DNA of 64,000 nt. Source: Methylibium sp. Root1272 (lineage in GTDB: Bacteria; Pseudomonadota; Gammaproteobacteria; Burkholderiales; Burkholderiaceae_C). Both the position numbers and the translations under genes were made by a program. This document shows, piece after piece, positions 1 through 64,000 of this stretch (its first letter is position 1; every line of letters starts with the position of its first letter). Where the stretch lies: positions 125,734 to 189,733 of the forward strand of contig NZ_LMDY01000012.1 in NCBI RefSeq assembly GCF_001425905.1, in the 5' to 3' direction. The notes under the pieces are model-generated. The model was not told the origin of the DNA, made no database searches, and saw only the letters and a program-made list of their open reading frames with translations.

Positions 1-1
1 G

Positions 2-196
2 CGGACCCGGCTGTTGGCGGAACTCGAATCGGCCCTCGCCGGACCGGATGGGCGACTGCAGCTGAGTTTCGAGATTGTCTACGGCCACGCATTCCGGCCG
101 TTGCCGCGTGTTCGGGTCGCCGCGGAGACGCGTCTCTCGGTCGAGGCCTTGCGCAGTCTCGCGCGCGCCGGCGGCAAATCGGCAAGTGATGCTTGA
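2..196 (+). CDS. C-terminal fragment of a BioC-like SAM-dependent methyltransferase (partial)
   Basis: The open frame enters from the left edge and stops at TGA 194-196, so only about the last 64 residues are visible. The segment LSFEIVYGHAF followed by a basic proline-rich tail resembles the C-terminus of BioC-type malonyl-ACP O-methyltransferases, which in many Burkholderiales lie just upstream of the DUF2244/coxB genes. None of the SAM-binding motifs fall inside the window, so the assignment rests on this short tail and on gene order. If correct, the full protein methylates the malonyl group that primes biotin synthesis. A different class I methyltransferase would fit the visible part almost as well. 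Confidence 0.55.
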   Translation, partial: RTRLLAELESALAGPDGRLQLSFEIVYGHAFRPLPRVRVAAETRLSVEALRSLARAGGKSASDA

Positions 197-296
197 GGCG
201 GTGTCGGGCGCTGGGATAAACTGCGCGCCGGTGCGAAGCGAGGGAGTATGGTCTCCTTAACTTCTCACACGGTAGGTGATCAGGATCGGTAGCAGC

Positions 297-869
297 ATGT
301 CAGCGCCTTTCGCACCGGACCGGCCCGAGGCACACCTGAAATTCGGTCAGGTCCATGCTGCTCCGGCCGAATCCCGCGGCGGTGCCGCGGTGTCGGTGGA
401 ATGGAGCCTCAAGCGGAATTGCTCCTTCTCGCCCGCGCAGTTGCTGGCGGTTTATGCATCGCTGTGCGTGATCTCGTTGGGAATCGCGACATGCTTCTGG
501 TTGGGCGGCGCCACGCTGGTGATGCCGTTCGCATGGGTGGAGTTGTTGCTGGTCGGTCTGGCCTTGCTGGTGTACGCCAAGCATGCCGCTGACCGGGAAC
601 TCATCACCTTGTTGCCGGGGCGTCTGGTCGTGGAGCATCTCAACGGGGGGCGCATCGAGCGTGCCGAGTTCGTTCCGGACTGGGTGCGGGTGGAACCGCG
701 GGACGACGACCGGTCTTTGATCGAGTTGTCGGGACAGGGCCGGGTGATCGCGGTGGGGCGCTATGTGCGGCCCGAACTGCGGCGGGCGCTGGCCGAAGAA
801 TTTCGCACGGCCCTGCGGCAGACGCCGCGGGGATGGTGGCCGGCGGGCGTCGCGAGCGACGCTGCCTGA
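297..869 (+). CDS. DUF2244 integral membrane protein at the head of the cox cluster
   Basis: The protein is about 190 residues. Two hydrophobic segments near residues 50-95 probably form a membrane hairpin, and a soluble C-terminal half is rich in charged residues and ends in a Gly-Trp-Trp-Pro motif. This matches DUF2244, a family of unknown biochemical role that typically precedes cytochrome c oxidase subunit II in proteobacteria. ATG 297 is preferred over GTG 276 because it has a purine-rich sequence at a suitable distance and removes an atypical N-terminus. The gene ends 26 bases before coxB and is probably cotranscribed. A role in oxidase biogenesis is inferred from context only. Confidence 0.75.
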   Translation: MSAPFAPDRPEAHLKFGQVHAAPAESRGGAAVSVEWSLKRNCSFSPAQLLAVYASLCVISLGIATCFWLGGATLVMPFAWVELLLVGLALLVYAKHAADRELITLLPGRLVVEHLNGGRIERAEFVPDWVRVEPRDDDRSLIELSGQGRVIAVGRYVRPELRRALAEEFRTALRQTPRGWWPAGVASDAA

Positions 870-895
870 GATGGATTTGTTTGGAAGTGAGCACG

Positions 896-2092
896 ATGAA
901 GACGATCAACGCCCTTAGCAACGCCGCGAGCGCCCTCCGACGGCAGGCCATGGCGACCGGTCTTGGACTGGCGGCCTCGCTGTACACGACGGCGGTGCTG
1001 GCCGTCAACGATCTGCCGGGCGGTCCGGCCGTGAATCAGCTCGACCTGCATCCGCCGGTGACGCGGATCGCCGCCGAGCAGCACTGGCTGCACTACTTCA
1101 TGCTGGTGATCTGCCTGGTGATCTTCATCGCCGTGTTCGGCGTGATGTTCTATTCGATCTTCAAGCACCGCCGCTCCAAGGGTGCCAAACCGGCCAACTT
1201 CCACGAATCGACCACGGTCGAGATCATCTGGACCGTCGTGCCGTTCTTCATCGTGATCCTGATGGCGTTGCCCGCCACCAAGGTCGTGGTCGCCATGAAG
1301 GACACCACCAATGCCGACCTGACCATCAAGGCCACCGGCTACCAGTGGAAGTGGGGCTACGACTACATCAAGGGCGAGGGCGAGGGCATTGCCTTCGTGT
1401 CCACACTCGACACGGCGCAGCGCATGATGTCGGACAGCGGCAAGCCCGAGCCGACCGATGACTACCTGCTCAAGGTCGACAACCCGCTGGTGGTGCCGGT
1501 CGACAAGAAGGTGCGCATCATCACCACCGCCAACGACGTGATCCACGCCTTCATGGTGCCGGCCTTCGGCATCAAGCAGGATGCGATCCCCGGCTTCGTG
1601 CGCGACACCTGGTTCCGTGCCGAGAAGACCGGCGACTTCTACGGCCAGTGCGCCGAGCTGTGCGGCAAGGAACACGCCTACATGCCGATTCATGTGAAGG
1701 TGGTGTCGCAGGCCGACTACGCCGTGTGGGTCGAGGGCGAGAAGAAGAAGCTGGCCGCCAAGGCCGACGATCCAGCCAAGGTCTGGGAGCTGCCCGACCT
1801 CGTGGCCCGCGGCGAGAAGGTCTACGCGGCCAACTGCGCGGCCTGCCATCAGGCCAGCGGCAAGGGCGCCGGCGCGATCAAACCGATCGACGGCGCCGCC
1901 GTGGTGCTGGATGCCGACAAGACCAAGCAGATCGCGGTCCTGCTCAATGGCCAGAATAACGGCGCGATGCCGGCGTGGAAGCACCTCTCGGACACCGAGA
2001 TCGCCGCCGTCATCACCTACACCAAGAACCACTGGTCGAACGCGACCGGTCAGATCGTGCAGCCGGCCGACGTGGTCGCCGCTCGCAAGTAA
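896..2092 (+). CDS. coxB: Cytochrome c oxidase subunit II with fused C-terminal cytochrome c domain
   Basis: The 398-residue protein has a signal-like N-terminus and two transmembrane helices (about residues 65-90 and 108-130). A cupredoxin domain follows, with the binuclear CuA ligands C252-x3-C256 in the string CAELCGKEH plus the usual His and Met. After residue 300 comes a class I cytochrome c domain with C314-A-A-C317-H318 as heme c attachment and a later GAMPAWK that can supply the Met ligand. It accepts electrons from soluble cytochrome c and passes them through CuA to subunit I. The fused heme domain makes this a caa3-like subunit II. ATG 896 follows GGAAG at a good distance; a longer frame starting at 833 overlaps DUF2244 and is unlikely. 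The next gene is coxA, 29 bases downstream. Confidence 0.97.
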
Positions 2093-2121
2093 GCCCCGGT
2101 TTCAGAAAGAGGATAGCCCCC

Positions 2122-3741
2122 ATGAGTGCAGTTCTGGACCATCACGGTGACCACGCGCACGACCACGCGCACGACCACCCCCACGGCTGGCGGCGCTGGC
2201 TGTTCGCCACCAACCACAAGGACATCGGCACGCTGTATCTGCTGTTCTCTCTGACCATGCTGATGGTGGGCGGCGTGCTGGCGCTCGGCATCCGTGCCGA
2301 GCTGTTCCAGCCCGGACTGCAACTGGTGAACCCGGAGCTGTTCAACCAACTCACCACGATGCACGGCCTGATCATGGTGTTCGGCGCCATCATGCCGGCC
2401 TTCGTGGGCTTCGCGAACTGGATGATCCCGCTGCAGGTCGGCGCTGCCGACATGGCGTTCGCGCGCATGAATAACTTCAGCTTCTGGCTGCTGATTCCGG
2501 CCGCGCTGATGCTCGTGGGCTCGTTCTTCATGCCCGGTGGCGCTCCGGCCGCCGGCTGGACGCTCTACGCGCCACTGACCCTGCAGATGGGCCCGTCGAT
2601 GGATGCCGGCATCTTCGCGATGCACATCATGGGCGCGAGTTCGATCATGGGCTCGATCAACATCATCGTCACCATCCTCAACATGCGCGCGCCCGGCATG
2701 ACGCTGATGAAGATGCCGCTTTTCTGCTGGACCTGGCTGATCACCGCCTACCTGCTGATCGCGGTGATGCCGGTGCTGGCCGGCGCGATCACGATGACGC
2801 TGACCGATCGCCACTTCGGCACCAGCTTCTTCAATCCCGCTGGCGGCGGTGACCCGGTGATGTACCAGCACATCTTCTGGTTCTTCGGTCACCCCGAGGT
2901 CTACATCATGATCCTGCCGGCCTTCGGGATCGTCAGCGCCATCATCCCGGCGTTCGCCCGCAAGCGCCTGTTCGGCTACACCTCGATGGTGTACGCCACC
3001 TCGTCGATCGCGATCCTGTCGTTCATCGTCTGGGCGCACCACATGTTCACCACCGGCATGCCGGTGACGGGCCAGTTGTTCTTCATGTACGCGACGATGC
3101 TGATCGCCATCCCCACCGGGGTGAAGGTGTTCAACTGGATCGCCACCATGTGGCGCGGTTCGATGACCTTCGAGACGCCGATGCTGTTTGCGGTCGGCTT
3201 CATCTTCGTGTTCACGATGGGCGGCTTCACCGGATTGATCCTGGCGGTGGCGCCGGTCGACATCCAGCTGCAGGACACCTACTACGTCGTGGCGCACTTC
3301 CACTACGTGCTGGTGGCCGGCTCGCTGTACGCGATGTTCGCCGGCTACTACTACTGGAGCCCCAAGTGGACCGGGGTGATGTACTCGGAGACGCGCGGCA
3401 AGATCCATTTCTGGGGCTCGCTGATCTTCTTCAACGTCACCTTCTTCCCGATGCACTTCCTCGGGCTGGCGGGCATGCCGCGTCGCTACGCCGACTACCC
3501 GATGCAGTTCGCCGACTTCAACGCGCTCGCCACCGTCGGCGCCTTCGGCTTCGGGTTGATGCAGGTCTACTTCCTGTTCTTCGTCGTCATCCCGGCGATG
3601 AGGGGCCAGGGCGAGAAGGCACCGCAGAAGCCCTGGGAGGCCGCCGAGGGCCTGGAGTGGGAAGTGCCGTCGCCGGCGCCCTTCCACACCTTCGAGACGC
3701 CGCCCAAGCTCAACGCGTCGGCCACCAAGATCATCGGCTGA
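2122..3741 (+). CDS. coxA: Cytochrome c oxidase subunit I
   Basis: This 539-residue, 12-helix heme-copper oxidase core subunit reduces oxygen to water and pumps protons. Visible active-site signatures are GHPEVY in helix VI (CuB His and cross-linked Tyr), the HH pair of VWAHHMF, and HFHYVLV in helix X (heme a3 and heme a ligands). The start ATG 2122 follows an AAAGAGGA ribosome site. The first 22 residues form an unusual histidine-rich tail with alternating His-Ala and His-Asp units, encoded by a short 12-base tandem repeat near 2150-2180. The protein sits between subunit II and the small assembly protein in one apparent operon. Confidence 0.98.
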
Positions 3742-3761
3742 CGACAGGGCGGGAGCACGCG

Positions 3762-3878
3762 ATGGCGATCACCCCCGAGCAACGCAAGCGCAACCTGCGC
3801 CTCGCGCTGATCCTGGCGTCGGTCGCGTTCGCGTTCCTGGCGGGTTTCGTCGTCAAGATCACGCTCTTGAACCACTGA
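3762..3878 (+). CDS. Small cytochrome oxidase assembly protein (38 aa, single TM)
   Basis: This 38-residue protein starts at ATG 3762 after a GGGAG ribosome site. It has a basic N-terminus (ITPEQRKRNLR) followed by one hydrophobic helix. Proteins of this size and pattern, usually named cytochrome oxidase small assembly protein, sit between coxA and ctaG in Burkholderiales cox clusters. The gene lies 20 bases after coxA and 8 bases before ctaG, so it is translated within the same operon. The likely role, inferred from position, is an accessory or subunit-IV-like membrane peptide of the aa3 oxidase. Confidence 0.8.
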   Translation: MAITPEQRKRNLRLALILASVAFAFLAGFVVKITLLNH

Positions 3879-3886
3879 GCATCGGC

Positions 3887-4519
3887 ATGGCGACCTCCGA
3901 TCGCGACGCTGCCCTTAGCGCGCGCCGCCTGGGCGGCGACAACCGGCACATGCTGTTCAAGCTGTCGGTCGTCGTGTTGCTGATGTTCGGCTTCGGCTAC
4001 GGCCTCGTGCCGATCTACAAGCACATCTGCGAGGCGCTGGGCATCAACGTGCTGTCACTGTCGGAGCGCACAGTCAACGGCACGGGCGCGGGCAAGATCG
4101 GCAACACGCAGGTGGACCTCAGCCGCACCATCACCGTCGAGTTCGATGCCAATGCGCGCGGACCCTGGGACTTCAAGCCGGCGGTGCGCTCGCTGGAGGT
4201 TCATCCGGGTGAGTTGACGACGGTGATGTACGAGTTCCGCAACGTCCAGAACCGTGCCATGGCGGCCCAAGCGATCCCGAGCTATGCGCCCAAGCAGGCG
4301 ATGTCGCACTTCAACAAGCTGGAGTGCTTCTGCTTCAACGAGTACCAGCTGCAGCCGGGTGAGGCCAAGCAGTGGCCGGTCGTGTTCTACATCGACCCGA
4401 AACTGCCGAAGGACGTGCGCACGATCACGCTGAGCTACACCTTCTTCGAGGTGGGCGGCAAGACTCCCGCGGCACCGGCCGGCCCGCTGGCGGCCGTGAA
4501 GGCGGGGGCGGCGCTGTGA
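3887..4519 (+). CDS. ctaG: Cytochrome c oxidase assembly protein CtaG (Cox11 family)
   Basis: This 210-residue Cox11-family copper chaperone delivers copper to the CuB site of subunit I. It has one N-terminal transmembrane helix (about residues 22-45), then a periplasmic immunoglobulin-like domain with the copper-binding string ECFCFNEYQL near residue 145. The GYGLVPIYKHICEALGIN segment after the helix is typical of the family. ATG 3887 opens 8 bases after the small assembly gene. The stop overlaps the GTG of the DUF2970 gene (GTGA), implying translational coupling. Confidence 0.96.
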   Translation: MATSDRDAALSARRLGGDNRHMLFKLSVVVLLMFGFGYGLVPIYKHICEALGINVLSLSERTVNGTGAGKIGNTQVDLSRTITVEFDANARGPWDFKPAVRSLEVHPGELTTVMYEFRNVQNRAMAAQAIPSYAPKQAMSHFNKLECFCFNEYQLQPGEAKQWPVVFYIDPKLPKDVRTITLSYTFFEVGGKTPAAPAGPLAAVKAGAAL

Positions 4520-4767
4520 GCGGTCCGCAGGACGATTCGGGGGCGACGCTGCGGCAGGCATCGCGGCGCAAAGGATCGTTCGCGCGCACGGCGCAGGCGG
4601 TGGCGTGGTCGTTCTTCGGCGTGCGCAAGTCGGTCGAGTACGAGCGTGACGTGAACGAGATCAATCCGGTGCACGTCGTGATCGCCGGGGTCGCCGGAGT
4701 GCTGCTGTTCATCGGCGCGCTGCTCGTGCTGGTGCGCTGGGTCATCGGCAGCGGTGTCGCGGCCTGA
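4516..4767 (+). CDS. DUF2970 small membrane protein of the cox cluster
   Basis: This 83-residue protein starts at GTG 4516, overlapping the ctaG stop by four bases. It has a soluble basic N-terminal half containing a segment near residues 30-50 (SFFGVRKSVEYERD) and one C-terminal transmembrane helix. The sequence matches DUF2970, a betaproteobacterial family found almost only in cox operons. No catalytic residues are evident. A role in stabilising or assembling the oxidase is inferred from constant linkage to ctaG and ctaE. Confidence 0.8.
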   Translation: MSGPQDDSGATLRQASRRKGSFARTAQAVAWSFFGVRKSVEYERDVNEINPVHVVIAGVAGVLLFIGALLVLVRWVIGSGVAA

Positions 4768-4874
4768 ACGAGCGGGTCATGCAGACGAACAGGGGACTGA
4801 ACGACACAGCCCGCCGGCAGGCGGCCCGGGTCGAGGCAGACAAGGAAGACAGGCAAGAGTTCTGAGGAGAAGAC

Positions 4875-5756
4875 ATGTCGGCAGCTACCCACGGGCAAAC
4901 GCCCTATTACTTCGTGCCGGGGCCCTCGCGGCACCCGATCATGGCCGCCATCGGCCTGTTGTTCGTGATCTTCGGCGCTGGCCAATGGGTCAACGGCCAT
5001 GGCTGGGGCGCCTACCTGCTGCTGTTCGGGCTGCTGTGGTGGGCCTTCGTGCTGCAACAGTGGTTCCGCCAGGCCATCGGCGAGAGCGAAGGCGGGCAGT
5101 ACAGCGACCGCATCGACGTCTCCTTCCGCTGGAGCATGAGCTGGTTCATCTTTTCGGAGGTGATGTTCTTCGGCGCGTTCTTCGGTGCCCTGTACTGGAC
5201 GCGAGTGCACTCCGTCCCCAACCTCGGCGATCTCGAGAACGCGCTGCTCTGGCCTGACTTCAAGGCGGTGTGGCCGAGCGTGGCCGCAGGCGCGACGGCG
5301 TCGCCGGCCGGCATCGTCGAGCCCTTCACGACGATGGGTCCGTTCTGGCTGCCGACGATCAACACCGCGCTGCTGCTGAGCTCGGGGGTGACGCTCACCA
5401 TTGCCCACCATGCACTGCGCGAGAACCACCGCGGCAAGACCATCGCTTTCATGTGGCTCACCGTGCTGCTGGGCGTGACCTTCCTGTTCGTGCAGGGCTA
5501 CGAGTACCACCACGCCTACACCGAACTGAACCTCAAGCTCAGCAGCGGTATCTACGGCTCGACCTTCTTCATGCTGACCGGCTTCCACGGCTTCCACGTG
5601 TTCGTCGGCATGCTGATGCTGCTGTTCATCACGATCCGCCTGATGAAGGGCCACTTCACGCCGGAGCGCCACTTCGGCTTCGAAGGGGCCGCGTGGTACT
5701 GGCACTTCGTCGACGTGGTGTGGCTGGGTCTGTACATCGTCGTCTACTGGATGTGA
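4875..5756 (+). CDS. ctaE: Cytochrome c oxidase subunit III
   Basis: This 293-residue subunit III of heme-copper oxidases has about seven predicted transmembrane helices. The long conserved C-terminal part includes GYEYHHAY and GFHGFHVFVG and ends in WYWHFVDVVWLGLYIVVYW, all hallmarks of the family. It supports proton uptake and protects the active site of subunit I. ATG 4875 follows a strong GAGGAGA site. The 107 bases upstream contain no convincing gene. The coding region is followed by a rho-independent terminator, closing the first part of the cox cluster. Confidence 0.97.
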   Translation: MSAATHGQTPYYFVPGPSRHPIMAAIGLLFVIFGAGQWVNGHGWGAYLLLFGLLWWAFVLQQWFRQAIGESEGGQYSDRIDVSFRWSMSWFIFSEVMFFGAFFGALYWTRVHSVPNLGDLENALLWPDFKAVWPSVAAGATASPAGIVEPFTTMGPFWLPTINTALLLSSGVTLTIAHHALRENHRGKTIAFMWLTVLLGVTFLFVQGYEYHHAYTELNLKLSSGIYGSTFFMLTGFHGFHVFVGMLMLLFITIRLMKGHFTPERHFGFEGAAWYWHFVDVVWLGLYIVVYWM

Positions 5757-5819
5757 TCGACCGAGAGGCGCCGCCCCGTCGTGCCCGAGGTCGGGCGGGG
5801 GCGCGGGGCGACGACGAGG

Positions 5820-5846
5820 AAAGAGCGCCTGCGGCGCTCTTTTCCT
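5820..5846 (+). terminator. Intrinsic terminator after ctaE
   Basis: The stem AAGAGCGCC / GGCGCTCTT with a TGC loop is followed by a T-rich run (TTTTCCTTTT). It lies about 65 bases past the ctaE stop and just before the 3' end of the opposite-strand gene at 5856, so it ends the coxBA-ctaG-ctaE transcript. Confidence 0.8.
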
Positions 5847-5855
5847 TTTACAGGC

Positions 5856-6080
5856 TCAGCGTGGTGACAGCGGCAGGCCTGTGGGCTGAATCCAGCCGAG
5901 CAAGTAGGCAACGAGGATGAACACGAACAAGGCCACCGACAGCCCGATCCGCCAGGCGAGCGCATGCAGCATGCGATCGGTCTTGGGGGCGCCGTCGCGG
6001 CCGTCCTTGAGCAGCGCACGGCCGGCGGCGGCCAAGGCGACGAGGATGGCGACGAAGGCCAGCACGACGATCCATTTCAT
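5856..6080 (-). CDS. Twin-transmembrane protein (DUF2909-like)
   Basis: This protein of about 74 residues consists of two hydrophobic helices (roughly residues 3-22 and 46-68) joined by a charged loop rich in Arg, Lys and Asp (KDGRDGAPKTDRM). It fits the small twin-transmembrane / DUF2909 family found next to surf1 and cox genes in betaproteobacteria. The start is ATG at 6078-6080. It is the only gene of the cluster on the minus strand and is divergent from surf1 with about 36 bases between starts. Function is unknown; oxidase assembly is a guess from location. Confidence 0.65.
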   Translation of the reverse strand: MKWIVVLAFVAILVALAAAGRALLKDGRDGAPKTDRMLHALAWRIGLSVALFVFILVAYLLGWIQPTGLPLSPR

Positions 6081-6116
6081 CCGGACACTGTATGGCATCC
6101 GGTCCGGGGCGGTGCG

Positions 6117-6851
6117 GTGAGCCCGGTGGCGCGCCGCTGGATCGTGCTGCTGGCCACCGCCGTCGGCGTGGCGGTGACGGGACGCCTCGGCGCGTGGCAG
6201 CTGTCGCGTGCCGCCCAGAAGGAAGCGCTGCAGACCAGCCTCGACACGCAGGGCGCGCTGCCGCCGCTGCCGGCCGCGGCGTTGGCGCGCGACGCGGAGA
6301 CCGCCGTCGGGCAATGGCACCGGCACATCGCGCTGTCAGGACGATGGCTGCCGCAGCACAGCGTCTTCCTCGACAACCGCCAGATGAACGGTCGTCCGGG
6401 CTTCTTCCTGCTGACTCCGCTGGAGCTTGCGTCCGGTGATGCGGTGCTGGTACAGAGAGGCTGGGCGCCGCGCGACGTGCGCGACCGCGCGCTACTGCCC
6501 GAGGTGCCGACGGCCGGCGGTCGGGTTGAGTTGGTGGGGCAGGTCGCCCCGGCCCCTTCGCGGCTGTATGCCTTTGCCGAGGAGGAGTCGGGCCGGCTCC
6601 GGCAAAATATCGATATCGAGGCCTATGCCCGCGAAACGGGTGTCGGGTTGCGTCCGCTCTCCATCGTCCAGACGGAGGGCTCCGCGCCCGACGATGGCCT
6701 GCTGCGGCAATGGCCGCGACCGGCCGTCGACGTGCACAAGCACTACGGCTATGCCTTCCAGTGGTTCGCCCTGGCCACCTTGTTGAGCGGTTTGTATGTC
6801 TGGTTCCAACTCCTCCAACCCTGGCTCCGGCGGCAGCGCGCGCCGCGCTGA
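6117..6851 (+). CDS. SURF1-family oxidase assembly protein
   Basis: This 244-residue SURF1 homologue has an N-terminal transmembrane helix after a short basic start and a C-terminal helix (about residues 212-232), with a periplasmic domain between. Family motifs seen include the RLGAWQLSRA segment, FLDNRQMNGRPGFF, VLVQRGWAPRD and HYGYAFQWFALA. SURF1 proteins assist heme a insertion into subunit I. The start is GTG 6117, supported by length and by the motif near residue 20. The 3' end overlaps the next gene by 56 bases in another frame. Confidence 0.9.
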   Translation: MSPVARRWIVLLATAVGVAVTGRLGAWQLSRAAQKEALQTSLDTQGALPPLPAAALARDAETAVGQWHRHIALSGRWLPQHSVFLDNRQMNGRPGFFLLTPLELASGDAVLVQRGWAPRDVRDRALLPEVPTAGGRVELVGQVAPAPSRLYAFAEEESGRLRQNIDIEAYARETGVGLRPLSIVQTEGSAPDDGLLRQWPRPAVDVHKHYGYAFQWFALATLLSGLYVWFQLLQPWLRRQRAPR

Positions 6852-7515
6852 GGCTGCTACCTCAGAGCCGCTGAGCTTCGCGGTCCACAGCCTCCCGGCG
6901 CCGACGCTGCCGAGCGCCGCGGTTCGCCACGGGCGCCTGAAGATGCTGCTGGTGCTGCTGGTGTGCGCCGCGCCGGTGATCGCGTCCTACTTCACCTACT
7001 ACATCATCCGGCCCCAGGGCCGCACCAACCATGGCGTGCTGATCCAGCCGCAGCGGCCGCTGCCCACGCCGGCCGAGCTGCCCTTGAGCGATCTGGAGGG
7101 CGCGGGCGTGGCGCCGGCGAACCTCAAGGGCCAGTGGCTGCTGATCGCCGTGGCCGGTGGGGCCTGCGACGCGCTGTGCGAGCGCCAGCTCTACCTGCAG
7201 CGGCAACTGCGCGAATCGCTCGGCAAGCACAAGGACCGACTCGACCGCGTGTGGCTGATCGGCGATGGCGCGGCGCCCCGGCCCGAGCTGCTGCCCGCGC
7301 TGCAGGGCGCAACGGTGCTGCGGGCTCCGGCGCAGGCGCTCGACCGCTGGTTGGCCGCCGGCGACGCTCGGGAGCTCGCAGCGCACTTCTACCTGGTCGA
7401 TCCGCTCGGCAACTACATGATGCGTTTTCCGGCGCCCAGCGAGCCTGATCGCATCAAGCGCGACCTCGAGAAGCTGATGCGCGCGGCGGCCAGCTGGGAC
7501 GAGCCGGGGCGCTGA
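6796..7515 (+). CDS. SCO-like membrane-anchored protein with CxxxC motif
   Basis: This 239-residue protein is placed between surf1 and ctaA. It has a cytoplasmic basic N-terminus, one transmembrane helix around residues 50-70, then a periplasmic domain that looks like a degenerate SCO/thioredoxin fold. C124-D-A-L-C128 lies where SCO proteins have their copper-binding CPxxC, and a late DPLGN turn resembles the SCO DPxG strand. The histidine that completes the SCO copper site is not at the expected spacing; a His lies three residues closer to the turn. ATG 6796 lies inside the surf1 gene, giving a 56-base overlap, and could be replaced by a later start. A role in copper or thiol handling during oxidase assembly is inference. 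Confidence 0.75.
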
Positions 7516-7524
7516 AGGCGGCAG

Positions 7525-8700
7525 ATGGACCACGGCGCTCTCGTCAACCTCGAGCCGCTCGCGCGCATGGCGCTGCTGGGCGGCCTGATCGCGCTCGGCC
7601 CGCTGGCCTGGGTGTGGGCGCGTACGCGGTCGGGCGACGGCCGCAATCGGCTGCGGGCGCTGACCTTGCTGACGCTCTTTCTCACCTTCGATCTGGTGCT
7701 GTTCGGTGCCTTCACGCGGCTCACCGATTCCGGACTCGGCTGCCCCGACTGGCCGGGCTGCTATGGCAGCGCCAGCCCGCTGGGCGCGCGCGACGAGATC
7801 CAGGCCGCGCAGAGCGCGTTGCCGACCGGACCGGTCACGCATGGCAAGGCCTGGGTCGAGATGGTGCACCGCTATCTCGCGACGGCGGTCGGTGTGTTGA
7901 TCACGGTGATGACGCTGTTGAGCTGGCAACAGTGGCGACGCGACACCCGGGATCGCGCCGAACCGGCGGCACGGATCTCACCTTGGTGGGCCACTGCCAC
8001 GCTGCTGTGGGTCTGCGTTCAGGGCGCCTTCGGCGCCTTCACGGTGACCTTAAAGCTCTACCCGGCCATCGTCACGGCTCACCTGCTCGGCGGGCTCGCT
8101 CTGCTGGCGCTGCTGGCAGCCCAGGCCTGGCGTCCGAGCGCCGAGCGGGTCGTGAGGGTGAGTGCCGCGTTGCGCCGCGGTGTGTTCGTGGTGTCGCTGC
8201 TGGCCGTGCTGCAGATCGCGCTGGGCGCCTGGGTCAGCACCAACTATGCGGTGCTGGCCTGCAGCGACTTCCCGACCTGTCAGGGGCACTGGTGGCCGAC
8301 GATGGACTTCGAGCACGGCTTCTCGATCCTGCGCCCGCTGGGCGTGGGCAAGGACAGCGACTGGCTGCCGTTCGCGGCGCTGACGGCGATCCACATGACG
8401 CATCGCCTGGGCGCGCTGCTGCTGCTCACCGGGCTGACCTGGCTGGTGTGGCGGCTGGCGCGGGAGCCGGCGCTGCGCCGCTTTGCCGCGGGTCTGGTGG
8501 GCGTGGCGGCCTGGCAGGTCGTCACCGGCGTCAGCAACGCCGTGCTCGACTGGCCGCTGCTGGCGGCCGTGGCCCATACCGGCGGCGCGGCCGCGCTGGT
8601 GCTGTTGTTGACGGCGCTGGTATTGCGCACCGCGTCGGCCGACGGTGTCGCCTCGCCGTCCCGGGCCGCTGCGCCGCTCGCGGCGCAGCGCGCTTCCTAG
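7525..8700 (+). CDS. ctaA: Heme A synthase (COX15/CtaA family)
   Basis: This 391-residue polytopic protein has about eight helices and oxidises the C8 methyl of heme O to make heme A. Heme-ligand histidines sit in family-typical contexts: [24 protein letters not shown] and [24 protein letters not shown] near residues 65-85 is the characteristic first periplasmic loop with its cysteine pair. ATG 7525 lies 9 bases after the upstream gene, so the two are likely cotranscribed. The partner ctaB, which makes the heme O substrate, follows 20 bases later. Confidence 0.95.
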
Positions 8701-8720
8701 AATCGCTTCCTGCTGCAGAC

Positions 8721-9656
8721 ATGTCCGAGACCCTCGCCACCCCTCCTGCCGCGCTGCACACCTGGTTGTCGCGCTGGCGCCAGTTCAGCGCGCTGACCAA
8801 GCCGCGCGTGGTGCAGTTGATCGTGTTCTGCGCCGTCATCGGCATGCTGCTGGCCGTGCCTGGCTGGCCGTCATTGGCCGCGTGGGGTGTGGCTCTGGCC
8901 GCCACCATCGGCATCTGGCTGGTCGCCAGCGCCGCTGCGGCCTTCAACTGCCTGGTCGAGCAGACCATCGATTCGAAGATGAAGCGCACTGCCTGGCGCC
9001 CCACGGCCAAGGGCGAACTGAGCAACACGCAGACCCTCAGTTTCGCGGTGGTCCTGTGCGCCGCCGGCATGGCCGTGCTGTGGACGTGGGTCAATGTGCT
9101 GACGATGTGGCTGACCTTCGCCACCTTCGTCGGCTACGCGGTGATCTACACCGTGCTGCTGAAGCCGGCGACGCCGCAGAACATCGTGATCGGCGGCGCC
9201 TCGGGTGCGATGCCGCCGGTACTCGGCTGGGCCGCGATGCGCGGCGAACTTGGTGCCGAGCCCTGGATCCTGTGTCTGATCATCTTTCTGTGGACACCAC
9301 CGCACTTCTGGGCGCTGGCGCTGTACCGCGCAGAGGACTATGCGCGCGCCGGCCTGCCGATGCTGCCGGTGACGCACGGCAACGATTTCACGCGCCTGCA
9401 GATCCTGCTCTATACCTTCGTGCTGTTCGCCGCGACGCTGCTGCCGTTCGTCTACGGCATGAGCGGCTGGATCTATCTGGCGGCGGCCTGCGCGCTGGGC
9501 ATTGGCTTCTGCGTCCACGCCTTCAAGCTGTGGCGCAGCTACAGCGAGTCGCTGGCGCGGCGCACCTTCCGTTTCTCGATCTGGCACCTGTCGCTGCTGT
9601 TCGCGGCCTTGCTGCTCGATCACTACCTGGGCCCGCTGCTGCGGGGCACGCCATGA
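8721..9656 (+). CDS. ctaB: Protoheme IX farnesyltransferase (heme O synthase)
   Basis: This 311-residue UbiA-superfamily enzyme transfers a farnesyl group to heme B to form heme O, the step before CtaA. The first aspartate-rich motif reads [15 protein letters not shown] near residues 75-90. The second region, [21 protein letters not shown] near residues 195-215, is the conserved YxxDYxxAGIPM segment with one Glu variation. About nine hydrophobic helices are visible. ATG 8721 is the first sensible start; upstream in-frame codons lie inside ctaA. The TGA overlaps the first ATG of the sco gene (ATGA). Confidence 0.95.
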
Positions 9657-10246
9657 TGCGCCGATTTGCGGTTCTCTCCGTCTGCGCGGCGCTCTCGCTG
9701 CTGGCCGCTTGCGACCCGGCCTCGAAGCCGGTCGAGCCCTTCAAGGGCATCGACATCACCGGTGCCGACTACGCGCGCGATTTCGCGCTCAGCGACGTGG
9801 AAGGGCGGTCCCGTACGCTGGCCGACTTCAAGGGCAAGGCGACCGTCGTGTTCTTCGGCTACACGCAGTGTCCCGATGTCTGCCCCACCACGATGGCGGA
9901 ACTGGCCGCGGTGAAGAAGCAGCTCGGCGCAGACGGCGACAAGCTGCAGGCGGTCTTCATCACCATCGATCCGGAGCGCGACACGCCGGAGATCCTGAAG
10001 GCCTACATGAGCAGCTTCGATCCGAGTTTCGTCGCCCTGCGCAGCACACCCGAGCAGACTCAGGCGGTCGCGAAGTCCTTCAAGGCCTTCTTCCGCAAGG
10101 TTCCCGGCAAGGCCGAGGACAGTTACACGATGGACCACACGGCCGGCGCCTACGTCTACGACCCGCAGGGCCGGCTCAGGCTGTTCGTGCGCTATGGGCA
10201 ACCGGTCGAGGCCTGGGTGGCCGACCTGAAGCAGCTGCTGGCCTGA
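9653..10246 (+). CDS. SCO1/SenC-family copper chaperone lipoprotein
   Basis: This 197-residue precursor has a lipobox ending LLAAC20, predicting a lipoprotein. The thioredoxin-like domain has C73-P-D-V-C77 and a distal [13 protein letters not shown] histidine, together the full copper site of SCO proteins, which metallate CuA of subunit II. The start ATG 9653 overlaps the ctaB stop; a second ATG follows immediately. It closes the heme A/assembly half of the cox cluster and is followed by a perfect palindrome acting as a bidirectional terminator against rpoH. Confidence 0.95.
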
Positions 10247-10265
10247 AGAGGTCGACGCCACCATG

Positions 10266-10293
10266 GACAATGCGGCCCGCGGGCCGCATTGTC
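10266..10293. terminator. Perfect 28-bp palindrome, likely bidirectional terminator
   Basis: Bases 10266-10279 are the exact reverse complement of 10280-10293 (core GGCCCGCGGGCC flanked by GACAATGC/GCATTGTC). The element sits between the convergent ends of the sco gene and rpoH, 19 bases from the first stop and 26 from the second. It can form a GC-rich hairpin in either transcript. There is no long T-run on either side, so termination strength is uncertain. Confidence 0.65.
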
Positions 10294-10318
10294 GTTGCTC
10301 CGAGGCGCTTGCGGGAAC

Positions 10319-11278
<960 letters not shown>

Positions 11279-11305
11279 CCAGAACCTCCTTTCGTTCGTT
11301 CGATA

Positions 11306-11332
11306 TTAGCACTCGCTCAAAACGAGTGCTAA
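11306..11332 (-). promoter_or_regulatory. Perfect CIRCE operator (HrcA site) upstream of rpoH
   Basis: TTAGCACTC at 11306-11314 and GAGTGCTAA at 11324-11332 are separated by nine bases, exactly the CIRCE consensus bound by the heat-shock repressor HrcA. It ends 28 bases before the rpoH start codon and lies upstream of the AGGAGGT ribosome site, so it should fall in the promoter/leader of rpoH. The gene order makes rpoH the natural target; gcdH on the other strand starts 177 bases away. Confidence 0.92.
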
Positions 11333-11390
11333 AACCCAGACACTGAAGGGCGACAGACTGCTCGATCTGCATCGATCTCGAATGCTCAGT

Positions 11391-11429
11391 CTTGTTTGGT
11401 TAGAGAGTGAATACAAGCTAACAAACAAG
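11391..11429. promoter_or_regulatory. Imperfect dyad in the rpoH-gcdH intergenic region
   Basis: CTTGTTTGGTTAG at 11391-11403 pairs with CTAACAAACAAG at 11418-11429: 12 base pairs with a single bulged G, separated by 14 bases. The surrounding stretch is the only AT-rich part of this intergenic region. It lies 80 bases before gcdH, fitting an operator for a transcription factor. LysR-type regulators commonly control gcdH in this group, but no regulator gene is adjacent here. There is no T-run, so a terminator is unlikely. Confidence 0.45.
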
Positions 11430-11508
11430 TTGCCGCATTCGAGGTTCGAGGCCATGCATCCCGTTCGCAGCCCGATCGCTAGACTCCAATCCTCATCCGG
11501 AGATCGCC

Positions 11509-12684
11509 ATGGCCGCTAGCTTCCACTGGGAAGACCCCCTGCTGCTCGACAGCCAGTTGAGCGACGACGAGCGCGCCGTGCGCGACGCCGCCCAGGCCTA
11601 TTGCCAGGACCGCCTGGCGCCCCGCGTGCTGGAGGCCTTCCGCCACGAGAAGACCGACCCGGCCATCTTCCGCGAGATGGGCGAACTCGGCCTGCTCGGT
11701 GCCACGATCCCCGAAGCCTATGGCGGCGCCGGCCTCAACTACATCTGCTACGGCCTGGTGGCCCGCGAAGTCGAGCGCGTCGACTCCGGCTACCGCTCCA
11801 TGATGAGCGTGCAGAGCTCCCTCGTCATGGTGCCCATTCACGCTTTCGGCACCGAAGCCCAGAAGCAGAAATACCTGCCCAAGCTCGCCCGCGGCGAATG
11901 GATCGGCTGCTTCGGCCTCACCGAACCCAACCACGGCTCCGACCCCGGCAGCCTGGCCACCCGCGCGCGCGCCGTGAAGGGCGGCTACGTCCTCAGCGGC
12001 GCCAAGATGTGGATCACCAACAGCCCCATCGCCGACGTCTTCGTCGTCTGGGCCAAGGACGACGGCGGGCAGATCCGCGGCTTCATCCTGGACAAGGGCA
12101 TGAAAGGCCTGGACGCCCCGGCGGTGCACGGCAAGGTCGGCCTGCGGGCCTCCCTCACCGGCGAGATCGTCATGGACGAGGTGTTCTGCCCCGAGGAGAA
12201 CGCCTTCCCCGAGGTGCGCGGTCTCAAGGGCCCCTTCACCTGTCTCAACAGCGCCCGCTACGGCATCGCCTGGGGAGCGCTGGGGGCGGCGGAGGACTGC
12301 TTCCACCGCGCCCGGCAGTACGTGCTCGACCGCCCGCAGTTCGGCCGCCCGCTGGCGGCCAACCAGCTGATCCAGAAGAAGCTGGCCGACATGCAGACCG
12401 AGATCACGCTGGGCCTGCAAGGCTGCCTGCGGCTGGGGCGCATGAAGGACGAGGGCACGGCTGCGGTCGAGATCACCAGCATCATGAAGCGCAACTCCTG
12501 CGGCAAGAGCCTGGAGATCGCGCGGATGGCGCGCGACATGATGGGCGGCAACGGCATCTCCGACGAGTTCGGCGTGGCCCGCCACCTGGTCAACCTCGAG
12601 GTGGTCAACACCTACGAGGGCACGCACGACGTGCATGCGCTGATCCTCGGGCGGGCCATCACCGGGATCCAGGCGTTCTGCTGA
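11509..12684 (+). CDS. gcdH: Glutaryl-CoA dehydrogenase (acyl-CoA dehydrogenase family)
   Basis: This 391-residue FAD enzyme oxidises and decarboxylates glutaryl-CoA to crotonyl-CoA in lysine, tryptophan and aromatic-acid catabolism. The catalytic base is E370 in [16 protein letters not shown], the position and context specific to glutaryl-CoA dehydrogenase. R96 in [13 protein letters not shown] matches the arginine that binds the glutaryl carboxylate. FAD-binding segments [15 protein letters not shown] and [17 protein letters not shown] are also clear. The start ATG 11509 is close to a purine-rich sequence. It is a single gene, divergent from rpoH and followed by about 210 bases before a two-component pair. 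Confidence 0.93.
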
Positions 12685-12737
12685 GTCCGTGCCGGTCGGA
12701 GGCGGGGTTCCGCGCGAGCGGGGCGCGTCCCTTCAGG

Positions 12738-12757
12738 CTGACGTCAGCGCGATGTCA
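12738..12757. promoter_or_regulatory. GCTGACGTCAGC palindrome and GTCAG repeat before the TctDE-like pair
   Basis: A perfect 12-bp palindrome occupies 12738-12749. The pentamer GTCAG within it is repeated 11 bases further on, a spacing seen in binding sites of OmpR-family regulators. It is 138 bases before the response regulator start in a 210-base gap that otherwise shows nothing notable. Autoregulation by the downstream regulator is possible but unproven. Confidence 0.35.
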
Positions 12758-12894
12758 GTGGTCGGAAGAACGCAGCGGGGACCATGCAGGTCGATGAGGA
12801 AGCGGCCCTGCGCGCTACAGTGCGCAGCATGGTCATCGCTTCCACGTCGAACATGATTCACCGTTCCAAGGCACTCGCGCAAGACCCTCCCTCC

Positions 12895-13584
12895 ATGCAC
12901 ATCCTGCTGGCTGAAGACGACCCGGCACTGGCCGAGTCGACGGCGCGCGCGCTGCGCTCGCAAGGCTGGGTGGTCGACCACACCCCCCGCGGCGAACCGG
13001 TCCCGGCCTCGGTCAAGACCGATCCCTACGACCTCCTGATCCTCGACATCGGCCTGATCGGCATCGATGGCTTCGAGACGCTTCGGCGCGTGCGCGAGCA
13101 GGGTTCGACCCTGCCGGTCCTGATGCTGACTGCGCGCGATGCCATCGAGGACCGCGTGCACGGCCTCGAGATGGGCGCCGACGACTACCTCGTCAAGCCG
13201 TTTGCTCTGGCCGAACTGATCGCGCGCGTGCGGGTGCTGACGCGCCGTCACCAGGCTCGCCAGGGCAGCGTGCTCTCGATGGGCGGGCTGCGCATGGACC
13301 TGGAGGCCAACCGCGCCTGGATCGGCGAGCAGCCGCTCGACCTGTCGGCGCGCGAATGGGCCGTGCTCGAGTACCTGCTCAGCCGGGTCGGTCACGTCGT
13401 CGGCAAGGAGCAGATCCTGCAGGCCATCAGCGGCTGGGACGACGCGCTGTCGGAGAACGCGGTCGAGGTCTATGTCTCCCGCCTGCGGCCCAAGATCGAG
13501 CCGGCCGGTCTGCGCATCCGCGCCGTGCGCGGCTTCGGCTATTTGGTCGAAGAAGTCGCCGGAGTGCCTCCCGCCGTGCAGTGA
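12895..13584 (+). CDS. OmpR-family response regulator (TctD/QseB-like)
   Basis: This 229-residue response regulator has an N-terminal receiver domain with the acidic pocket E7/D8/D9, phospho-acceptor D51 in LLILDIGL and the conserved Lys in DDYLVKPF. A C-terminal winged helix follows (about residues 125-222) with ENAVEVYVSRLRPKIEPAG and the RAVRGFGYLV hairpin. ATG 12895 gives the standard family N-terminus MHILLAEDD; in-frame extension to 12784 is unlikely. The stop overlaps the start of the sensor kinase by one base, so the two form an operon. The resemblance is strongest to regulators paired with TctE-type kinases that respond to organic acids. Confidence 0.9.
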   Translation: MHILLAEDDPALAESTARALRSQGWVVDHTPRGEPVPASVKTDPYDLLILDIGLIGIDGFETLRRVREQGSTLPVLMLTARDAIEDRVHGLEMGADDYLVKPFALAELIARVRVLTRRHQARQGSVLSMGGLRMDLEANRAWIGEQPLDLSAREWAVLEYLLSRVGHVVGKEQILQAISGWDDALSENAVEVYVSRLRPKIEPAGLRIRAVRGFGYLVEEVAGVPPAVQ

Positions 13585-14966
13585 TGCTCAACAGCCTGAA
13601 GGCCACCCTCCTGCTGTGGGTGGTGCTGCTGACGGTCCTGATCGCGCCGGTGCGCTTGTTCTTCGACCTGCGGGGGCAGCTGCAGCGCACCAGCGATGCC
13701 TACGACGTCGGCCTGAGCGACTGGGCCCTGGCATTGGGCAATCTGGTGCACGTGGTCGACGGGCAGGTGCAGTTCGAGTTGAACGAACAGACCGAGCAGT
13801 CGCTGCGCACGAGTGCAACGGACAGCACCTACTACATCGTGCTCGACGCCGACGGCCGGCGACTCGCCGGCGACGCGCCGCTCGCCAAGCCGTCGATCGC
13901 CCTGGCGCGTGGCGAGCGCCGCATGTTCAACACGCGGATCGACGACCGCCCGGTGCGGATGGCGGTGCACGCCGTCGAGTGCGGTGCCCGGCTGTGCCAG
14001 GTCCGCGTCGCTGAAACCCTGGGCAAGCGGGACAAGGCGCGCAGCGAATCCTTGGTGCTGACGCTGATGCTCGCGCTGGTGTTCGCGCTGGTGTTCGCGG
14101 TGGCAATCTGGTGGGTGGTGCGGCACGCGATGCAGCCGCTGGAGTCGGTCAACGAGCAGCTGGCGCAGCGCTCGCTCGACGACCTGCGTCCGCTGCGTCG
14201 CGGCCGCATGCCCAGCGAAGTGCAGCCGCTGCTCAATGCGATCGATCAGCTGCTGCAGCGCGTGGCGGCCGATGCGACGCGGCAGCGCCATTTCATCGCC
14301 GATGCGGCCCACCAGCTGCGCACCCCGCTGACCTCGCTGCGGACCGAGTCCGAACTGGCGCTGCTCGAAGCCCACCCGCCCGCCGTCCATGCGACGCTGG
14401 AACGCGTGCATCGTTCGACGCAGCGCGTGGCCCGGGCCGCGGATCAGTTGCTGGCACTGGCGCGCAGCGAGGCCAGCATCAACGAGCCTGGCGATCCGGT
14501 CGACCTGAAGGCCGTGGCCCAGGACGCCGCGCAGGACTGGGTGCCGCGGGCGCTGGAGCGCGGGGCCGATCTCGGATTTCAGCTCGATTCGGCGCCGGTG
14601 CGAGGCCACCGCCACCTGCTCGGTGAACTGCTCGCCAACCTGATCCACAACGCCCTGGAGTACGCAACCGGCACCGTCCAGCGGCCGGCGCGCATCACCG
14701 TGCGCACCGGCGTGCTGACGCAACCCGGCAGCGGGCCGAGGCCCATGATCGAGGTCGAGGACAACGGGCCGGGCATTGCGCCCGAGGAGCGTCCCAAGGT
14801 GTTCGAGCGCTTCTACCGCGCGCCGGGCTCTGCGGGCGCCGGCAGCGGCCTGGGTCTGGCCATCGTGCGCGACATCGCCCGCGCGCACAACGCGGGGGTC
14901 GAACTGCTCGAGGGTGAAGAGGGTTGCGGCCTGCGCGTGCGCGTCGTGTTCCCGCCCGGCCGATGA
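13584..14966 (+). CDS. Sensor histidine kinase (TctE-like)
   Basis: This 460-residue membrane kinase has an N-terminal helix (residues 5-25) and a periplasmic sensor region of about 130 residues that resembles the two-component sensor N-terminal domain of TctE/QseC kinases. A second helix (about 155-178) is followed by a HAMP-like linker and HisKA with H243 in ADAAHQLRTPL. The ATPase domain has an N-box ELLANLIHNALEY, G1 VEDNGPGI and G2 GAGSGLGLAIV. Its start overlaps the regulator's stop. The sensed ligand cannot be read from sequence. It ends 10 bases from the convergent hybrid kinase gene. Confidence 0.9.
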   Translation: MLNSLKATLLLWVVLLTVLIAPVRLFFDLRGQLQRTSDAYDVGLSDWALALGNLVHVVDGQVQFELNEQTEQSLRTSATDSTYYIVLDADGRRLAGDAPLAKPSIALARGERRMFNTRIDDRPVRMAVHAVECGARLCQVRVAETLGKRDKARSESLVLTLMLALVFALVFAVAIWWVVRHAMQPLESVNEQLAQRSLDDLRPLRRGRMPSEVQPLLNAIDQLLQRVAADATRQRHFIADAAHQLRTPLTSLRTESELALLEAHPPAVHATLERVHRSTQRVARAADQLLALARSEASINEPGDPVDLKAVAQDAAQDWVPRALERGADLGFQLDSAPVRGHRHLLGELLANLIHNALEYATGTVQRPARITVRTGVLTQPGSGPRPMIEVEDNGPGIAPEERPKVFERFYRAPGSAGAGSGLGLAIVRDIARAHNAGVELLEGEEGCGLRVRVVFPPGR

Positions 14967-14976
14967 GCCGCGGCGG

Positions 14977-17900
14977 CTAGCCGAAGCGGGTCGTCAGCTG
15001 CGACAGCAGCTCGTCCAGGACGCCCAGCACTTCGTCGATGGCGACCGGCTTGGTCAGATAGCGGATCGCGCCGGCCTGCAGCGCGGCCGAGATCTGCGCC
15101 GGCAGGGCGTCGGCGGAGACGGCGATGACCGGGATCTCGGCGGTCTGCTCGTCGGACTTCAGGTGCTGGAGGAGCACCATGCCGTCGATGTCGGGCAGGT
15201 GCATGTCGAGCAGGATCAGGTCGGGCGCCGAGGTGCGCACGGACGCCAGGCCGTCCAGCCCGGTGGTCGCTACTGCCAGCCGCACCTGCGGGCGCAGGCC
15301 GAAGATGCCGCGCATCACCTCGACATTGGTGTCGTTGTCCTCGATGTAGAGCACGTGGCGACGGTTGTAGGCGGCGTTGGCCTCTTCGTCGGCGTCCTGG
15401 TTTGCGGTCATCGGCCGCGCTTCGGAGTCCAGCGGTAGGCGCAGCGTGAAGGTCGAGCCGATGCCGGGCTCGCTGCGCACCTTCAGCGAGCCGCCCTGGC
15501 GCTCGGCCAACAGCTTGGCGATCACCAGGCCGATGCCGGTGCCTTCGGTCGCGCCACGCTCGCGCCCCAACCGATTGAAGGGCTGAAATAGCTGGGTCAG
15601 CAGCTGCGGCTCGATGCCCAGGCCGGTGTCGCAGACGTCGAGTTCCAGCATCGGTGTGCCGTCGCTCTCCTCGGTGCGCCGGGTCGATACGCGCACCTCG
15701 CCCGCCTCGCGGTTGTACTTGACGGCGTTGCTCAGCAGATTGGTGAGGATCTGCTTGACGCGCGTCGCGTCGCCCAGCACCTGCAAGGGCGCGTGCTCAG
15801 CCATCGTGCGCACGAGCGTGAGGCCGCGGCCGCGCGCCTGCGGCTCCACCAGCGCCATCGATGCGGCGATCAGCGGTTCCAGCGACAGCGATTCGACCTG
15901 CAGGCTCAGCGTGCCGGACTCGATGCGCGACAGGTCCAGCACGTCGTTGATCATCTCCAGCAGGTGCCAGCCGGCCTGCTGGATCTGCGTCACCCACATC
16001 CGGTGGCGCTCGTGCAGTGGCTCGCCGCGGTCGAGGTCGAGCAACTGCGCGAACCCGAGCATCGCGTTGAGCGGCGTGCGCAGCTCATGGCTCATGCGTG
16101 ACAGGAATTCGTTCTTGGCGCGGTTGGCGGTCTCCGCGGATTCGCGCGCGTGCTCCGCCTCCTCGAGGCGCAGGTGCTCGCTGATGTCCTCGACCAGGCC
16201 CACCAGCCGGTGCGGCTGGCCGTGCTCGTCGCGCAGCAGGCTGACTGTCGCACTGACCCACAGCACCGGCCCGTTCTTGGTGATGTAACGCTTGCGCCGC
16301 CGGTACAGCGGCAGCCGGCCGTCCACCAGGTCCTGCTGGATCGCCAGATCGGCGGCGCGGTCCTCGGGATGGGTCAAGCTGGCGAGCGACAGGCTCAGCA
16401 GCTCTTCCTCGCTGTAGCCGGTCATGGTGCAGTAGGCGGCGTTGGGCTGCTTGATGCGGCCCTGCAGGTCGGTATAGACCACGCCGATCGGCACCGAGTT
16501 GAAGATGCTGCGGAAGCGCTGCTCGCTCTCGCGCAAAGCCTGTTCGGTCGCCAGGCGCTCTGTGATCTCGTGCTCCAGCTGCTCGGTGCGTTCCGCGACA
16601 GCCGTCTCGGTCTGCCGCGTGCGCCCGGTGACGAGCAGCAGCAGCGCACCCATCATGCCGGTGCCGAGCAGGCCGGTCAGCGAGAACAGCCAGGCCGTCG
16701 CGCTCTCGCCCGACAGCGGCCCGGCGGCAGGCCCGTTGGGCACGCCGTTCGGCGCCTGCACCCGCAGCTCCCAGGCTCGGCCGGCGAACGGGACCGTGGC
16801 GTTGTGGCTCCACAGCGGATTGGCGGCGGCACGCGCGCAGTCGGGCGGGCCGGCCAGCAGCCGGCTCTCGGGCGGTGCGTCGGCGTCGAGCAGGCAGACC
16901 TGCAGGTAGCGTGGAGCCCCGGCGACCAGACGGGCCAGGGCGTCTTCCATGCGCAGCGTGAGGAAGACCATGCCCTGCAGGCTGCGTGACGGTTCGTCGC
17001 CCCGGTACACGGCGCGGTAGACGACGACGCCAGTCTGCTGAGCGGTCTCCTGCGTGAGCCGGAAGCCAGGGGTGACGGTGGCGCCGTCGCTCAGGCGGGC
17101 ACGCGCAATGGCCTCGCGGGCCGCGCGGATCGACAGCGCATTGACACCAAGCGCCGTGTCGTTGCCTGCGCGCGGCTCGATGTAGCGCATCACCATCAGT
17201 TCGGCGTCGTTCGCGCTGAGGGCGGCATCGCGCTCGAACACGCGATAGTCCGGCTGCCCGAGCGAACGCAGGCTCGCCTCGAAGGCCGGCAGGTCCTGCC
17301 GCGCAACGCGCTCGTGCCAGCCGATTGCCTGCACGCTCGGCAGCTTGCGCAACCAGCCGGCGCTGGCCCGTTCGAACTCGCGGCTGTCGACGTTCGTCGA
17401 TGCGACATAGATGCTGTGCATCGCGTCCAACGCGTCGAGGTGGGCGTTGAGCCGCAGCTCGACCGTGCGGCTCACGCTGATCGCGTCGCGCTCGAAGCGG
17501 GCCGAATCGCGCTGCCCGTCCCATCGGGCCACTTGCGAGATCGCCAATGCCAGCAACAGGGTGGCGATCACCAGCGGCAAGGCCACGGTGTTGCGGCGCG
17601 GCCGCCAAGCGGTCCGGGGCCGGCCGATCAGCGTCAGCACCACCGGCGTGGCGATCATCACGCCCAAGGCATCGCCGCCCCACCAGGTCCACCAGGTGTC
17701 GAACAACAGCGCGGTCGGCAGCAGTCCGGCCAACCACAGCGCCAGGACGCTCAGGCTCGCCCCGACCGTGCAGGCAGCCAACGCACCGAAACCGAACAGG
17801 CGCAGGATCGATGCCGGCCCGTCCAGCGTCAGCGGCTCCTTCAGGCTGCGTCGCACCAGCCAGGCGCCGAGCGCCGTCTGCATCGTCGCACCGCAGGCGA

Positions 17901-18210
17901 TCGCGAGTCCGGTGAGCGCATCGCGGAAGACATGTTGCTGATCGCCGTTGAAGTACACGAGCATCTGCACGCTCAGACTCCCGAGCGTCACCGCCGGCAG
18001 CACCCGCCAGCCGTAGACCAGGGCGGCGGCCAGCGCGATGCCGGCTGGCGGGAACAGCGGCGAGGCGTAGCCCGGCGGGATCGCGAGTTGCAGCGAGGCC
18101 GCGCCCGTCAGCACGTAGGTCAGCGCGACCAGCACCAGAGTCACCAGCGATGTGGCGACGAAGGGAGGGGCGGTGGCTGCCGGGCTGGAGTGAGCGAATG
18201 TATCGGCCAT
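14977..18210 (-). CDS. Hybrid sensor histidine kinase: MASE1-CHASE-PAS-HisKA-HATPase-REC
   Basis: This multidomain membrane signalling protein has 1077 residues from ATG 18208-18210. An N-terminal block of about eight helices (to residue about 230) has the MASE1 pattern (GYASPLFPPAGIALAA). A periplasmic CHASE domain follows (about 250-440, with AIGWHERV and GVNALSIR), then another helix, a PAS domain (about 515-640), HisKA with H708 in RMSHELRTPLNAML, a complete ATPase domain and a C-terminal receiver with D1002 in LILLDMHLPDIDGM. There is no adjacent output regulator, so phosphate transfer to its own receiver or to a distant partner is expected. GTG 18243 is a possible longer start. Confidence 0.92.
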   Translation of the reverse strand: MADTFAHSSPAATAPPFVATSLVTLVLVALTYVLTGAASLQLAIPPGYASPLFPPAGIALAAALVYGWRVLPAVTLGSLSVQMLVYFNGDQQHVFRDALTGLAIACGATMQTALGAWLVRRSLKEPLTLDGPASILRLFGFGALAACTVGASLSVLALWLAGLLPTALLFDTWWTWWGGDALGVMIATPVVLTLIGRPRTAWRPRRNTVALPLVIATLLLALAISQVARWDGQRDSARFERDAISVSRTVELRLNAHLDALDAMHSIYVASTNVDSREFERASAGWLRKLPSVQAIGWHERVARQDLPAFEASLRSLGQPDYRVFERDAALSANDAELMVMRYIEPRAGNDTALGVNALSIRAAREAIARARLSDGATVTPGFRLTQETAQQTGVVVYRAVYRGDEPSRSLQGMVFLTLRMEDALARLVAGAPRYLQVCLLDADAPPESRLLAGPPDCARAAANPLWSHNATVPFAGRAWELRVQAPNGVPNGPAAGPLSGESATAWLFSLTGLLGTGMMGALLLLVTGRTRQTETAVAERTEQLEHEITERLATEQALRESEQRFRSIFNSVPIGVVYTDLQGRIKQPNAAYCTMTGYSEEELLSLSLASLTHPEDRAADLAIQQDLVDGRLPLYRRRKRYITKNGPVLWVSATVSLLRDEHGQPHRLVGLVEDISEHLRLEEAEHARESAETANRAKNEFLSRMSHELRTPLNAMLGFAQLLDLDRGEPLHERHRMWVTQIQQAGWHLLEMINDVLDLSRIESGTLSLQVESLSLEPLIAASMALVEPQARGRGLTLVRTMAEHAPLQVLGDATRVKQILTNLLSNAVKYNREAGEVRVSTRRTEESDGTPMLELDVCDTGLGIEPQLLTQLFQPFNRLGRERGATEGTGIGLVIAKLLAERQGGSLKVRSEPGIGSTFTLRLPLDSEARPMTANQDADEEANAAYNRRHVLYIEDNDTNVEVMRGIFGLRPQVRLAVATTGLDGLASVRTSAPDLILLDMHLPDIDGMVLLQHLKSDEQTAEIPVIAVSADALPAQISAALQAGAIRYLTKPVAIDEVLGVLDELLSQLTTRFG

Positions 18211-18352
18211 GAGAGCGGGGGCGATCGGCTGCGAGACTACCACCGGCCATGGGCGCGGCCGGCCCCGCGCAGCCTACGTCGCAGGCCCTGCCGTGGCCGC
18301 CTTCACGCCGGGCCCGCGCATGCGTCGGCGGGGTCTCTTCACGGACTGACGC

Positions 18353-19447
18353 TCAGACGTTGAACAGGAAGTTCAGTACGTCACCGTCCTTGACGACGTA
18401 GTCCTTGCCTTCGGCGCGCATCTTGCCGGCCTCCTTGGCGCCCTGCTCGCCCTTGAACGCGATGAAATCGTCGAAGGCAATGGTCTGAGCCCGGATGAAC
18501 CCGCGCTCGAAATCGGTGTGGATCACGCCAGCGGCCTGCGGCGCGGTGTCGCCGATATGGATGGTCCAGGCCCGCACTTCCTTCACGCCGGCGGTGAAGT
18601 AGGTCTGCAGGCCCAGCAGCTTGAAGGCCGCGCGGATCAGGCGGTTCAGGCCGGGCTCGTCCTGCCCCATCTCCTGCAGGAACATCAGCCGGTCCTCGTC
18701 GGACATGTCGGCGAGCTCGGCCTCGGTCTTCGCGCAGATGGCCACGACCGGCGCCTGCTGGCCCTCGGCATAGGCGCGCAGCTTGTCGAGATACGGGTTG
18801 TCCTGGAAACCACCTTCGTCGACGTTGCCCACGAACATCGCCGGTTTGGCGGTGATGAGGCACAGCGGCTTGAGGATCGCCAGTTCTTCCTTGCTGAAGG
18901 CGATGCTGCGTACCGGACGGGCCTCGTTCAGCGAAGCCTGGCATTTCTGCAGCACGTCGACCAGCTTGGCGGCTTCCTTGTCATTGCCCGACTTCGCGGC
19001 CTTGATCGAGCGCTGCAGCGTCTTCTCGACCGTCGCGAGATCGGCCAGGCAGAGCTCGGTCTGAATGACCTCGATGTCGGCGATCGGATCGACCTTGCCG
19101 GCGACATGGATCACGTTCTCGTCGTCGAAGCAGCGGACCACGTTCACGATCGCGTCGGTCTCGCGGATGTGGGCGAGAAACTGGTTGCCCAGGCCCTCGC
19201 CCTGGCTCGCGCCGGCCACGAGGCCGGCGATGTCGACGAACTCGACGATGGCCGGCACCAGCTTCTCCGGCGTGACGATGGCGGCCAGCGCGTGCAACCG
19301 CGGATCGGGCAATTCGACGATCCCGACATTCGGCTCGATCGTGCAGAACGGATAGTTCTCCGCAGCGATACCGGCTTTGGTGAGCGCATTGAAGAGAGTG
19401 GATTTGCCGACATTGGGCAAACCCACGATGCCGCATTTGAGGCTCAT
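18353..19447 (-). CDS. ychF: Redox-regulated ATPase/GTPase YchF
   Basis: This 364-residue OBG-family P-loop NTPase has G1 GLPNVGKST at residues 8-16, the G3 region [12 protein letters not shown], and the C-terminal TGS-like domain ([23 protein letters not shown]) ending in [10 protein letters not shown]. YchF prefers ATP, binds ribosomes and modulates translation and oxidative-stress responses. The start at 19445-19447 gives the canonical [12 protein letters not shown]. It lies 142 bases upstream of the hybrid kinase on the same strand, and the H-NS-like gene diverges from it. Confidence 0.97.
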
Positions 19448-19578
19448 GGCGGGCGAGACTTTCAGTGAGAGTTGAAGCAGCCTGCGGCTGCGGCGCCACG
19501 ACGCTGGGCGACTTTCGGCGATTTTACCGGCGCGGGCTTATGCTCTCATTGACTTCGATAAACACAAAGGACATCGGA

Positions 19579-19908
19579 ATGGCGAAATCATTGGCCCAGA
19601 TTCAAAAGGAAATCGCGACACTGCAGCGTCAGGCGGAAACCCTGAAGAAGCGCGAAGTGAAGGACGTGATCGAACGCATTCGCGAGGCGATCGCGTTCTA
19701 CGGCTTGAGCGCCGCCGATCTCGGGCTCGGTGCGGCGGGTCGCAAGCAACGCAAGGTCGGGGCGAAAAAGAAGAAGCAGACCAAGACCATCGGCAAGGTG
19801 AAGTACCGCGATGACGCCGGCCACAGCTGGTCGGGCCACGGACGGCGCCCGCAGTGGTTCCTGGATGCGATTGCCGGCGGCAAGACGCCGGAAGACCTCG
19901 CTGCTTGA
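19579..19908 (+). CDS. H-NS family nucleoid-associated protein
   Basis: This 109-residue protein has an N-terminal oligomerisation coiled coil (QIQKEIATLQRQAETLKKREVKD divided by charged residues, about 5-45). A lysine-rich linker (about 60-75) leads to the C-terminal H-NS DNA-binding motif, here YRDDAGHSWSGHGRRPQWF, with the GHGRRP core that inserts into AT-rich minor grooves. It likely silences or organises AT-rich DNA. ATG 19579 follows an AAAGGACAT ribosome site. A longer in-frame start at 19465 would add an atypical segment and is rejected. Confidence 0.9.
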   Translation: MAKSLAQIQKEIATLQRQAETLKKREVKDVIERIREAIAFYGLSAADLGLGAAGRKQRKVGAKKKKQTKTIGKVKYRDDAGHSWSGHGRRPQWFLDAIAGGKTPEDLAA

Positions 19909-19958
19909 TTTGCGCGAACTGCCGCCGTCACAGGCTGCAGTTCATTGCCGACGCGCTG

Positions 19959-20267
19959 TCAGGTCGACAGCGTGCGTCCCAGCTTTTGCTGCACCGAGTC
20001 GAGCTTCGACTGCAGGCGCCCACCCGGGCCCGCGCGGTAATCGATCTTGATATTGGTTCCCACCCGGTCGCAGTCGGCGCTCATCGCCTCGAAGCAGGCG
20101 GTGACGACTGCCATCACCTCGTGCCATTCGCCTTCGAGGATCGTGCCCATCGGCGTGAGTTGGTAGGGCACGCCGCTCTTGTCGATGATGTCGAGCGAGC
20201 GGGCGACGAAGGGGCTGACGCTCTCGCCCTTGGTGAGCGGTGCCATGGCGAATTCGAGCAGGACCAT
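19959..20267 (-). CDS. MTH1187-family thiamine-binding-fold protein (DUF77)
   Basis: This 102-residue protein has the ferredoxin-like fold pattern of the MTH1187/YkoF family: an N-terminal strand MVLLEFAMAPL, then VARSLDIIDKSGVPYQLTPMGTILEGEW, and a C-terminal region GTNIKIDYRAGPGGRL. Members bind thiamine or related pyrimidines, and some are HMP/thiamine carriers. A second ATG at residue 8 is possible, but the first gives the complete initial strand. It is a single gene, not next to thiamine genes here. The physiological ligand is not certain. Confidence 0.85.
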   Translation of the reverse strand: MVLLEFAMAPLTKGESVSPFVARSLDIIDKSGVPYQLTPMGTILEGEWHEVMAVVTACFEAMSADCDRVGTNIKIDYRAGPGGRLQSKLDSVQQKLGRTLST

Positions 20268-20484
20268 CGGTAAGTCTCCTGTGGTTGAGGTGCGCGCGTC
20301 TTTCGGTCGGCGCGCCGGATGAACTCAACAGGGCAAGCTTTGTGCCCGTCATCAAGGCCGCGTTTCCGAGGCGCGGGCATGCCTCGGACGCAGGCGGCGC
20401 AGTCTGGCGCGTTGCCCCGGTGCGACGGGTGTCACTGCTGCGCAGGCGACAGTTGTCGCTCTGAGGAGGGTCGACCGCTGCCGA

Positions 20485-21597
20485 TCACTCCCCCCAACGC
20501 CGGGCAGCAGCCTCCACCACGGCCGGCAGCGGCAGCATCGCCGCGCGCTGCGCTCGCAGCCAGCGAGCATCGTTGCCCTCGAACAGCGAGTCGCGCAGCA
20601 ACTGCGTCGCATCGAGCGCCTCCAGGTCGAGCGCGTGCTCGTCCAGCCGCGTCAAGGTGCGCAGGATGTCGTCGCGCAGGCGCGAGCGCTGCTTGGTCCT
20701 CGGGTCGACGATCTCGCCGTCGAGCCCGAAGCGGCAGGCCTGGAAGCGATTGAAGGTGTAGACGAGGTAGTCGTCCTCGCTGGGCTCGAAGGGCTTCTCC
20801 TCGCGCAGCTGCCGGCAGATGCATTGCAGGTAGCACGCCAGCGCCGCGGCCTTGTCAACGCTCAGCGGCGTGTCGCAGACGCGCAGCTCGATCGTGCCGA
20901 ACTCGGGCTTGGGACGGATATCCCAGTAGAAGTCCTTCATCGACTGCACGACGCCGGTCGCGGTCATCTTGTCGAAGAAGCCGCCGAACTCCTCCCAGCT
21001 GCGCACGAACGGCGCGCGGCCCGACAGCGGGAAGGCGAATACCGAATTGAGCCGCGCCGAATCGAAGCCGGTGTCCTGTCCCTGGACATAGGGCGACGAG
21101 GCCGACAGCGCGATGAAGTGCGGCACGTAGCGCGACAGGGCGTGCAGCAGCCACAGCGCTTGGTCGCCGTCGGGGCAGCCGACGTGCACGTGCTGGCCGA
21201 ACACGGTGAACTGCTTGGCAAGGTAGCCGTACAGCTCGCTGATGTACCGAAAGCGCTCGGCCGGAAAGATCTGTTGCTCGCTCCACTGCTGGTAGGCGTG
21301 GGTGCCGCCGCCCGCGATGGCGATGTTGAGCTTGCGCGCCGCCCGCGACAGCTGGTTGCGCATGTCGCGCAGCTCCTCCCGCAGCGGGCCGTGACGGCGC
21401 TGGATGGAGCTGCCGATCTCGATCATGCTGCGCGTGATCTCGGGCTTGATGTCCCACGCACCGCTGTGCTTCGCGGTCTCGCGCAGCAGGTCCTCGGCCT
21501 GTGGCGCGAGGTCGAAGTCATGGGTGCTGAGCAGCTGCAGCTCGAGCTCGACGCCGAGGGTCAGCGCTTCGGAAGAGGTGAAATCTTGCAAGGGCAT
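20485..21597 (-). CDS. Carboxylate-amine ligase, YbdK / glutamate-cysteine ligase 2 family
   Basis: This 370-residue ATP-grasp-like ligase of the GCS2/YbdK family has an N-terminal GVELELQLLS metal-binding motif, TRSMIEIGS, and FGQHVHVGCPDG with conserved His residues. A later segment reads RPKPEFGTIELRVCDTPLS. E. coli YbdK makes gamma-glutamyl-cysteine weakly; the real product in most bacteria is unknown. ATG 21595-21597 lies two bases after the stop of the upstream Kef-like antiporter gene on the same strand, so the two are almost certainly cotranscribed, with the antiporter first. Confidence 0.88.
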   Translation of the reverse strand: MPLQDFTSSEALTLGVELELQLLSTHDFDLAPQAEDLLRETAKHSGAWDIKPEITRSMIEIGSSIQRRHGPLREELRDMRNQLSRAARKLNIAIAGGGTHAYQQWSEQQIFPAERFRYISELYGYLAKQFTVFGQHVHVGCPDGDQALWLLHALSRYVPHFIALSASSPYVQGQDTGFDSARLNSVFAFPLSGRAPFVRSWEEFGGFFDKMTATGVVQSMKDFYWDIRPKPEFGTIELRVCDTPLSVDKAAALACYLQCICRQLREEKPFEPSEDDYLVYTFNRFQACRFGLDGEIVDPRTKQRSRLRDDILRTLTRLDEHALDLEALDATQLLRDSLFEGNDARWLRAQRAAMLPLPAVVEAAARRWGE

Positions 21598-21599
21598 GG

Positions 21600-22844
21600 T
21601 CAGCTCCGTTCCGGGACTTCGCGGGCGAGGTGGCGCAGGCCCAGCACCGACCACACCGGTCCGCTGAGCTGCATCAGCGTGACGGCGATCACCAGCGCCT
21701 GCAACACGGCGGCGTCGACGATCGGCGCGTCGGCCGGCCAGCCGTAGGTGGCCGCGCCCAGCAGCAGGGCCGACTGCGCCATCGGTTGCAGTGCCACCGT
21801 GAGGGCCAGCGACTGCTTCAGGCTCAGGCCGCTGGGCCGCGCGAGCGCAGCGACCGCAAGTCCCTTGCCGAGCGCGCGCGCGACGATGATCGCCAGCACC
21901 CAGGGCCAGAGGCTCCAGAAGCTCTCGACCGAGCTCACCAACCCCAGGCTCACGAACAGCAGCACGGTCAGTGCGGCGCCGGCGGTGCCGAGTTGCGGCT
22001 CGATGGTCAGGCCGTGGCCCATACGTGCACGCGCCACGACGCCGGCCACCAGCAGCGCAAGCAGCGGTGACAGCGTCCACTGCGTGGCCAGCAGCGCGCC
22101 GAGCACCAGCAGGCCGATCTGCAGCACCGCGCTGGCCATCGTGCGGCGCATCGGACGCGACATCCACGTCAGCAGCAGGCCGAGCAATGCGCCGAGCAGG
22201 AAGGAGCCGCACAGCACATAGACTGCATTGGCCAGCGCCGGCAGCCACTCGGAGCTCAGCGGTGCGTCGGCGGTCGCGATCACGCGCCAGATCTTCAGCG
22301 CGAGCACGGCGAGCACGCTGTTGAGCGCGGTCATCATCAGCAGCCGCTCGGTGACCTGGCCGCGCGGCTGGGTCTCGTGTACGGCGGCCATCGTGATGAC
22401 CGGGGAGGTGGCCATCGCTACCGCGCCGACCAGCGCGGCCGACATCGCTGGTGCGCCGAGCATCACCAGGCCCACGGTCACGGCGGCCGCCGCGAGCAGC
22501 GATTCGGCCACGCACTGCAGCGCCAGGGTCGGGTTGTCGAACAGCCAGCGCGGGCGGATCCGGGCACCGAGTTCGAACACGAGCACGCCGACCGCCAGAT
22601 CGAGCAGCGGCTTCCACGGATCGAGATCGGTGCGCTCCAGCAGCCGCAGTGCCAGCGGACTGGCGATCACGCCGACCAGCATGTGGCCGCAGGTGCGCGG
22701 CAGCCGCGTCCAGCGACGCACCGCCTCGCCGGTGACGACGGCAATGATGATCAGCAAGGCGATGCCCAGCACGGGGTCGGCACCGCGCAGGCCTTCCAGG
22801 GTCCACAGTGGCGCGGTGGACAGGGCGAGAGCTGACGTCTCCAT
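21600..22844 (-). CDS. Kef-like monovalent cation:proton antiporter (CPA2), no RCK domain
   Basis: This 414-residue membrane protein has about 12 helices and CPA2 features: [15 protein letters not shown] near residues 80-95, [11 protein letters not shown] near 145, and a C-terminal [13 protein letters not shown] segment. It ends after the membrane domain, without the cytoplasmic RCK/TrkA-N domain that gates KefB/KefC. The start ATG 22842-22844 follows GAGGAGAACAAC; in-frame extension to 22988 would overlap the htpG promoter and is rejected. It is the first gene of an operon with the YbdK-type ligase. Likely substrates are K+ or Na+ against H+. Confidence 0.82.
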
Positions 22845-22948
22845 GGCGTTGTTGTTCTCCTCGGGGCTGTCGCATGCCTCTTCGCTGGCGAGGAGGGCAC
22901 GCGGTGGGCAGGGCCGCGCTGCGGCCTGCGGGTCCGGGGCCTCGTGGT

Positions 22949-22976
22949 CTTGAAAGACCGGCGAGTGGCCCCACAA
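22949..22976 (+). promoter_or_regulatory. Sigma-32 heat-shock promoter of htpG
   Basis: CTTGAAA at 22949-22955 is a perfect sigma-32 -35 element. After a 13-base spacer comes CCCCACAA at 22969-22976, one base off the CCCCAT core. It lies 60 bases upstream of the htpG start codon, and no better sigma-70 promoter is evident. This fits direct control of htpG by RpoH, whose gene is 12 kb away in the same window. Confidence 0.85.
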
Positions 22977-23035
22977 TCCTCGGCGCACATCCGGCGCTCG
23001 CGCCCGTGCACCCTGTCAACGATCTTCAGGCCGCC

Positions 23036-24913
23036 ATGAACAAGCAGACCTTGTCATTCCAAGCCGAGGTGCAGCAGCTGCTGCACCTCGTGACCCACTC
23101 TTTGTACTCTAACAAGGAGATCTTCCTCCGCGAGCTGATCTCCAATGCCTCGGACGCCTGCGACAAGTTGCGTTTCGAGGCCTTGAACGACGCCTCACTG
23201 TACGAGGACGCTTCGACCCTGGAAGTGCGCGTGAGTTTCGACAAGGAGGCACGCACGATCACGATCGCCGACAACGGCATCGGCATGAGCGCCGACGAGG
23301 CGATCGCCAACCTGGGCACGATCGCCAAGAGCGGCACGCGCGAGTTCGTCGGCAAGCTGTCGGGCGAGCAGGCCAAGGATGCGCAACTGATCGGCCAGTT
23401 CGGTGTGGGTTTCTACAGCGGCTACATCGTCGCCGACCGCATCACGGTCGAGTCGCGTCGGGCCGGGATGAAGGTGGAAGACGGCGTCCGCTGGAGCAGT
23501 GCCGGCACCGGCGATTTCGAGGTCGAGAACCTCGTTCGCGAGCAGCGCGGCACGTCGGTGACGCTGCATCTTCGCGACGGTGAGGACGAGTTCCTGAGTA
23601 CCTGGAAGCTCAAGTCCGTCATCGGTCGTTACTCCGATCACATTTCCTTGCCGATCCTGATGCGCGAGCAGGTCTGGGACGCGGAGAAGAGCGAGTACGT
23701 GACCCAGGACGCGTGGGAGACCGTCAACAAGGCGGCCGCGCTGTGGGCCCGCCCCAAGAGCGAGATCACCGACGCGGAATACAAGAGTTTCTACGAACAG
23801 TTCAGCCACGACAGCACGCCACCGCTCGCCTACACGCACAACCGCGTCGAGGGCCGCAGCGAGTACATCCAGCTGTTGTATCTGCCGGCGAAGGCGCCGC
23901 ACGATCTGTGGAACCGCGACCGCCAGGGCGGCATCAAGCTCTACGTGAAGCGCGTCTTCATCATGGACGACGCGCAGGCGCTGATGCCGAGCTACTTGCG
24001 CTTCGTCAAGGGCGTGATCGATTCGAGCGATCTGCCGCTGAACGTCTCGCGCGAATTGCTGCAGGAAAGCCGCGACGTGAAGGCCATCCGCGAAGGCTCG
24101 ACCAAGCGCGTGCTGGGCATGCTGGAAGAGATGGCGGGCAGCGAAGACGCCGCGCGGCGCGACCAGTACGCCGCCTTCTGGCGCGAGTTCGGCGCGGTGC
24201 TGAAAGAGGGCGTGGGTGAGGACCATGCGAACCGGGAGCGCCTGGCGAAGCTGCTGCGCTTCGCGTCGACACAAGCCGACGAGGGGGTGTCGCTGGCCGA
24301 CTACCTGGCGCGCATGAAGGACGGCCAGGAGGCGATCTACTACATCACCGCCGATACCACGGCGGCGGCGCGTCACAGCCCGCAGCTCGAGGTGTTCCGC
24401 AAGAAGGGCATCGAGGTGCTGCTGCTCACCGACCGCGTCGACGAGTGGATGCTTTCGCATTTGTTCGAGTTCGAGGGCAAGCCGCTGCAGAGCGTCGCCA
24501 AGGGCGCGGTGGACCTGGGCAAGCTGCAGGACGAGGGCGAGAAGCAACAGGCCGAAGCGGCGGCCGAGGCTTTCAAGCCGGTGCTGGAGAAGCTGAAGGA
24601 CACGCTGAAGGAGCGCGCCAAGGACGTGCGAGTGACGACGCGGCTGGTCGATTCACCGGCCTGCCTGGTGGTGGAAGACGGCGACATCAGCGGGCACCTC
24701 GCGCGTCTGCTGAAGCAGGCCGGGCAGAGCGCGCCGACCAGCCTGCCGATCCTGGAGGTCAACACGGAGCATGCGCTCGTCAAGCGCTTGGACGGCAGCG
24801 AGCGCTTCGACGATCTGGCGCAGGTGCTGTTCGACCAGGCTGTGCTGGCCGAAGGCGGCCAGCTCGACGACCCCGCCGCCTATGTGCAGCGCGTGAACCG
24901 GCTGCTGGTCTGA
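23036..24913 (+). CDS. htpG: Molecular chaperone HtpG (Hsp90)
   Basis: This 625-residue bacterial Hsp90 contains an N-terminal GHKL ATPase domain with [23 protein letters not shown] and [12 protein letters not shown] middle domain carries [19 protein letters not shown] with the catalytic Arg, and the C-terminal dimerisation domain follows. It refolds or stabilises client proteins during heat stress. ATG 23036 yields the canonical [17 protein letters not shown] sigma-32 promoter lies at 22949-22976. The 3' end forms a hairpin shared with the convergent srkA gene. Confidence 0.98.
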
Positions 24914-24928
24914 GCCGCTCCGGCGCAC

Positions 24929-24955
24929 GATGACCGACGCTAGGCGTCGGTCATC
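24929..24955. terminator. Perfect 12-bp hairpin between convergent htpG and srkA
   Basis: GATGACCGACGC at 24929-24940 is the exact reverse complement of 24944-24955, with a TAG loop. The hairpin begins 15 bases after the htpG stop. On the minus strand it includes the last codons and the TAG stop of srkA, so the terminal coding sequence doubles as the stem. There is no T-run in either direction. Confidence 0.6.
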
Positions 24956-25956
24956 AGGTCGATCTGGACCATCAGGTGCTCGATCTGCTGGGACCAGTAG
25001 CTCGGCGCGCCGAACCACGGGAACGCGGCCGGGAAGGCCGGATCGTTCCAGCGCTGTGCGAGCCAGGCGCTGTGATGGATCATTCGCAGGGTGCGCAACG
25101 CTTCGATCAGCGCAAGCTCGCGGCGATCGAAGTCGCAGAAGGTTTCGTAGCCCTCCAGCAGCGCCGCCAGTTGCTGTCGGGCGACGTCCGGGTCGCCCGA
25201 CAGCAGCATCCACAGATCCTGTACGGCGGGGCCCATCGCCGCGTCGTCGAGATCGACGAAGTGCGGGCCCTGAGGCGTCCACAGCAGGTTGCCCGGATGG
25301 AAGTCGCCGTGCAGGCGCAACGAACGCAGCGGGGCGGCCGCGGCGAAATGCTGCGCGACGAGCGCCAGCGCCCGCTCTGACACGTCGGACCAGCGCGGGC
25401 GCTCGGCGGCGGTGACGATGTCGGTACCGAGCAGCCAGTCCCGCGGCGCGTGGCCGAGGGTGTCGACGTCGAGCGTGCGCCGGTGCTGGAACGGCCTCTG
25501 TCGCCCTACGGCATGCAGGCGGCCGATGAAGCGGCCGATCCATTCCAGCACCTCAGGATCGTCCAGTTCCGGCGCCCGGCCGGCGCGGCGCGGCGCGACA
25601 GCGAAGCGCATGCTGCCGAGCACGGCCAGCGTGGGGGGCTCGCCGAGGGCGCGCAACTCACCGCGCGCCTGCCGGGGATCCAGCACGAGCGGGGCGACGG
25701 CCGGCACTTCGGCGGCGGTGAGTTCGAGCGCGTAGGCGTGCTCTTCGAGGATCTGCTCGTCGCTCCAGCGGGCTGGACGGTAGAACTTCGCAACGACGGT
25801 GCTGCCGTCTTCCAGCGCCACCTGGAAGACGCGATTCTCATAGGAATTCAGCTGCAGCAGCCGACCATCGCCATACAGGCCGATGTCGGCCATCGCGTCG
25901 AGCACCGCATGCGGCGTCAGATCGGCAAAGGGCTGGGGAGGCGTGGCGTGGTCCAT
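24940..25956 (-). CDS. srkA: Stress response serine/threonine kinase SrkA (YihE family)
   Basis: This 338-residue protein of the APH-like kinase fold has NSYENRVFQVALEDGSTVVAKFYRPARWS (nucleotide loop and Lys), the catalytic loop LHGDFHPGNLLW with its Asp and Asn, and the metal-binding Asp in FVDLDDAAMGP. SrkA/YihE phosphorylates protein substrates and protects cells under envelope and oxidative stress. The start at ATG 25954-25956 gives MDHATPPQPFADLTPH; a start five codons upstream is possible. The gene converges on htpG. Confidence 0.92.
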   Translation of the reverse strand: MDHATPPQPFADLTPHAVLDAMADIGLYGDGRLLQLNSYENRVFQVALEDGSTVVAKFYRPARWSDEQILEEHAYALELTAAEVPAVAPLVLDPRQARGELRALGEPPTLAVLGSMRFAVAPRRAGRAPELDDPEVLEWIGRFIGRLHAVGRQRPFQHRRTLDVDTLGHAPRDWLLGTDIVTAAERPRWSDVSERALALVAQHFAAAAPLRSLRLHGDFHPGNLLWTPQGPHFVDLDDAAMGPAVQDLWMLLSGDPDVARQQLAALLEGYETFCDFDRRELALIEALRTLRMIHHSAWLAQRWNDPAFPAAFPWFGAPSYWSQQIEHLMVQIDLMTDA

Positions 25957-26043
25957 GCGCGATGCTCGCACGCGGACGGTCGCCCCTCCGGAAGCACTGA
26001 CGGATCGGGCCGGAGACGCGAATCGTTAGGGACGAGCAAGCGC

Positions 26044-26763
26044 TCAGCGCAACGAACCCGAGAGCGAGTCGGGCACCGAGGCCGCCAGCGGCGCAAACTC
26101 GCTGCTCGGGCCGTCGAGCCGGCTGTCCGGCGCAAAGAAGGAATCCTGCGGGAAACCGGAGTCTGCCCAGCGGGCCGAGCGCTCGGCCCGGCGTGTGCGG
26201 ACCGTATCGGACAGTGTGCTGCGCGCCTGCTGAAAGTTCTTTGGTGGCGTGGCGGCGAGCGGCGCCTGGCGCGGCACTGCGCCCTGGGGGCGAAGCAGCA
26301 ACTGCAATTCGCTCATCGGTGGCAGGTTCTCGGCCTTGCACGAGAGGTAACGGATGCGGCAGGCATCGAGCACCGACTGCTTGATCTTGCTGGCGCGTCG
26401 CGACACGCCGCGCTCCGGCTCTAGGTCGATGACGGCGATGACGCGGCCGTTGGGGCTGCAGACGGCGAAACTCACGTGCAGGCTGCCCAGAAGGTCGAAC
26501 CAGTAGCGCACCCGCCGCGGGTCGCGCGGCTGGCAAAGACGGACCAGAGGCAGTTTCGCCAGCACGATGTACTGCGGCAGTCCCTCGCGCAGCATGCGCA
26601 TCGTGCGGCGCTCGTCGGAATTGAGCACCGGCCGCGCCATCAGCAGCCACTGCCGTGGCAGCGAACGGTGTTGTCGTCGGGCGAGCGAGTAGCGCCCGAC
26701 AGCAAATGCGCCGACCAGGGCCATGCCCGCGAGCAGCGCATACAGCCAGAGGGGCATCGTCAT
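26044..26763 (-). CDS. DUF2726-type membrane-anchored protein
   Basis: This 239-residue protein has one N-terminal transmembrane helix (residues 3-22) followed by a DUF2726-like domain: a nuclease-like region with RPVLNSDERRTMRMLREGLPQY, then VSFAVCSPNGRVIAVIDLEPERG and the segment IKQSVLDACRIRYLSCKAENLP. The family looks like a restriction-endonuclease-type fold on a membrane anchor but has no known activity. The C-terminal 70 residues are low-complexity, rich in Ser, Arg and Pro. It stands alone between srkA and the GNAT gene. Confidence 0.7.
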   Translation of the reverse strand: MTMPLWLYALLAGMALVGAFAVGRYSLARRQHRSLPRQWLLMARPVLNSDERRTMRMLREGLPQYIVLAKLPLVRLCQPRDPRRVRYWFDLLGSLHVSFAVCSPNGRVIAVIDLEPERGVSRRASKIKQSVLDACRIRYLSCKAENLPPMSELQLLLRPQGAVPRQAPLAATPPKNFQQARSTLSDTVRTRRAERSARWADSGFPQDSFFAPDSRLDGPSSEFAPLAASVPDSLSGSLR

Positions 26764-26890
26764 GAGGGATACGGTGGCGTGACGGACTTCGCCGCGGTAC
26801 GGCGCGGACAGTCCGGCATGCTAGTCACCGCCGGGCCTGGCCGGCATCCCCTCAGGTGAGTGCTTGTCGCCCTGCTGCGACGGCGTTGCG

Positions 26891-27622
26891 CTACTCCGAA
26901 GCGACAACCAGACCCTTGGCGAACCGGGCGCGGACCTCGTTCACGGCGTCGAACCAGTGTTCCAGCTGCAGCGCGTGGCGCTTCAGGCGGTGATTGACCT
27001 CGGCGGCATAGGTTTCCACCATCTCCTCGACCTGACTGCCCAGCGTGTCAGGCGGCAGTTTCAGCCACGCCTCCGACTCGCTGCCGTCACGCACCACCCT
27101 GGCGCCGGCGTTGCGTGCGATCTTCAGCATGGCGGTGTTCTCGCTGAGCGCGTGGATGAACAGGGTCTCCGTACCGCGGTTGCGAGCGTGCATGACCGCG
27201 TGATCGAACAGGCGCGCACCGTAGCCGCGTCCACGCGCCTGCGGCAGCACCGACACGCCGAACTCCACCATCGCCGGATGGCTGTCCACCTGCGGCGCGC
27301 GCTCGTAGGCGAGGTGCGCCATCGCCACCAGTTTTAGCCGGCGGTTGAAGATGCCGAAGACCTCGTCGCGCTTGAACTCGATGCTGTCCACGTAATGCGC
27401 GATCTGTTCGTCGCTCGCGGCATGGCCGAAACGCAGATAGCGGTCGCGCGGAGGGAGTGCCACCAGATGAGCGACGATCCGTTCCCGGTGGCGCCGGGCG
27501 AGCGAACGGATCGGCACCCACTGAAAGGCGCGGGCAGGAGCGCGCCGCACCCCAGCTCCAGGCTGACCCAGGTGGTCAGACGATGGGCTTGAGTTGGTGG
27601 AAGGATTCGGTTCGATGTTCAT
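26891..27622 (-). CDS. GNAT-family N-acetyltransferase
   Basis: This 243-residue protein has a GNAT core at about residues 40-170. The acetyl-CoA pyrophosphate loop is VLPQARGRGYGARLFDHAV (Q/RxxGxG/A), and ALSENTAMLKIARNAGARVVRDG matches motif B. The first 35 residues are Ser/Pro/Gly-rich and probably disordered, and the C-terminal helix-rich tail is extra to the domain. The start ATG 27620-27622 lies only about 11 bases after the expected transcription start within the GGTTTACCCTAGT element, with no strong ribosome site. The substrate is unknown. Confidence 0.8.
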   Translation of the reverse strand: MNIEPNPSTNSSPSSDHLGQPGAGVRRAPARAFQWVPIRSLARRHRERIVAHLVALPPRDRYLRFGHAASDEQIAHYVDSIEFKRDEVFGIFNRRLKLVAMAHLAYERAPQVDSHPAMVEFGVSVLPQARGRGYGARLFDHAVMHARNRGTETLFIHALSENTAMLKIARNAGARVVRDGSESEAWLKLPPDTLGSQVEEMVETYAAEVNHRLKRHALQLEHWFDAVNEVRARFAKGLVVASE

Positions 27623-27626
27623 TTGG

Positions 27627-27645
27627 GGTTTACCCTAGTATTGTA
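27627..27645 (-). promoter_or_regulatory. GNAT gene promoter: TACAAT box abutting ACTAGGGTAAACC element
   Basis: On the minus strand, a -10-like TACAAT (27645-27640) runs straight into ACTAGGGTAAACC (27639-27627), and the ATG follows five bases later at 27622. No recognisable -35 lies 16-18 bases upstream. The same 13-base element abuts a TATAAT box at 43233-43251 in the opposite orientation. The transcript would start inside the element, giving a leader of about 11 bases. Confidence 0.55.
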
Positions 27646-27744
27646 GCGACGGCGTTGAGTTGCCGCTCGATCTGCAGGGGGGGGCCTCCCCGCCGCCTGC
27701 GTCGGTCCTTCTCGGCTTGGCTGTCGGCTCCCCTGGGCTTCGCA

Positions 27745-27918
27745 TATACTGATGGGCTTTCCCGCTTTCTGGCTCCGGGAAAGGCGGCCGCGTCATGTGG
27801 CCGATGTTTCGCCTAAGAGGCCCTGCGCTGGTTCGACGGCATGTCCGAGGGACCGCATCACAAGGGGCGCCGACCGCGAAAGCGATTCGAGCCGGGATTT
27901 CCACTCCGTTTCAAAGTC
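27745..27918 (+). promoter_or_regulatory. rplM-rpsI promoter -10 and structured 5' leader
   Basis: A TATACT -10 box at 27745-27750 predicts a start near 27757 and an untranslated leader of about 160 bases. The leader begins with the perfect hairpin CTTTCCCG / CGGGAAAG (27757-27764 with 27776-27783, 11-base loop). A CGGCC/GGCCG stem (27785-27804) and a GTCC/GGAC hairpin near 27843-27853 follow. A -35 box at normal spacing is not clear. The region 27646-27744 shows nothing else I recognise. Such a leader could serve ribosomal-protein feedback. Confidence 0.5.
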
Positions 27919-28347
27919 ATGAAAACCTTCAGCGCCAAACCGGCCGAAGTGACGCACGAGTGGTTTGTGATTGACGCGACCGACAAGGTCCTCGGAAGGG
28001 TTGCCAGCGAAGTGGCCCTCCGTCTGCGTGGCAAGCACAAGCCAATCTACACGCCTCACGTCGATACCGGCGACTTCATCGTCATCGTCAATGCCGAAAA
28101 GCTCCGTGTTACGGGCAACAAGGCCACCGACAAGGTGTACTACCGTCACTCGGGTTTCCCGGGCGGGATCTACGCGACCAAGTTCAAGGACATGCAGGCC
28201 AAGCATCCCGGCCGTGCCCTGGAAAAGGCCGTCAAGGGCATGTTGCCCAAGGGTCCGCTGGGCTACGCGATGATCAAGAAGCTGAAGGTTTATGCCGGTG
28301 CCACGCACCCGCACACCGCCCAGAGCCCCAAGGCTCTGGAAGTCTAA
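27919..28347 (+). CDS. rplM: 50S ribosomal protein L13
   Basis: The 142-residue L13 matches the standard length exactly. Motifs: [19 protein letters not shown] at the N-terminus, [18 protein letters not shown], and the signature segment [20 protein letters not shown]. It is an early-assembly large-subunit protein that binds 23S rRNA. ATG 27919 is the only start consistent with the family; the frame extends to 27841 but that part is leader. rpsI follows 9 bases later as the usual operon partner. Confidence 0.98.
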
Positions 28348-28356
28348 GGAGCGGCG

Positions 28357-28749
28357 ATGATTGGCAATTGGAATTACGGGACCGGCCGCCGCAAGTCTTC
28401 GGTGGCGCGCGTGTTCATCAAGAAGGGCAGTGGTCAGATCACGGTCAACGGCAAGCCGGTCGAGCAGTACTTCGGCCGCCAGACCTCGATCATGATCGTC
28501 AAGCAGCCGCTGTTCCTGACCAACAACGTCGAAGCCTTCGACATCAAGGTCAACGTCCACGGTGGCGGCGAATCGGGTCAGGCCGGCGCTGTGCGCCATG
28601 GCGTGACGCGTGCGCTGATCGATTACGACGCGGCGCTCAAGCCCGAACTGAGCCGTGCCGGCTTCGTGACGCGCGACGCGCGCGAGGTCGAGCGCAAGAA
28701 GGTCGGTCTGCACGGCGCACGTCGCCGCAAGCAGTTCAGCAAGCGCTGA
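28357..28749 (+). CDS. rpsI: 30S ribosomal protein S9
   Basis: The 130-residue S9 has the typical [14 protein letters not shown] opening, [24 protein letters not shown] in the middle and the basic C-terminal tail RRRKQFSKR, which reaches the ribosomal P-site. The start ATG follows AAGGAGCGGCG. It is the second gene of the rplM-rpsI operon and is followed by an intrinsic terminator. Confidence 0.98.
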
Positions 28750-28770
28750 TCTTTCTGCGCAGACTGCGAC

Positions 28771-28797
28771 AAAAGGCCGCCTTCGGGCGGCTTTTTC
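28771..28797 (+). terminator. Intrinsic terminator of the rplM-rpsI operon
   Basis: Stem GCCGCC / GGCGGC with a stable TTCG tetraloop, flanked by AAAA upstream and TTTTT downstream, starts about 20 bases after the rpsI stop. A classical rho-independent terminator. Confidence 0.9.
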
Positions 28798-28891
28798 ATT
28801 TGTGCTGCAAGTTCATCGTCCGGTTGCACATTGGGCGCTGGTGGCCACGGGGCGGCTGCCTAGAATGGAGTTTTGGGCTTTCCGGAACTCC

Positions 28892-29617
28892 ATGCGTTGG
28901 AAGCTGCTGCGCCGCCGCTTGTCGATCAGCGCCCCGCGCATGATCGTGCGCAGCCATCTGTCCTGGCCGTTGCGCTGGGCCGTGCTGGCTCTGGCGTTCG
29001 GGTTTTCGGCCGCACTGGCCCTCTGGGCGTTCGAGTTCGGCAAGGACATCGCCGGCCTCGACCGTCTCGATCGGGCCCCGGCGGTTGTGCGACCGGACGG
29101 ACCCGACGTGGTCGACCTCGAGCAGTTGCGCAGCGAGCGGGACAAGGCGCAAAGCATCGCCAACACAGCAGAGAGCCTGCTCAAGACCGAGCGCACGACG
29201 CAGGAGCGCCTCATGAGCCAGATCAAGGCCCTTGAGGCCGAGAACATGGCGCTCAAGGGTGACCTCGGTTTTTTCGAGCGCCTGCTGCCGACCAGCGGCA
29301 AGTCGGAGTTGGTGGTGCGCGGGCTGCAGGCCGAGGTCGTCGGCAACGGCCAGTTGCGCTATCAGTTGCTGGTGATGCAGCAAGGCAAGTCGCCGGCCGA
29401 GTTCAAGGGGCGCTACGAGCTGACGTTGAAGGGTCAGCTCGAGGGTCAGGCGTGGACGCAATCACCATCCGGTGCGCCACGCTCATTGCAGTTCCGGCAG
29501 TATCAGCGCGTGGATGGCACGCTGAATTTCCCATCACTGGCTGTGGTCGATGGCCTGCAGGTCCGGGTGCTGGACGCCCAGGGCGGCGTGCGTGCCAGCC
29601 AGGATGTGAGCCTCTAG
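28892..29617 (+). CDS. Conserved membrane-anchored coiled-coil protein (DUF6776-like)
   Basis: This protein of about 241 residues has a basic N-terminus, one transmembrane helix (about residues 30-50) and a coiled coil (about 68-125, rich in Glu/Gln/Lys with leucine spacing). A C-terminal beta-rich periplasmic domain ends in QVRVLDAQGGVRASQ. I recall this as a betaproteobacterial family (DUF6776) of unknown function, linked to bactofilin and erpA genes. ATG 28892 is preferred over 28802 because it places the basic residues directly before the helix. An envelope-scaffold role next to bactofilin is inference. Confidence 0.65.
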   Translation: MRWKLLRRRLSISAPRMIVRSHLSWPLRWAVLALAFGFSAALALWAFEFGKDIAGLDRLDRAPAVVRPDGPDVVDLEQLRSERDKAQSIANTAESLLKTERTTQERLMSQIKALEAENMALKGDLGFFERLLPTSGKSELVVRGLQAEVVGNGQLRYQLLVMQQGKSPAEFKGRYELTLKGQLEGQAWTQSPSGAPRSLQFRQYQRVDGTLNFPSLAVVDGLQVRVLDAQGGVRASQDVSL

Positions 29618-29653
29618 CGTGCTGTAGAGCGCGCCTTTCGTTGGAGAGAAGAC

Positions 29654-30106
29654 ATGTTCGGAATGCGCAAGCAACCCCCCATCCGCACGCTCGTCGGCGA
29701 GGGTACGGTCATCGAGGGCGAGATCCGCTTCAGCGAGGGGTTGCGCATCGACGGACGGGTGCTGGGCAACGTGCTGGCGCTCGGCGACGAACGCAACCTG
29801 CTCGTGATCGGCGAGAAAGCCAGCATTGCCGGCAGGGTCAAGGCCGGACACGTGATCGTCAATGGCGAGGTGCGCGGCCCGCTGGAATCCGATGAGCTGC
29901 TGGAGTTGCAGCCAAAGGCCCGTATCGAGGGCAATGTGCGTTACGAGCGTCTGGAAATGCACCAGGGCGCGCAGGTGCACGGTGAACTGAGACCCCTGAA
30001 TGCGGAGGACAAGCCCGCACTCCGACTGGCGGCCAATGCGGTCTTGAGCGCAGTCGGTCACAATACGAGAGCGGTCACGGACCGCGAGTCACAGGAGTCT
30101 CCATGA
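29654..30106 (+). CDS. Bactofilin family cytoskeletal protein
   Basis: This 150-residue bactofilin has a central right-handed beta-helix of short repeats ([57 protein letters not shown]) between a short basic N-terminal tail and a C-terminal disordered tail. Bactofilins polymerise without nucleotide at the membrane and organise cell-wall enzymes. The gene is 36 bases after the coiled-coil membrane protein. It overlaps erpA by four bases (ATGA), suggesting coupling of the three genes. Confidence 0.93.
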
Positions 30107-30468
30107 GCGCCGTTGCAGAACACATTGCCACCGAAATGCCCGCCCCGATCGTCTTCACCGACAGTGCGGCCGGCAAGGTCAAGGAACTGGTCGAGGAAGA
30201 AGGCAACCCCGAGCTGAAGCTGCGCGTCTTCGTGCAGGGCGGCGGCTGTTCCGGCTTCCAGTACGGCTTCACCTTCGACGAGGTCGTCAACGACGACGAC
30301 ACGAAGATGGAGAAGAACGGCGTGATGCTGCTCATCGACGCGATGAGCCTGCAGTACCTGGTGGGCGCCGAGATCGACTACAAGGAAGACTTGGAAGGCG
30401 CGCAGTTCGTCATCAAGAACCCGAACGCCACGACCACCTGCGGCTGCGGTTCGAGCTTCTCGACCTGA
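30103..30468 (+). CDS. erpA: Iron-sulfur cluster insertion protein ErpA
   Basis: This 121-residue A-type Fe-S carrier has the three cluster-ligand cysteines in their canonical places: one in [13 protein letters not shown] and two in [10 protein letters not shown] at the C-terminus. It delivers Fe-S clusters to apo-enzymes such as those of isoprenoid synthesis. The ATG overlaps the bactofilin stop. The two dozen N-terminal residues before [12 protein letters not shown] are slightly longer than in E. coli ErpA. A terminator follows at 30529. Confidence 0.95.
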
Positions 30469-30528
30469 GCCGCGCTCAGATGCGGCACCCCGGTCGATGC
30501 TGGCCTTGCCGCGCGGGCTGAACGATCG

Positions 30529-30553
30529 AAGCCGCCCTAGGGCGGCTTTTTCG
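30529..30553 (+). terminator. Intrinsic terminator after erpA
   Basis: AAGCCGCCC pairs with GGGCGGCTT around a TA centre and is followed by TTTTT, 60 bases after the erpA stop. It acts on the plus strand; no A-run precedes it, so it is not a strong terminator for anmK on the minus strand. Confidence 0.85.
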
Positions 30554-30567
30554 CTTTGCGGGCAGGT

Positions 30568-31671
30568 TCAGGCGGGGTAGAGCGCTCCCAGCACGCGCGG
30601 ACCGGCGGCGCCGGTCACTTCTTTCAGCGACCCGGTCCGTCCATGCAGATGCGCACGGCCCAGCCAGGCAAACGCGGCTGCCTCGACCTGCAACGGCGGC
30701 AATCCACGGTCCCCACTGGACTGCACCGGCATCTGGGGCAGCGCGGCCTGCACTCGACGCATCAACTCCTGATTCAAGGCTCCGCCGCCGCAAACCAGCA
30801 AGACGCTCGCGGCCGGCAGGTGACGGGTCAGGTCCTGGGCGATCACACGAGCCGTCAGTTCGCACAACGTCGCCTGCACGTCCTGTGCGTCGACGCCCGG
30901 AGTCGTCGCCAGAAGGCCATCGAGCCATGCAGCATGGAAGTCGTCGCGCCCGGTGCTTTTCGGCGGCGGCAGGGCGAAGTACGGATCGCGCAGGGCGGCG
31001 GCGAGCAGATCGGGCCGGACGGCGCCACTGGCGGCCCACCGCCCCAAATCGTCGTACGGCAGGCCGCGGTGGCGCAGGCACCACAGGTCCATCAGAGCGT
31101 TGCCCGGGCCGCAGTCGAAGCCCCGAACGGGGGAATCGTCGCGGGGCAACAGCGTCAGGTTGCTGATGCCGCCGATGTTGACCACGGCCACCGCCTCGCC
31201 GTCCCGGCCGAAGCAGGCTCGGTGAAAGGCCGGGACCAGTGGTGCGCCCTGGCCGCCAGCGGCGACATCGCGGCTGCGCAGGTCGGCCACGACCGCGATG
31301 CCGGTCAGCTCGGCGAGCAGGGCGGGCGCATTGATCTGCAGCGTGTAGCCGATGCCGTCGAACTGGCCCGGCCGGTGCCGCACGGTCTGGCCATGGGCCG
31401 CGATGGCTCGCACCGTGCCGGGCACGCGCTGGCGAAGATCCGTCACGACCTGCGCATACACCCGGGCCAGGGCGTTCGCCGCCAGGGCAGCGCGGTGCAG
31501 TTCGTCGTCGCCCGGGGTGTTCAGTGCCAGCAGTTCGGTGCGCAGCGCCGGATCGAATACACGGTGTGCGTGCGCCAGCACCTGCATCCGTTCGCCTTCG
31601 AACTCGATCAGCACGCCATCGGCGCCGTCGATCGAGGTGCCCGACATCAGCCCGATGTAGATCTCACCCAT
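30568..31671 (-). CDS. anmK: Anhydro-N-acetylmuramic acid kinase
   Basis: This 367-residue sugar kinase of the ASKHA fold phosphorylates and opens 1,6-anhydro-MurNAc to MurNAc-6-phosphate in peptidoglycan recycling. Signature segments: YIGLMSGTSIDGADGVL at the N-terminus, AIAAHGQTVRHRP, the catalytic GFDCGPGNALMD and LLVCGGGALNQELM. ATG 31669-31671 is chosen; a GTG one codon earlier is equally readable. The M23 peptidase gene lies directly upstream on the same strand, so two cell-wall genes are adjacent, but a terminator at 31706-31729 separates them. Confidence 0.96.
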   Translation of the reverse strand: MGEIYIGLMSGTSIDGADGVLIEFEGERMQVLAHAHRVFDPALRTELLALNTPGDDELHRAALAANALARVYAQVVTDLRQRVPGTVRAIAAHGQTVRHRPGQFDGIGYTLQINAPALLAELTGIAVVADLRSRDVAAGGQGAPLVPAFHRACFGRDGEAVAVVNIGGISNLTLLPRDDSPVRGFDCGPGNALMDLWCLRHRGLPYDDLGRWAASGAVRPDLLAAALRDPYFALPPPKSTGRDDFHAAWLDGLLATTPGVDAQDVQATLCELTARVIAQDLTRHLPAASVLLVCGGGALNQELMRRVQAALPQMPVQSSGDRGLPPLQVEAAAFAWLGRAHLHGRTGSLKEVTGAAGPRVLGALYPA

Positions 31672-31705
31672 CACGCCATCCTAAGGGCGGCGCCGCGCGC
31701 GCACG

Positions 31706-31729
31706 AAAAAGCCCGCCGTGGGGCGGGCT
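31706..31729 (-). terminator. Intrinsic terminator after the M23 peptidase gene
   Basis: On the minus strand AGCCCGCC / GGCGGGCT with a CCAC loop is followed by TTTTTC. It starts about 20 bases past the peptidase stop and upstream of anmK, so anmK probably has its own promoter in the short gap. Confidence 0.85.
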
Positions 31730-31750
31730 CCTTCTCCGGGGCGGGCGAGC

Positions 31751-33148
31751 TCACTCGAAGCGTGCCACCGGGTTCACCGCCGACGCGACGGTCAGTTGCG
31801 AGCGGGCCGCGGCCGCTACCTCGTTGAACTGCGCCCGCGCAGCAGGCGACAGGGTAAAGGCCTCGGAAGCGCGTGCGATCTTCAGCGGGTCCTGGACCTG
31901 TCCACGCTCACGAAATTCGAAATGGAGATGGGGTCCGGTGGCCCAGCCGGTGGCACCCACCGCACCGACCAACTGGCCTTGGTCGATGCGCTGGCCGCGC
32001 TTCACGTCCAGCCGGCTCAAATGCGCATAGCGGGTCTCGCGATCGCCGGCGTGGCGGATGATGGCGATGTTGCCGTATCCGTTCTGCCAGCCGGCGAACT
32101 CGACGACGCCGTCGCCGACCGCGCGCACCGGCGTGCCGGTCGGTGCACCGTAGTCGACCCCCAGGTGGGCGCGCCAGGTCTGCAGGATCGGATGCAGGCG
32201 CATCGAGAAACCCGAGGTCACGCGCGAGAACGCCATCGGCGAGGCGAGGAACATGCGGTTCTTGCTGCGGCCGTCAAGCCCGAAGTAGCCGCCCTTGGGC
32301 TTGCCGTTCACGGCAGCGTCCTGGAACCAAACGGCATCGTGCGAGCGGCCGTCGTTGATGAACTGCGCGGCCAGCAGGCGACCTGACGCCTGATTCCACG
32401 TCACCGGCTCGCCGTCCGCCGTCAGGGCCTCGTACAGCACGGTGAAGGTGTCGCCGCGCTTGAGTTCGCGGCGGAAATCGATATCGGTGCCGAACAGCTC
32501 GGCCAGCTGGACGGTCACCGCGTCGGGCAGTCGCGAGTCGTCCGCGGCCGCGAACAGCGAGGTCTGGATGGTGCCGGAGCCGAGCTTGACTTCACTCGAC
32601 AGCGCCGCCTGTTCGGTGCGCGCCCGCAGGCCGATCGCGTCGCGCTCGATGGTGAGCCGCGTGAAATGTGTCGAGAGCTGGGCGGCGCTTTCGGCGGGCG
32701 AGCGAGCGATGAGCTGGCTCAGCCGGCCGTTGGTGGCGAGCGCCTGCACCATCTTGCCGGACCGGCCTTCGAGCAGGGCGCGGGCGGTGCTGTCGCGACG
32801 CAGGAAGGCGGCGGCCTCTGCATCGTCGATGCCGAGACGCTGGAGCAGTGTGTCGGCGGTGTCGCTGCTGCGGCTGAGTTCACTGCGGTAGAGCGCGACC
32901 GAGTGTGTTTCAAGTGCTTGCAACTGCGCCTCGAGCGCAAGCGATGTGACGCTTTCCGTTAGCACGCGGCGCGGCAGGTCGGCTGCGTCGGGGGCCATGG
33001 GCGCCACACCGAAGGCGGTGACGGCCGAACCGAGGAGCAGCGTCACGACGGCCGCGGTGAGCCGGCGAGGGTGGCGCTGCAGCAGCGCGTCGGTGCGCTC
33101 GACAAGGCGGAGCAAGGAAGCAGAAGTGTTCAATCCCAACGATCCCAA
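31751..33148 (-). CDS. M23-family murein metalloendopeptidase, membrane-anchored
   Basis: The C-terminal LytM domain has the zinc ligands in [20 protein letters not shown] (H, D) and [12 protein letters not shown] (HxH), which cuts peptidoglycan cross-bridges. Ahead of it lie an N-terminal transmembrane helix (about 28-48 from the chosen start), a helical region, and a DUF3450/OapA-like domain with [23 protein letters not shown]. No ATG exists upstream of the transmembrane segment. TTG codons at 33146-33148 or 33131-33133 are the best candidates, while the frame stays open to a TTG at 33268. Divergent from tyrS. The start is the weak point. Confidence 0.85.
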
Positions 33149-33321
33149 AAAATCGAGCTGCCTATCGCGGTCCCGCTGGTGGCGACCGAATGCGGCAGGG
33201 TTGGCGTGGGCAGTCGACGATGCCGGGGGTGTGCGCCCCTCTAGAATCCCGTCACTCTGCAAACGCAAAGATTGTATCGATCGGCCCCCCTGCGGCCCCG
33301 TGTAAAGACGAAATCCTGCTC

Positions 33322-34596
33322 ATGTCCTACCCTGCTGATCAGGTTAACGCCTCAACGAATTCCGAACTGTCGACTTCTGTCGCCAAGTACCCGGTAACAG
33401 ACGCCGTTCAGGCCGCCCTTGCCGTCAGTTTGAGGGGCTGTGATGAACTGCTGCCGCAGGACGACTGGCTTCAGAAGCTGGCCCGGTCGAATGCAACCGG
33501 CGTGCCACTGCGCATCAAGCTGGGGCTCGACCCGACCGCGCCCGACATCCATCTCGGCCACACGGTGGTGCTGAACAAGATGCGCCAGCTGCAGGACCTG
33601 GGGCACCAAGTGATCTTCCTGATCGGCGACTTCACCTCGATGATCGGAGACCCATCCGGCCGCAACGCCACCCGGCCGCCGCTGACGCGCGAGCAGATCG
33701 AGTCGAATGCGCAGACCTACTATCGGCAGGCCAGCCTGGTTCTGGATCCGTCGAAGACCGAGATCCGCTACAACTCCGAATGGAGCGACCCGCTGGGCGC
33801 GCGCGGCATGATCCAGCTGGCGTCGCGCTACACGATCGCGCGGATGATGGAGCGCGACGACTTCACCAAGCGCTTCAAGGCCGGCATGCCGATCTCGGTG
33901 CATGAGTTCCTCTACCCGCTGATGCAGGGCTACGACTCGGTGGCGCTGAAGTCGGATCTGGAGCTCGGGGGCACCGACCAGAAGTTCAACCTGCTGGTCG
34001 GCCGCCAACTGCAGGCCGAGTACGGCCAGGAGCCGCAGTGCATCCTGACCATGCCCTTGCTCGAAGGGCTGGACGGCGTCGAGAAGATGTCGAAGAGCAA
34101 GAACAACTACATCGGCATCACCGAGCCCGCCAACAGCATGTTCGCCAAGCTGCTGTCGATCAGTGACGGGCTGATGTGGAAGTATTTCACCCTGCTCAGC
34201 TTCCGCTCCGAGGCCGAGATCGCCGCGCTGAAGGCCGAGGTCGAGGGCGGGCGCAACCCGAAGGACGCGAAGGTGCTGCTGGCCAAGGAGATCACGACGC
34301 GCTTCCACGACGCGGTGGCGGCCGACGCCGCCGAGGCCGATTTCCAGAACCGCGCCAAGGGCGGCGTGCCCGACGAGATTCCCGAGGTGGCGCTCGCGGG
34401 GGCGCCGCTGGGCATCGGCGCCTTGCTAAAGCAGGCCAACCTGGTGGCTTCGGGCAGCGAGGGGCTGCGGATGGTGGAGCAGGGCGGCGTGCGCATCGAC
34501 GGCGCCAGCATCAGCGACAAGGGACTGAAGCTCGATGCCGGGACCTACGTCGTGCAGGTCGGCAAGCGCAAGTTCGCGCGGGTGACGCTCCGCTGA
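33322..34596 (+). CDS. tyrS: Tyrosyl-tRNA synthetase
   Basis: This 424-residue class I aminoacyl-tRNA synthetase of the TyrRZ type has the HIGH-like motif [11 protein letters not shown] near residues 74-84 and the signature KMSKSKNN near residue 257. A C-terminal S4 RNA-binding domain occupies about residues 355-420 ([17 protein letters not shown]). ATG 33322 gives an N-terminal extension of about 20 polar residues before the catalytic fold. The plus-strand gene converges with the sensor kinase gene 22 bases downstream, and no terminator is evident in that gap. Confidence 0.97.
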
Positions 34597-34618
34597 TCTC
34601 CGGCGCGAAGGCCCCGCC

Positions 34619-35935
34619 TCAAGGGCTGAAACGCAGCGTGGCCTCGAAGCCCCGCCCGCTGGCGATTGGCGACTTCAGCTCGAGCCGCGCCCCCGACTGC
34701 CGGGCGATGGTCTCGACCATCGCCAGCCCCAGGCCGCTGCCCTCGGCTGCCGACGCGCCACGCTCGAAGGGGCGCACCAGTCGAGTCAGGCTGTCGGGCG
34801 GCACGCCCGGCCCGTCGTCCCGCACGCTGATCGTTCCCGGCCCGGACTGCACCGTGACCTGGGCCGCCGGGCCGCCGTGCTTGAGCGCGTTGTCGATCAG
34901 GTTGCGCAGCGCGATCCCCAGCGCGTCGGTATCTGCCGCGACGATGACCGCCTGCCCGGCATCGACCCGTAGGCGCCCGCCGGGCCGCGCTTCGGTGAAC
35001 TCGTCGGCCACCAGCGTGGCCAGCTGAGCCAGATCGACCGGCTCACGCTTCAGCGCCACGCCCGACTCGACGCGGGCGATCTGCAGCAGCCGGCTGGCCA
35101 ACGAAGAAAGCCGGTCGAGTTGCCGCACCAGTGCATCGGCGCGCTCGGCCAGGCCGGCGTCGCGCGCCTCCTGCGCCAGGCGTTGTGCCTGCGCGCGTGC
35201 CGCCGCCAGCGGTGTGCGCAACTCGTGCGCGCCGGCAGCCGCGAACTGGCGCTCGGCCTGCAGCAGCGCGCTCACCCGGGCCAGCAGGGCGTTCAAGGTG
35301 TCGACCAGCGGTCTCAACTCGCCCGGCAGGCCGTCGAGCGGCAGCGGCGACAGGTCCGCGCCCTCGCGCCGGGCCAGGCCGGCGCGCAGCGGCTCCAGAC
35401 GCCGGAAGCCGTGCCGCAGCACCAGGTGCACCAGCAGCGCGGCGAGCGGCAGCAAGGCGAGCAAGGGCGTCAGCAGCCACAGCGCGGCCTGGCCCAGCGC
35501 CTCGTGGCGCAGTTCCAGCGGCTCGGCGGCCACCGCCTGCCGGCTGCCATCGTCGCGTCGCTGCACCGAAACGCGCCATCCGCTCTCGCTGCGCGTGCCC
35601 TTGCGACGCAGGTTGGCCAGCGGGTTGAGCGGCGCCTCCGCCGAGCGCCAGAGCAGCCGGCCCTCGCCGTCGAAGATCTGCAGGCGCGCGTGTTCGTCGT
35701 CATCGTCGCCCCCCATCGCTTCGGGTGCCGCGTCGGTGCGCAGCGGCAGGCTCAGCGCGCGCTCCGCGGTGTCTTCCAGCGCGTCGTCGAGCACGTCGTG
35801 CAGCTCGTGCTGCTGGCCGACCAGCGCCGTGATCGCACCGACCAGCCACAGCACCGCGAGCGCCAGCAGCAACTGGCGCCGCAGGCGCTGCTCCAGGCGC
35901 CATGCGAGCGGGGAGGCGACCGGTTCAGGCTTCAA
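34619..35935 (-). CDS. Sensor histidine kinase (QseC-like)
   Basis: This 438-residue inner-membrane kinase has helices at about 17-40 and 150-172 flanking a periplasmic domain of about 110 residues. The periplasmic part is notably acidic near residues 75-82 (GGDDDDEH). HAMP is followed by HisKA with H237 in AAAGAHELRTPLAAA. The ATPase domain carries ALRNLIDNALKHGG, RDDGPGVP and AAEGSGLGLAMV. The start overlaps the regulator gene end by 11 bases, so regulator and kinase form one operon. The acidic patch suggests a cationic signal (metal or peptide), as in QseC/PmrB relatives, but this is inference. Confidence 0.9.
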   Translation of the reverse strand: MKPEPVASPLAWRLEQRLRRQLLLALAVLWLVGAITALVGQQHELHDVLDDALEDTAERALSLPLRTDAAPEAMGGDDDDEHARLQIFDGEGRLLWRSAEAPLNPLANLRRKGTRSESGWRVSVQRRDDGSRQAVAAEPLELRHEALGQAALWLLTPLLALLPLAALLVHLVLRHGFRRLEPLRAGLARREGADLSPLPLDGLPGELRPLVDTLNALLARVSALLQAERQFAAAGAHELRTPLAAARAQAQRLAQEARDAGLAERADALVRQLDRLSSLASRLLQIARVESGVALKREPVDLAQLATLVADEFTEARPGGRLRVDAGQAVIVAADTDALGIALRNLIDNALKHGGPAAQVTVQSGPGTISVRDDGPGVPPDSLTRLVRPFERGASAAEGSGLGLAMVETIARQSGARLELKSPIASGRGFEATLRFSP

Positions 35936-36602
35936 GCCGGTATCCCAGGCCGCGGTGCGTGCTGATCAGCGAGGCCCCCAGCTTGCGCCGCAGCCGGCTC
36001 ACGATGACCTCGAGCGAGTTGCTCTCGACCTCGTCACGGCCGGCCTGCACGTGCAGGGCCTGTTCCAGTTCGGCTCGGCTCCAGATGCGTCCGGGCCGGC
36101 TCGCCAGTCGTCCCAGTAGGGCCCACTCCATCGCGGTCAGCGTGACTGGATCGCCATTGCGCAGCGCGCGCTTGGCGTCGAAGTCGAGCGATGCCGCCTG
36201 GGCGCGCACCGCCTGAGGATCGGTCACGCCACTGCGGCGGGCGACAGCGTCGATGCGCGCCAGCATCTCGTCGAGATCGAAGGGCTTCACCAGGTAGTCG
36301 TCGGCACCGGCCTGAAGGCCGCGGATGCGGTCGCTGACCTGGTCGCGGGCCGTCAGCACGATCGCCGGACGGCGTTCGCCGTCCGCCCGCAGGCGGCGCA
36401 GCAGGTCGAGCGCTTCGCCGTCGGGCAGTTGCAGGTCGAGCAGCATCAGTTCGATCGCGGGGTTGCCGCGCAGCGCCGCCTCGGTCTGGGCGCACAGCTT
36501 CATCCACGTGACGGCGTGGCCCTGGGCTTCGAGGTGGTCGACCACGGCCTGGCCGAGGTCGATGTCGTCTTCGAGGAGCAGCAGTTGCATGGCGTTGAAC
36601 AT
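35925..36602 (-). CDS. OmpR-family response regulator (QseB-like)
   Basis: This 225-residue regulator has a receiver domain with acidic residues LLLEDD, a phospho-acceptor Asp in LMLLDLQLPDGE and Lys in DDYLVKPFD, then a winged-helix domain with ESNSLEVIVSRLRRKLGA and STHRGLGYRLEA. ATG 36600-36602 is used; an internal ATG four codons later would give the textbook start MQLLLLEDD. Divergently placed from the PepSY gene, with two mirrored GTTCA direct-repeat boxes between them that suit this family. Probably autoregulatory and controlling the PepSY/b561 genes. Confidence 0.9.
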   Translation of the reverse strand: MFNAMQLLLLEDDIDLGQAVVDHLEAQGHAVTWMKLCAQTEAALRGNPAIELMLLDLQLPDGEALDLLRRLRADGERRPAIVLTARDQVSDRIRGLQAGADDYLVKPFDLDEMLARIDAVARRSGVTDPQAVRAQAASLDFDAKRALRNGDPVTLTAMEWALLGRLASRPGRIWSRAELEQALHVQAGRDEVESNSLEVIVSRLRRKLGASLISTHRGLGYRLEA

Positions 36603-36628
36603 GGATTCTGCAGCCTGCCGGCATCGCC

Positions 36629-36674
36629 TGAACCGGGGCTGAACGGGCGCCTTGTGGCGTTCAGCTTCGGTTCA
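36629..36674. promoter_or_regulatory. Mirrored pair of 11-bp-period GTTCA boxes, likely response-regulator operators
   Basis: TGAAC-N6-TGAAC at 36629-36644 is the exact reverse complement pattern of GTTCA-N6-GTTCA at 36659-36674. Each pair has the 11-base period typical of OmpR/PhoB-family dimers. The two sites lie back to back within the 149-base gap between the QseB-like gene (minus) and the PepSY gene (plus), so one could serve each promoter. The rest of the gap holds only an AAGGAG ribosome site before 36752. Confidence 0.7.
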
Positions 36675-36751
36675 CGGGGGCCGCGCAGCATGCCTTTCAT
36701 CGGGTCGCGCTGGCGGCCTGCCCATTCTCCAACCTCTCGAAAGGAGCTTCG

Positions 36752-37042
36752 ATGAACAGACTCTCCCTGTCGCTTGCCGCCGTGGCGGCCGCCGCCCTGC
36801 TGGCCAGCGCACCGGCGCAAGCCGGCCACAAGGATCTTTGCAATGCCGGGCCGCGCGACCAGTGGCGGCCGATGGCCGAGCTCGAGCAACAGCTCAACGG
36901 CCAGGGCTGGCGCATCGAGAAGATCGAGGTCGACGACGGCTGCTATGAAGTCGAAGCGCTTGACAAGGACGGCTGGAAGGTCGAGGCCTATTTCCATCCG
37001 AAGACGCTGCAGCGCCTGCAGCCCGGCCGCCATGGCCATTGA
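36752..37042 (+). CDS. Periplasmic PepSY-domain protein
   Basis: This 96-residue precursor has a cleavable signal peptide (about 24 residues ending APAQA). A single PepSY-like domain follows: MAELEQQLNGQGWRIEKIEVDDGCYEVEALDKDGWKVEAYF. Two cysteines (in DLCNAG and DGCYEV) could form a disulfide. PepSY proteins of this size are often controlled by an adjacent two-component system and encoded with cytochrome b561-like proteins. The start follows AAGGAGCTTCG. The 3' end overlaps the next gene by 11 bases. Confidence 0.82.
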   Translation: MNRLSLSLAAVAAAALLASAPAQAGHKDLCNAGPRDQWRPMAELEQQLNGQGWRIEKIEVDDGCYEVEALDKDGWKVEAYFHPKTLQRLQPGRHGH

Positions 37043-37493
37043 TGCGAGCGCGGAGGCTGCCGCGACATCCGCCGCGAGCGGGGGGCGAGGGCGCCTCGGT
37101 GGAGCCGTGCTGCTGCACGGCGCGCTCGGAGCGGTTCTGGGTCTGGCCTGGCTGGGGGTCGAGGCGCACCCCGGTTCGCACGCCTGGCTGGGGCTGATGG
37201 CTGCCGGCGTCTTCGGCCTGTGGTTGGTGACCGCCGGCGCGCTGGGTCTGAGGCGCGCCGCGCGTCCTTTCCCTCGGCCGGTCTGGCAGACAGTGCGCAT
37301 GGCCTTGCGGTGGGCGATGGCGGTGGCGGTCTTGCTGATCGCCGCCAGCGGCCTGCTGCTGGGTAACGCGACCTGGGGCGACCGCAGCATCGTCGGCGAC
37401 GTGCACGAGGCGGTGGCCGCCGTCCTGCCCTGGATGCTGGCCGCGCACGCCGTCGGCGAACTGGGGGTGCGCTGGCGCGAACGGCAGCCGTAG
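37032..37493 (+). CDS. Cytochrome b561-like membrane protein
   Basis: This 153-residue protein has four predicted transmembrane helices and a short disordered N-terminus. Histidines located at helix ends or within helices (LLHGALG, GDVHEAVAAVLPW, LAAHAVGELG) fit the heme-b ligands of small Ni/Fe-hydrogenase or b561-type cytochromes. ATG 37032 overlaps the PepSY stop region, implying coupled translation. It likely passes electrons between quinone and a periplasmic partner. This family reading is from topology and His placement, not from a diagnostic motif. Confidence 0.65.
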   Translation: MAIDASAEAAATSAASGGRGRLGGAVLLHGALGAVLGLAWLGVEAHPGSHAWLGLMAAGVFGLWLVTAGALGLRRAARPFPRPVWQTVRMALRWAMAVAVLLIAASGLLLGNATWGDRSIVGDVHEAVAAVLPWMLAAHAVGELGVRWRERQP

Positions 37494-37531
37494 CGACGGC
37501 GGCTGGCAGAACGGCCGACGACAATCGAGGC

Positions 37532-38422
37532 ATGTCGGTCAGCACCTACCTCAAGCTCTCGATCGCCGTCGCGCTGGCCACCATCGCGCTGAAGGCCGGC
37601 GCCTGGTGGTTCACCGATTCGGTGAGCCTGTTGTCGGACGCGCTGGAGTCGCTGGTCAACCTGGCGGGCGCGATGTTCGCGCTGCTGATGGTCACGGTGG
37701 CCAGCCGGCCGGCCGACGAGGGCCATCCGTATGGCCATCACAAGGCGGAGTACTTCTCCAGCGGCTTCGAGGGGGTGCTGATCTTCGCCGCGGCGCTGGG
37801 CATCATCTGGGCCGCGGTGCACCGCTTCCTGGATCCCCAGCCGATCGACGCCATCGGCCTCGGCATCGCGCTGTCGGTGGTGGGATCGGCGTTGAACGGT
37901 GCACTCGCCTGGGCCATGTTCCGCAAGGCCCGCGAACACCGCTCAGTGGCGCTGGAGGCCGATGCGCGTCACCTGGTCACCGATGTCTGGACGTCGGCCG
38001 GCGTGGTGGTCGCTCTGGTGGCGGTGCAATGGACCGGCTGGCTGTGGCTCGACCCGGCGATGGCCATCCTGGTGGCGCTCAACATCCTGCGCGAAGGGAC
38101 ATCGCTGGTGCGCCGCTCGGCCGACGGCCTGATGGACCAGGCGCTCGAGCCCGAGGTGCTGCATGACATCGACGGGGTGCTCGACAGCTTCCGGCATCCC
38201 ACCATCCGGTTCGATCATGTGTCCAGCCGGAGGGCCGGTCAGCGGCGCTTCGTCGACCTGCACATGCACATGCCGGCGAGCTGGACGCTGGGCCGGGCCG
38301 CTGCGCTGCGCACCTCGGTCGAACAGGCGCTGATGAGCGCGGTGCCGGGCCTGCGCGCCACGATCCAGCTGCTGCCCACCGACGTCGAGGCGCATTTCGA
38401 CGACGAACGGGACCTGCTGTGA
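37532..38422 (+). CDS. Cation diffusion facilitator family transporter (FieF-like)
   Basis: This 296-residue CDF transporter has six helices and a C-terminal cytoplasmic domain (about 205-296) with HxH-rich [12 protein letters not shown]. The helix II metal motif reads E-S-L-V-N where FieF has D-S-L-V-D, while helix V keeps H and D in [13 protein letters not shown]. The loop [22 protein letters not shown] is typical of the family. It probably exports Zn2+, Fe2+, Co2+ or Mn2+ against protons; the altered helix II residues leave the metal uncertain. The stop overlaps dtd by four bases (GTGA). Confidence 0.88.
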
Positions 38423-38877
38423 TCGCGCTGCTGCAGCGTGTCAGCCAGGCGCGGGTCGAGGTCGGTGGCCGCTGCGTCGGCGAGATCGGCCCGGGCTTGC
38501 TGGTGCTGGTGTGCGCGGAGCCGTCGGATACCGAAGCCGTGGCCGACAAGCTGGTCGAGCGCCTGCTCAAGCTGCGTGTGTTTTCCGACGACGCGGGCAA
38601 GATGAACCGCAGCGTGGTCGAGGCGGGTGGTGGTTTGCTCTTCGTCAGCCAGTTCACGCTGGCGGCCGATTGCTCGGGAGGCAACCGCCCCAGCTTCGGT
38701 GGCGCCGCGCCGGCGGCCCTGGGCCGGGCGCTCTACGAACGGGTGCTGGCGGTGGCGCGTTCGCGGCACACCCCGGTCGAATGTGGCGAGTTTGGCGCCG
38801 ACATGCAGGTGCACCTGGTCAACGACGGGCCGGTGACGATCCCGCTCGTCGTCGGGCATGACAAACTGAGGTCATGA
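38419..38877 (+). CDS. dtd: D-aminoacyl-tRNA deacylase
   Basis: This 152-residue Dtd removes D-amino acids wrongly attached to tRNA. The two catalytic motifs are present: the SQFTL segment ([11 protein letters not shown]) and the NxGPVT segment ([10 protein letters not shown]). The N-terminus [17 protein letters not shown] is canonical and is reached from a GTG start at 38419 that overlaps the CDF stop. Length matches the family. Confidence 0.95.
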
Positions 38878-38956
38878 AACACCGCATGCGCTCCCCTTGG
38901 CGTCACCGCGACGCCAGCGACCGGCCGACGACGCGAGCCTTTTCGAGGGGGGCCGC

Positions 38957-39577
38957 GTGAGCGCTCTGCGCCGTCTGCTCAACAGCATCGATCGCCGGCT
39001 CGATCGCAACAGCCAGCACGAGCCCCTGACCCGCAGCGAGCGCCCGCCCGGCGGCGGCGTGCCGTGCCTGGTCTCGCACGCGCTGGAACAGGCCGTGAAG
39101 ACGGCCCACCAGTTCGATACGGATGCACGGCTGAAGCACGTGCTGGCGCCCCAGGGCGTGGCCCGGGATGGCGCGGCGCGGCGCTGGGAGTTCGTGTTCG
39201 ATCTGCCGCAGCGGCGTGCCAAGCTGCTGAGCCAGTGGTATCTCGACGGCGACCCGAAGTTCGGGCGCTTCGGACGCGAGTGCTTCGACGCGTCGCTGCG
39301 GCCCTTCCCCGCGCCGGAGAGTCCGCTGGCGCAGGCGGTGTCGCAGGGCCGGATGCCGTATTCGCAATGCGCCGTGGCCTGGCGCGAGGAACGGCGGCGC
39401 ACGCCCGACCTGCCGCTCGGATTGCGCGACTCCGATGCCGTGATGGCCGACCTGCTGCGCCTGGGCTTGCAGGCCGATGCCGGCGGCTGGGTGCTGCGCA
39501 ACGCGCTGTTGCAGCCGGGCGGGCATGTGTGGCTGGCGCAGGTCGGCGACACGAGCCTGCATTGCCGGTTCAGCTGA
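38957..39577 (+). CDS. Conserved hypothetical protein, about 206 aa
   Basis: I do not recognise this family. The chosen GTG 38957 follows a CGAGGGGGG stretch and gives an Arg-rich N-terminus (RRLLNSIDRRLDRN). The body is soluble, with no signal or membrane helix. Distinct segments are LVSHALEQAVKTAHQFDTD, WEFVFDLPQRRAKLLSQWY, a Gly/Phe patch KFGRFGRECFD, and GWVLRNALLQPGGHVWLAQVGD. Codon use and GC content match neighbours and the frame is clean, so it is a real gene. An in-frame start at 38897 is possible. It lies 79 bases after dtd on the same strand. Confidence 0.6.
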   Translation: MSALRRLLNSIDRRLDRNSQHEPLTRSERPPGGGVPCLVSHALEQAVKTAHQFDTDARLKHVLAPQGVARDGAARRWEFVFDLPQRRAKLLSQWYLDGDPKFGRFGRECFDASLRPFPAPESPLAQAVSQGRMPYSQCAVAWREERRRTPDLPLGLRDSDAVMADLLRLGLQADAGGWVLRNALLQPGGHVWLAQVGDTSLHCRFS

Positions 39578-39587
39578 GCGTCGACAT

Positions 39588-39615
39588 CAAAGAAAAGCCA
39601 CTCCGAGGAGTGGCT
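39588..39615 (-). terminator. Intrinsic terminator after the Bug-protein gene
   Basis: On the minus strand AGCCACTC / GAGTGGCT with a four-base loop is followed by TTTTCTTT. It is 36 bases past the stop of the Bug-protein gene and just beyond the convergent end of the hypothetical gene ending at 39577. Confidence 0.85.
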
Positions 39616-39650
39616 GCAATGGCTCGGGCCTCGCGGCCGAAGGCGGTGCC

Positions 39651-40622
39651 TCAGTCGGCGTACTGGCCTGCGGCCTTGATGACGGGCCCCCACTTGTCGA
39701 TCTCCGACGAGACCCACTTCTTGTGATCGGCCGGATTGGTGCGGGCGTCGCTCACGACCACCGCGCCCAGCGCTTCTTCGCGCTTCAGGAAATCGGCGTC
39801 CTTCAGCGCGGTCTTCAGTGCGGCGTTGACCTTGTCGAGCACCGCCTTCGGGGTGCCCTTCGGCGCGTAGAGGCCATGCCAGATGCTGACGTTGAAGCCC
39901 TTCATGCCCGACTCGTCGAGCGTGGGCAGCTTGGCCAGCGCCGGCGTCGTCAGGCGCTTGGGCGTGGTGACGGCGTAGGCCTTCACCTTGCCGCCCTCGA
40001 TCTGCGCGGTGGTGTTGGTGGTCTGGTCGCACATGATGTCGACCTGTCCGCCGATCAGGTCGGTCATCGCCGGGCCGGTGCCCTTGTAGGGCACGGTGGT
40101 CATGTCGGCCTTGAGCGTGCTCTGGAACAGCAGCCCACACAGGTGGGAGGCCGCACCCAGGCCCGCATTGGCAAGATTGACCTTGCCCTTGTTCGCGTCG
40201 AGCCACTTCAGCAGTTCGGCGTAGTTGGCGGCCGGCAGCGTCGGCTTGCCGATCAACGTCATCGGCACCTCGTTGATCAGGCCGAGATACTCGAAATCGT
40301 CGAGGGTCTTGTATTGCAGGTTGCGGTACAGCGCCGGCGAGGTGGCCATGCCGATGTGGTGCAACAGCAGCGTGTAGCCGTCGGGTGCGGCCTTGGCGAC
40401 CTTGGCGGCGCCCAGCGTTCCGCCCGCACCGCCGACGTTCTCGATCACGATGGTCGCGCCGCCCAGCGGCTTGCGCACGGCTTCGGCGAAGTCGCGCGCC
40501 ACCTTGTCGGTCGGGCCGCCGGCGGAGAACGGCACGACGATGGTGATCGGCTTCTCCGGGTACTCGGCCAGGGCGCCGGTGACGGCGAGGGCGGCGGCAG
40601 CGGTCAGCAGGATGCGTTTCAT
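39651..40622 (-). CDS. Bug-type tripartite tricarboxylate transporter substrate-binding protein
   Basis: This 323-residue periplasmic protein of the TctC/Bug family has a signal peptide ending near residue 20 (VTGALAEYP). Hallmarks: YPEKPITIVVPFSAGGPTDKVAR, the ligand loop VENVGGAGGTLGAAKVAKAAPDGYTLLL, and VPYKGTGPAMTDLIGGQVDIMCD. It would bind a carboxylated ligand such as a tricarboxylate, aromatic acid or amino acid. The start ATG 40620-40622 follows GAAGGAG. No TctA/TctB membrane genes are nearby, so it is one of the orphan Bug proteins abundant in Burkholderiales. Confidence 0.93.
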   Translation of the reverse strand: MKRILLTAAAALAVTGALAEYPEKPITIVVPFSAGGPTDKVARDFAEAVRKPLGGATIVIENVGGAGGTLGAAKVAKAAPDGYTLLLHHIGMATSPALYRNLQYKTLDDFEYLGLINEVPMTLIGKPTLPAANYAELLKWLDANKGKVNLANAGLGAASHLCGLLFQSTLKADMTTVPYKGTGPAMTDLIGGQVDIMCDQTTNTTAQIEGGKVKAYAVTTPKRLTTPALAKLPTLDESGMKGFNVSIWHGLYAPKGTPKAVLDKVNAALKTALKDADFLKREEALGAVVVSDARTNPADHKKWVSSEIDKWGPVIKAAGQYAD

Positions 40623-40752
40623 GCAGGACTCCTTCGGGGGAAACTTCAAACGGTGAGGGATGCTAGAGGCTCCCGCCGATCGAGCCATGCCGGAAACTAC
40701 GTAAGCGCCGCGCCGCGGCGGCGCGCTCCTGCGGGACGACGCGACGGTCGGG

Positions 40753-40777
40753 GGAAAACCCCGAGCCGTTGCGGCTC
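40753..40777 (-). terminator. Terminator-like hairpin at the end of the 97-aa hypothetical gene
   Basis: On the minus strand GAGCC-GCAAC-GGCTC is followed by GGGGTTTTCC. The stem overlaps the last base of the TGA stop of the gene ending at 40776. The U-tract is short (four), so strength is moderate. Confidence 0.5.
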
Positions 40778-41069
40778 AATCGTCGCGATCGGCCCAGTGT
40801 GCGAGCTGCCGCTGTAGCGCGTCGCCGAAGCGACGCACGTCGGCGCTGCTCCGGAGTCGCGTCTCGTCCCATTGCGGCGACATTGCCAGCTTGCGCACGG
40901 TGCGCGCGTGGATCGCACTGCCCTCCAAACGGAGTTCCACGATCGCGCGGCCCTGCAGTTCGAAACGGCCCTCGCGCTCGACGAGGCGCCATTCGCGCAG
41001 TTGGCGCTTGAGCCCGGCAAGCGCCTCTTCGGCCTTGAACGGAGGCGGGGCGAAGAAGTCGTCGGTCAT
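40776..41069 (-). CDS. Conserved hypothetical protein, 97 aa
   Basis: A small soluble acidic/basic protein with no signal peptide. It opens MTDDFFAPPPFKAEEALAGLKRQLREW and has a beta-rich centre LVEREGRFELQGRAIVELRLEG, ending in ALQRQLAHWADRDD. I recall similar short proteins next to the 5'-nucleotidase and AAA ATPase genes in other Burkholderiales, but no function. It lies 23 bases after the 5'-nucleotidase gene on the same strand, so it is probably cotranscribed. Confidence 0.65.
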   Translation of the reverse strand: MTDDFFAPPPFKAEEALAGLKRQLREWRLVEREGRFELQGRAIVELRLEGSAIHARTVRKLAMSPQWDETRLRSSADVRRFGDALQRQLAHWADRDD

Positions 41070-41092
41070 GGCAGGCTCCCGGCGCCGCGGCG

Positions 41093-41989
41093 TCAGGGGT
41101 TGGAAACTCCCGAGGCGACATGCCCCGATGGCACATGGTGCGCCGCATTCTCGACGTGGCGCGTCTGGTCGTCGAAGAAGAAGTCGGGCTCGAATTCGCG
41201 CAGGAACTCGCCCTTCGGGAGGCCGCCGAGGAACATGGCCTCGTCGACCTCGATGTGCCAGTCCATCAGTGTGCGGATCGCGCGTTCGTGGGCGGGCGCG
41301 CTGCGGGCGGTGACCAGCGCGGTGCGCAGACGCATGCGCTCGGTGCTGGCCTGCTGCAGTTGCTGCAGCGCGTGCAGCAGCGGCTTGAACGGCCCGGCCG
41401 CGAGCGGACTGGCGGCGCGATCAGCCTCGTGGCGCTGGAAGGCGTCGAGGCCGCCGCTCTGGAACACCTGCTCGGCCTCGTCGGAGAACAGCACGGCGTC
41501 GCCGTCGAAGGCGATGCGGACCTCGTTCGGATGGGCCTCGGAGGCGCGTGCCGCGTGCGGCAGCACGCGTGCCGCCGGCACGCCGGCCTCGAGGGCCGAG
41601 CGCACGTCGGCGTCGTTCGCGCTCAGGAACAGGTTGGCGTGCAGTGGTTTCAGGTAGCGCCACGGCGAACTGCCCCGTGTGAACACGCCGCGCTGGATCG
41701 GCAGTCCGTAATGCTGGGCCGAGCGGAACACGCGCATGCCCGACACCGGGTCGTTGCGCGACAGGATCACCACCTCGACGCGCGGTGCTTCGGGTGTGGT
41801 GAAGGCGAGCAGCTTGTGCACCAGTGAGAACGCGACGCCGGGACGCGCGGGCCGATCGAGCCGCTGCAGTTGCAGCTGCATGTAGGCGCGGTCGTCGTTG
41901 CCTTCGAAGATGGTGTTCTCTTCCTCGAAGTCGAACAGCGCGCGCGAGGAGATGGCCACGACCAGCTGGCCGGCAAGGGAAACGGACAT
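41093..41989 (-). CDS. 5'-nucleotidase (cytosolic 5-nucleotidase family)
   Basis: This 298-residue protein matches the 5'-nucleotidase family related to eukaryotic cN-I (Pfam 5-nucleotidase): AISSRALFDFEEENTIFEG at the N-terminus, VEVVILSRNDPVSGMRVFRSAQHYG, LSANDADVRSALEAG, RIAFDGDAVLFSDEAE with the HAD-like DxD, and a C-terminal FFFDDQTRHVE. It should dephosphorylate nucleoside monophosphates. ATG 41987-41989 is the first in frame. The gene follows the AAA ATPase gene by 52 bases on the same strand. Confidence 0.88.
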   Translation of the reverse strand: MSVSLAGQLVVAISSRALFDFEEENTIFEGNDDRAYMQLQLQRLDRPARPGVAFSLVHKLLAFTTPEAPRVEVVILSRNDPVSGMRVFRSAQHYGLPIQRGVFTRGSSPWRYLKPLHANLFLSANDADVRSALEAGVPAARVLPHAARASEAHPNEVRIAFDGDAVLFSDEAEQVFQSGGLDAFQRHEADRAASPLAAGPFKPLLHALQQLQQASTERMRLRTALVTARSAPAHERAIRTLMDWHIEVDEAMFLGGLPKGEFLREFEPDFFFDDQTRHVENAAHHVPSGHVASGVSNP

Positions 41990-42041
41990 GCGCTGATGCT
42001 AGCCGGCCGTCGCGCTTCGCGCCGGCCGGTGGCGCGGGCCG

Positions 42042-43052
42042 CTATTGCACGAAGCCGATCGCCGCCTTGCGTCCGTACGCTTCCGGCAGATCGCGCGGTT
42101 CGACCGCCCCACGGCCGGCGAGCTTGGCGTTGCCGAAGGCGGTCATCCAGGCGCGCCGCATCTCGCGTGGCGCCAGTTCGGCCATCGCATCGAGCACGTC
42201 GTCGCCCGGCTCCGGCGCGAAGCGGCTGCCCCAGTCGTGGTCGGCGCGGATGCCACGGTACAGGCGCGCCGCGATCGCGCGCGCCGCCGCAGCATCGGGC
42301 ATCTGCACCTCGAACACGTTCATGCGATTCAGGATCGGCTCGGGAATCGCCCGCGCATCGTTGGCGGTGGCGACCCAGATCACCTGGCTGGCGTCGATCG
42401 CGACCTCCGCGAACTCGTCGGTGAAGCTGCCGGCGGTGTCGTGCTCCAGCAGGCTGTACAACGCGCCCAGTGGATCGTAGGCATGCTCGCCGCCGGTCTT
42501 GTCGATCTCGTCGACCACCATCACCGGGTTGGCGTACTGGCCGTCGACCAGGGTCTCGAACACCTTACCCGGACGTGCGCCCTTCCACTGGCTGGACGCG
42601 CCGCTGAGCACCCAGCCCGCAGTCAGGGAGCTCATCGACAGGAAGCCCAGGCCGGTGCCGAGCAACTGCGCCATCTCGCGGGCGAAATGGGTCTTGCCGA
42701 CGCCCGGCGGCCCGAGCAGCAGCATCGGCGTGATCTCGAGCGCGTCGCGGCTGTCGTGGCACAGCGCGAGCTGGCGCTTCACGTCGTCGAGCACATCGTG
42801 GAAATTGGGCAGTTGCTCGTAGAGGTGGTCCATCGCCGGCACGCCCGAGGGCTTGACCTGGAAGCGCTCTGCGCCCTTTTCGAGCATGCGTTCGTAGGTG
42901 GCACGCAGGCTCTCGTGCTCCTTGGGCGGAAGCTTCTCGAGCCGGCGCTCGACGTCGCCGAGGCGGTAGACGCTGCGCATGTGGGCGATCGGCAGACCCG
43001 ATCGCGGCAACCCGGTTGGCACGGTCACGAGTTCTGTGGCGGTGGACGGCAT
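42042..43052 (-). CDS. Stand-alone AAA+ ATPase (Lon/ClpX-like ATPase domain)
   Basis: This 336-residue protein has a single AAA+ module: Walker A LLLGPPGVGKTHFA near residue 115, Walker B VMVVDEIDK near 175, sensor 1 VIWVATANDA near 230, and an arginine finger region IPEPILNRMNVFEV. An N-terminal helical part (about 35-90) precedes it. The sequence resembles the Lon ATPase core but has no protease domain or catalytic Ser-Lys. It could act as a remodelling ATPase or partner an unlinked protease. The start ATG 43050-43052 follows TGGAGTATCTGA. Confidence 0.82.
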   Translation of the reverse strand: MPSTATELVTVPTGLPRSGLPIAHMRSVYRLGDVERRLEKLPPKEHESLRATYERMLEKGAERFQVKPSGVPAMDHLYEQLPNFHDVLDDVKRQLALCHDSRDALEITPMLLLGPPGVGKTHFAREMAQLLGTGLGFLSMSSLTAGWVLSGASSQWKGARPGKVFETLVDGQYANPVMVVDEIDKTGGEHAYDPLGALYSLLEHDTAGSFTDEFAEVAIDASQVIWVATANDARAIPEPILNRMNVFEVQMPDAAAARAIAARLYRGIRADHDWGSRFAPEPGDDVLDAMAELAPREMRRAWMTAFGNAKLAGRGAVEPRDLPEAYGRKAAIGFVQ

Positions 43053-43232
43053 TCAGATACTCCAGTCGACGACCCATTGAAACGCATTGCAGCAAAGCCT
43101 GACGCAAGCCAGCCCCGGATCAACGGGGCAAACCCCGAGCAGATCGCATGCAACCCACGTGCCGGGGGTCTCGGAAGCGGGGCTGCAGTGCTGCGTCGCA
43201 ACATGACGACTGCAAGCCGACGCCAATCGGCA

Positions 43233-43251
43233 TATAATGGTTTACCCTAGT
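43233..43251 (+). promoter_or_regulatory. TATAAT promoter abutting GGTTTACCCTAGT element
   Basis: A perfect -10 box TATAAT (43233-43238) is directly followed by GGTTTACCCTAGT (43239-43251), which would cover the transcription start. The -35 position at 17-base spacing reads CTGCAA, a weak match. It precedes the small periplasmic protein gene at 43355, giving a leader of about 110 bases. The same element abuts the -10 box of the GNAT gene at 27627-27645. The rest of the 302-base gap (43053-43232) shows nothing I recognise. Confidence 0.65.
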
Positions 43252-43253
43252 TT

Positions 43254-43337
43254 GACGGTGACGGGCTAGATCCCGTCGATCGACTGCTTCAGAAACGACG
43301 GTGACGGTGTCCTACAAGGCTGCCGTCGATCGACTGC
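43254..43337 (+). repeat. Imperfect tandem duplication in the leader of the 97-aa periplasmic protein gene
   Basis: The pair GACGGTGACGG ... CCGTCGATCGACTGC occurs twice: 43254-43264 with 43273-43287, and 43297-43307 with 43323-43337. The copies are about 45 bases long and differ in the spacer. Within the first copy GACGGG/CCCGTC can form a small hairpin. All of it lies between the promoter and the start codon at 43355. Confidence 0.7.
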
Positions 43338-43354
43338 CTGGTTTGAGGTTCGTC

Positions 43355-43648
43355 ATGAAGACCCTGTTCCGCCCCCTGATTGCCCTGTCCCTGGTCGCTG
43401 CAGCCGTGCTGCCCGTTCAGGCCGAAACGACCCTGCCGGTCGAGGATTTCGGTGTGTTCGTCGATCTGCCGACGGGTTTTGCCTACGTCAAGACGCCTTC
43501 GGGCTGGCACTTCGTGCGCCAGATCGAAGCGTCGCGCTTGTCCGACCTGCACCCGACGACCTTCGTGTCGCTGAAGCAGGCCGGTACGCCGCTCAGCGAC
43601 GCGAGCGCGCTGAGCCAGCGCGTGCCGTCGAAGGCGACCGTGCTCTGA
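43355..43648 (+). CDS. Small periplasmic hypothetical protein (97 aa)
   Basis: The protein opens with a clear signal peptide (MKTLFRPLIALSLVAAAVLPVQA, cleavage after about residue 23 split by AxA). The mature part of about 74 residues has an aromatic segment (DFGVFVDLPTGFAYVKTPSGWHFVRQIE). I recognise no family. ATG 43355 is preferred over the in-frame start at 43301 because the signal peptide begins exactly there. It has its own promoter and terminator, so it is a monocistronic gene. Confidence 0.7.
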   Translation: MKTLFRPLIALSLVAAAVLPVQAETTLPVEDFGVFVDLPTGFAYVKTPSGWHFVRQIEASRLSDLHPTTFVSLKQAGTPLSDASALSQRVPSKATVL

Positions 43649-43677
43649 GACGGCGCACCGATACCGTTCGGCGATGA

Positions 43678-43707
43678 AGGCCGGCCCCGCGGGGCCGGCT
43701 TTTTTTA
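43678..43707 (+). terminator. Intrinsic terminator after the 97-aa periplasmic protein gene
   Basis: GGCCGGCCCC / GGGGCCGG with a two-base centre is followed by a run of seven Ts, 30 bases past the stop. The T-run reaches the stop codon of the convergent gspF gene at 43705. Confidence 0.9.
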
Positions 43708-44919
43708 TTTGACCCAGGTGTTGAGCTGGATGATCGGCAGCAGCACGGCCAGCACGATCAGCATCACCACCGCACCCATCACGACGATCAGCAGCGGCTC
43801 GAGGATCGTGGCCAGCGCCAGCGCGCGACGCTGCACTTCGGTGCCGAGCTGCGTGGCGGCTCGCTGCAGCATCACAGGCAATTGGCCGGTCTGTTCGCCC
43901 AGGCGGGCGAACATCGCCAGCAGGCCCGGAAAGCGTCGCTTGCCGGCCAGGGCCGAAGCCAGCGGCGCGCCCTCGCGCACCTGGATCAGGGCTGCCATCG
44001 CGTCGGCCCGCATGGCGCGGTTGCTCAAGGTTTCGGCGGCCGCCTGCAAGGCCTTCAGAATGGGTACACCGGCACCGGCCAGCATGGCCAGCGTGCCGGC
44101 GAAGCGCGCGGCGTTGTAGCCCCGGGATAGGCGGCCGATCAGCGGCAGCGTGAGCCAGAAGGCGTCGAAGCGCTCGCGGAAGGCTTCGTTGCGACGCATG
44201 AACAGCAGCGTGCCCACCCCGCCGGCGATGCCGAGCACGAGCAGCCAGCCCCAGCTGCGCAGGAAGGCACTGATCGCGAGCATGGCGCTGGTGAGGAAGG
44301 GCAGGGCGCGTTTGCCGCCGGCGAACACGCTGGCGACCTGCGGCACGACGTAGGTGACCAGGAAGACCACGATCACGATCGCCACCAGGGACACGATGGC
44401 GGGATACAGCGCCGCACCGATCAACTTGCTGCGCAGTTCCTGACGTTCTTCCAGATCGTCGGCGAGCTTCTCGAGCACCAGGCCCAACTGGCCGGTCTGT
44501 TCGCCGGCGCCGACGACCGCCCGGTAGACGTCGTCGAACTCGCGCGGTGCGTTGCCGAGCGCGCGCGCGAACGGCGAGCCGGAGTTGACTTCGGCGCGCA
44601 GGTGCGCCAGCAGTTCGCGCTGGCGGGGATCTTCGGCCTCGTCGGCCAGTGCGGTCAGCGCGCGTTCCAGCGGCAGGCCGGCGCTCACGAGGCCGGCCAG
44701 CTGGCGGGTCCAGATGGCCAGGCCGGTGCTGTTGAAGACCCGCCGCCCGAGCTGGAAGCCGCCGGTGCCGGTGGTCTGAGACAGCACCGGCTTGACGTCG
44801 AGCGGCACCAGCTGCTGCAGCCGCAACTGGGCCCGTGCGGCACGCGCGTTGTCGGCCTCCAGCAGCCCGCTCTTGGGTTTGCCGGCGGCGTCGATGGCTT
44901 CGAATTTGTAGGCGGGCAT
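43705..44919 (-). CDS. gspF: Type II secretion system inner-membrane platform protein GspF
   Basis: This 404-residue GspF/PilC-family protein opens with MPAYKFEAIDAAGKPKSGLLEAD and carries two copies of the T2SF domain (about 70-195 and 270-395), with LAIWTRQLAGLVSAGLPLERAL in the first. Three transmembrane helices sit near 170-190, 220-240 and 375-398. It anchors the assembly platform that couples GspE to pseudopilus growth. ATG 44917-44919 is the family start. It is the last gene of the minus-strand gsp run, 120 bases after gspE. Confidence 0.97.
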   Translation of the reverse strand: MPAYKFEAIDAAGKPKSGLLEADNARAARAQLRLQQLVPLDVKPVLSQTTGTGGFQLGRRVFNSTGLAIWTRQLAGLVSAGLPLERALTALADEAEDPRQRELLAHLRAEVNSGSPFARALGNAPREFDDVYRAVVGAGEQTGQLGLVLEKLADDLEERQELRSKLIGAALYPAIVSLVAIVIVVFLVTYVVPQVASVFAGGKRALPFLTSAMLAISAFLRSWGWLLVLGIAGGVGTLLFMRRNEAFRERFDAFWLTLPLIGRLSRGYNAARFAGTLAMLAGAGVPILKALQAAAETLSNRAMRADAMAALIQVREGAPLASALAGKRRFPGLLAMFARLGEQTGQLPVMLQRAATQLGTEVQRRALALATILEPLLIVVMGAVVMLIVLAVLLPIIQLNTWVK

Positions 44920-45039
44920 AGAGCGCGGAGCGAAGGCCGAGAGGCTCCGTTTACGGAGATCGGCCAGCGCAGCGATCGGCGAGCGGCGCGGGCTCAATGC
45001 CCGCGTCGCGAGAGCGCCCGAACCACCTCAGACCGCCCA

Positions 45040-46464
45040 TCATTCCCTCGTCACCCTCAACAACTCCTCCAGCGACGTCGCCCCGCTCGCCACCAGCCGC
45101 TCGCCGTCCTCGCGCATCGTCTTCATGCCGCCCCGTTCCGCCGCGACGAACAGCTGCGACTCGGCGGCGCGGCTGTGGATCAGGCTCTGCAGGGCGCTGT
45201 CGGCGACCATCAGCTCATAGACGCCGGTGCGGCCCTTGTAGCCGGTGCTCCCGCAGGCCGGGCAGCCGACCGGGTGCCAGCGGCCCTTGTCGTCCTGCTT
45301 CTTGCAGTCCGGGCAGAGCTTGCGCACCAGCCGCTGTGCCAGCACGCCGAGCAGCGAGCTGCTGAGCAGAAAGGGCTCGACGCCCATGTCGGTCAGCCGC
45401 GTGACGGCGCTGGGCGCGTCGTTGGTGTGCAGCGTGGCGAGCACCAGGTGACCGGTCAGCGAGGCCTGGATCGCGATCTGCGCGGTCTCGAAGTCGCGGA
45501 TCTCGCCGATCATGATGACGTCCGGGTCCTGGCGCAGGATCGCACGCAGCGACTTGGCGAAGGTCAGGTCGATCTTCGGGTTGACCTGCGTCTGCCCGAT
45601 GCCGGGCAGTTCGTACTCGATAGGGTCCTCGACCGTCAGCACGTTGGTCGTCTGGGTGTCGACCTGGCCGAGACCGGCGTACAGCGTCGTGGTCTTGCCC
45701 GAGCCGGTCGGCCCCGTGACCAGCACGATGCCGTGCGGCTGCGCCGTCAGGCGCTTGAACCTGGTGAGCGTCTCGCCGCTCATGCCCAGCGACTCGAGCG
45801 TGAAGCGCGTGCTGTCGCCCTTGTCGAGCAGGCGCAGCACCGCTCGCTCGCCGTGCGCGCTGGGCAGCGTGGACACGCGCACGTCGATCGCCCGGCCACC
45901 GATGCGCAGCGAGATGCGGCCGTCCTGCGGCAGGCGCTTCTCGGAGATGTCGAGCTCGGCCATGATCTTCAGGCGCGAGATCAGCGCGGCGTGCAGCGCC
46001 TTGTTCGGCTGCACTACTTCGCGCAGCGTGCCGTCGACGCGGAAGCGCACCGCCGAGCTGCGCTCGTAGGGCTCGATGTGGATGTCGCTCGCGCCGTCCT
46101 TCGCGGCCTGCGTCAGCAGCGCGTTGAGCATGCGGATGATGGGCGCGTCGTTGGCGGCCTCGAGCAGATCCTCGACGGCTGGCAGGTCCTGCATCAGCCG
46201 CGACAGGTCGACGCCGCTCTCGACCTCGCCGATCACCGCCGCGGCGCTGGACTCGCCACCGGCATAGACGCGTGCGATGCGCTGCGACAGCGTGGCCGGC
46301 GCTTCGCGCTCGAGCGCGTCGACGGCATAGAGGCGCAGCACCTCGCTCAACACGGACGGCGAGACGGCGTCGCCGGCCCACAGCACGAGCTGGCTGCCGT
46401 TGTCCTCGAGCAGCAGCGAATGCGCCTTCGCGTAGGCGTAGGGCAGCGGATGGCGGGTGGCCAT
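45040..46464 (-). CDS. gspE: Type II secretion system ATPase GspE
   Basis: This 474-residue secretion ATPase powers pseudopilus assembly. Visible are Walker [18 protein letters not shown] near residue 230, an Asp box [19 protein letters not shown], Walker [22 protein letters not shown], the His box [17 protein letters not shown], and a tetracysteine zinc motif (CPDC ... CPAC) near residues 378-400. The N-terminal GspE domain is present but short. ATG 46462-46464 lies 10 bases after gspD. Confidence 0.97.
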
Positions 46465-46474
46465 GCCGGGGCGC

Positions 46475-48673
46475 TCAGTTCTGCAGCGGCGGCGAAGCCG
46501 GCGGCGTGGGCGCGGGCGGCATCGGCTCGCCCGGCGGCGGGCGCAGCGGCGGCAGGACTGGTGCATCGAAGGTCGGCAGCAGCACGCGCGGCTCGGGCTG
46601 GCCGTCCTTCTGCTGCGCTCGGATCATGTCGTAGCGGTCGAGCGAGAGGTTCGTGCTGCTCTCGGCGCTGCGCATCACCTGCGGGCGCAGGAAGACCATC
46701 AGGTTGCTCTTGGTGCGCGTGCGGTTGTCGCTGCGGAACAGCACGCCGATGCCGGGGAGGCTGCCCAGTCCCGGCACCTGGCTGGAGTTGTCCTGGAACT
46801 GGTCCTGCATCAGACCGCCCATGACCAGGATGTCGCCGTCATTGACGACCACGGTCGATTCGATCGAGCGCTTGTTCGTCACCAGCCCGGCTGTCGCGTC
46901 GGACGTGCCCTGCGAGACGGCCTGGTTCACCACGCTCGAAGCTTCCTGGTAAACGGTCATGCGCACGGTGCCGTTCTCGCCGATCTGGGGCTTCACGCGC
47001 AGCGTGATGCCGACGTCCTTGCGCTCGATGGTCTGGAACGGATTGGTCGCTCCGCTGCCGGTCCCGGTGCTCGTGAACGAGCCGGTGACGAAGGGCACGT
47101 TCTGGCCGACGACGATCTTGGCCTCCTCGTTGTCCAGCGTGACGAGGTTCGGCGTGGAGAGAATGTTGCCGTCGGCGTTGGTCTCGAGGAAGCGAGCCAG
47201 CGCGCCGAGTGTGTAGACGCCCCCGTAGCGCTTGATGATGCCGAGGTTCAGGCCCGCCGACGGCAGGGTGGTGCTGGCCGTTCCCTGTGCGGCGGCGATC
47301 GACAGGTTGATGATGTTGTTGCCGCCGGTGCCGAAGTTGGTGCCGCCGATCACGCCAGTGCTGTCGCCTTCCTTGCCGATCAATCCTTGCCACTGGATGC
47401 CGGCGTCGGCAGCCTTGGTGGCATTGACCTCGACGATCATGGTTTCCACATAGACCTGGGCGCGGCGCGCGTCGAGCTGGTCGATCACTGAGCGCAGCTG
47501 GCGGTACATCGGCTCGGCCGCGGTGATGATCAGCGCATTGGTGGCCGGATCGGCCTGGATGAAGCCGCCGGTCGACGGCTGGGCGGCGCCGCTGACGGGG
47601 TTGGTGGTCTGCGGTGCGGCCCCGCCGGTCGCGGTCTGGTTGCCGAGCTGGGCGCTGGCCTGGTTGGCCAGGTTCGTGACCGAACTCGTCGCACTGCTGC
47701 CCGATCCGCTGCTGCCGGTGTTGCTGGCGAAGGCCGCGCGCAGCACCTGTGCCAGCCGGGTCGCGTCGGCGTTCTTCAGGTAGACCACGTAGATGTTGCT
47801 GCCGCCGGCGCCCGCGGTGCCGGGCTGGTCGAGCTTGCTCACCAGCGAGCGCACCTGGGCCAGCTTGGCTGGATTGGAGGCGCGCACCAGCAGCGCGTTG
47901 GTGCGGGAGTCGGCGATCACGGACAGTCCGCCCCCGCCGGCCGCAGTGGCCGGCGAGCCCGCCGCGGCGGCCGGCGCGTCGGAGAGGCGCTGCACCAGCA
48001 CCGCGATATCGGACGCGACCGCGTGCTGCAGCGGGATCACCTCGACATCGGTCGCCGCCGGGACGTCCACCGTCGCGATCACCTTGGCGATGCGCTGCAG
48101 GTTGTCGGCGTAGTCGGTGATCACCAGCGAGTTGTTGCCGGGGTTGGCGTTGATGGTGTTGTTCGGGCTGATCAGCGGGCGCAGCACGGCCACCAGGTTG
48201 TTGGCGTTCTCGTGGTTGAGCCTGAAGATCTGCGTGATGATCTGGTCGCCCTGGCGCGTGACGTTGCCGACCGACACCGTGCCGGTCTGCAGCTTGGCAT
48301 CGGCCTCGGGCACCACCTTCAGCAGCCCGGCGACCTCGACCACCGTGAAGCCCAGGCCGCGCAGCGCGGCCAGGAAGTTCAGGTAGGCCTCGCGCGGCGA
48401 CAGCGGCTGCTCGCTGTACAGCGTGATCTGGCCCTTCACACGCGGATCGATCACGATCTGCCGCTCCAGGATCGCGCCGATGGCCCGGGCCACGCCCTCG
48501 ATCTCGGCGTTGACGAAGTTCAGCGTCACCGGCTCGCGCGTCTTGGTCTTCTGCGCCAGGGCCGGCGGCGTGAGGCTGCCGAGCGCGACGCTGACCGCAC
48601 AGGCCGCAGCCAGCGCGCGCAGCGCCGTGGCGCGGCGGGCGGGCTTCGGTGAAGTGGTCAGGCTCATGATCAT
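46475..48673 (-). CDS. gspD: Type II secretion system outer-membrane secretin GspD
   Basis: This 732-residue secretin precursor has a signal peptide ending PPALAQ. The periplasmic N0 domain ([18 protein letters not shown]) is followed by N1-N3 repeats, including a Gly/Ser-rich insertion (about 330-375). The C-terminal secretin barrel has [14 protein letters not shown] and the signature [16 protein letters not shown]. It ends in a proline-rich tail of about 45 residues. It forms the outer-membrane exit channel. The ATG at 48671-48673 overlaps the gspN stop (ATGA); a second ATG two codons later is possible. Confidence 0.96.
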
Positions 48674-49602
48674 CCGATCGAAATGACGGACCGCGCGCCG
48701 TCGCGCCGCCCGATGATGTTCAGCAGGTTCGTCAGCGCCGGCTGGTCGGCCTCCGCGGCGCTCGCCTCGCCGCGGAAACGCAGGCCTCCGGCACCCAGCG
48801 TGCCTTGACCCGACAGCTGCAACGCGCCCTCGATGGTGCTCAGGGTCAGTTGTGCAGTCCCGGAATTGCCCGGATCGCTGCCGATCTCCAGACGGTAACT
48901 GCCCAGCCGCTCCAGTGTCGACACCCGGGATGCGGCATTTGCCACGTCGAGCGCGGCCTGACCGGTCACGCGCCAGCGCCCCTGCACCGTCTGCAGGCTG
49001 ATGCCGGGTGAACTGAGGCGCAGCACGCCGCCGAGCTGAAGCGTGTTCCAGGGCGTTCCCAGGCCGACCAGCCACTCGGCCGGCCATTGGCCGATCCAGG
49101 TGGGCGAACCCTGAAGTGTCGCCGTGACGGTGCCAAAACCCGGCGTGAGCCGCACGCTCGGGCGGCCGTTGAGGCAGCACGCGTGCTCCAGCTGGAGCGA
49201 GAGCGCCAGGCCGGCCGGTCTCAGTGTCCATTGCAGCCGGCCCGGCAGCGAGCGGGCACCCCGACTGTCCGCGCCACCGCTCAACACCGCGACGGCACTG
49301 CCTTGCCACAGGCTGCCGCGCGCGTCGGCCAGCAGCACGTGTCCGGCGCTGGCGCGCTCCACCCAGGCAGCGAACCAGGCGGCCGGCGCAAAGGCGATGA
49401 CGCCGAGCAGGCCGCCCAGCACGGCCCCACAGATTGCCCAGCGCCGCCCGGCGTGGCGTGCGCGTTCCCAGCGCAGGCCCTCGTAGGTGGACGCGCCCCA
49501 TTCGCTCGCCCGCGACACGGCACCGGCATCCCGCGGCCGGCGCAGCAGCGACACGCGCCAGGTCGACGGGCGCCACTGGGAGGCGGAAAAGGATCGGGCC
49601 AT
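48670..49602 (-). CDS. gspN: Type II secretion system protein GspN
   Basis: This 310-residue GspN has an N-terminal transmembrane helix (about residues 55-78) and a beta-rich periplasmic domain with the family segments HVLLADARGSLWQGSAVAVLSGG and GVLRLSSPGISLQTVQGRWRVTGQAALDV. The role of GspN is poorly defined; it is accessory in the inner-membrane platform. The start ATG 49600-49602 gives a basic N-terminus and leaves 32 bases after gspM. It overlaps gspD by four bases. Confidence 0.88.
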   Translation of the reverse strand: MARSFSASQWRPSTWRVSLLRRPRDAGAVSRASEWGASTYEGLRWERARHAGRRWAICGAVLGGLLGVIAFAPAAWFAAWVERASAGHVLLADARGSLWQGSAVAVLSGGADSRGARSLPGRLQWTLRPAGLALSLQLEHACCLNGRPSVRLTPGFGTVTATLQGSPTWIGQWPAEWLVGLGTPWNTLQLGGVLRLSSPGISLQTVQGRWRVTGQAALDVANAASRVSTLERLGSYRLEIGSDPGNSGTAQLTLSTIEGALQLSGQGTLGAGGLRFRGEASAAEADQPALTNLLNIIGRRDGARSVISIG

Positions 49603-49634
49603 GGGCTGCGTGCCTCGTGCAAATGCGTCGTCGG

Positions 49635-50141
49635 TCAGCCCGGTCGCGGCAGCGTGAGCAGCACGCTGCCGCTGTAGCCGTTGGGGCCGTGCGAGAGCTT
49701 GGCTTCGTCGGGGCGCGCGCGGGCGGCGCTGCGCACCTCGCCCAACCATGCGGCCAGCGCCTCGCCGGGGACGCCGCTGAGCGTGAGTGTGGCGCGGTCG
49801 CCCTGCAGCGTGAGGCGTGCGTTGGTTCCCAGCCGCTCGGTGGCGCCACGCAGTGCGGCCTCGGCCTGGGCCGGCTTGACGGTGGGCAGCTTGCGGAGTT
49901 CCTGGCTTTCGGCGGCCTGCCGCTGCATCTGCTGCAACTGGAACTCGACCGCGTCGATCTGAGCGGGCGTGTCGCGCAGGCTGCGCCAGGCCGGCTGCAC
50001 GCCCAGCATCCACACGAGCGCCACGCCGATCATCACCGACGCCGCGCTGACGAGCCGGCGTTCGCGCCGCGCCATGCGCCGCCAGCGCGCACGCCATTGT
50101 TCGCTCACGGCGGCTAGGGCTGGCGGCAGGGCCGTCTTCAT
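49635..50141 (-). CDS. gspM: Type II secretion system protein GspM
   Basis: This 168-residue bitopic protein has a basic cytoplasmic N-terminus, a helix at about residues 30-50 (VSAASVMIGVALVWMLGV), a short coiled coil and a ferredoxin-like periplasmic domain (LTLQGDRATLTLSGVPGEAL). GspM partners GspL in the assembly platform. Its ATG overlaps the gspL stop by four bases. Confidence 0.88.
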   Translation of the reverse strand: MKTALPPALAAVSEQWRARWRRMARRERRLVSAASVMIGVALVWMLGVQPAWRSLRDTPAQIDAVEFQLQQMQRQAAESQELRKLPTVKPAQAEAALRGATERLGTNARLTLQGDRATLTLSGVPGEALAAWLGEVRSAARARPDEAKLSHGPNGYSGSVLLTLPRPG

Positions 50142-51397
50142 GTGCGGGGGCCTGCGGCAGCGGCCGGCACGCGACGCAGGGTCACGCGATCGTCGACGGC
50201 TTCGACCTGCCAGCCGCTCGGCGCCAGGGCGCTGCGGAAGGCACCGACCTGCTGCTCGCTCCAGCCGGGCGTGGCCAGCGTGAGGAGGCCGTTCTCGTAG
50301 CCGAGCGTCTGCACCGGCTGTTGGGCCGGCCAAGCACTGGCCGCGGCCTGCAGCGCGGACTCCAGGTCCGCTTCGCCGGGCCGGCCGGCGGCCACCCGCA
50401 AGGCATCGGTTTCCCTCTGCATCTGGACCGGTGGATCGAGCACGGCGCGCACCTGCGGATGCGTGTCGCGCAGGAGCGAGGTCATGGCCAGGCGCTTGGC
50501 TTCCAGGGTGCTGCGTTGCTGCCACGCGACGACGTTCAGACCGATCAACTGCACGACGACCAGTGTCGCCAACCCGATGCGGACCGGCTGCCACGCCGAG
50601 CTGCGAAAGCGGCGCAGCGCTTCGCGCAGGGCGCTCAGGCCGCGATGCCGCGGTGCCAGGCCGAACTGGCGCAGGTTCCAGAGCGAGCGCGCCGTTTGCA
50701 GGGCGTGCTCGGCGGCCGATTGGACCCGCACCGTGCTGCCGAGCCAGCGCTCCGCCGGTGCCGCGACCGCGGGCGTGGCGGTGAAGCGTGCGTCGGCGGG
50801 CAGCGGCTGGGGCAGCAGCGCGCGCGCCAGTCCGCCTTGCAACGGCCAGCTGGCTACGCCTTCGGCATGGGCCCATGTCAGCACGAGCGCGAGACCCCCG
50901 ACGCCGTCGGCACTGCTTTCGTGGGTCGCCGTGAAATGCCCGTTCGGCGGTTCGTCAGGCCACGCCGCCGGCACGACACGATCGACCCGCAGCCCGGCCG
51001 CCTCCAGGGTGGCGATCTCGCCAGCCAGCCAGGCGCGGTCCGTCGCAGCCACCCAGACCCGGTCGCCGCCCTTGGCGCCGGGCGCGAGTGCCAGATGCAA
51101 CTGGCCGGCGTCTTCGAGCAACGCTTCTTCCAGCACGCCAGCCAAGGCCGCACCGAGGCGGGCCGCCGGGGCTTTGGGGCACGCGATGTGGTGCCAGCTG
51201 ACATCGGTGGGAGCCAGCATGGCCACCACCTGGTCAGCCTTGGGCAGCAGCGCGGGCGCCGCCTGTCCTTCGCGGTCGACGGCCAGGCCGTCGGCGCTGA
51301 ACGCGTACGCGAACTCTCCCATCACCCGCGCTGCGGGGGCAGGAGCGCCGGCACGCAGGCGCGGCCGCGGTGGAATGGAGACGACGAGCGTTGTCAT
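50138..51397 (-). CDS. gspL: Type II secretion system protein GspL
   Basis: This 419-residue GspL has an actin-like cytoplasmic domain (about 1-255, with VSWHHIACPKAPAARLGAALAGVLEEALLED), a transmembrane helix near 265-285 and a C-terminal periplasmic ferredoxin-like domain (about 335-415). It links GspE to the inner-membrane platform. ATG 51395-51397 (MTTLVVSIPPRPRL) is preferred over an in-frame start 12 codons upstream. There are 91 bases between gspK and gspL without further features. Confidence 0.9.
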   Translation of the reverse strand: MTTLVVSIPPRPRLRAGAPAPAARVMGEFAYAFSADGLAVDREGQAAPALLPKADQVVAMLAPTDVSWHHIACPKAPAARLGAALAGVLEEALLEDAGQLHLALAPGAKGGDRVWVAATDRAWLAGEIATLEAAGLRVDRVVPAAWPDEPPNGHFTATHESSADGVGGLALVLTWAHAEGVASWPLQGGLARALLPQPLPADARFTATPAVAAPAERWLGSTVRVQSAAEHALQTARSLWNLRQFGLAPRHRGLSALREALRRFRSSAWQPVRIGLATLVVVQLIGLNVVAWQQRSTLEAKRLAMTSLLRDTHPQVRAVLDPPVQMQRETDALRVAAGRPGEADLESALQAAASAWPAQQPVQTLGYENGLLTLATPGWSEQQVGAFRSALAPSGWQVEAVDDRVTLRRVPAAAAGPRT

Positions 51398-51488
51398 GGG
51401 GGCAAGGGTGCGCGGCGATTGTAGGTGTGGCACATGAGCGACAGTCCGAAATCAGGGCGGGGGAGCGGTGTCCGGATGTGTGTGCGAT

Positions 51489-52490
51489 TTACCGGGTGAG
51501 GCTCTCGATCGCTGCGACCCGATCGCGGCGCAGGGTCACGATGTCCAGGTTGCGGCGCTCGACCAGCGCGCGTTCCTCCACGCTGCGGTCTTGCAGGCGG
51601 AGTCGGCCACGGACCTCGAAAAAGGATGATGTCACCGAAACCCGCTCGGTGGCGGCGCTCACGCCCTGCGGCAGCAGCGTGCCGAGCTCTGCCACGTTGC
51701 GGAACGGGTTGCGCTGACGGGCCTGGATCAGCCGGTCGGCGCTGGCCAGGTCCAGACCTTCGATCACCGCCGACAGCACTTCCTTGGGCGCGGTGTTGGC
51801 GTTCACGGTCGTGCGCACCGGCAGCAGTGAGACATAGGGGGTCAACAGCGCCAGGGTCTCGGCGTCGAGTCCGAGCCAGGTCAGTTGCTCGATGCGCTCG
51901 GGCATCAGTGGCGGATCGGCGCTGAGCTCCGTGCCGCTCGACTGGCCGCTGGCGAGCGTGGCAGCGCGCAGTCCGCGCACGATCAGCGGTGCGAGATCGG
52001 AGCGCGCGCCCACGGCATCGAGCAGGCGCTGGAGCACGCGTTCCTCGGCAGTGCCCGCCGTCCCGGAGCCGGCCTCGACCAGATTGCGCAGGTTGTAGCG
52101 CGACTGCGCGTCGGTGATGGAGCCGGACAGAAAGGCTTCCGGCGCGTCGTCGGTATTGTCGCGATCGACCGCCAGGAAGGTCGAGAGCTTGGCCTCGGCC
52201 AGCGGCACCGCCCAGGGCTCGCCCAGGTGGTCGGCGCCGCCGGTGCGCGCGTCTTCCCGGAGGATCAAGCGCGCCCAGTCGACCGCGCCGTTCAGGATCC
52301 ACAAGGCCTGCGCACGCGCGCGCTCGGCCACTTCCACCTGCACCGCGCGCCATTGCTGCCAGACCATGGCGCTGGCCAGCGTGGCCACCAGCGTGACGAT
52401 GACCATGGCGGTCAGCAAGGCGGCCCCGCGCTGACGGCCCGCGCGTCGGCCGGCAAGCTTGCGTCGTCGTCGGAGAAGGGTCGAAGTCAT
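51489..52490 (-). CDS. gspK: Type II secretion system minor pseudopilin GspK
   Basis: This 333-residue large minor pseudopilin has a basic leader, then GAALLTAMVIVTLVATLASAMV as the hydrophobic pilin helix after the prepilin cleavage glycine, and the bulky GspK alpha-domain (FLSGSITDAQSRYNLRNLVE and NANTAPKEVLSAVIEGL). It caps the pseudopilus tip with GspI and GspJ. The start overlaps the gspJ stop by four bases. Confidence 0.94.
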   Translation of the reverse strand: MTSTLLRRRRKLAGRRAGRQRGAALLTAMVIVTLVATLASAMVWQQWRAVQVEVAERARAQALWILNGAVDWARLILREDARTGGADHLGEPWAVPLAEAKLSTFLAVDRDNTDDAPEAFLSGSITDAQSRYNLRNLVEAGSGTAGTAEERVLQRLLDAVGARSDLAPLIVRGLRAATLASGQSSGTELSADPPLMPERIEQLTWLGLDAETLALLTPYVSLLPVRTTVNANTAPKEVLSAVIEGLDLASADRLIQARQRNPFRNVAELGTLLPQGVSAATERVSVTSSFFEVRGRLRLQDRSVEERALVERRNLDIVTLRRDRVAAIESLTR

Positions 52491-53134
52491 GAGCCCTGCG
52501 GCGACAAGCGCAGATCGCGGGTCAGGGCACCGACATTGCCGCTGCCTTCCGTGAAGGCGAGGACCAGGCGCACGCCGCCCGGCAGCGCCTGTCGCGTCAC
52601 CAGCGTCGGTGCTGCCGCGGTCGCCGGCGTGGCATCCCCGCTCGACTGCGCGTTGGTCCAGGCGTTGCCGCGCCAGTAATAGAGCTGCCAGCTGGCGATG
52701 CCGCTCAGTGCGCGCAACTGTTCGGCCTCATTGCCGAGCAGTTGCTGCGACTGCAGCCAGGCTTCGCGCAGCGCTGCGCCATGCGTCACCGCCGGGCTGG
52801 CCCAGCGCGTCCAGCTGTCGCCCCGCAACGACCAGACCACCAGTTGCAGGCCGGCAGCATGACGCCGCGTCAGCCGCAGGCTCGCGCCGTCGAACTGCAG
52901 GGCCGGGACGAGGCCGCTGTCCTGGACTTCGGCGAGATCGGCCTCCCACTGAGCGATGACCGACTGCAGCCGCAGCTGCTGCTCGAGCCGCTGGGCGCTG
53001 ATGTCGCGCGAGCGCACGATGGCATCGATGCCCTGCCAGGACATGGCGGAGACGATGGCCATGATCATCAGCGCGACCAGCACCTCGACCAGTGTGAAGC
53101 CGGCCTGACCATCGAGTCGAGGGGAAGCGCGCAT
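52487..53134 (-). CDS. gspJ: Type II secretion system minor pseudopilin GspJ
   Basis: This 215-residue prepilin has a short leader ending in Gly before FTLVEVLVALMIMAIVS, the class-III signal cleaved by the prepilin peptidase. The body has the GspJ pattern RDISAQRLEQQLRLQSVIAQWEADL and LRLTRRHAAGLQLVVWSLR. It forms the tip complex with GspI and GspK. The gap to gspI is two bases. Confidence 0.94.
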   Translation of the reverse strand: MRASPRLDGQAGFTLVEVLVALMIMAIVSAMSWQGIDAIVRSRDISAQRLEQQLRLQSVIAQWEADLAEVQDSGLVPALQFDGASLRLTRRHAAGLQLVVWSLRGDSWTRWASPAVTHGAALREAWLQSQQLLGNEAEQLRALSGIASWQLYYWRGNAWTNAQSSGDATPATAAAPTLVTRQALPGGVRLVLAFTEGSGNVGALTRDLRLSPQGS

Positions 53135-53136
53135 CT

Positions 53137-53532
53137 TCAGTACCTCGACAGCACCGTCGACAGGGTCAGGATGGTCTGTCCGCCGGGCGTGAAGACCACC
53201 GCATCAGCGCGTCGGAAGTTGGGGTTCGGTGTCGGGCGGATCACCATCTTGCCCTGGTAGACCACGCCGAGCTGCTCGCAATAGAACTCGCTGTCGCCGA
53301 CCCCGGGGAACTGCTTCATGAGCTTGAAGGCGGTGAGCTGGTTGTCGGCACACCATTCGGCCACCGTCACGTCGGTGAGGCGCTGGGCGTTGTCGGTCAG
53401 CGCGCCGGCGGCCTTGAGCCCGGCGCCCAGTGTGACGGCCACGATGGCCAGTGCCACAAGCACCTCGATCAAGGTCATGCCGCGAGCGTCGCGGCCCTGG
53501 GGCCGGCGCGCCCTGGATTCAGCGCGACGCAT
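53137..53532 (-). CDS. gspI: Type II secretion system minor pseudopilin GspI
   Basis: This 131-residue prepilin has the cleavage context RGMTLIEVLVALAIVAVTLGAG, in which Glu5 of the mature protein is present. A short GspI globular part (VAEWCADNQLTAFKL) follows, and two cysteines may form a disulfide. ATG 53530-53532 is chosen; it lies inside the 3' end of gspH (14-base overlap). A longer start at 53562 would only extend the basic leader. Confidence 0.93.
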   Translation of the reverse strand: MRRAESRARRPQGRDARGMTLIEVLVALAIVAVTLGAGLKAAGALTDNAQRLTDVTVAEWCADNQLTAFKLMKQFPGVGDSEFYCEQLGVVYQGKMVIRPTPNPNFRRADAVVFTPGGQTILTLSTVLSRY

Positions 53533-54022
53533 TCGGGGCTCCCTCGTCGCCGACGACGGCAAACGGGCCGAAGCCGTCAGTGGCGAGCGCCACGGTCTGT
53601 GCCTCGAGGCGCAGCACGATGCGCTGGGCTCCGATCACCGGCTCGGGCCCCAGCACCGCCGCCTGCGCCAGGCCCCGTCCGGTCCGCACCTCGGCGCTGA
53701 CGCCGGATTCCGCGAGCCAGCGGCTCGGCAGCGCGAGTTCGCTGGGCAGTCCGACGAAACGGAATCCGGTCTCGGAGGGCACCCACAACACGGCCACGCC
53801 GGCAGCCCGTGCCTCGGCCCGCGCCGTTTCGAGCAGGGCGGTCAGCCGGGCGGCTTCGCGCTCCAGTTGAGTCGCTGCGGGGTCGCGCAGCGCCAGCGAG
53901 GCAACGGCCGAGACGATGGCGATCAGGCTCACGACGATCAGCAGTTCGATCAGCGTGAAGCCGCTCGATCGGCCGACCGGCCGGCGCAGGCCCGTTCGGC
54001 CCCAGGCCGTGAGCCCGCTCAT
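53519..54022 (-). CDS. gspH: Type II secretion system minor pseudopilin GspH
   Basis: This 167-residue prepilin has a class-III signal before GFTLIELLIVVSLIAIVSAVASLAL and a beta-rich GspH domain (TGFRFVGLPSELALPSRW; RIVLRLEAQTVALATDGFG). It joins the major pseudopilin to the tip complex. ATG 54020-54022 lies one base after the gspG stop. Four consecutive prepilin genes here share the same leader style. Confidence 0.92.
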   Translation of the reverse strand: MSGLTAWGRTGLRRPVGRSSGFTLIELLIVVSLIAIVSAVASLALRDPAATQLEREAARLTALLETARAEARAAGVAVLWVPSETGFRFVGLPSELALPSRWLAESGVSAEVRTGRGLAQAAVLGPEPVIGAQRIVLRLEAQTVALATDGFGPFAVVGDEGAPNASR

Positions 54023-54023
54023 G

Positions 54024-54470
54024 TCATTGCCAGGAACCGATGTCCGCGTCCTTGCCTTCACCGCCGGCCCGACCATCGGCACCGAAGCTGAACACGTCGA
54101 CTTCGCCCTTCACGCCGGGATTCGCGAACTGGTAGGCATTGCCCCAAGGGTCGTTGGGCAGCTTGTCGAGGTAGGGCTTCCAGTTGGGGGGCACCGGGCT
54201 GGCGGTCGGCTTGGCGACGAGGGCCTGCAGGCCCTGTTCGCCGGTCGGGTAGCGCTGGTTGTCGAGCCGGTAGAGCTTCAGCGATTGCATGAGGTTGTTC
54301 ACGTCTGTCCGTGCCGCGGTGACGCGTGCATCGTCGGCTCGCTCGAGCACATTGGGCACGATCAGGGCGGCCAGCACACCGATGATCACGAGCACCACCA
54401 TCAACTCGATCAGCGTGAAGCCGCGCGCACTGCGCCGTGGCAACGAGGTCAGGGGGAAAGGATTGCGCAT
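54024..54470 (-). CDS. gspG: Type II secretion system major pseudopilin GspG
   Basis: This 148-residue major pseudopilin has RGFTLIELMVVLVIIGVLAAL as cleavage site and pilin helix. The GspG-specific YRLDNQRYPTGEQGLQALV and the calcium-loop region DPWGNAYQFANPG ... DVFSFGADGRAGGEG follow. It is the first gene of the minus-strand gsp operon. The 64-base gap to the divergent gspC must hold both promoters; TATGAT on the minus strand and CATAAT on the plus strand are candidate -10 boxes. Confidence 0.97.
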   Translation of the reverse strand: MRNPFPLTSLPRRSARGFTLIELMVVLVIIGVLAALIVPNVLERADDARVTAARTDVNNLMQSLKLYRLDNQRYPTGEQGLQALVAKPTASPVPPNWKPYLDKLPNDPWGNAYQFANPGVKGEVDVFSFGADGRAGGEGKDADIGSWQ

Positions 54471-54534
54471 CTGGGTTGGGGGACGGGGTGCACCGTCGCG
54501 GGGCGATGATTCGCTTCCATCATAATCTTCAGCC

Positions 54535-55101
54535 ATGCCAGCCCGTATTGCTGCGTTCGTCGTGTGGGCCGCCGTCGCGGCCTGTATCGCCTTCTGGGGA
54601 CTGCGCATCCTCGTGACGCCCCGACCGGCACCGAGCCAGACGCAGCCTGTGTCTTCCACCGACAGCCTGCGCGGTGACGTCACGAGGCTGTTTGCCGCGG
54701 GGGCCGTGCCGGCGGCGGCGACCGGCGCGACCGAGCCGGGCCTCGCGAGCCGCTTCAAGCTGATCGGCGTCATGGCGCCGAAGGAAGGCGAACGAGGGCG
54801 CGAGCAGGGCATTGCATTGATCGCCGTCGACGAGAAGCCACCCCGCGCTTACCGGGTCGGCGCGCGGATCGACAATGCTCTGGTGCTGCAGTCGGTGGCG
54901 CGGCGCAGTGCCACCATCGGTCCGTCGCAGGGCGCCCCTGCCGTTCAGCTCGACCTGCCGCCGCTACCGGCGCCCGCGACCGGCAGCCTGCCGCCGGCCG
55001 CCGGTTTGCTTCAAGCGGCGCCGGCTGTCGAGCCCATAACGGCGGTCCCTTCTATCCCAGGATCTGCCAGCCCGCCGAGGGCTCCGATCAACCGCCAGTG
55101 A
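54535..55101 (+). CDS. gspC: Type II secretion system protein GspC (short, no PDZ domain)
   Basis: This 188-residue protein has an N-terminal transmembrane helix (about 5-28), a Pro/Gln linker, and the homology region LASRFKLIGVMAPKEGERGREQGIALIAVDEKPPRAYRVGARI typical of GspC/PulC. The remaining C-terminal 70 residues are Pro/Ala-rich and disordered; there is no PDZ or coiled-coil domain. GspC connects platform to secretin through the homology region. It is the only gsp gene on the plus strand and is divergent from gspG. Confidence 0.85.
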   Translation: MPARIAAFVVWAAVAACIAFWGLRILVTPRPAPSQTQPVSSTDSLRGDVTRLFAAGAVPAAATGATEPGLASRFKLIGVMAPKEGERGREQGIALIAVDEKPPRAYRVGARIDNALVLQSVARRSATIGPSQGAPAVQLDLPPLPAPATGSLPPAAGLLQAAPAVEPITAVPSIPGSASPPRAPINRQ

Positions 55102-55131
55102 GCCCGGACTGACGGCGGGGCCTGAGTCGCC

Positions 55132-56229
55132 TCAAGGGCGCGTACCGGACCCGAAGTCCGCTTCAACGGGCGAGTCGAGCGTGGGAATGGTCGTCGTCGA
55201 CGGCAGTGTCGGCCCCGCATCTTCACCTTCGGCCACCTGCGTCAGCAGGGCGGCGGCGCTGTGGACCAGCGGCCAGGCCAGCGTGGAGCCGGTCCCGTCA
55301 GTGCTTTCCATCCCGAGCTCGAGCAATGCGCTGGCGCGAAACAGATTGAGCGCATGGTCGAGGCCACGATGACCGTGGCTGCGACAGAACACGACGTAGT
55401 CGGTCACCGGCGCCGAGATGCGGGCGGCCACCAGCAGCGCGGCGCAGGCCGGCAGACCGTCGACCATGATCAAGTGGCGCTTGCTGGCCGCGACCAGCAT
55501 CGCGCCGACCATCGTCGCCACCTCGAATCCGCCGAACGCGGCCAGCACCTCGACCGGATCGGTCACGTCACGGTGTCGCCCCTGAGTGCTCTGCAGCACC
55601 ACCATCGTCTGCGCCAGCATATCGGGCGGCATGTCGGGGCCGGAGATGGTGAGGTCCCGCAGCGGAATGTCGGCCAGCCGCGACAGCACCAGCGACGCGC
55701 TTTCGTGGGCGCCGACACCGATGCCGGCGCAGGCCAGCACGTTGCCGCTGAGCGAATCGGCGATCTCCATGCCGGCGCGGATCGCGGCGTGCGCCTGGTC
55801 GATAGACATCGCCGGGCCGGACCGCGCACTGCGGGTGCCGAAACCGATCTTGCGCTGAAGCAGGCTGGGGTAAGGGCTCATCGACTCGGCCAGACCCGCA
55901 TCGACGACCGTGAGACCCATGCCCTGGATGAACGAGAACACCGCCATCGGCAGCCGTCCCGCGAGCAGGTGAGTGACCTGCTGCGAAGTCGATTCACCCC
56001 GCGTCGACAGGCCGTCCACCACCAGGCCGTGGTCGCCGGCGAAGACCACCAGTTGCGGGCTCTTGAGCCGGGGCTTCAGCGAGTTCTGGATCAAGCCCAG
56101 CCGCACCGCCAGCGGCTCGAGTTCGCCCAGGCTGCCGGCTGTCTCGGCGCGGTGCTGCAGCTTCTGCCGCAGCGCATCTTCGAGTCGCGGATGGGCGGTG
56201 GGAGCAATGAGGGAGCGCTGGACAGACAT
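55132..56229 (-). CDS. Divergent CobT-family nicotinate-nucleotide phosphoribosyltransferase homologue
   Basis: This 365-residue protein has the CobT fold signature: FAGDHGLVVDGLS near residue 63-75, QQVTHLLAGR, a domain with GFEVATMVGAMLVAASKRHLIMVDGLPACAALL divided by family residues, and SHGHRGLDHAL. CobT activates the lower ligand of cobalamin. Two catalytic motifs differ from canonical CobT as I remember it: the GEMGIGNTT loop reads CAGIGVGAHES (residues 167-177), and the RLGEGSGA motif reads ESTDGTGS (308-315), so the catalytic Glu is Asp311. No other cobalamin gene is nearby. ATG 56227-56229 is chosen. A different base or nucleotide may be its substrate. Confidence 0.8.
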   Translation of the reverse strand: MSVQRSLIAPTAHPRLEDALRQKLQHRAETAGSLGELEPLAVRLGLIQNSLKPRLKSPQLVVFAGDHGLVVDGLSTRGESTSQQVTHLLAGRLPMAVFSFIQGMGLTVVDAGLAESMSPYPSLLQRKIGFGTRSARSGPAMSIDQAHAAIRAGMEIADSLSGNVLACAGIGVGAHESASLVLSRLADIPLRDLTISGPDMPPDMLAQTMVVLQSTQGRHRDVTDPVEVLAAFGGFEVATMVGAMLVAASKRHLIMVDGLPACAALLVAARISAPVTDYVVFCRSHGHRGLDHALNLFRASALLELGMESTDGTGSTLAWPLVHSAAALLTQVAEGEDAGPTLPSTTTIPTLDSPVEADFGSGTRP

Positions 56230-56342
56230 GGCGGCGTGGTGGGTTGGTGCCGTGAGATTGTGAGCCCTGCGCAGACGTCGAGACAATCGCAGACGATGAC
56301 GGCCCGACTCACCGTCATCCGGCGGCCTTGGCCGGCGTCGAG

Positions 56343-57923
56343 TCAGCGCAGGAAAAGCTGGTAGACCGGGTTGTTCGTCTCCTCGACGCAGGGATAGTCG
56401 AGCGTGGACAGGAACTCGCGCAGTGCGCGCTGCGCGCCGCGGGGAATCTGCAGGCCGACGAGGATGCGGCCATAGTCGGCGCCCTGGTTGCGGTAGTGGA
56501 ACAGGCTGATGTTCCAGTCGGGGTGCATGCGGGTCAGGAAGCGCATCAGGGCCCCCGGGCGCTCCGGAAACACGAACCGGAACAGCCGCTCCTCGCGGGC
56601 CAGCTCGGAGCGGCCGCCGACCATGTGGCGGATATGGGTCTTGGCCAGCTCGTCGTGCGTCAGGTCGACCGTCGGGAAGCCCTGCTTCTCGAAGCGCTCG
56701 GCAACGCGAGCCGACTCGCCGTGTTCGCGCGTGGCCAGGCCGACGAACACCTGTGCGGTGCGTGCGTCCGAGATGCGGTAGTTGAACTCCGTGACGCTGC
56801 GCGGGCCAAGCAGCTCGCAGAAACGCTTGAAGGAGCCCCGCTCCTCCGGGATCGTGACGGCGAACAGCGCCTCCCGCTCCTCGCCCACTTCGGCCCGCTC
56901 GGCGACGAAGCGCAGCCGGTCGAAGTTCATGTTGGCGCCGCAGGTGATGGCCACGAAGGTCTTGCCCTTGCAGCCGGTGCGCGCCGTGTATTGCTTGATC
57001 GCCGCCACGCCCAGCGCACCCGCAGGCTCCAGGATCGAGCGGGTGTCCTGGAACACATCCTTGATCGCCGCGCAGACGGCATCGGTGTCGACGACCTCGA
57101 AGTCATCGACCAGCAGTTTCGTCAGGCGGAAGGTTTCCTCGCCCACCAGTTTGACGGCAGTGCCGTCGGAAAACAGCCCCACGTCGTGCAGCGTCACGCG
57201 CTTGCCCGCGCGGACCGAGCGCACCATCGCATCGGAATCGGTGGTCTGGACGCCGATCACCCGGATCTCCGGTCGGACCGCCTTGATGTACGCAGCGATA
57301 CCCGAGATCAACCCACCACCGCCCACGGCAACGAACACGGCGTCGATCGGCCCCTGGTGCTGGCGCAGGATCTCCATGGCGATGGTGCCCTGCCCAGCGA
57401 TCACATCCGGATCGTCGAAGGGATGCACGAAGGTCTGGCCGTTCTCTCGCTCGAGCTTCAGCGCGTGGGCGTAGGCGTCGGAATAGCTGTCGCCATGCAG
57501 CACCACCTTGCCGCCGAGCGCCCGCACAGCCTCGACCTTGAGTTGCGGCGTGGTGACCGGCATCACGACCGTTGCCCGGCAACCGAGCTTGCGAGCGGAA
57601 AGCGCAACACCCTGCGCATGGTTGCCTGCCGAAGCGCAGATCACGCCCCGTTCCAATTGCGTCGCGCTCAGATGCGCCATCTTGTTGTAGGCGCCGCGCA
57701 GCTTGAAGCTGAAGACAGGTTGCTCGTCCTCGCGCTTGAGCCAGACCCGGTTGTCGACCCGCTCCGACAGTTGCGGCGCGAACTGCAGAGCCGATTCGTT
57801 AGCCACATCGTAGACCCGCGCCGTCAGGATGCGCTGCAGGTAGTCCGGTGTGACCTTGGCCTTGCGGGGAGCGGGCTTGGCGGCGGGGGGGCGGGGCGCA
57901 GGGCGCGGCGCGGCGCGAGCCAT
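56343..57923 (-). CDS. ilvA: Threonine ammonia-lyase, biosynthetic
   Basis: This 526-residue PLP enzyme converts threonine to 2-oxobutanoate, the first step to isoleucine. The PLP lysine lies in FSFKLRGAYNKM near residue 73, the glycine loop is AVGGGGLISGIAAYIK, and two ACT-like regulatory domains occupy about 345-520 (LFAVTIPEERGSFKRFCELL; LFRFVFPERPGALMRFL), which give feedback control by isoleucine and valine. The first 22 residues form an Ala/Pro/Lys-rich extension. The start ATG follows AAGGAGACTCC. It is a single gene. Confidence 0.97.
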   Translation of the reverse strand: MARAAPRPAPRPPAAKPAPRKAKVTPDYLQRILTARVYDVANESALQFAPQLSERVDNRVWLKREDEQPVFSFKLRGAYNKMAHLSATQLERGVICASAGNHAQGVALSARKLGCRATVVMPVTTPQLKVEAVRALGGKVVLHGDSYSDAYAHALKLERENGQTFVHPFDDPDVIAGQGTIAMEILRQHQGPIDAVFVAVGGGGLISGIAAYIKAVRPEIRVIGVQTTDSDAMVRSVRAGKRVTLHDVGLFSDGTAVKLVGEETFRLTKLLVDDFEVVDTDAVCAAIKDVFQDTRSILEPAGALGVAAIKQYTARTGCKGKTFVAITCGANMNFDRLRFVAERAEVGEEREALFAVTIPEERGSFKRFCELLGPRSVTEFNYRISDARTAQVFVGLATREHGESARVAERFEKQGFPTVDLTHDELAKTHIRHMVGGRSELAREERLFRFVFPERPGALMRFLTRMHPDWNISLFHYRNQGADYGRILVGLQIPRGAQRALREFLSTLDYPCVEETNNPVYQLFLR

Positions 57924-58024
57924 GGAGTCTCCTTGTTACAAGCACAAGCGCGCGATGATAAGTCAGGCCCCGGCGTGGTCCCGTCGACCGCTGCAGTGCA
58001 GCAAACATGCTGCGGACACGGCAA

Positions 58025-58121
58025 TAAAAAAGCCCAAGGCCGTGAGGCCTTGGGCTGAATCCACCTATGGAGGAGGGTGGAGGAGACAAACGGTGATCGG
58101 GTCCAACAAATTCCGATCGAT
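58025..58121 (-). ncRNA. Candidate small RNA with two anti-Shine-Dalgarno motifs
   Basis: The predicted transcript is about 97 nt on the minus strand, in the 320-base gap between ilvA and the osmC-like gene. From its 5' end there are: a hairpin GAUCGG/CCGAUC (58118-58113 with 58100-58095, 12-base loop); a CUCCUCC (58085-58079); a hairpin UCCACC/GGUGGA (58081-58076 with 58065-58060) whose 10-base loop carries a second CUCCUCC (58075-58069); and an 11-bp terminator stem AGCCCAAGGCC/GGCCUUGGGCU with a UCAC loop and six Us (58056-58026). CUCCUCC mimics the 16S anti-Shine-Dalgarno and could pair with GGAGGAG ribosome sites. I see no open frame with a ribosome site in it. The known analogues I recall are the cuckoo and CcsR-type RNAs of alphaproteobacteria. 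Confidence 0.7.
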
Positions 58122-58126
58122 GTGCA

Positions 58127-58156
58127 ATTCTAGCGCGAGCGCATGGTGCGCCGCAA
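58127..58156 (-). promoter_or_regulatory. Promoter of the candidate small RNA
   Basis: On the minus strand TTGCGG (58156-58151) and TAGAAT (58132-58127) are separated by 18 bases, a fair sigma-70 match. The expected start is about 58121-58119, just before the first hairpin. No other transcript on this strand could use it, since the next minus-strand gene downstream is ilvA beyond the terminator at 58026-58056. Confidence 0.6.
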
Positions 58157-58243
58157 CAAGCACGAGCGTTCTTTTTCTAGGGGGAGGGCTCCAGATTCGT
58201 GCGACTCGGCACAATCGGCGCCTCTTCTGGAGGAGTTTCGAAC

Positions 58244-58666
58244 ATGGAGTGCACCGTTCGCTGGCAGCCCGACGCCGGTATGGCCTTCAACGCGGAAACC
58301 GGCAGCGGCCACCTGCTGTCGATGGACGGGGCGCCCGACGGCGGAGGACGCAACCTGGCGCCGCGCCCGATGGAGACCGTGCTGGCCGGGACTGGCGCGT
58401 GCGCCGCCTACGACGTGGTGCTGATCCTGCAGCGCGGGCGACACGACATCCGGGGTTGCGAAGTGAAGCTGAGCGCCGAGCGGGCAACGGTCGATCCGAA
58501 GGTGTTCACGAAGATCCACCTGCAGTTCGTCGTTCGCGGCCGTGGCTTGCCCCAGGGAGCGGTGGAGCGCGCCGTGGCGCTGTCGCACGAAAAATACTGC
58601 TCGGCGAGCGCGATGCTGGCCAAGACCGCCGCCATGACGACCGGCGTGGAGATCGTCGAGGTTTAG
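58244..58666 (+). CDS. OsmC/Ohr-family thiol peroxidase-like protein (YhfA subgroup)
   Basis: This 140-residue OsmC-fold protein has the two redox cysteines in GTGACAAYDVVLIL near residue 47 and in HEKYCSASAMLAKTA near residue 112, as in YhfA-type members. Such proteins reduce organic hydroperoxides or act on small electrophiles. ATG 58244 follows CTGGAGGAG; the frame extends to 58199 but without a better start. It is convergent with coq7. Confidence 0.9.
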   Translation: MECTVRWQPDAGMAFNAETGSGHLLSMDGAPDGGGRNLAPRPMETVLAGTGACAAYDVVLILQRGRHDIRGCEVKLSAERATVDPKVFTKIHLQFVVRGRGLPQGAVERAVALSHEKYCSASAMLAKTAAMTTGVEIVEV

Positions 58667-58700
58667 TCCGCCGGACGGCGGGGCCTCATCAGCCGGTCAT

Positions 58701-59339
58701 TCAGATGCGGTGAGCGGTCGTGGTCATGACCTTGGCCATGCCTCGCATCAACCACCGCACCGGCGCCGGCAGCGACGTGGCGCCCGCATGCTCGGCGGCG
58801 GCGGCGTGCCGCGCCTCGTCTTCGCGCATCTGGGCCACGATCGCCCGTGACTCGACGTCGGCCACCGGCAATCTGTCGAGGTGCTGAAGCAGGTGTTGCT
58901 CCACCTGCCGCTCCGTCTCGACCACGAAACCGAGGCTGGCGGCGTCGCCGATGCGCGCGGCGATCAACCCCAGGCTGAAAGAACCGGCGTACCACAGCGG
59001 ATTGAGCCAACTGGTGCGTCCGTTCAATTCGGCCAACCGGGCCTCGGTCCAGGCGAGATGGTCTGCTTCCTCACGCGCTGCGTGCTCGAACTGGACCTTG
59101 AGCGCCTCGTTTCGCGTGCCCAGCGCTTGCGAGTCATACAGAGCCTGGGCGCAGACCTCGCCGACATGGTTGACGCGCATCAGCGACGCGGACAGCGCCT
59201 TCTCCTGCGGCGTCAGCGTCAGGCCAGGATCGGCGACCGGCTTCGGTGCAGGGCGCGACGCCGAATGAGCGGTGAACACCGTGTTCAGAGCTTTGTGCAG
59301 CGAAGAAATCACCTGATCGGTGCGGCTGAGTGAACGCAT
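58701..59339 (-). CDS. coq7: 2-nonaprenyl-3-methyl-6-methoxy-1,4-benzoquinol hydroxylase Coq7
   Basis: This 212-residue di-iron hydroxylase makes the penultimate intermediate of ubiquinone. Iron ligands are visible as Glu in MRVNHVGEVCAQALY, ExxH in REEADHLAW, Glu in ETERQVEQHL and ExxxH in REDEARHAAAAE. The first 40 residues are a polar extension, and a C-terminal amphipathic helix could associate with the membrane. ATG 59337-59339 follows a short purine-rich stretch. It is divergent from the porin gene across a 285-base gap. Confidence 0.95.
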   Translation of the reverse strand: MRSLSRTDQVISSLHKALNTVFTAHSASRPAPKPVADPGLTLTPQEKALSASLMRVNHVGEVCAQALYDSQALGTRNEALKVQFEHAAREEADHLAWTEARLAELNGRTSWLNPLWYAGSFSLGLIAARIGDAASLGFVVETERQVEQHLLQHLDRLPVADVESRAIVAQMREDEARHAAAAEHAGATSLPAPVRWLMRGMAKVMTTTAHRI

Positions 59340-59426
59340 GGTCGAAGCGGTGCGAAGAGGGGGTCTTCAGAGGTCGAAAGGGGCTTGTTCGTGAACGATT
59401 TCATTCATGACAGTCGTATGTCAGGG

Positions 59427-59455
59427 CTTACTCGCACCAAATAGGTGCGAGTAAG
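59427..59455. promoter_or_regulatory. Perfect 12-bp dyad between coq7 and the porin gene
   Basis: CTTACTCGCACC at 59427-59438 is the exact reverse complement of 59444-59455, separated by AAATA. It lies 88 bases upstream of coq7 and 170 upstream of the porin start. TTGTCG right after it could be a porin -35 (17-base spacing to CATAGA). No T-run follows. Either an operator for one or both genes or a stem-loop in an RNA leader. The remainder of the gap shows only a TGGAGA ribosome site before the porin ATG. Confidence 0.6.
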
Positions 59456-59624
59456 TTGTCGTCTCACAACAGAATAAGCATAGAACAAGCGCGGTGCTGG
59501 CGGGGGGCGCATCGGTCTGGTGGAATTGCGGCAGTTGGGAAGGTGAACTGCTGATGGCGTCGCAAATGGTGGCGAAGTGGCGGGCTCATTCGAAACCACA
59601 TGTTCAACTCTGGAGATAGTTGCA

Positions 59625-60662
59625 ATGAAAAAATCAGTACTCGCTCTGGCCGTTCTGGGTGCGTTCGCCGGCGCCGCTTCGGCGCAATCGTCGGTGACCC
59701 TGTACGGTCGTCTGGACACTGCGGTCACCTGGACCGACAGCACGATCGCTGAAGACAAGTGGACCCTGAACAACCACCAGCCGATCGGTGGCTCGCGTTG
59801 GGGCCTGAAGGGCAGCGAAGACCTGGGCGGTGGCTTGAAGGCCAACTTCACGCTGGAGTCGGGCTTCAATTCCGACGATGGCAGCCCCGGTAACTCGGCC
59901 AAGCTGTTCGATCGCCAGGCCTGGGTAGGCCTGAGCTCGGCCAGCCTCGGTGAGATCCGCCTCGGTCGCCACGACACGCTGACCCGCCAGTTGAACCTGG
60001 GCTACGGCTCGGACCTGACGGCTGAAGGCGAAATCACGGTGGTGGACGGCAACTTCGGCGCCGCGGCCGGCCGTGTGCTGTTCCAGAACTTCGGTAGCCG
60101 GGTCGACAACTCGGTCGTCTACCTGTCGCCTAGCTTCGGTGGCTTCCAGATCCGTGGCTTGGTCGCAGCCGGCGAAGGCGCCACGGCTCGCCAGCAAGGT
60201 CTGCTGCTCGGTTACGCGGCCGGCCCGGTCAAGGCCGGCCTGTCGTATGAAGAGTATGACGACGCTCCTGGCGGCGGCGGCAGCGCCTACAACAAGGTCT
60301 TCACTGCGGGCGGCAGCTTCAACTTCGGCGTCGCGACGCTGGGCCTGGGCTATCAGAAGACCAGCGACTTCGGCTCGAACATCGCTGAGTCGGGCGTGAT
60401 CGATGACGTCGACTCCTACAACGTCGGCGTGCTCGTGCCGTTCGGCAGCTTCGAGTTCCGTGCCCAGTACACGCACGCGAAGGTCGATCTGGACGCAGGC
60501 GGCACCAACAAGAACGACAAGTACGGCGCTTCGCTCCGTTATGCCCTGTCGAAGCGGACCACGATCTACAGTGCGTACCTGCATCGTGAGTCGGACAACG
60601 ACGATGTTGTCAACCTGAACGGCAAGGATCAGTTCCTGGTCGGCATCGGCCACAACTTCTGA
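59625..60662 (+). CDS. Gram-negative outer-membrane porin (OMP32/Omp38 family)
   Basis: This 345-residue trimeric porin precursor has a signal peptide MKKSVLALAVLGAFAGAASA and a mature part beginning QSSVTLYGRLDTAVTW. Typical features are GGSRWGLKGSEDLGGGLKANFTLESGF, the loop-3 region and a C-terminal FLVGIGHNF ending in Phe, needed for barrel insertion by Bam. It is likely an anion-selective general diffusion pore. ATG 59625 follows TGGAGATAG. Its strong leader, terminator and slightly lower GC fit high expression. Confidence 0.95.
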   Translation: MKKSVLALAVLGAFAGAASAQSSVTLYGRLDTAVTWTDSTIAEDKWTLNNHQPIGGSRWGLKGSEDLGGGLKANFTLESGFNSDDGSPGNSAKLFDRQAWVGLSSASLGEIRLGRHDTLTRQLNLGYGSDLTAEGEITVVDGNFGAAAGRVLFQNFGSRVDNSVVYLSPSFGGFQIRGLVAAGEGATARQQGLLLGYAAGPVKAGLSYEEYDDAPGGGGSAYNKVFTAGGSFNFGVATLGLGYQKTSDFGSNIAESGVIDDVDSYNVGVLVPFGSFEFRAQYTHAKVDLDAGGTNKNDKYGASLRYALSKRTTIYSAYLHRESDNDDVVNLNGKDQFLVGIGHNF

Positions 60663-60682
60663 ATCGAGTTGTACGCTTGAAG

Positions 60683-60711
60683 GAAGCGCCCTGCGGGGCG
60701 CTTCTTTTTTG
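60683..60711 (+). terminator. Intrinsic terminator after the porin gene
   Basis: AAGCGCC / GGCGCTT with a CTGCGG loop is followed by CTTTTTT, about 20 bases after the porin stop. A standard rho-independent terminator. Confidence 0.9.
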
Positions 60712-60766
60712 GCCGATCGAGAACCGTGCCGACGATGGTGTCCGGAGTCCTGACTTGCCTTCGCTG

Positions 60767-61510
60767 ATGAGGGGCCTGGCCCTCGTGCTTCTCTGCTCCG
60801 TCGGCGCCTGCGCCCATGTGTCGACCCGCGACCCGCTGGTGTTGCGGGCGCCGGCGGGCGCGGTGTGGTCGCCGCACTGCGTGCCGGCATGGCAGCCCCA
60901 CGCGCTGCCGGGCAAACGCGGGACGCGCTACGACCTTGGCTCCGACGCAGGATCCGCCGTGATTCGCGCGCGAGCCGATGCCTCGGCCAGCATGCTGCGT
61001 TACACGGTGCGCCTGGAGCCCGATGCGTTGCAGATGCTCCGGTTCTCGTGGCGCGTCAGCGCACTGATCGATCGGGCCGATGTGCGGCGTCGGGAGACCG
61101 AGGACTCTCCGGCGCGCATCGTGCTCGCCTTCGACGGCGATCACGACACGCTGCCCTTGAAGGACCGCTCGCTGTTCGAACTGGCGGAACTCGTCACTGG
61201 CGAACGTCCTCCGTACGCGACGCTGATGTACGTGTGGGACAACGGCGCGCCGCTCGAAAGCGTGGTGATCAATCCGCGCAGTGACCGCATTCGCAAGATC
61301 GTCGTCGAGTCCGGTCCGGAGCACTTGCGGCAATGGCGCGAGCACGAGCGCGATATCGCCGGGGACTACCGGCGCGCCTTCGGCGAAGCGCCGGGCGCGC
61401 TGATCGGCATCGGGCTCATGACCGATGCCGACAACACCGGTACCTCGGTCACGGCCTGGTACGGCGCGGTCTGCCTCAGCGGTGTGCAGCTGAGTTCCGC
61501 GCCGAACTGA
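60767..61510 (+). CDS. DUF3047-family lipoprotein
   Basis: This 247-residue precursor has a lipobox (LLCSVGAC) giving a likely lipoprotein. The body matches DUF3047 as I know it: a jelly-roll-like domain with LRFSWRVSALIDRADV, PARIVLAFDGDHDTLP and LMYVWDNGAPLESVVINPRSDRIRKIVVESG, and a tail IGIGLMTDADNTGTSVTAWYG. The DADNTG turn resembles sugar-binding modules of the allinase/concanavalin type. Function unknown. ATG 60767 is used; a TTG four codons upstream is possible. It sits between the porin and a peptide transporter. Confidence 0.8.
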   Translation: MRGLALVLLCSVGACAHVSTRDPLVLRAPAGAVWSPHCVPAWQPHALPGKRGTRYDLGSDAGSAVIRARADASASMLRYTVRLEPDALQMLRFSWRVSALIDRADVRRRETEDSPARIVLAFDGDHDTLPLKDRSLFELAELVTGERPPYATLMYVWDNGAPLESVVINPRSDRIRKIVVESGPEHLRQWREHERDIAGDYRRAFGEAPGALIGIGLMTDADNTGTSVTAWYGAVCLSGVQLSSAPN

Positions 61511-61565
61511 TCGACGGCGGATGGCCGGGTGCGCGGCCACAATGGTCGCTCGACACCGCGCAACC

Positions 61566-62549
61566 ATGCTGGCCTTCCTGATTCGTCGCCTTCTTCAAGC
61601 CGTGATCGTGATGCTGGCCGTTGCCTTCATCTCGTTCATGCTGTTCCAGCATGTCGGCGATCCGGTGACGCATCTGCTCGGACAGGACGCGACGCCCGAG
61701 CAGCGCACGCAGTTGCGGGCCGATCTCGGACTGGACCGGCCGTTTCCGCTGCAGTTCGCACATTTCGTCGGCAACGCCCTGCAGGGCGATTTCGGCCTCA
61801 GCCTGCGCCAGGGACGCAAGGTGTCGACCTTGATCGCCGAGCGTTTGCCTGCGACCCTGGAGCTGTCGATCACGGCCGCGCTGCTGGCCTTGGGTGTCGG
61901 CGTGCCGATGGGCGTGATCGCGGCGCTGCGGCGTGGCAGTGTGCTGTCGCAGGTGTTGATGACGGTGTCCTTGCTCGGTGTCTCCTTGCCCACCTTCCTG
62001 ATCGGCATCCTGCTGATTCTCGTGTTCTCCGTCGGGCTGCACTGGCTGCCGAGCTTCGGCCGCGGTGAAGTGTTGAGCGTCGGTGGCTGGACGACGGGCT
62101 GGTTCACTGTCAGCGGCTGGCAGCACCTGGTGCTGCCGTCGATCACGCTCGCGGTGTTCCAGCTGGCCCTGATCATGCGGCTGGTGCGCGCCGAGATGCT
62201 GGAGGTGCTGCGCAGCGACTACATCAGGTTCGCGAGGGCGCGTGGGCTCACGGACCGCGTGGTGCATTTCGGCCATGCCCTGAAGAACACGCTGGTACCG
62301 GTGATCACGATCACCGGGCTGCAACTGGGTTCGCTGATCGCGTTCGCCATCATCACCGAGACGGTGTTCCAGTGGCCGGGGATGGGCCTGCTGTTCATCC
62401 AGGCCGTGAGCTTTGCCGACGTGCCGGTGATGGCCGCCTACCTGTGTCTCGTCGCGCTGATCTTCGTGGCGATCAATCTGGCCGTCGACCTGCTCTACTT
62501 CGTGGTCGATCCGCGCCTGCGTCCGGACCGTGAAACCGCTCATGGATGA
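61566..62549 (+). CDS. Peptide/oligopeptide ABC transporter permease (DppB family)
   Basis: This 327-residue permease has six helices and the DppB/OppB profile: MLAFLIRRLLQAVIVMLAVAF at the start, QLRADLGLDRPFPLQFAHFVGNALQGDFG, the EAA-loop ARARGLTDRVVHFGHALKN and FQWPGMGLLFIQAV. It would pair with a second permease and two ATPases beyond the window. ATG 61566 is preferred over the in-frame 61521 because it begins the first helix. It overlaps the binding protein gene by eight bases. Confidence 0.93.
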   Translation: MLAFLIRRLLQAVIVMLAVAFISFMLFQHVGDPVTHLLGQDATPEQRTQLRADLGLDRPFPLQFAHFVGNALQGDFGLSLRQGRKVSTLIAERLPATLELSITAALLALGVGVPMGVIAALRRGSVLSQVLMTVSLLGVSLPTFLIGILLILVFSVGLHWLPSFGRGEVLSVGGWTTGWFTVSGWQHLVLPSITLAVFQLALIMRLVRAEMLEVLRSDYIRFARARGLTDRVVHFGHALKNTLVPVITITGLQLGSLIAFAIITETVFQWPGMGLLFIQAVSFADVPVMAAYLCLVALIFVAINLAVDLLYFVVDPRLRPDRETAHG

Positions 62550-64000
62550 CACCCTTGCCACGTTGAGGCGCTGGGGAGCAGCGGCCCTGCTCGTGCTGCA
62601 GATCGCCGCAAGCCACGCCGTGACGTTGCGCGTCGCGAACCAAGGCGATGTCCAGTCGATGGATCCGCACTCGTTCAACGAGTCGCTGCAGCTCAGCTTC
62701 GTCAACAACATCTACGAACCGCTGGTGTCGCGCGACCGCAATCTGCGGCTCGAGCCGGGACTGGCGGTTCGCTGGGCGCAGCCGACGCCGACGGTATGGC
62801 GTTTCGAACTGCGCCGAGGCGTGCGCTTCCACGACGGTACCCCGTTCACGTCCGACGACGTGGTGTTCTCGTTCGAGCGTGCCGCTGGCGAGGGCTCGGA
62901 CATGAAGAGCTACACCGCCACGTTCAAGACCGTGCGTCGCATCGATGACCACACCGTCGAGATCGAGACCACCGCGCCGTTCCCGATCCTGCCCGAGGTC
63001 ATCGCATCGGTCTACATGATGAGCCGGTCCTGGTGCGTGGCGAACAAGGCGCAGACGCCGGTCGATCGCCGCGAGCGGGTCGAGAACGCGGCATCGTTCA
63101 ACGCCAACGGGACCGGGCCGTTCCGGCTGAAGGAGCGGCGCCCCGCGGCGCGCACGGTGCTCGTGCGCAACCCGGACTACTGGGGACGGGTGGACGGCAA
63201 TGTCGACGAACTGGTGTTCACGCCGATCGGCAACGATGCCACGCGCGTAGCGGCGTTGCTGTCCGGCGAGATCGATCTGATGGAGCCGGTGCCGCTCCAG
63301 GATATCGAGCGCGTCCGGGCGAGCACGGGGTTCAAGTTGCTGCAGGGGCCCGAACTGCGCGTCATCTTTCTCGGCATGGACCAGCAGCGCGACGAACTGC
63401 TGAACGCCGATGTCCGCGGCAGAAATCCGTTCAAGGACCGCCGGGTCCGGCAGGCCGTCTACCAGGCGATCGACATCGCGAGCATTCGCAGCCGGGTGAT
63501 GCGCGGAGCCGCCAATCCCGTCGCACTGATGGTTTCGCCCGGCGTGAACGGCTTCATCCCCGAACTGAACCAGCGCCTGCCCTACGACGTCGACGCCGCC
63601 AGGACGTTGCTGTCACAGGCGGGCTACCCGAAGGGCTTCGGCGTCGGCCTGGATTGTCCGAACGATCGCTATGTCAACGATGCCGCCGTCTGCCAGGCGG
63701 TTGCCGCCCAGCTGGCGCGCGTGGGCATCAAGGTCGACCTGCGCACCGAGAGCAAGGCCACCTATTTCCCGAAGATCCTGCGCCGCGACACCAGCTTCTA
63801 CCTGCTGGGTTGGACGCCCAGCACCTACGATGCGCACGATGTGCTGAGCGCGCTGATCGCCTCGCCCGAGGACAAGGGCCGCGGGCAGTACAACCTGGGT
63901 GGCTACCGCAATCCGCGGGTCGATGAGCTGACGACGAAGCTGCAGTCGGAGGTCGACGTCGCGAAGCGCAACGCGATGATCCGCGAGGCCTTCCGGCTCC
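62542..64000 (+). CDS. Peptide ABC transporter substrate-binding protein (SBP family 5), partial
   Basis: The frame opens at ATG 62542 inside the permease gene and runs off the right edge, giving at least 486 residues. A signal-peptide-like segment ends near residue 27 (QIAASHA). The SBP_bac_5 pattern follows: VANQGDVQSMDPHSFNE, FVNNIYEPLVSRD, FELRRGVRFHDGTPFTSDDVVFSFER, and later KDRRVRQAVYQAIDIA. A cysteine pair in the late loop (LDCPND, AVCQAV) matches peptide-binding members. It binds peptides or related solutes in the periplasm for the adjacent permease. Confidence 0.92.
   Translation, partial: MDDTLATLRRWGAAALLVLQIAASHAVTLRVANQGDVQSMDPHSFNESLQLSFVNNIYEPLVSRDRNLRLEPGLAVRWAQPTPTVWRFELRRGVRFHDGTPFTSDDVVFSFERAAGEGSDMKSYTATFKTVRRIDDHTVEIETTAPFPILPEVIASVYMMSRSWCVANKAQTPVDRRERVENAASFNANGTGPFRLKERRPAARTVLVRNPDYWGRVDGNVDELVFTPIGNDATRVAALLSGEIDLMEPVPLQDIERVRASTGFKLLQGPELRVIFLGMDQQRDELLNADVRGRNPFKDRRVRQAVYQAIDIASIRSRVMRGAANPVALMVSPGVNGFIPELNQRLPYDVDAARTLLSQAGYPKGFGVGLDCPNDRYVNDAAVCQAVAAQLARVGIKVDLRTESKATYFPKILRRDTSFYLLGWTPSTYDAHDVLSALIASPEDKGRGQYNLGGYRNPRVDELTTKLQSEVDVAKRNAMIREAFRL

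Follow-up and report, generated by a model that had tools for sequence, protein, structure and literature searches.

The intergenic region between ilvA and osmC

The window, a stretch of 64,000 nucleotides from Methylibium sp. Root1272, has on its minus strand an element with two CU-rich sites, two hairpins in its core and a hairpin in its leader. It is flanked by ilvA on one side and, on the other, by an osmC-like gene that is followed by coq7 (Table 1).

Table 1 Features of the locus and of a related element elsewhere in this genome (window positions unless another handle is given)
Feature	Position	Strand	Basis
RF02278 core with site 1, the site-2 stem-loop and the terminator; a processed form of ~65 nt is expected	58025..58089	-	Rfam, own covariance model R1
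-35 element TTGCGG	58151..58156	-	sequence; identical letters in the same-genus locus L169
-10 element TAGAAT	58127..58132	-	sequence; conserved pattern
5' hairpin, 6-bp stem GAUCGG/CCGAUC	58095..58118	-	fold
Site 1 GUCUCCUCCA, conserved pairing site	58078..58087	-	exact in 74/76 junction RNAs
First CTCCTCC	58079-58085	-	motif scan
Site 2, loop motif CUCCUCC of the middle hairpin	58069..58075	-	motif scan
Middle hairpin, 6-bp stem UCCACC/GGUGGA, 10-nt loop	58060..58081	-	fold
Intrinsic terminator, 11-bp stem 58056-58031 plus T tail	58025..58056	-	terminator scan
ilvA, threonine dehydratase, downstream neighbour of the RNA	56343..57923	-	PF00291 + PF00585
osmC-like gene, conserved neighbour	58244..58666	+	PF02566 OsmC, 58.8 bits
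GGAGGAG ahead of osmC, in this genome a complement of site 1	58229..58235	+	motif scan
coq7, next gene past osmC	58701..59339	-	PF03232 COQ7
Class C element, downstream of phasin	L002:1500-1571; G000:C14:189342-189414	+	

Positions 58025-58088 of the minus strand match RF02278, the Betaproteobacteria toxic small RNA of Rfam, with 66.3 bits at a cut-off of 50 and over the whole model (1-64 of 64). This is the sole Rfam match at gathering thresholds within the 64 kb. The architecture of the family is also present: there are two hairpins, the second of which is an intrinsic terminator, and a CU-rich anti-ribosome-site sequence is found both before and inside the first. Judged by its sequence, the element is a genuine small-RNA gene of an already catalogued betaproteobacterial family that covers ribosome-binding sites. 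The sequence-only reading had proposed an independent small RNA on the minus strand with CU-rich sequence complementary to ribosome sites, and this is upheld. The covariance-model search it recommended led to RF02278, so that the betaproteobacterial family which it was unable to name does exist; an orphan new family was rejected because the match exceeds the cut-off. The case turns a supposed orphan into a named, widespread and presumably regulatory RNA. What is new here is the long-kept chromosomal place and the occurrence of same-seed look-alikes behind two other genes.

According to citing papers, the family was founded by Kimelman 2012, and its name goes back to the toxicity reported on cloning in E. 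coli. Published members are double-hairpin RNAs of Burkholderia cenocepacia, four Hsnc RNAs of Herbaspirillum and S17 of Bordetella; the literature basis also includes PMC4603805, PMC7011215, PMC6321483, PMC9973317 and PMC13104608. The Burkholderia RNAs ncS03, ncS05, ncS27 and ncS62 share with the window RNA the two hairpins, the terminator and the CU-rich sites that precede the first hairpin and lie within it, and the leader hairpin and upstream promoter of the latter recall the longer ncS27. They differ in copy number: three to five are reported in Burkholderia (PMC5688073), whereas the genome-wide search of the present genome gave a single match over the cut-off, the window RNA. Five other matches in this genome score below it (27.6 to 19.1 bits); only one of them, L002, has the seed and it belongs to a different class, and second full copies were therefore rejected. 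Within the GTDB family of this genome RF02278 is found in 129/150 genomes at E<=0.01 (104 over the cut-off), and within the order in 128/200 at E<=0.001 (75 over the cut-off), with up to nine matches per genome. Three genomes of the order (G156, G204, G324) have eight or nine matches each, above the three to five copies that PMC5688073 gives for Burkholderia. At another locus, L150, two copies lie about 2 kb apart on opposite strands.

The 99-nt fold is 4.6 sd below shuffles. Single CTCCTCC strings are uninformative, as their number in the window (10) is not above the 10.1 expected by chance, but two of them spaced by 2-8 nt were found once versus 0.01 expected. Upstream, the -35/-10 pair already pointed out by the sequence-only reading is present in the letters with its spacer of 18 nt. 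It scores 8/12, and a consensus promoter scanner gave no promoter at its threshold between 56500 and 60000. The pattern TTGn3-16..18-TAn3T is present within 120 nt upstream in 56/77 sequences; mononucleotide shuffles contain it in 3.5 on average, and the other strand in 6/77. Thus, the promoter is supported by conservation; transcription as a small RNA is predicted, and we infer a start near 58120-58123.

The 5' hairpin that had been anticipated is recovered in the fold. In relatives, the stability of the leader hairpins exceeds that of shuffles, with a mean z of -2.0 (n=54; these are 54 of the 56 sequences with the promoter pattern, leaders under 20 nt having been excluded), and the leader sequence itself is not kept. 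At L169 the stem reads GATTGG/CCAATC, a compensatory change on both sides with respect to the window, and the core RNA is nearly identical. Two structural details of the first description need adjustment. The second CUCCUCC indeed lies wholly in a hairpin loop, but the first is not entirely single-stranded: its last UCC is inside the stem UCCACC/GGUGGA. The terminator has the 11-bp stem described, but the first of the six Us is counted in this stem and leaves a tail of five.

Conservation of place, stems and pairing sites

The position of the RNA was followed in 80 osmC loci that were picked by OsmC protein similarity alone on genome contigs; since the best 80 of 534 relatives were taken, this sample is biased to close kin. 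Of these best 80, 76 have the RNA at most 800 bp upstream of osmC, on the opposite strand. The same detection rule gave 0/80 on the osmC strand and 0/4000 in mononucleotide shuffles. Both RNA and coq7 are present in 74/80 loci, together with ilvA in 64 and without an ilvA match in 10, some of the latter at contig ends. The RNA therefore occupies the place of S17 (beside coq7 or osmC-coq7); the Bordetella RNA also adjoins coq7 (PMC11722255). By the detection rule the RNA is absent in 4/80 loci: L061 retains a weak, apparently decayed match (26.9 bits with R1), and L074, L092 and L114 have no match. Another 20 loci of the order were collected from RF02278 and RF02877 matches; within 10 kb of these, osmC is matched in eight and coq7 in six.

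For the analysis of the structure, the 68 distinct sequences of the 76 junction RNAs were aligned with the window RNA (alignment A1). Of the stem cells, 92.0% are paired; column shuffles reach 81.9% and slid stems no more than 53.2%. Cells changed on both sides number 153, versus 52.3 in column shuffles. Counted as pairs, such two-sided changes occur in 9, which is not above shuffles (8.6). Most of the covariation sits in the terminator, where 8/11 pairs changed on both sides; the middle hairpin is paired in 99% of the cells and has one such pair out of 6, which could be a single event. The covariance model R1 gives the window RNA 78.3 bits, a score that is high by construction because the window is among the 69 sequences of the model.

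The two CU-rich sites are conserved to a different degree. Site 1, GUCUCCUCCA, is exact in 74/76 junction RNAs and has one change, GUCUCCUCUA, in the other 2. The GUCUCCUCC columns of A1 have a mean of 1.98 bits, whereas the loop columns have 0.95 bits. The motif in the loop after site 1 is CUCCUCC in 25 of the 76, CUCCUC in 15, GCCUCC in 14, CUCC in 13 and another one in 9. The conservation of site 1 was measured on RNAs detected by a rule that contains site 1, a bias that is bounded by the 4/80 loci failing it. By this comparison of sequences, site 1 is the conserved pairing site and the loop motif is less conserved; the pair of CUCCUCC motifs is not the conserved unit. Both stems are supported by A1 and site 1 is nearly invariant, but CUCCUCC in the loop is found in only 25/76. 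This inequality shows an experimenter where to mutate, as evolution keeps site 1 and releases the loop motif. The cuckoo/CcsR RNAs of alphaproteobacteria, which have CU-rich anti-ribosome-site loops (CUCCUCCC) and lie downstream of a small ORF, are an analogy.

Possible mode of action and its alternatives

We consider it very probable that the window RNA is an osmC-coq7-linked RF02278 RNA with its own promoter that is processed like S17 and blocks, by Hfq-aided pairing of site 1, the translation of uptake and catabolic genes and of some regulators. A primary RNA of ~97-99 nt would be made from the sigma-70-type promoter and end at the intrinsic terminator. Cleavage just before GUCUCC, likely by RNase E, would probably give a stable RNA of ~65 nt. 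Together with Hfq, site 1 (GUCUCCUCCA) may then pair with mRNAs that have GGAGGAG(AC) as their ribosome site and block their translation, by which uptake and catabolic genes and some regulators would be damped; the loop motif would be an accessory second contact. Observed here are the sequence, the family membership, the conservation of promoter and structure, the synteny, the unequal conservation of the sites and the presence of an hfq gene in this genome; processing, Hfq binding, repression and targets are extrapolated from published relatives. S17L binds Hfq and is processed by RNase E to give S17S, and S17 represses BP2158, a sigma-54 regulator, via site 1; pairing at the ribosome site was shown by compensatory mutations (PMC11722255). 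In Neisseria, anti-Shine-Dalgarno mutants of NmsR lose repression (PMC5362039).

The likeness to S17/S17S of Bordetella pertussis extends to the place beside coq7, the layout of site 1 and site 2 and a long form next to a short one, expected to have 65-67 nt (PMC11722255). In contrast, the primary RNA is predicted to have ~97-99 nt here versus 190 for S17, the other neighbour is ilvA instead of a glycosyltransferase, and the Bvg control of S17 has no known counterpart here. S17S is reported to be harmless to exponentially growing E. coli BL21 (PMC11722255), so the name "toxic" need not apply.

The sequence GGAGGAGAC-N1..9-ATG occurs 9 times in this genome; the backwards pattern is absent, and one with a permuted extension (GGAGGAGCA) is found once. 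This is a comparison from one genome with one permuted control. Pfam matches were obtained for 6/8 of the proteins behind these sites, the 89-aa reading frame of L134 having been left out: MerR, a sugar/MFS transporter, SnoaL_2, nitronate monooxygenase, GAF plus sigma-54 activator and an EcKL/APH kinase. These classes (MerR, MFS transporter, GAF/sigma-54 activator, enzymes) resemble those of the S17 targets. The leader of the transporter gene could pair with the RNA over 12 uninterrupted bases; the duplex energies were computed without a control. As a side observation, the GAF plus sigma-54 activator gene (L141:1501 onward, in G000:C16 of this genome), which has GGAGGAGAC before its start, encodes the protein class of a verified S17 target. 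Among the other 59 genomes, 5 have a relative of this gene; over the 1700 nt at the start of each fetched locus, GGAGGAG is present in none and GGAGAC in one, and the sigma-54 regulator is not supported as a conserved target outside this genome (0/5).

The strongest competitor is a general translational damper, a growth brake that pairs broadly with ribosome sites instead of choosing a defined set of them. It is favoured by the anti-ribosome-site sequence of site 1, by the family name, which refers to toxicity in E. coli, and by the slower growth on overexpression of ncS27 (PMC5688073). However, the complementarity with AC beyond GGAGGAG is rare, with 9 starts in the genome, and the effects of ncS27 are substrate-specific (PMC10987360), which makes a general brake unlikely, although it deserves some weight. 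None of the observations points to the binding of a sequestering protein, a further role that the sequence-only reading had considered.

Clearly less probable is a mainly local device, in which the RNA would be a terminator or antisense leader that regulates osmC or ends coq7 transcription, with no targets in trans. Its place beside osmC in 76/80 loci would fit, as would the osmC ribosome site of the window: the GGAGGAG noticed there by the sequence-only reading is indeed complementary to site 1. This pairing is not conserved, however. GGAGGAG precedes osmC in 0/80 relatives, assuming that their start is that of the window protein; their ribosome sites are GGAGG in 1, GGAG in 23, AGGA in 26 and none of these in 30. 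Therefore, osmC is apparently no conserved target, and we rejected it as a conserved cis target. Moreover, the RNA has its own conserved promoter, other families of the order carry it away from osmC and coq7 (12 of the 20 further loci have no osmC match within 10 kb), and S17 acts in trans (PMC11722255).

Membership in the Neisseria NmsR family proper (RF02877) can practically be dismissed: its model does match 58026-58120 (E 9e-4), and hairpin, CU-rich linker, CU-rich loop and terminator are common to both, but the score of 33.9 bits is below the RF02877 cut-off of 52, while RF02278 exceeds its own, and neither osmC nor coq7 is present in the fetched 10 kb at eight NmsR-type loci.

A distant relationship is another matter. 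NmsR A/B and NgncR_162/163 have three stem-loops (SL) and two anti-Shine-Dalgarno sites, of which one separates SL1 from SL2 and the other is in the loop of SL2 (PMC5362039), and the window RNA has the same layout; the middle stem is of the CUAU/GUAG type in NmsR versus CCACC/GGUGG here. Tandem siblings like NmsRA and NmsRB were not found among the RF02278 matches of this genome, of which one is over the cut-off. In the 200 genomes of the order, 17/34 RF02877 matches overlap an RF02278 match among the matches listed. Five of these 17 exceed the RF02877 cut-off, but no overlapping locus is, among the matches listed, over both Rfam cut-offs. R1, built from A1 alone, finds all eight NmsR-type loci with E values of 6e-9 to 2.4e-3, which come from a rough calibration. 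These similarities suggest that NmsR RNAs are distant relatives of the RF02278 RNA, and we infer common descent. A structural similarity of NmsR and toxic RNAs was noted by Sass 2017 (PMC5688073); as far as the text of the papers searched goes, no other one contains both "NmsR" and "toxic small RNA". The osmC-coq7 place across several families of the order, taken together with the overlap of the models on the same loci, suggests that RNAs studied separately in Burkholderia, Bordetella, Herbaspirillum and Neisseria belong to one old family. Seven loci (L155, L161, L163-L167) bridge the toxic-RNA and NmsR families of Rfam: either both of the Rfam models match them or R1 does. RF02278 has no clan listed. 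Matches to the Rfam families anti-hemB, ar14 and ncS54 are far under their cut-offs and were taken as an overlap of CU-rich and terminator sequence.

Elements with the same seed behind phasin and flhC genes

The pattern TTGTCTCCTC, followed by 20-50 nt and T5, is present in 98/120 genomes of the family, and its backward control matches in 3. Two further classes can be delineated. Class C consists of the seed UUGUCUCCUC, a GGUACC hairpin and a terminator; it was found in 69/299 family genomes, with 0 control matches. From the 69 matching genomes 30 loci were fetched (L202-L231), and in all 31 loci examined, which include L002 of the present genome, a phasin gene (PF09361) lies on the same strand, and the seed is located 20-192 nt downstream of where the protein alignment stops. 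Class B has the same seed with a GGCAC hairpin (CUGGCAC...GUGC) and a terminator, and is found in 21/299 family genomes, again with 0 control matches; the class B pattern has no match in the present genome. FlhC (PF05280) is encoded within 600 nt upstream in 17 of the 22 listed loci (L232-L253), at 820 nt in one, and was found at none of the remaining four. Neither L002, a class C locus, nor L176, L181 and L194, which belong to class B or to a variant thereof, reach any Rfam cut-off. The consensus folds of both classes agree with the hairpins, and paired changes are seen in the class C terminator and in one closing pair of class B. These elements may be mere 3' ends.

It is tempting to assume that the family has at least three small-RNA classes with the identical 5' seed UUGUCUCCUC on different hairpins, that classes B and C, if they are cut at the seed in the way in which S17L yields S17S, repress the same GGAGGAGAC uptake and catabolic genes, and that all of them form a superfamily with NmsR of Neisseria; taken as a whole, this proposal could equally well turn out right or wrong. 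In the literature searched, including the phasin passages of PMC8401924, we recognised no RNA with this seed that is linked to phasin or flhC, which is no proof of its absence from print. If the proposal is true, the mRNAs of phasin (PHA storage) and FlhC (motility) would each release an RNA, and the network would join carbon storage, motility and nutrient uptake. The same seed behind phasin and flhC genes would, if expressed, make such a shared-target network directly testable. Several class C loci also appear as sub-cut-off RF02278 matches in the family scan.
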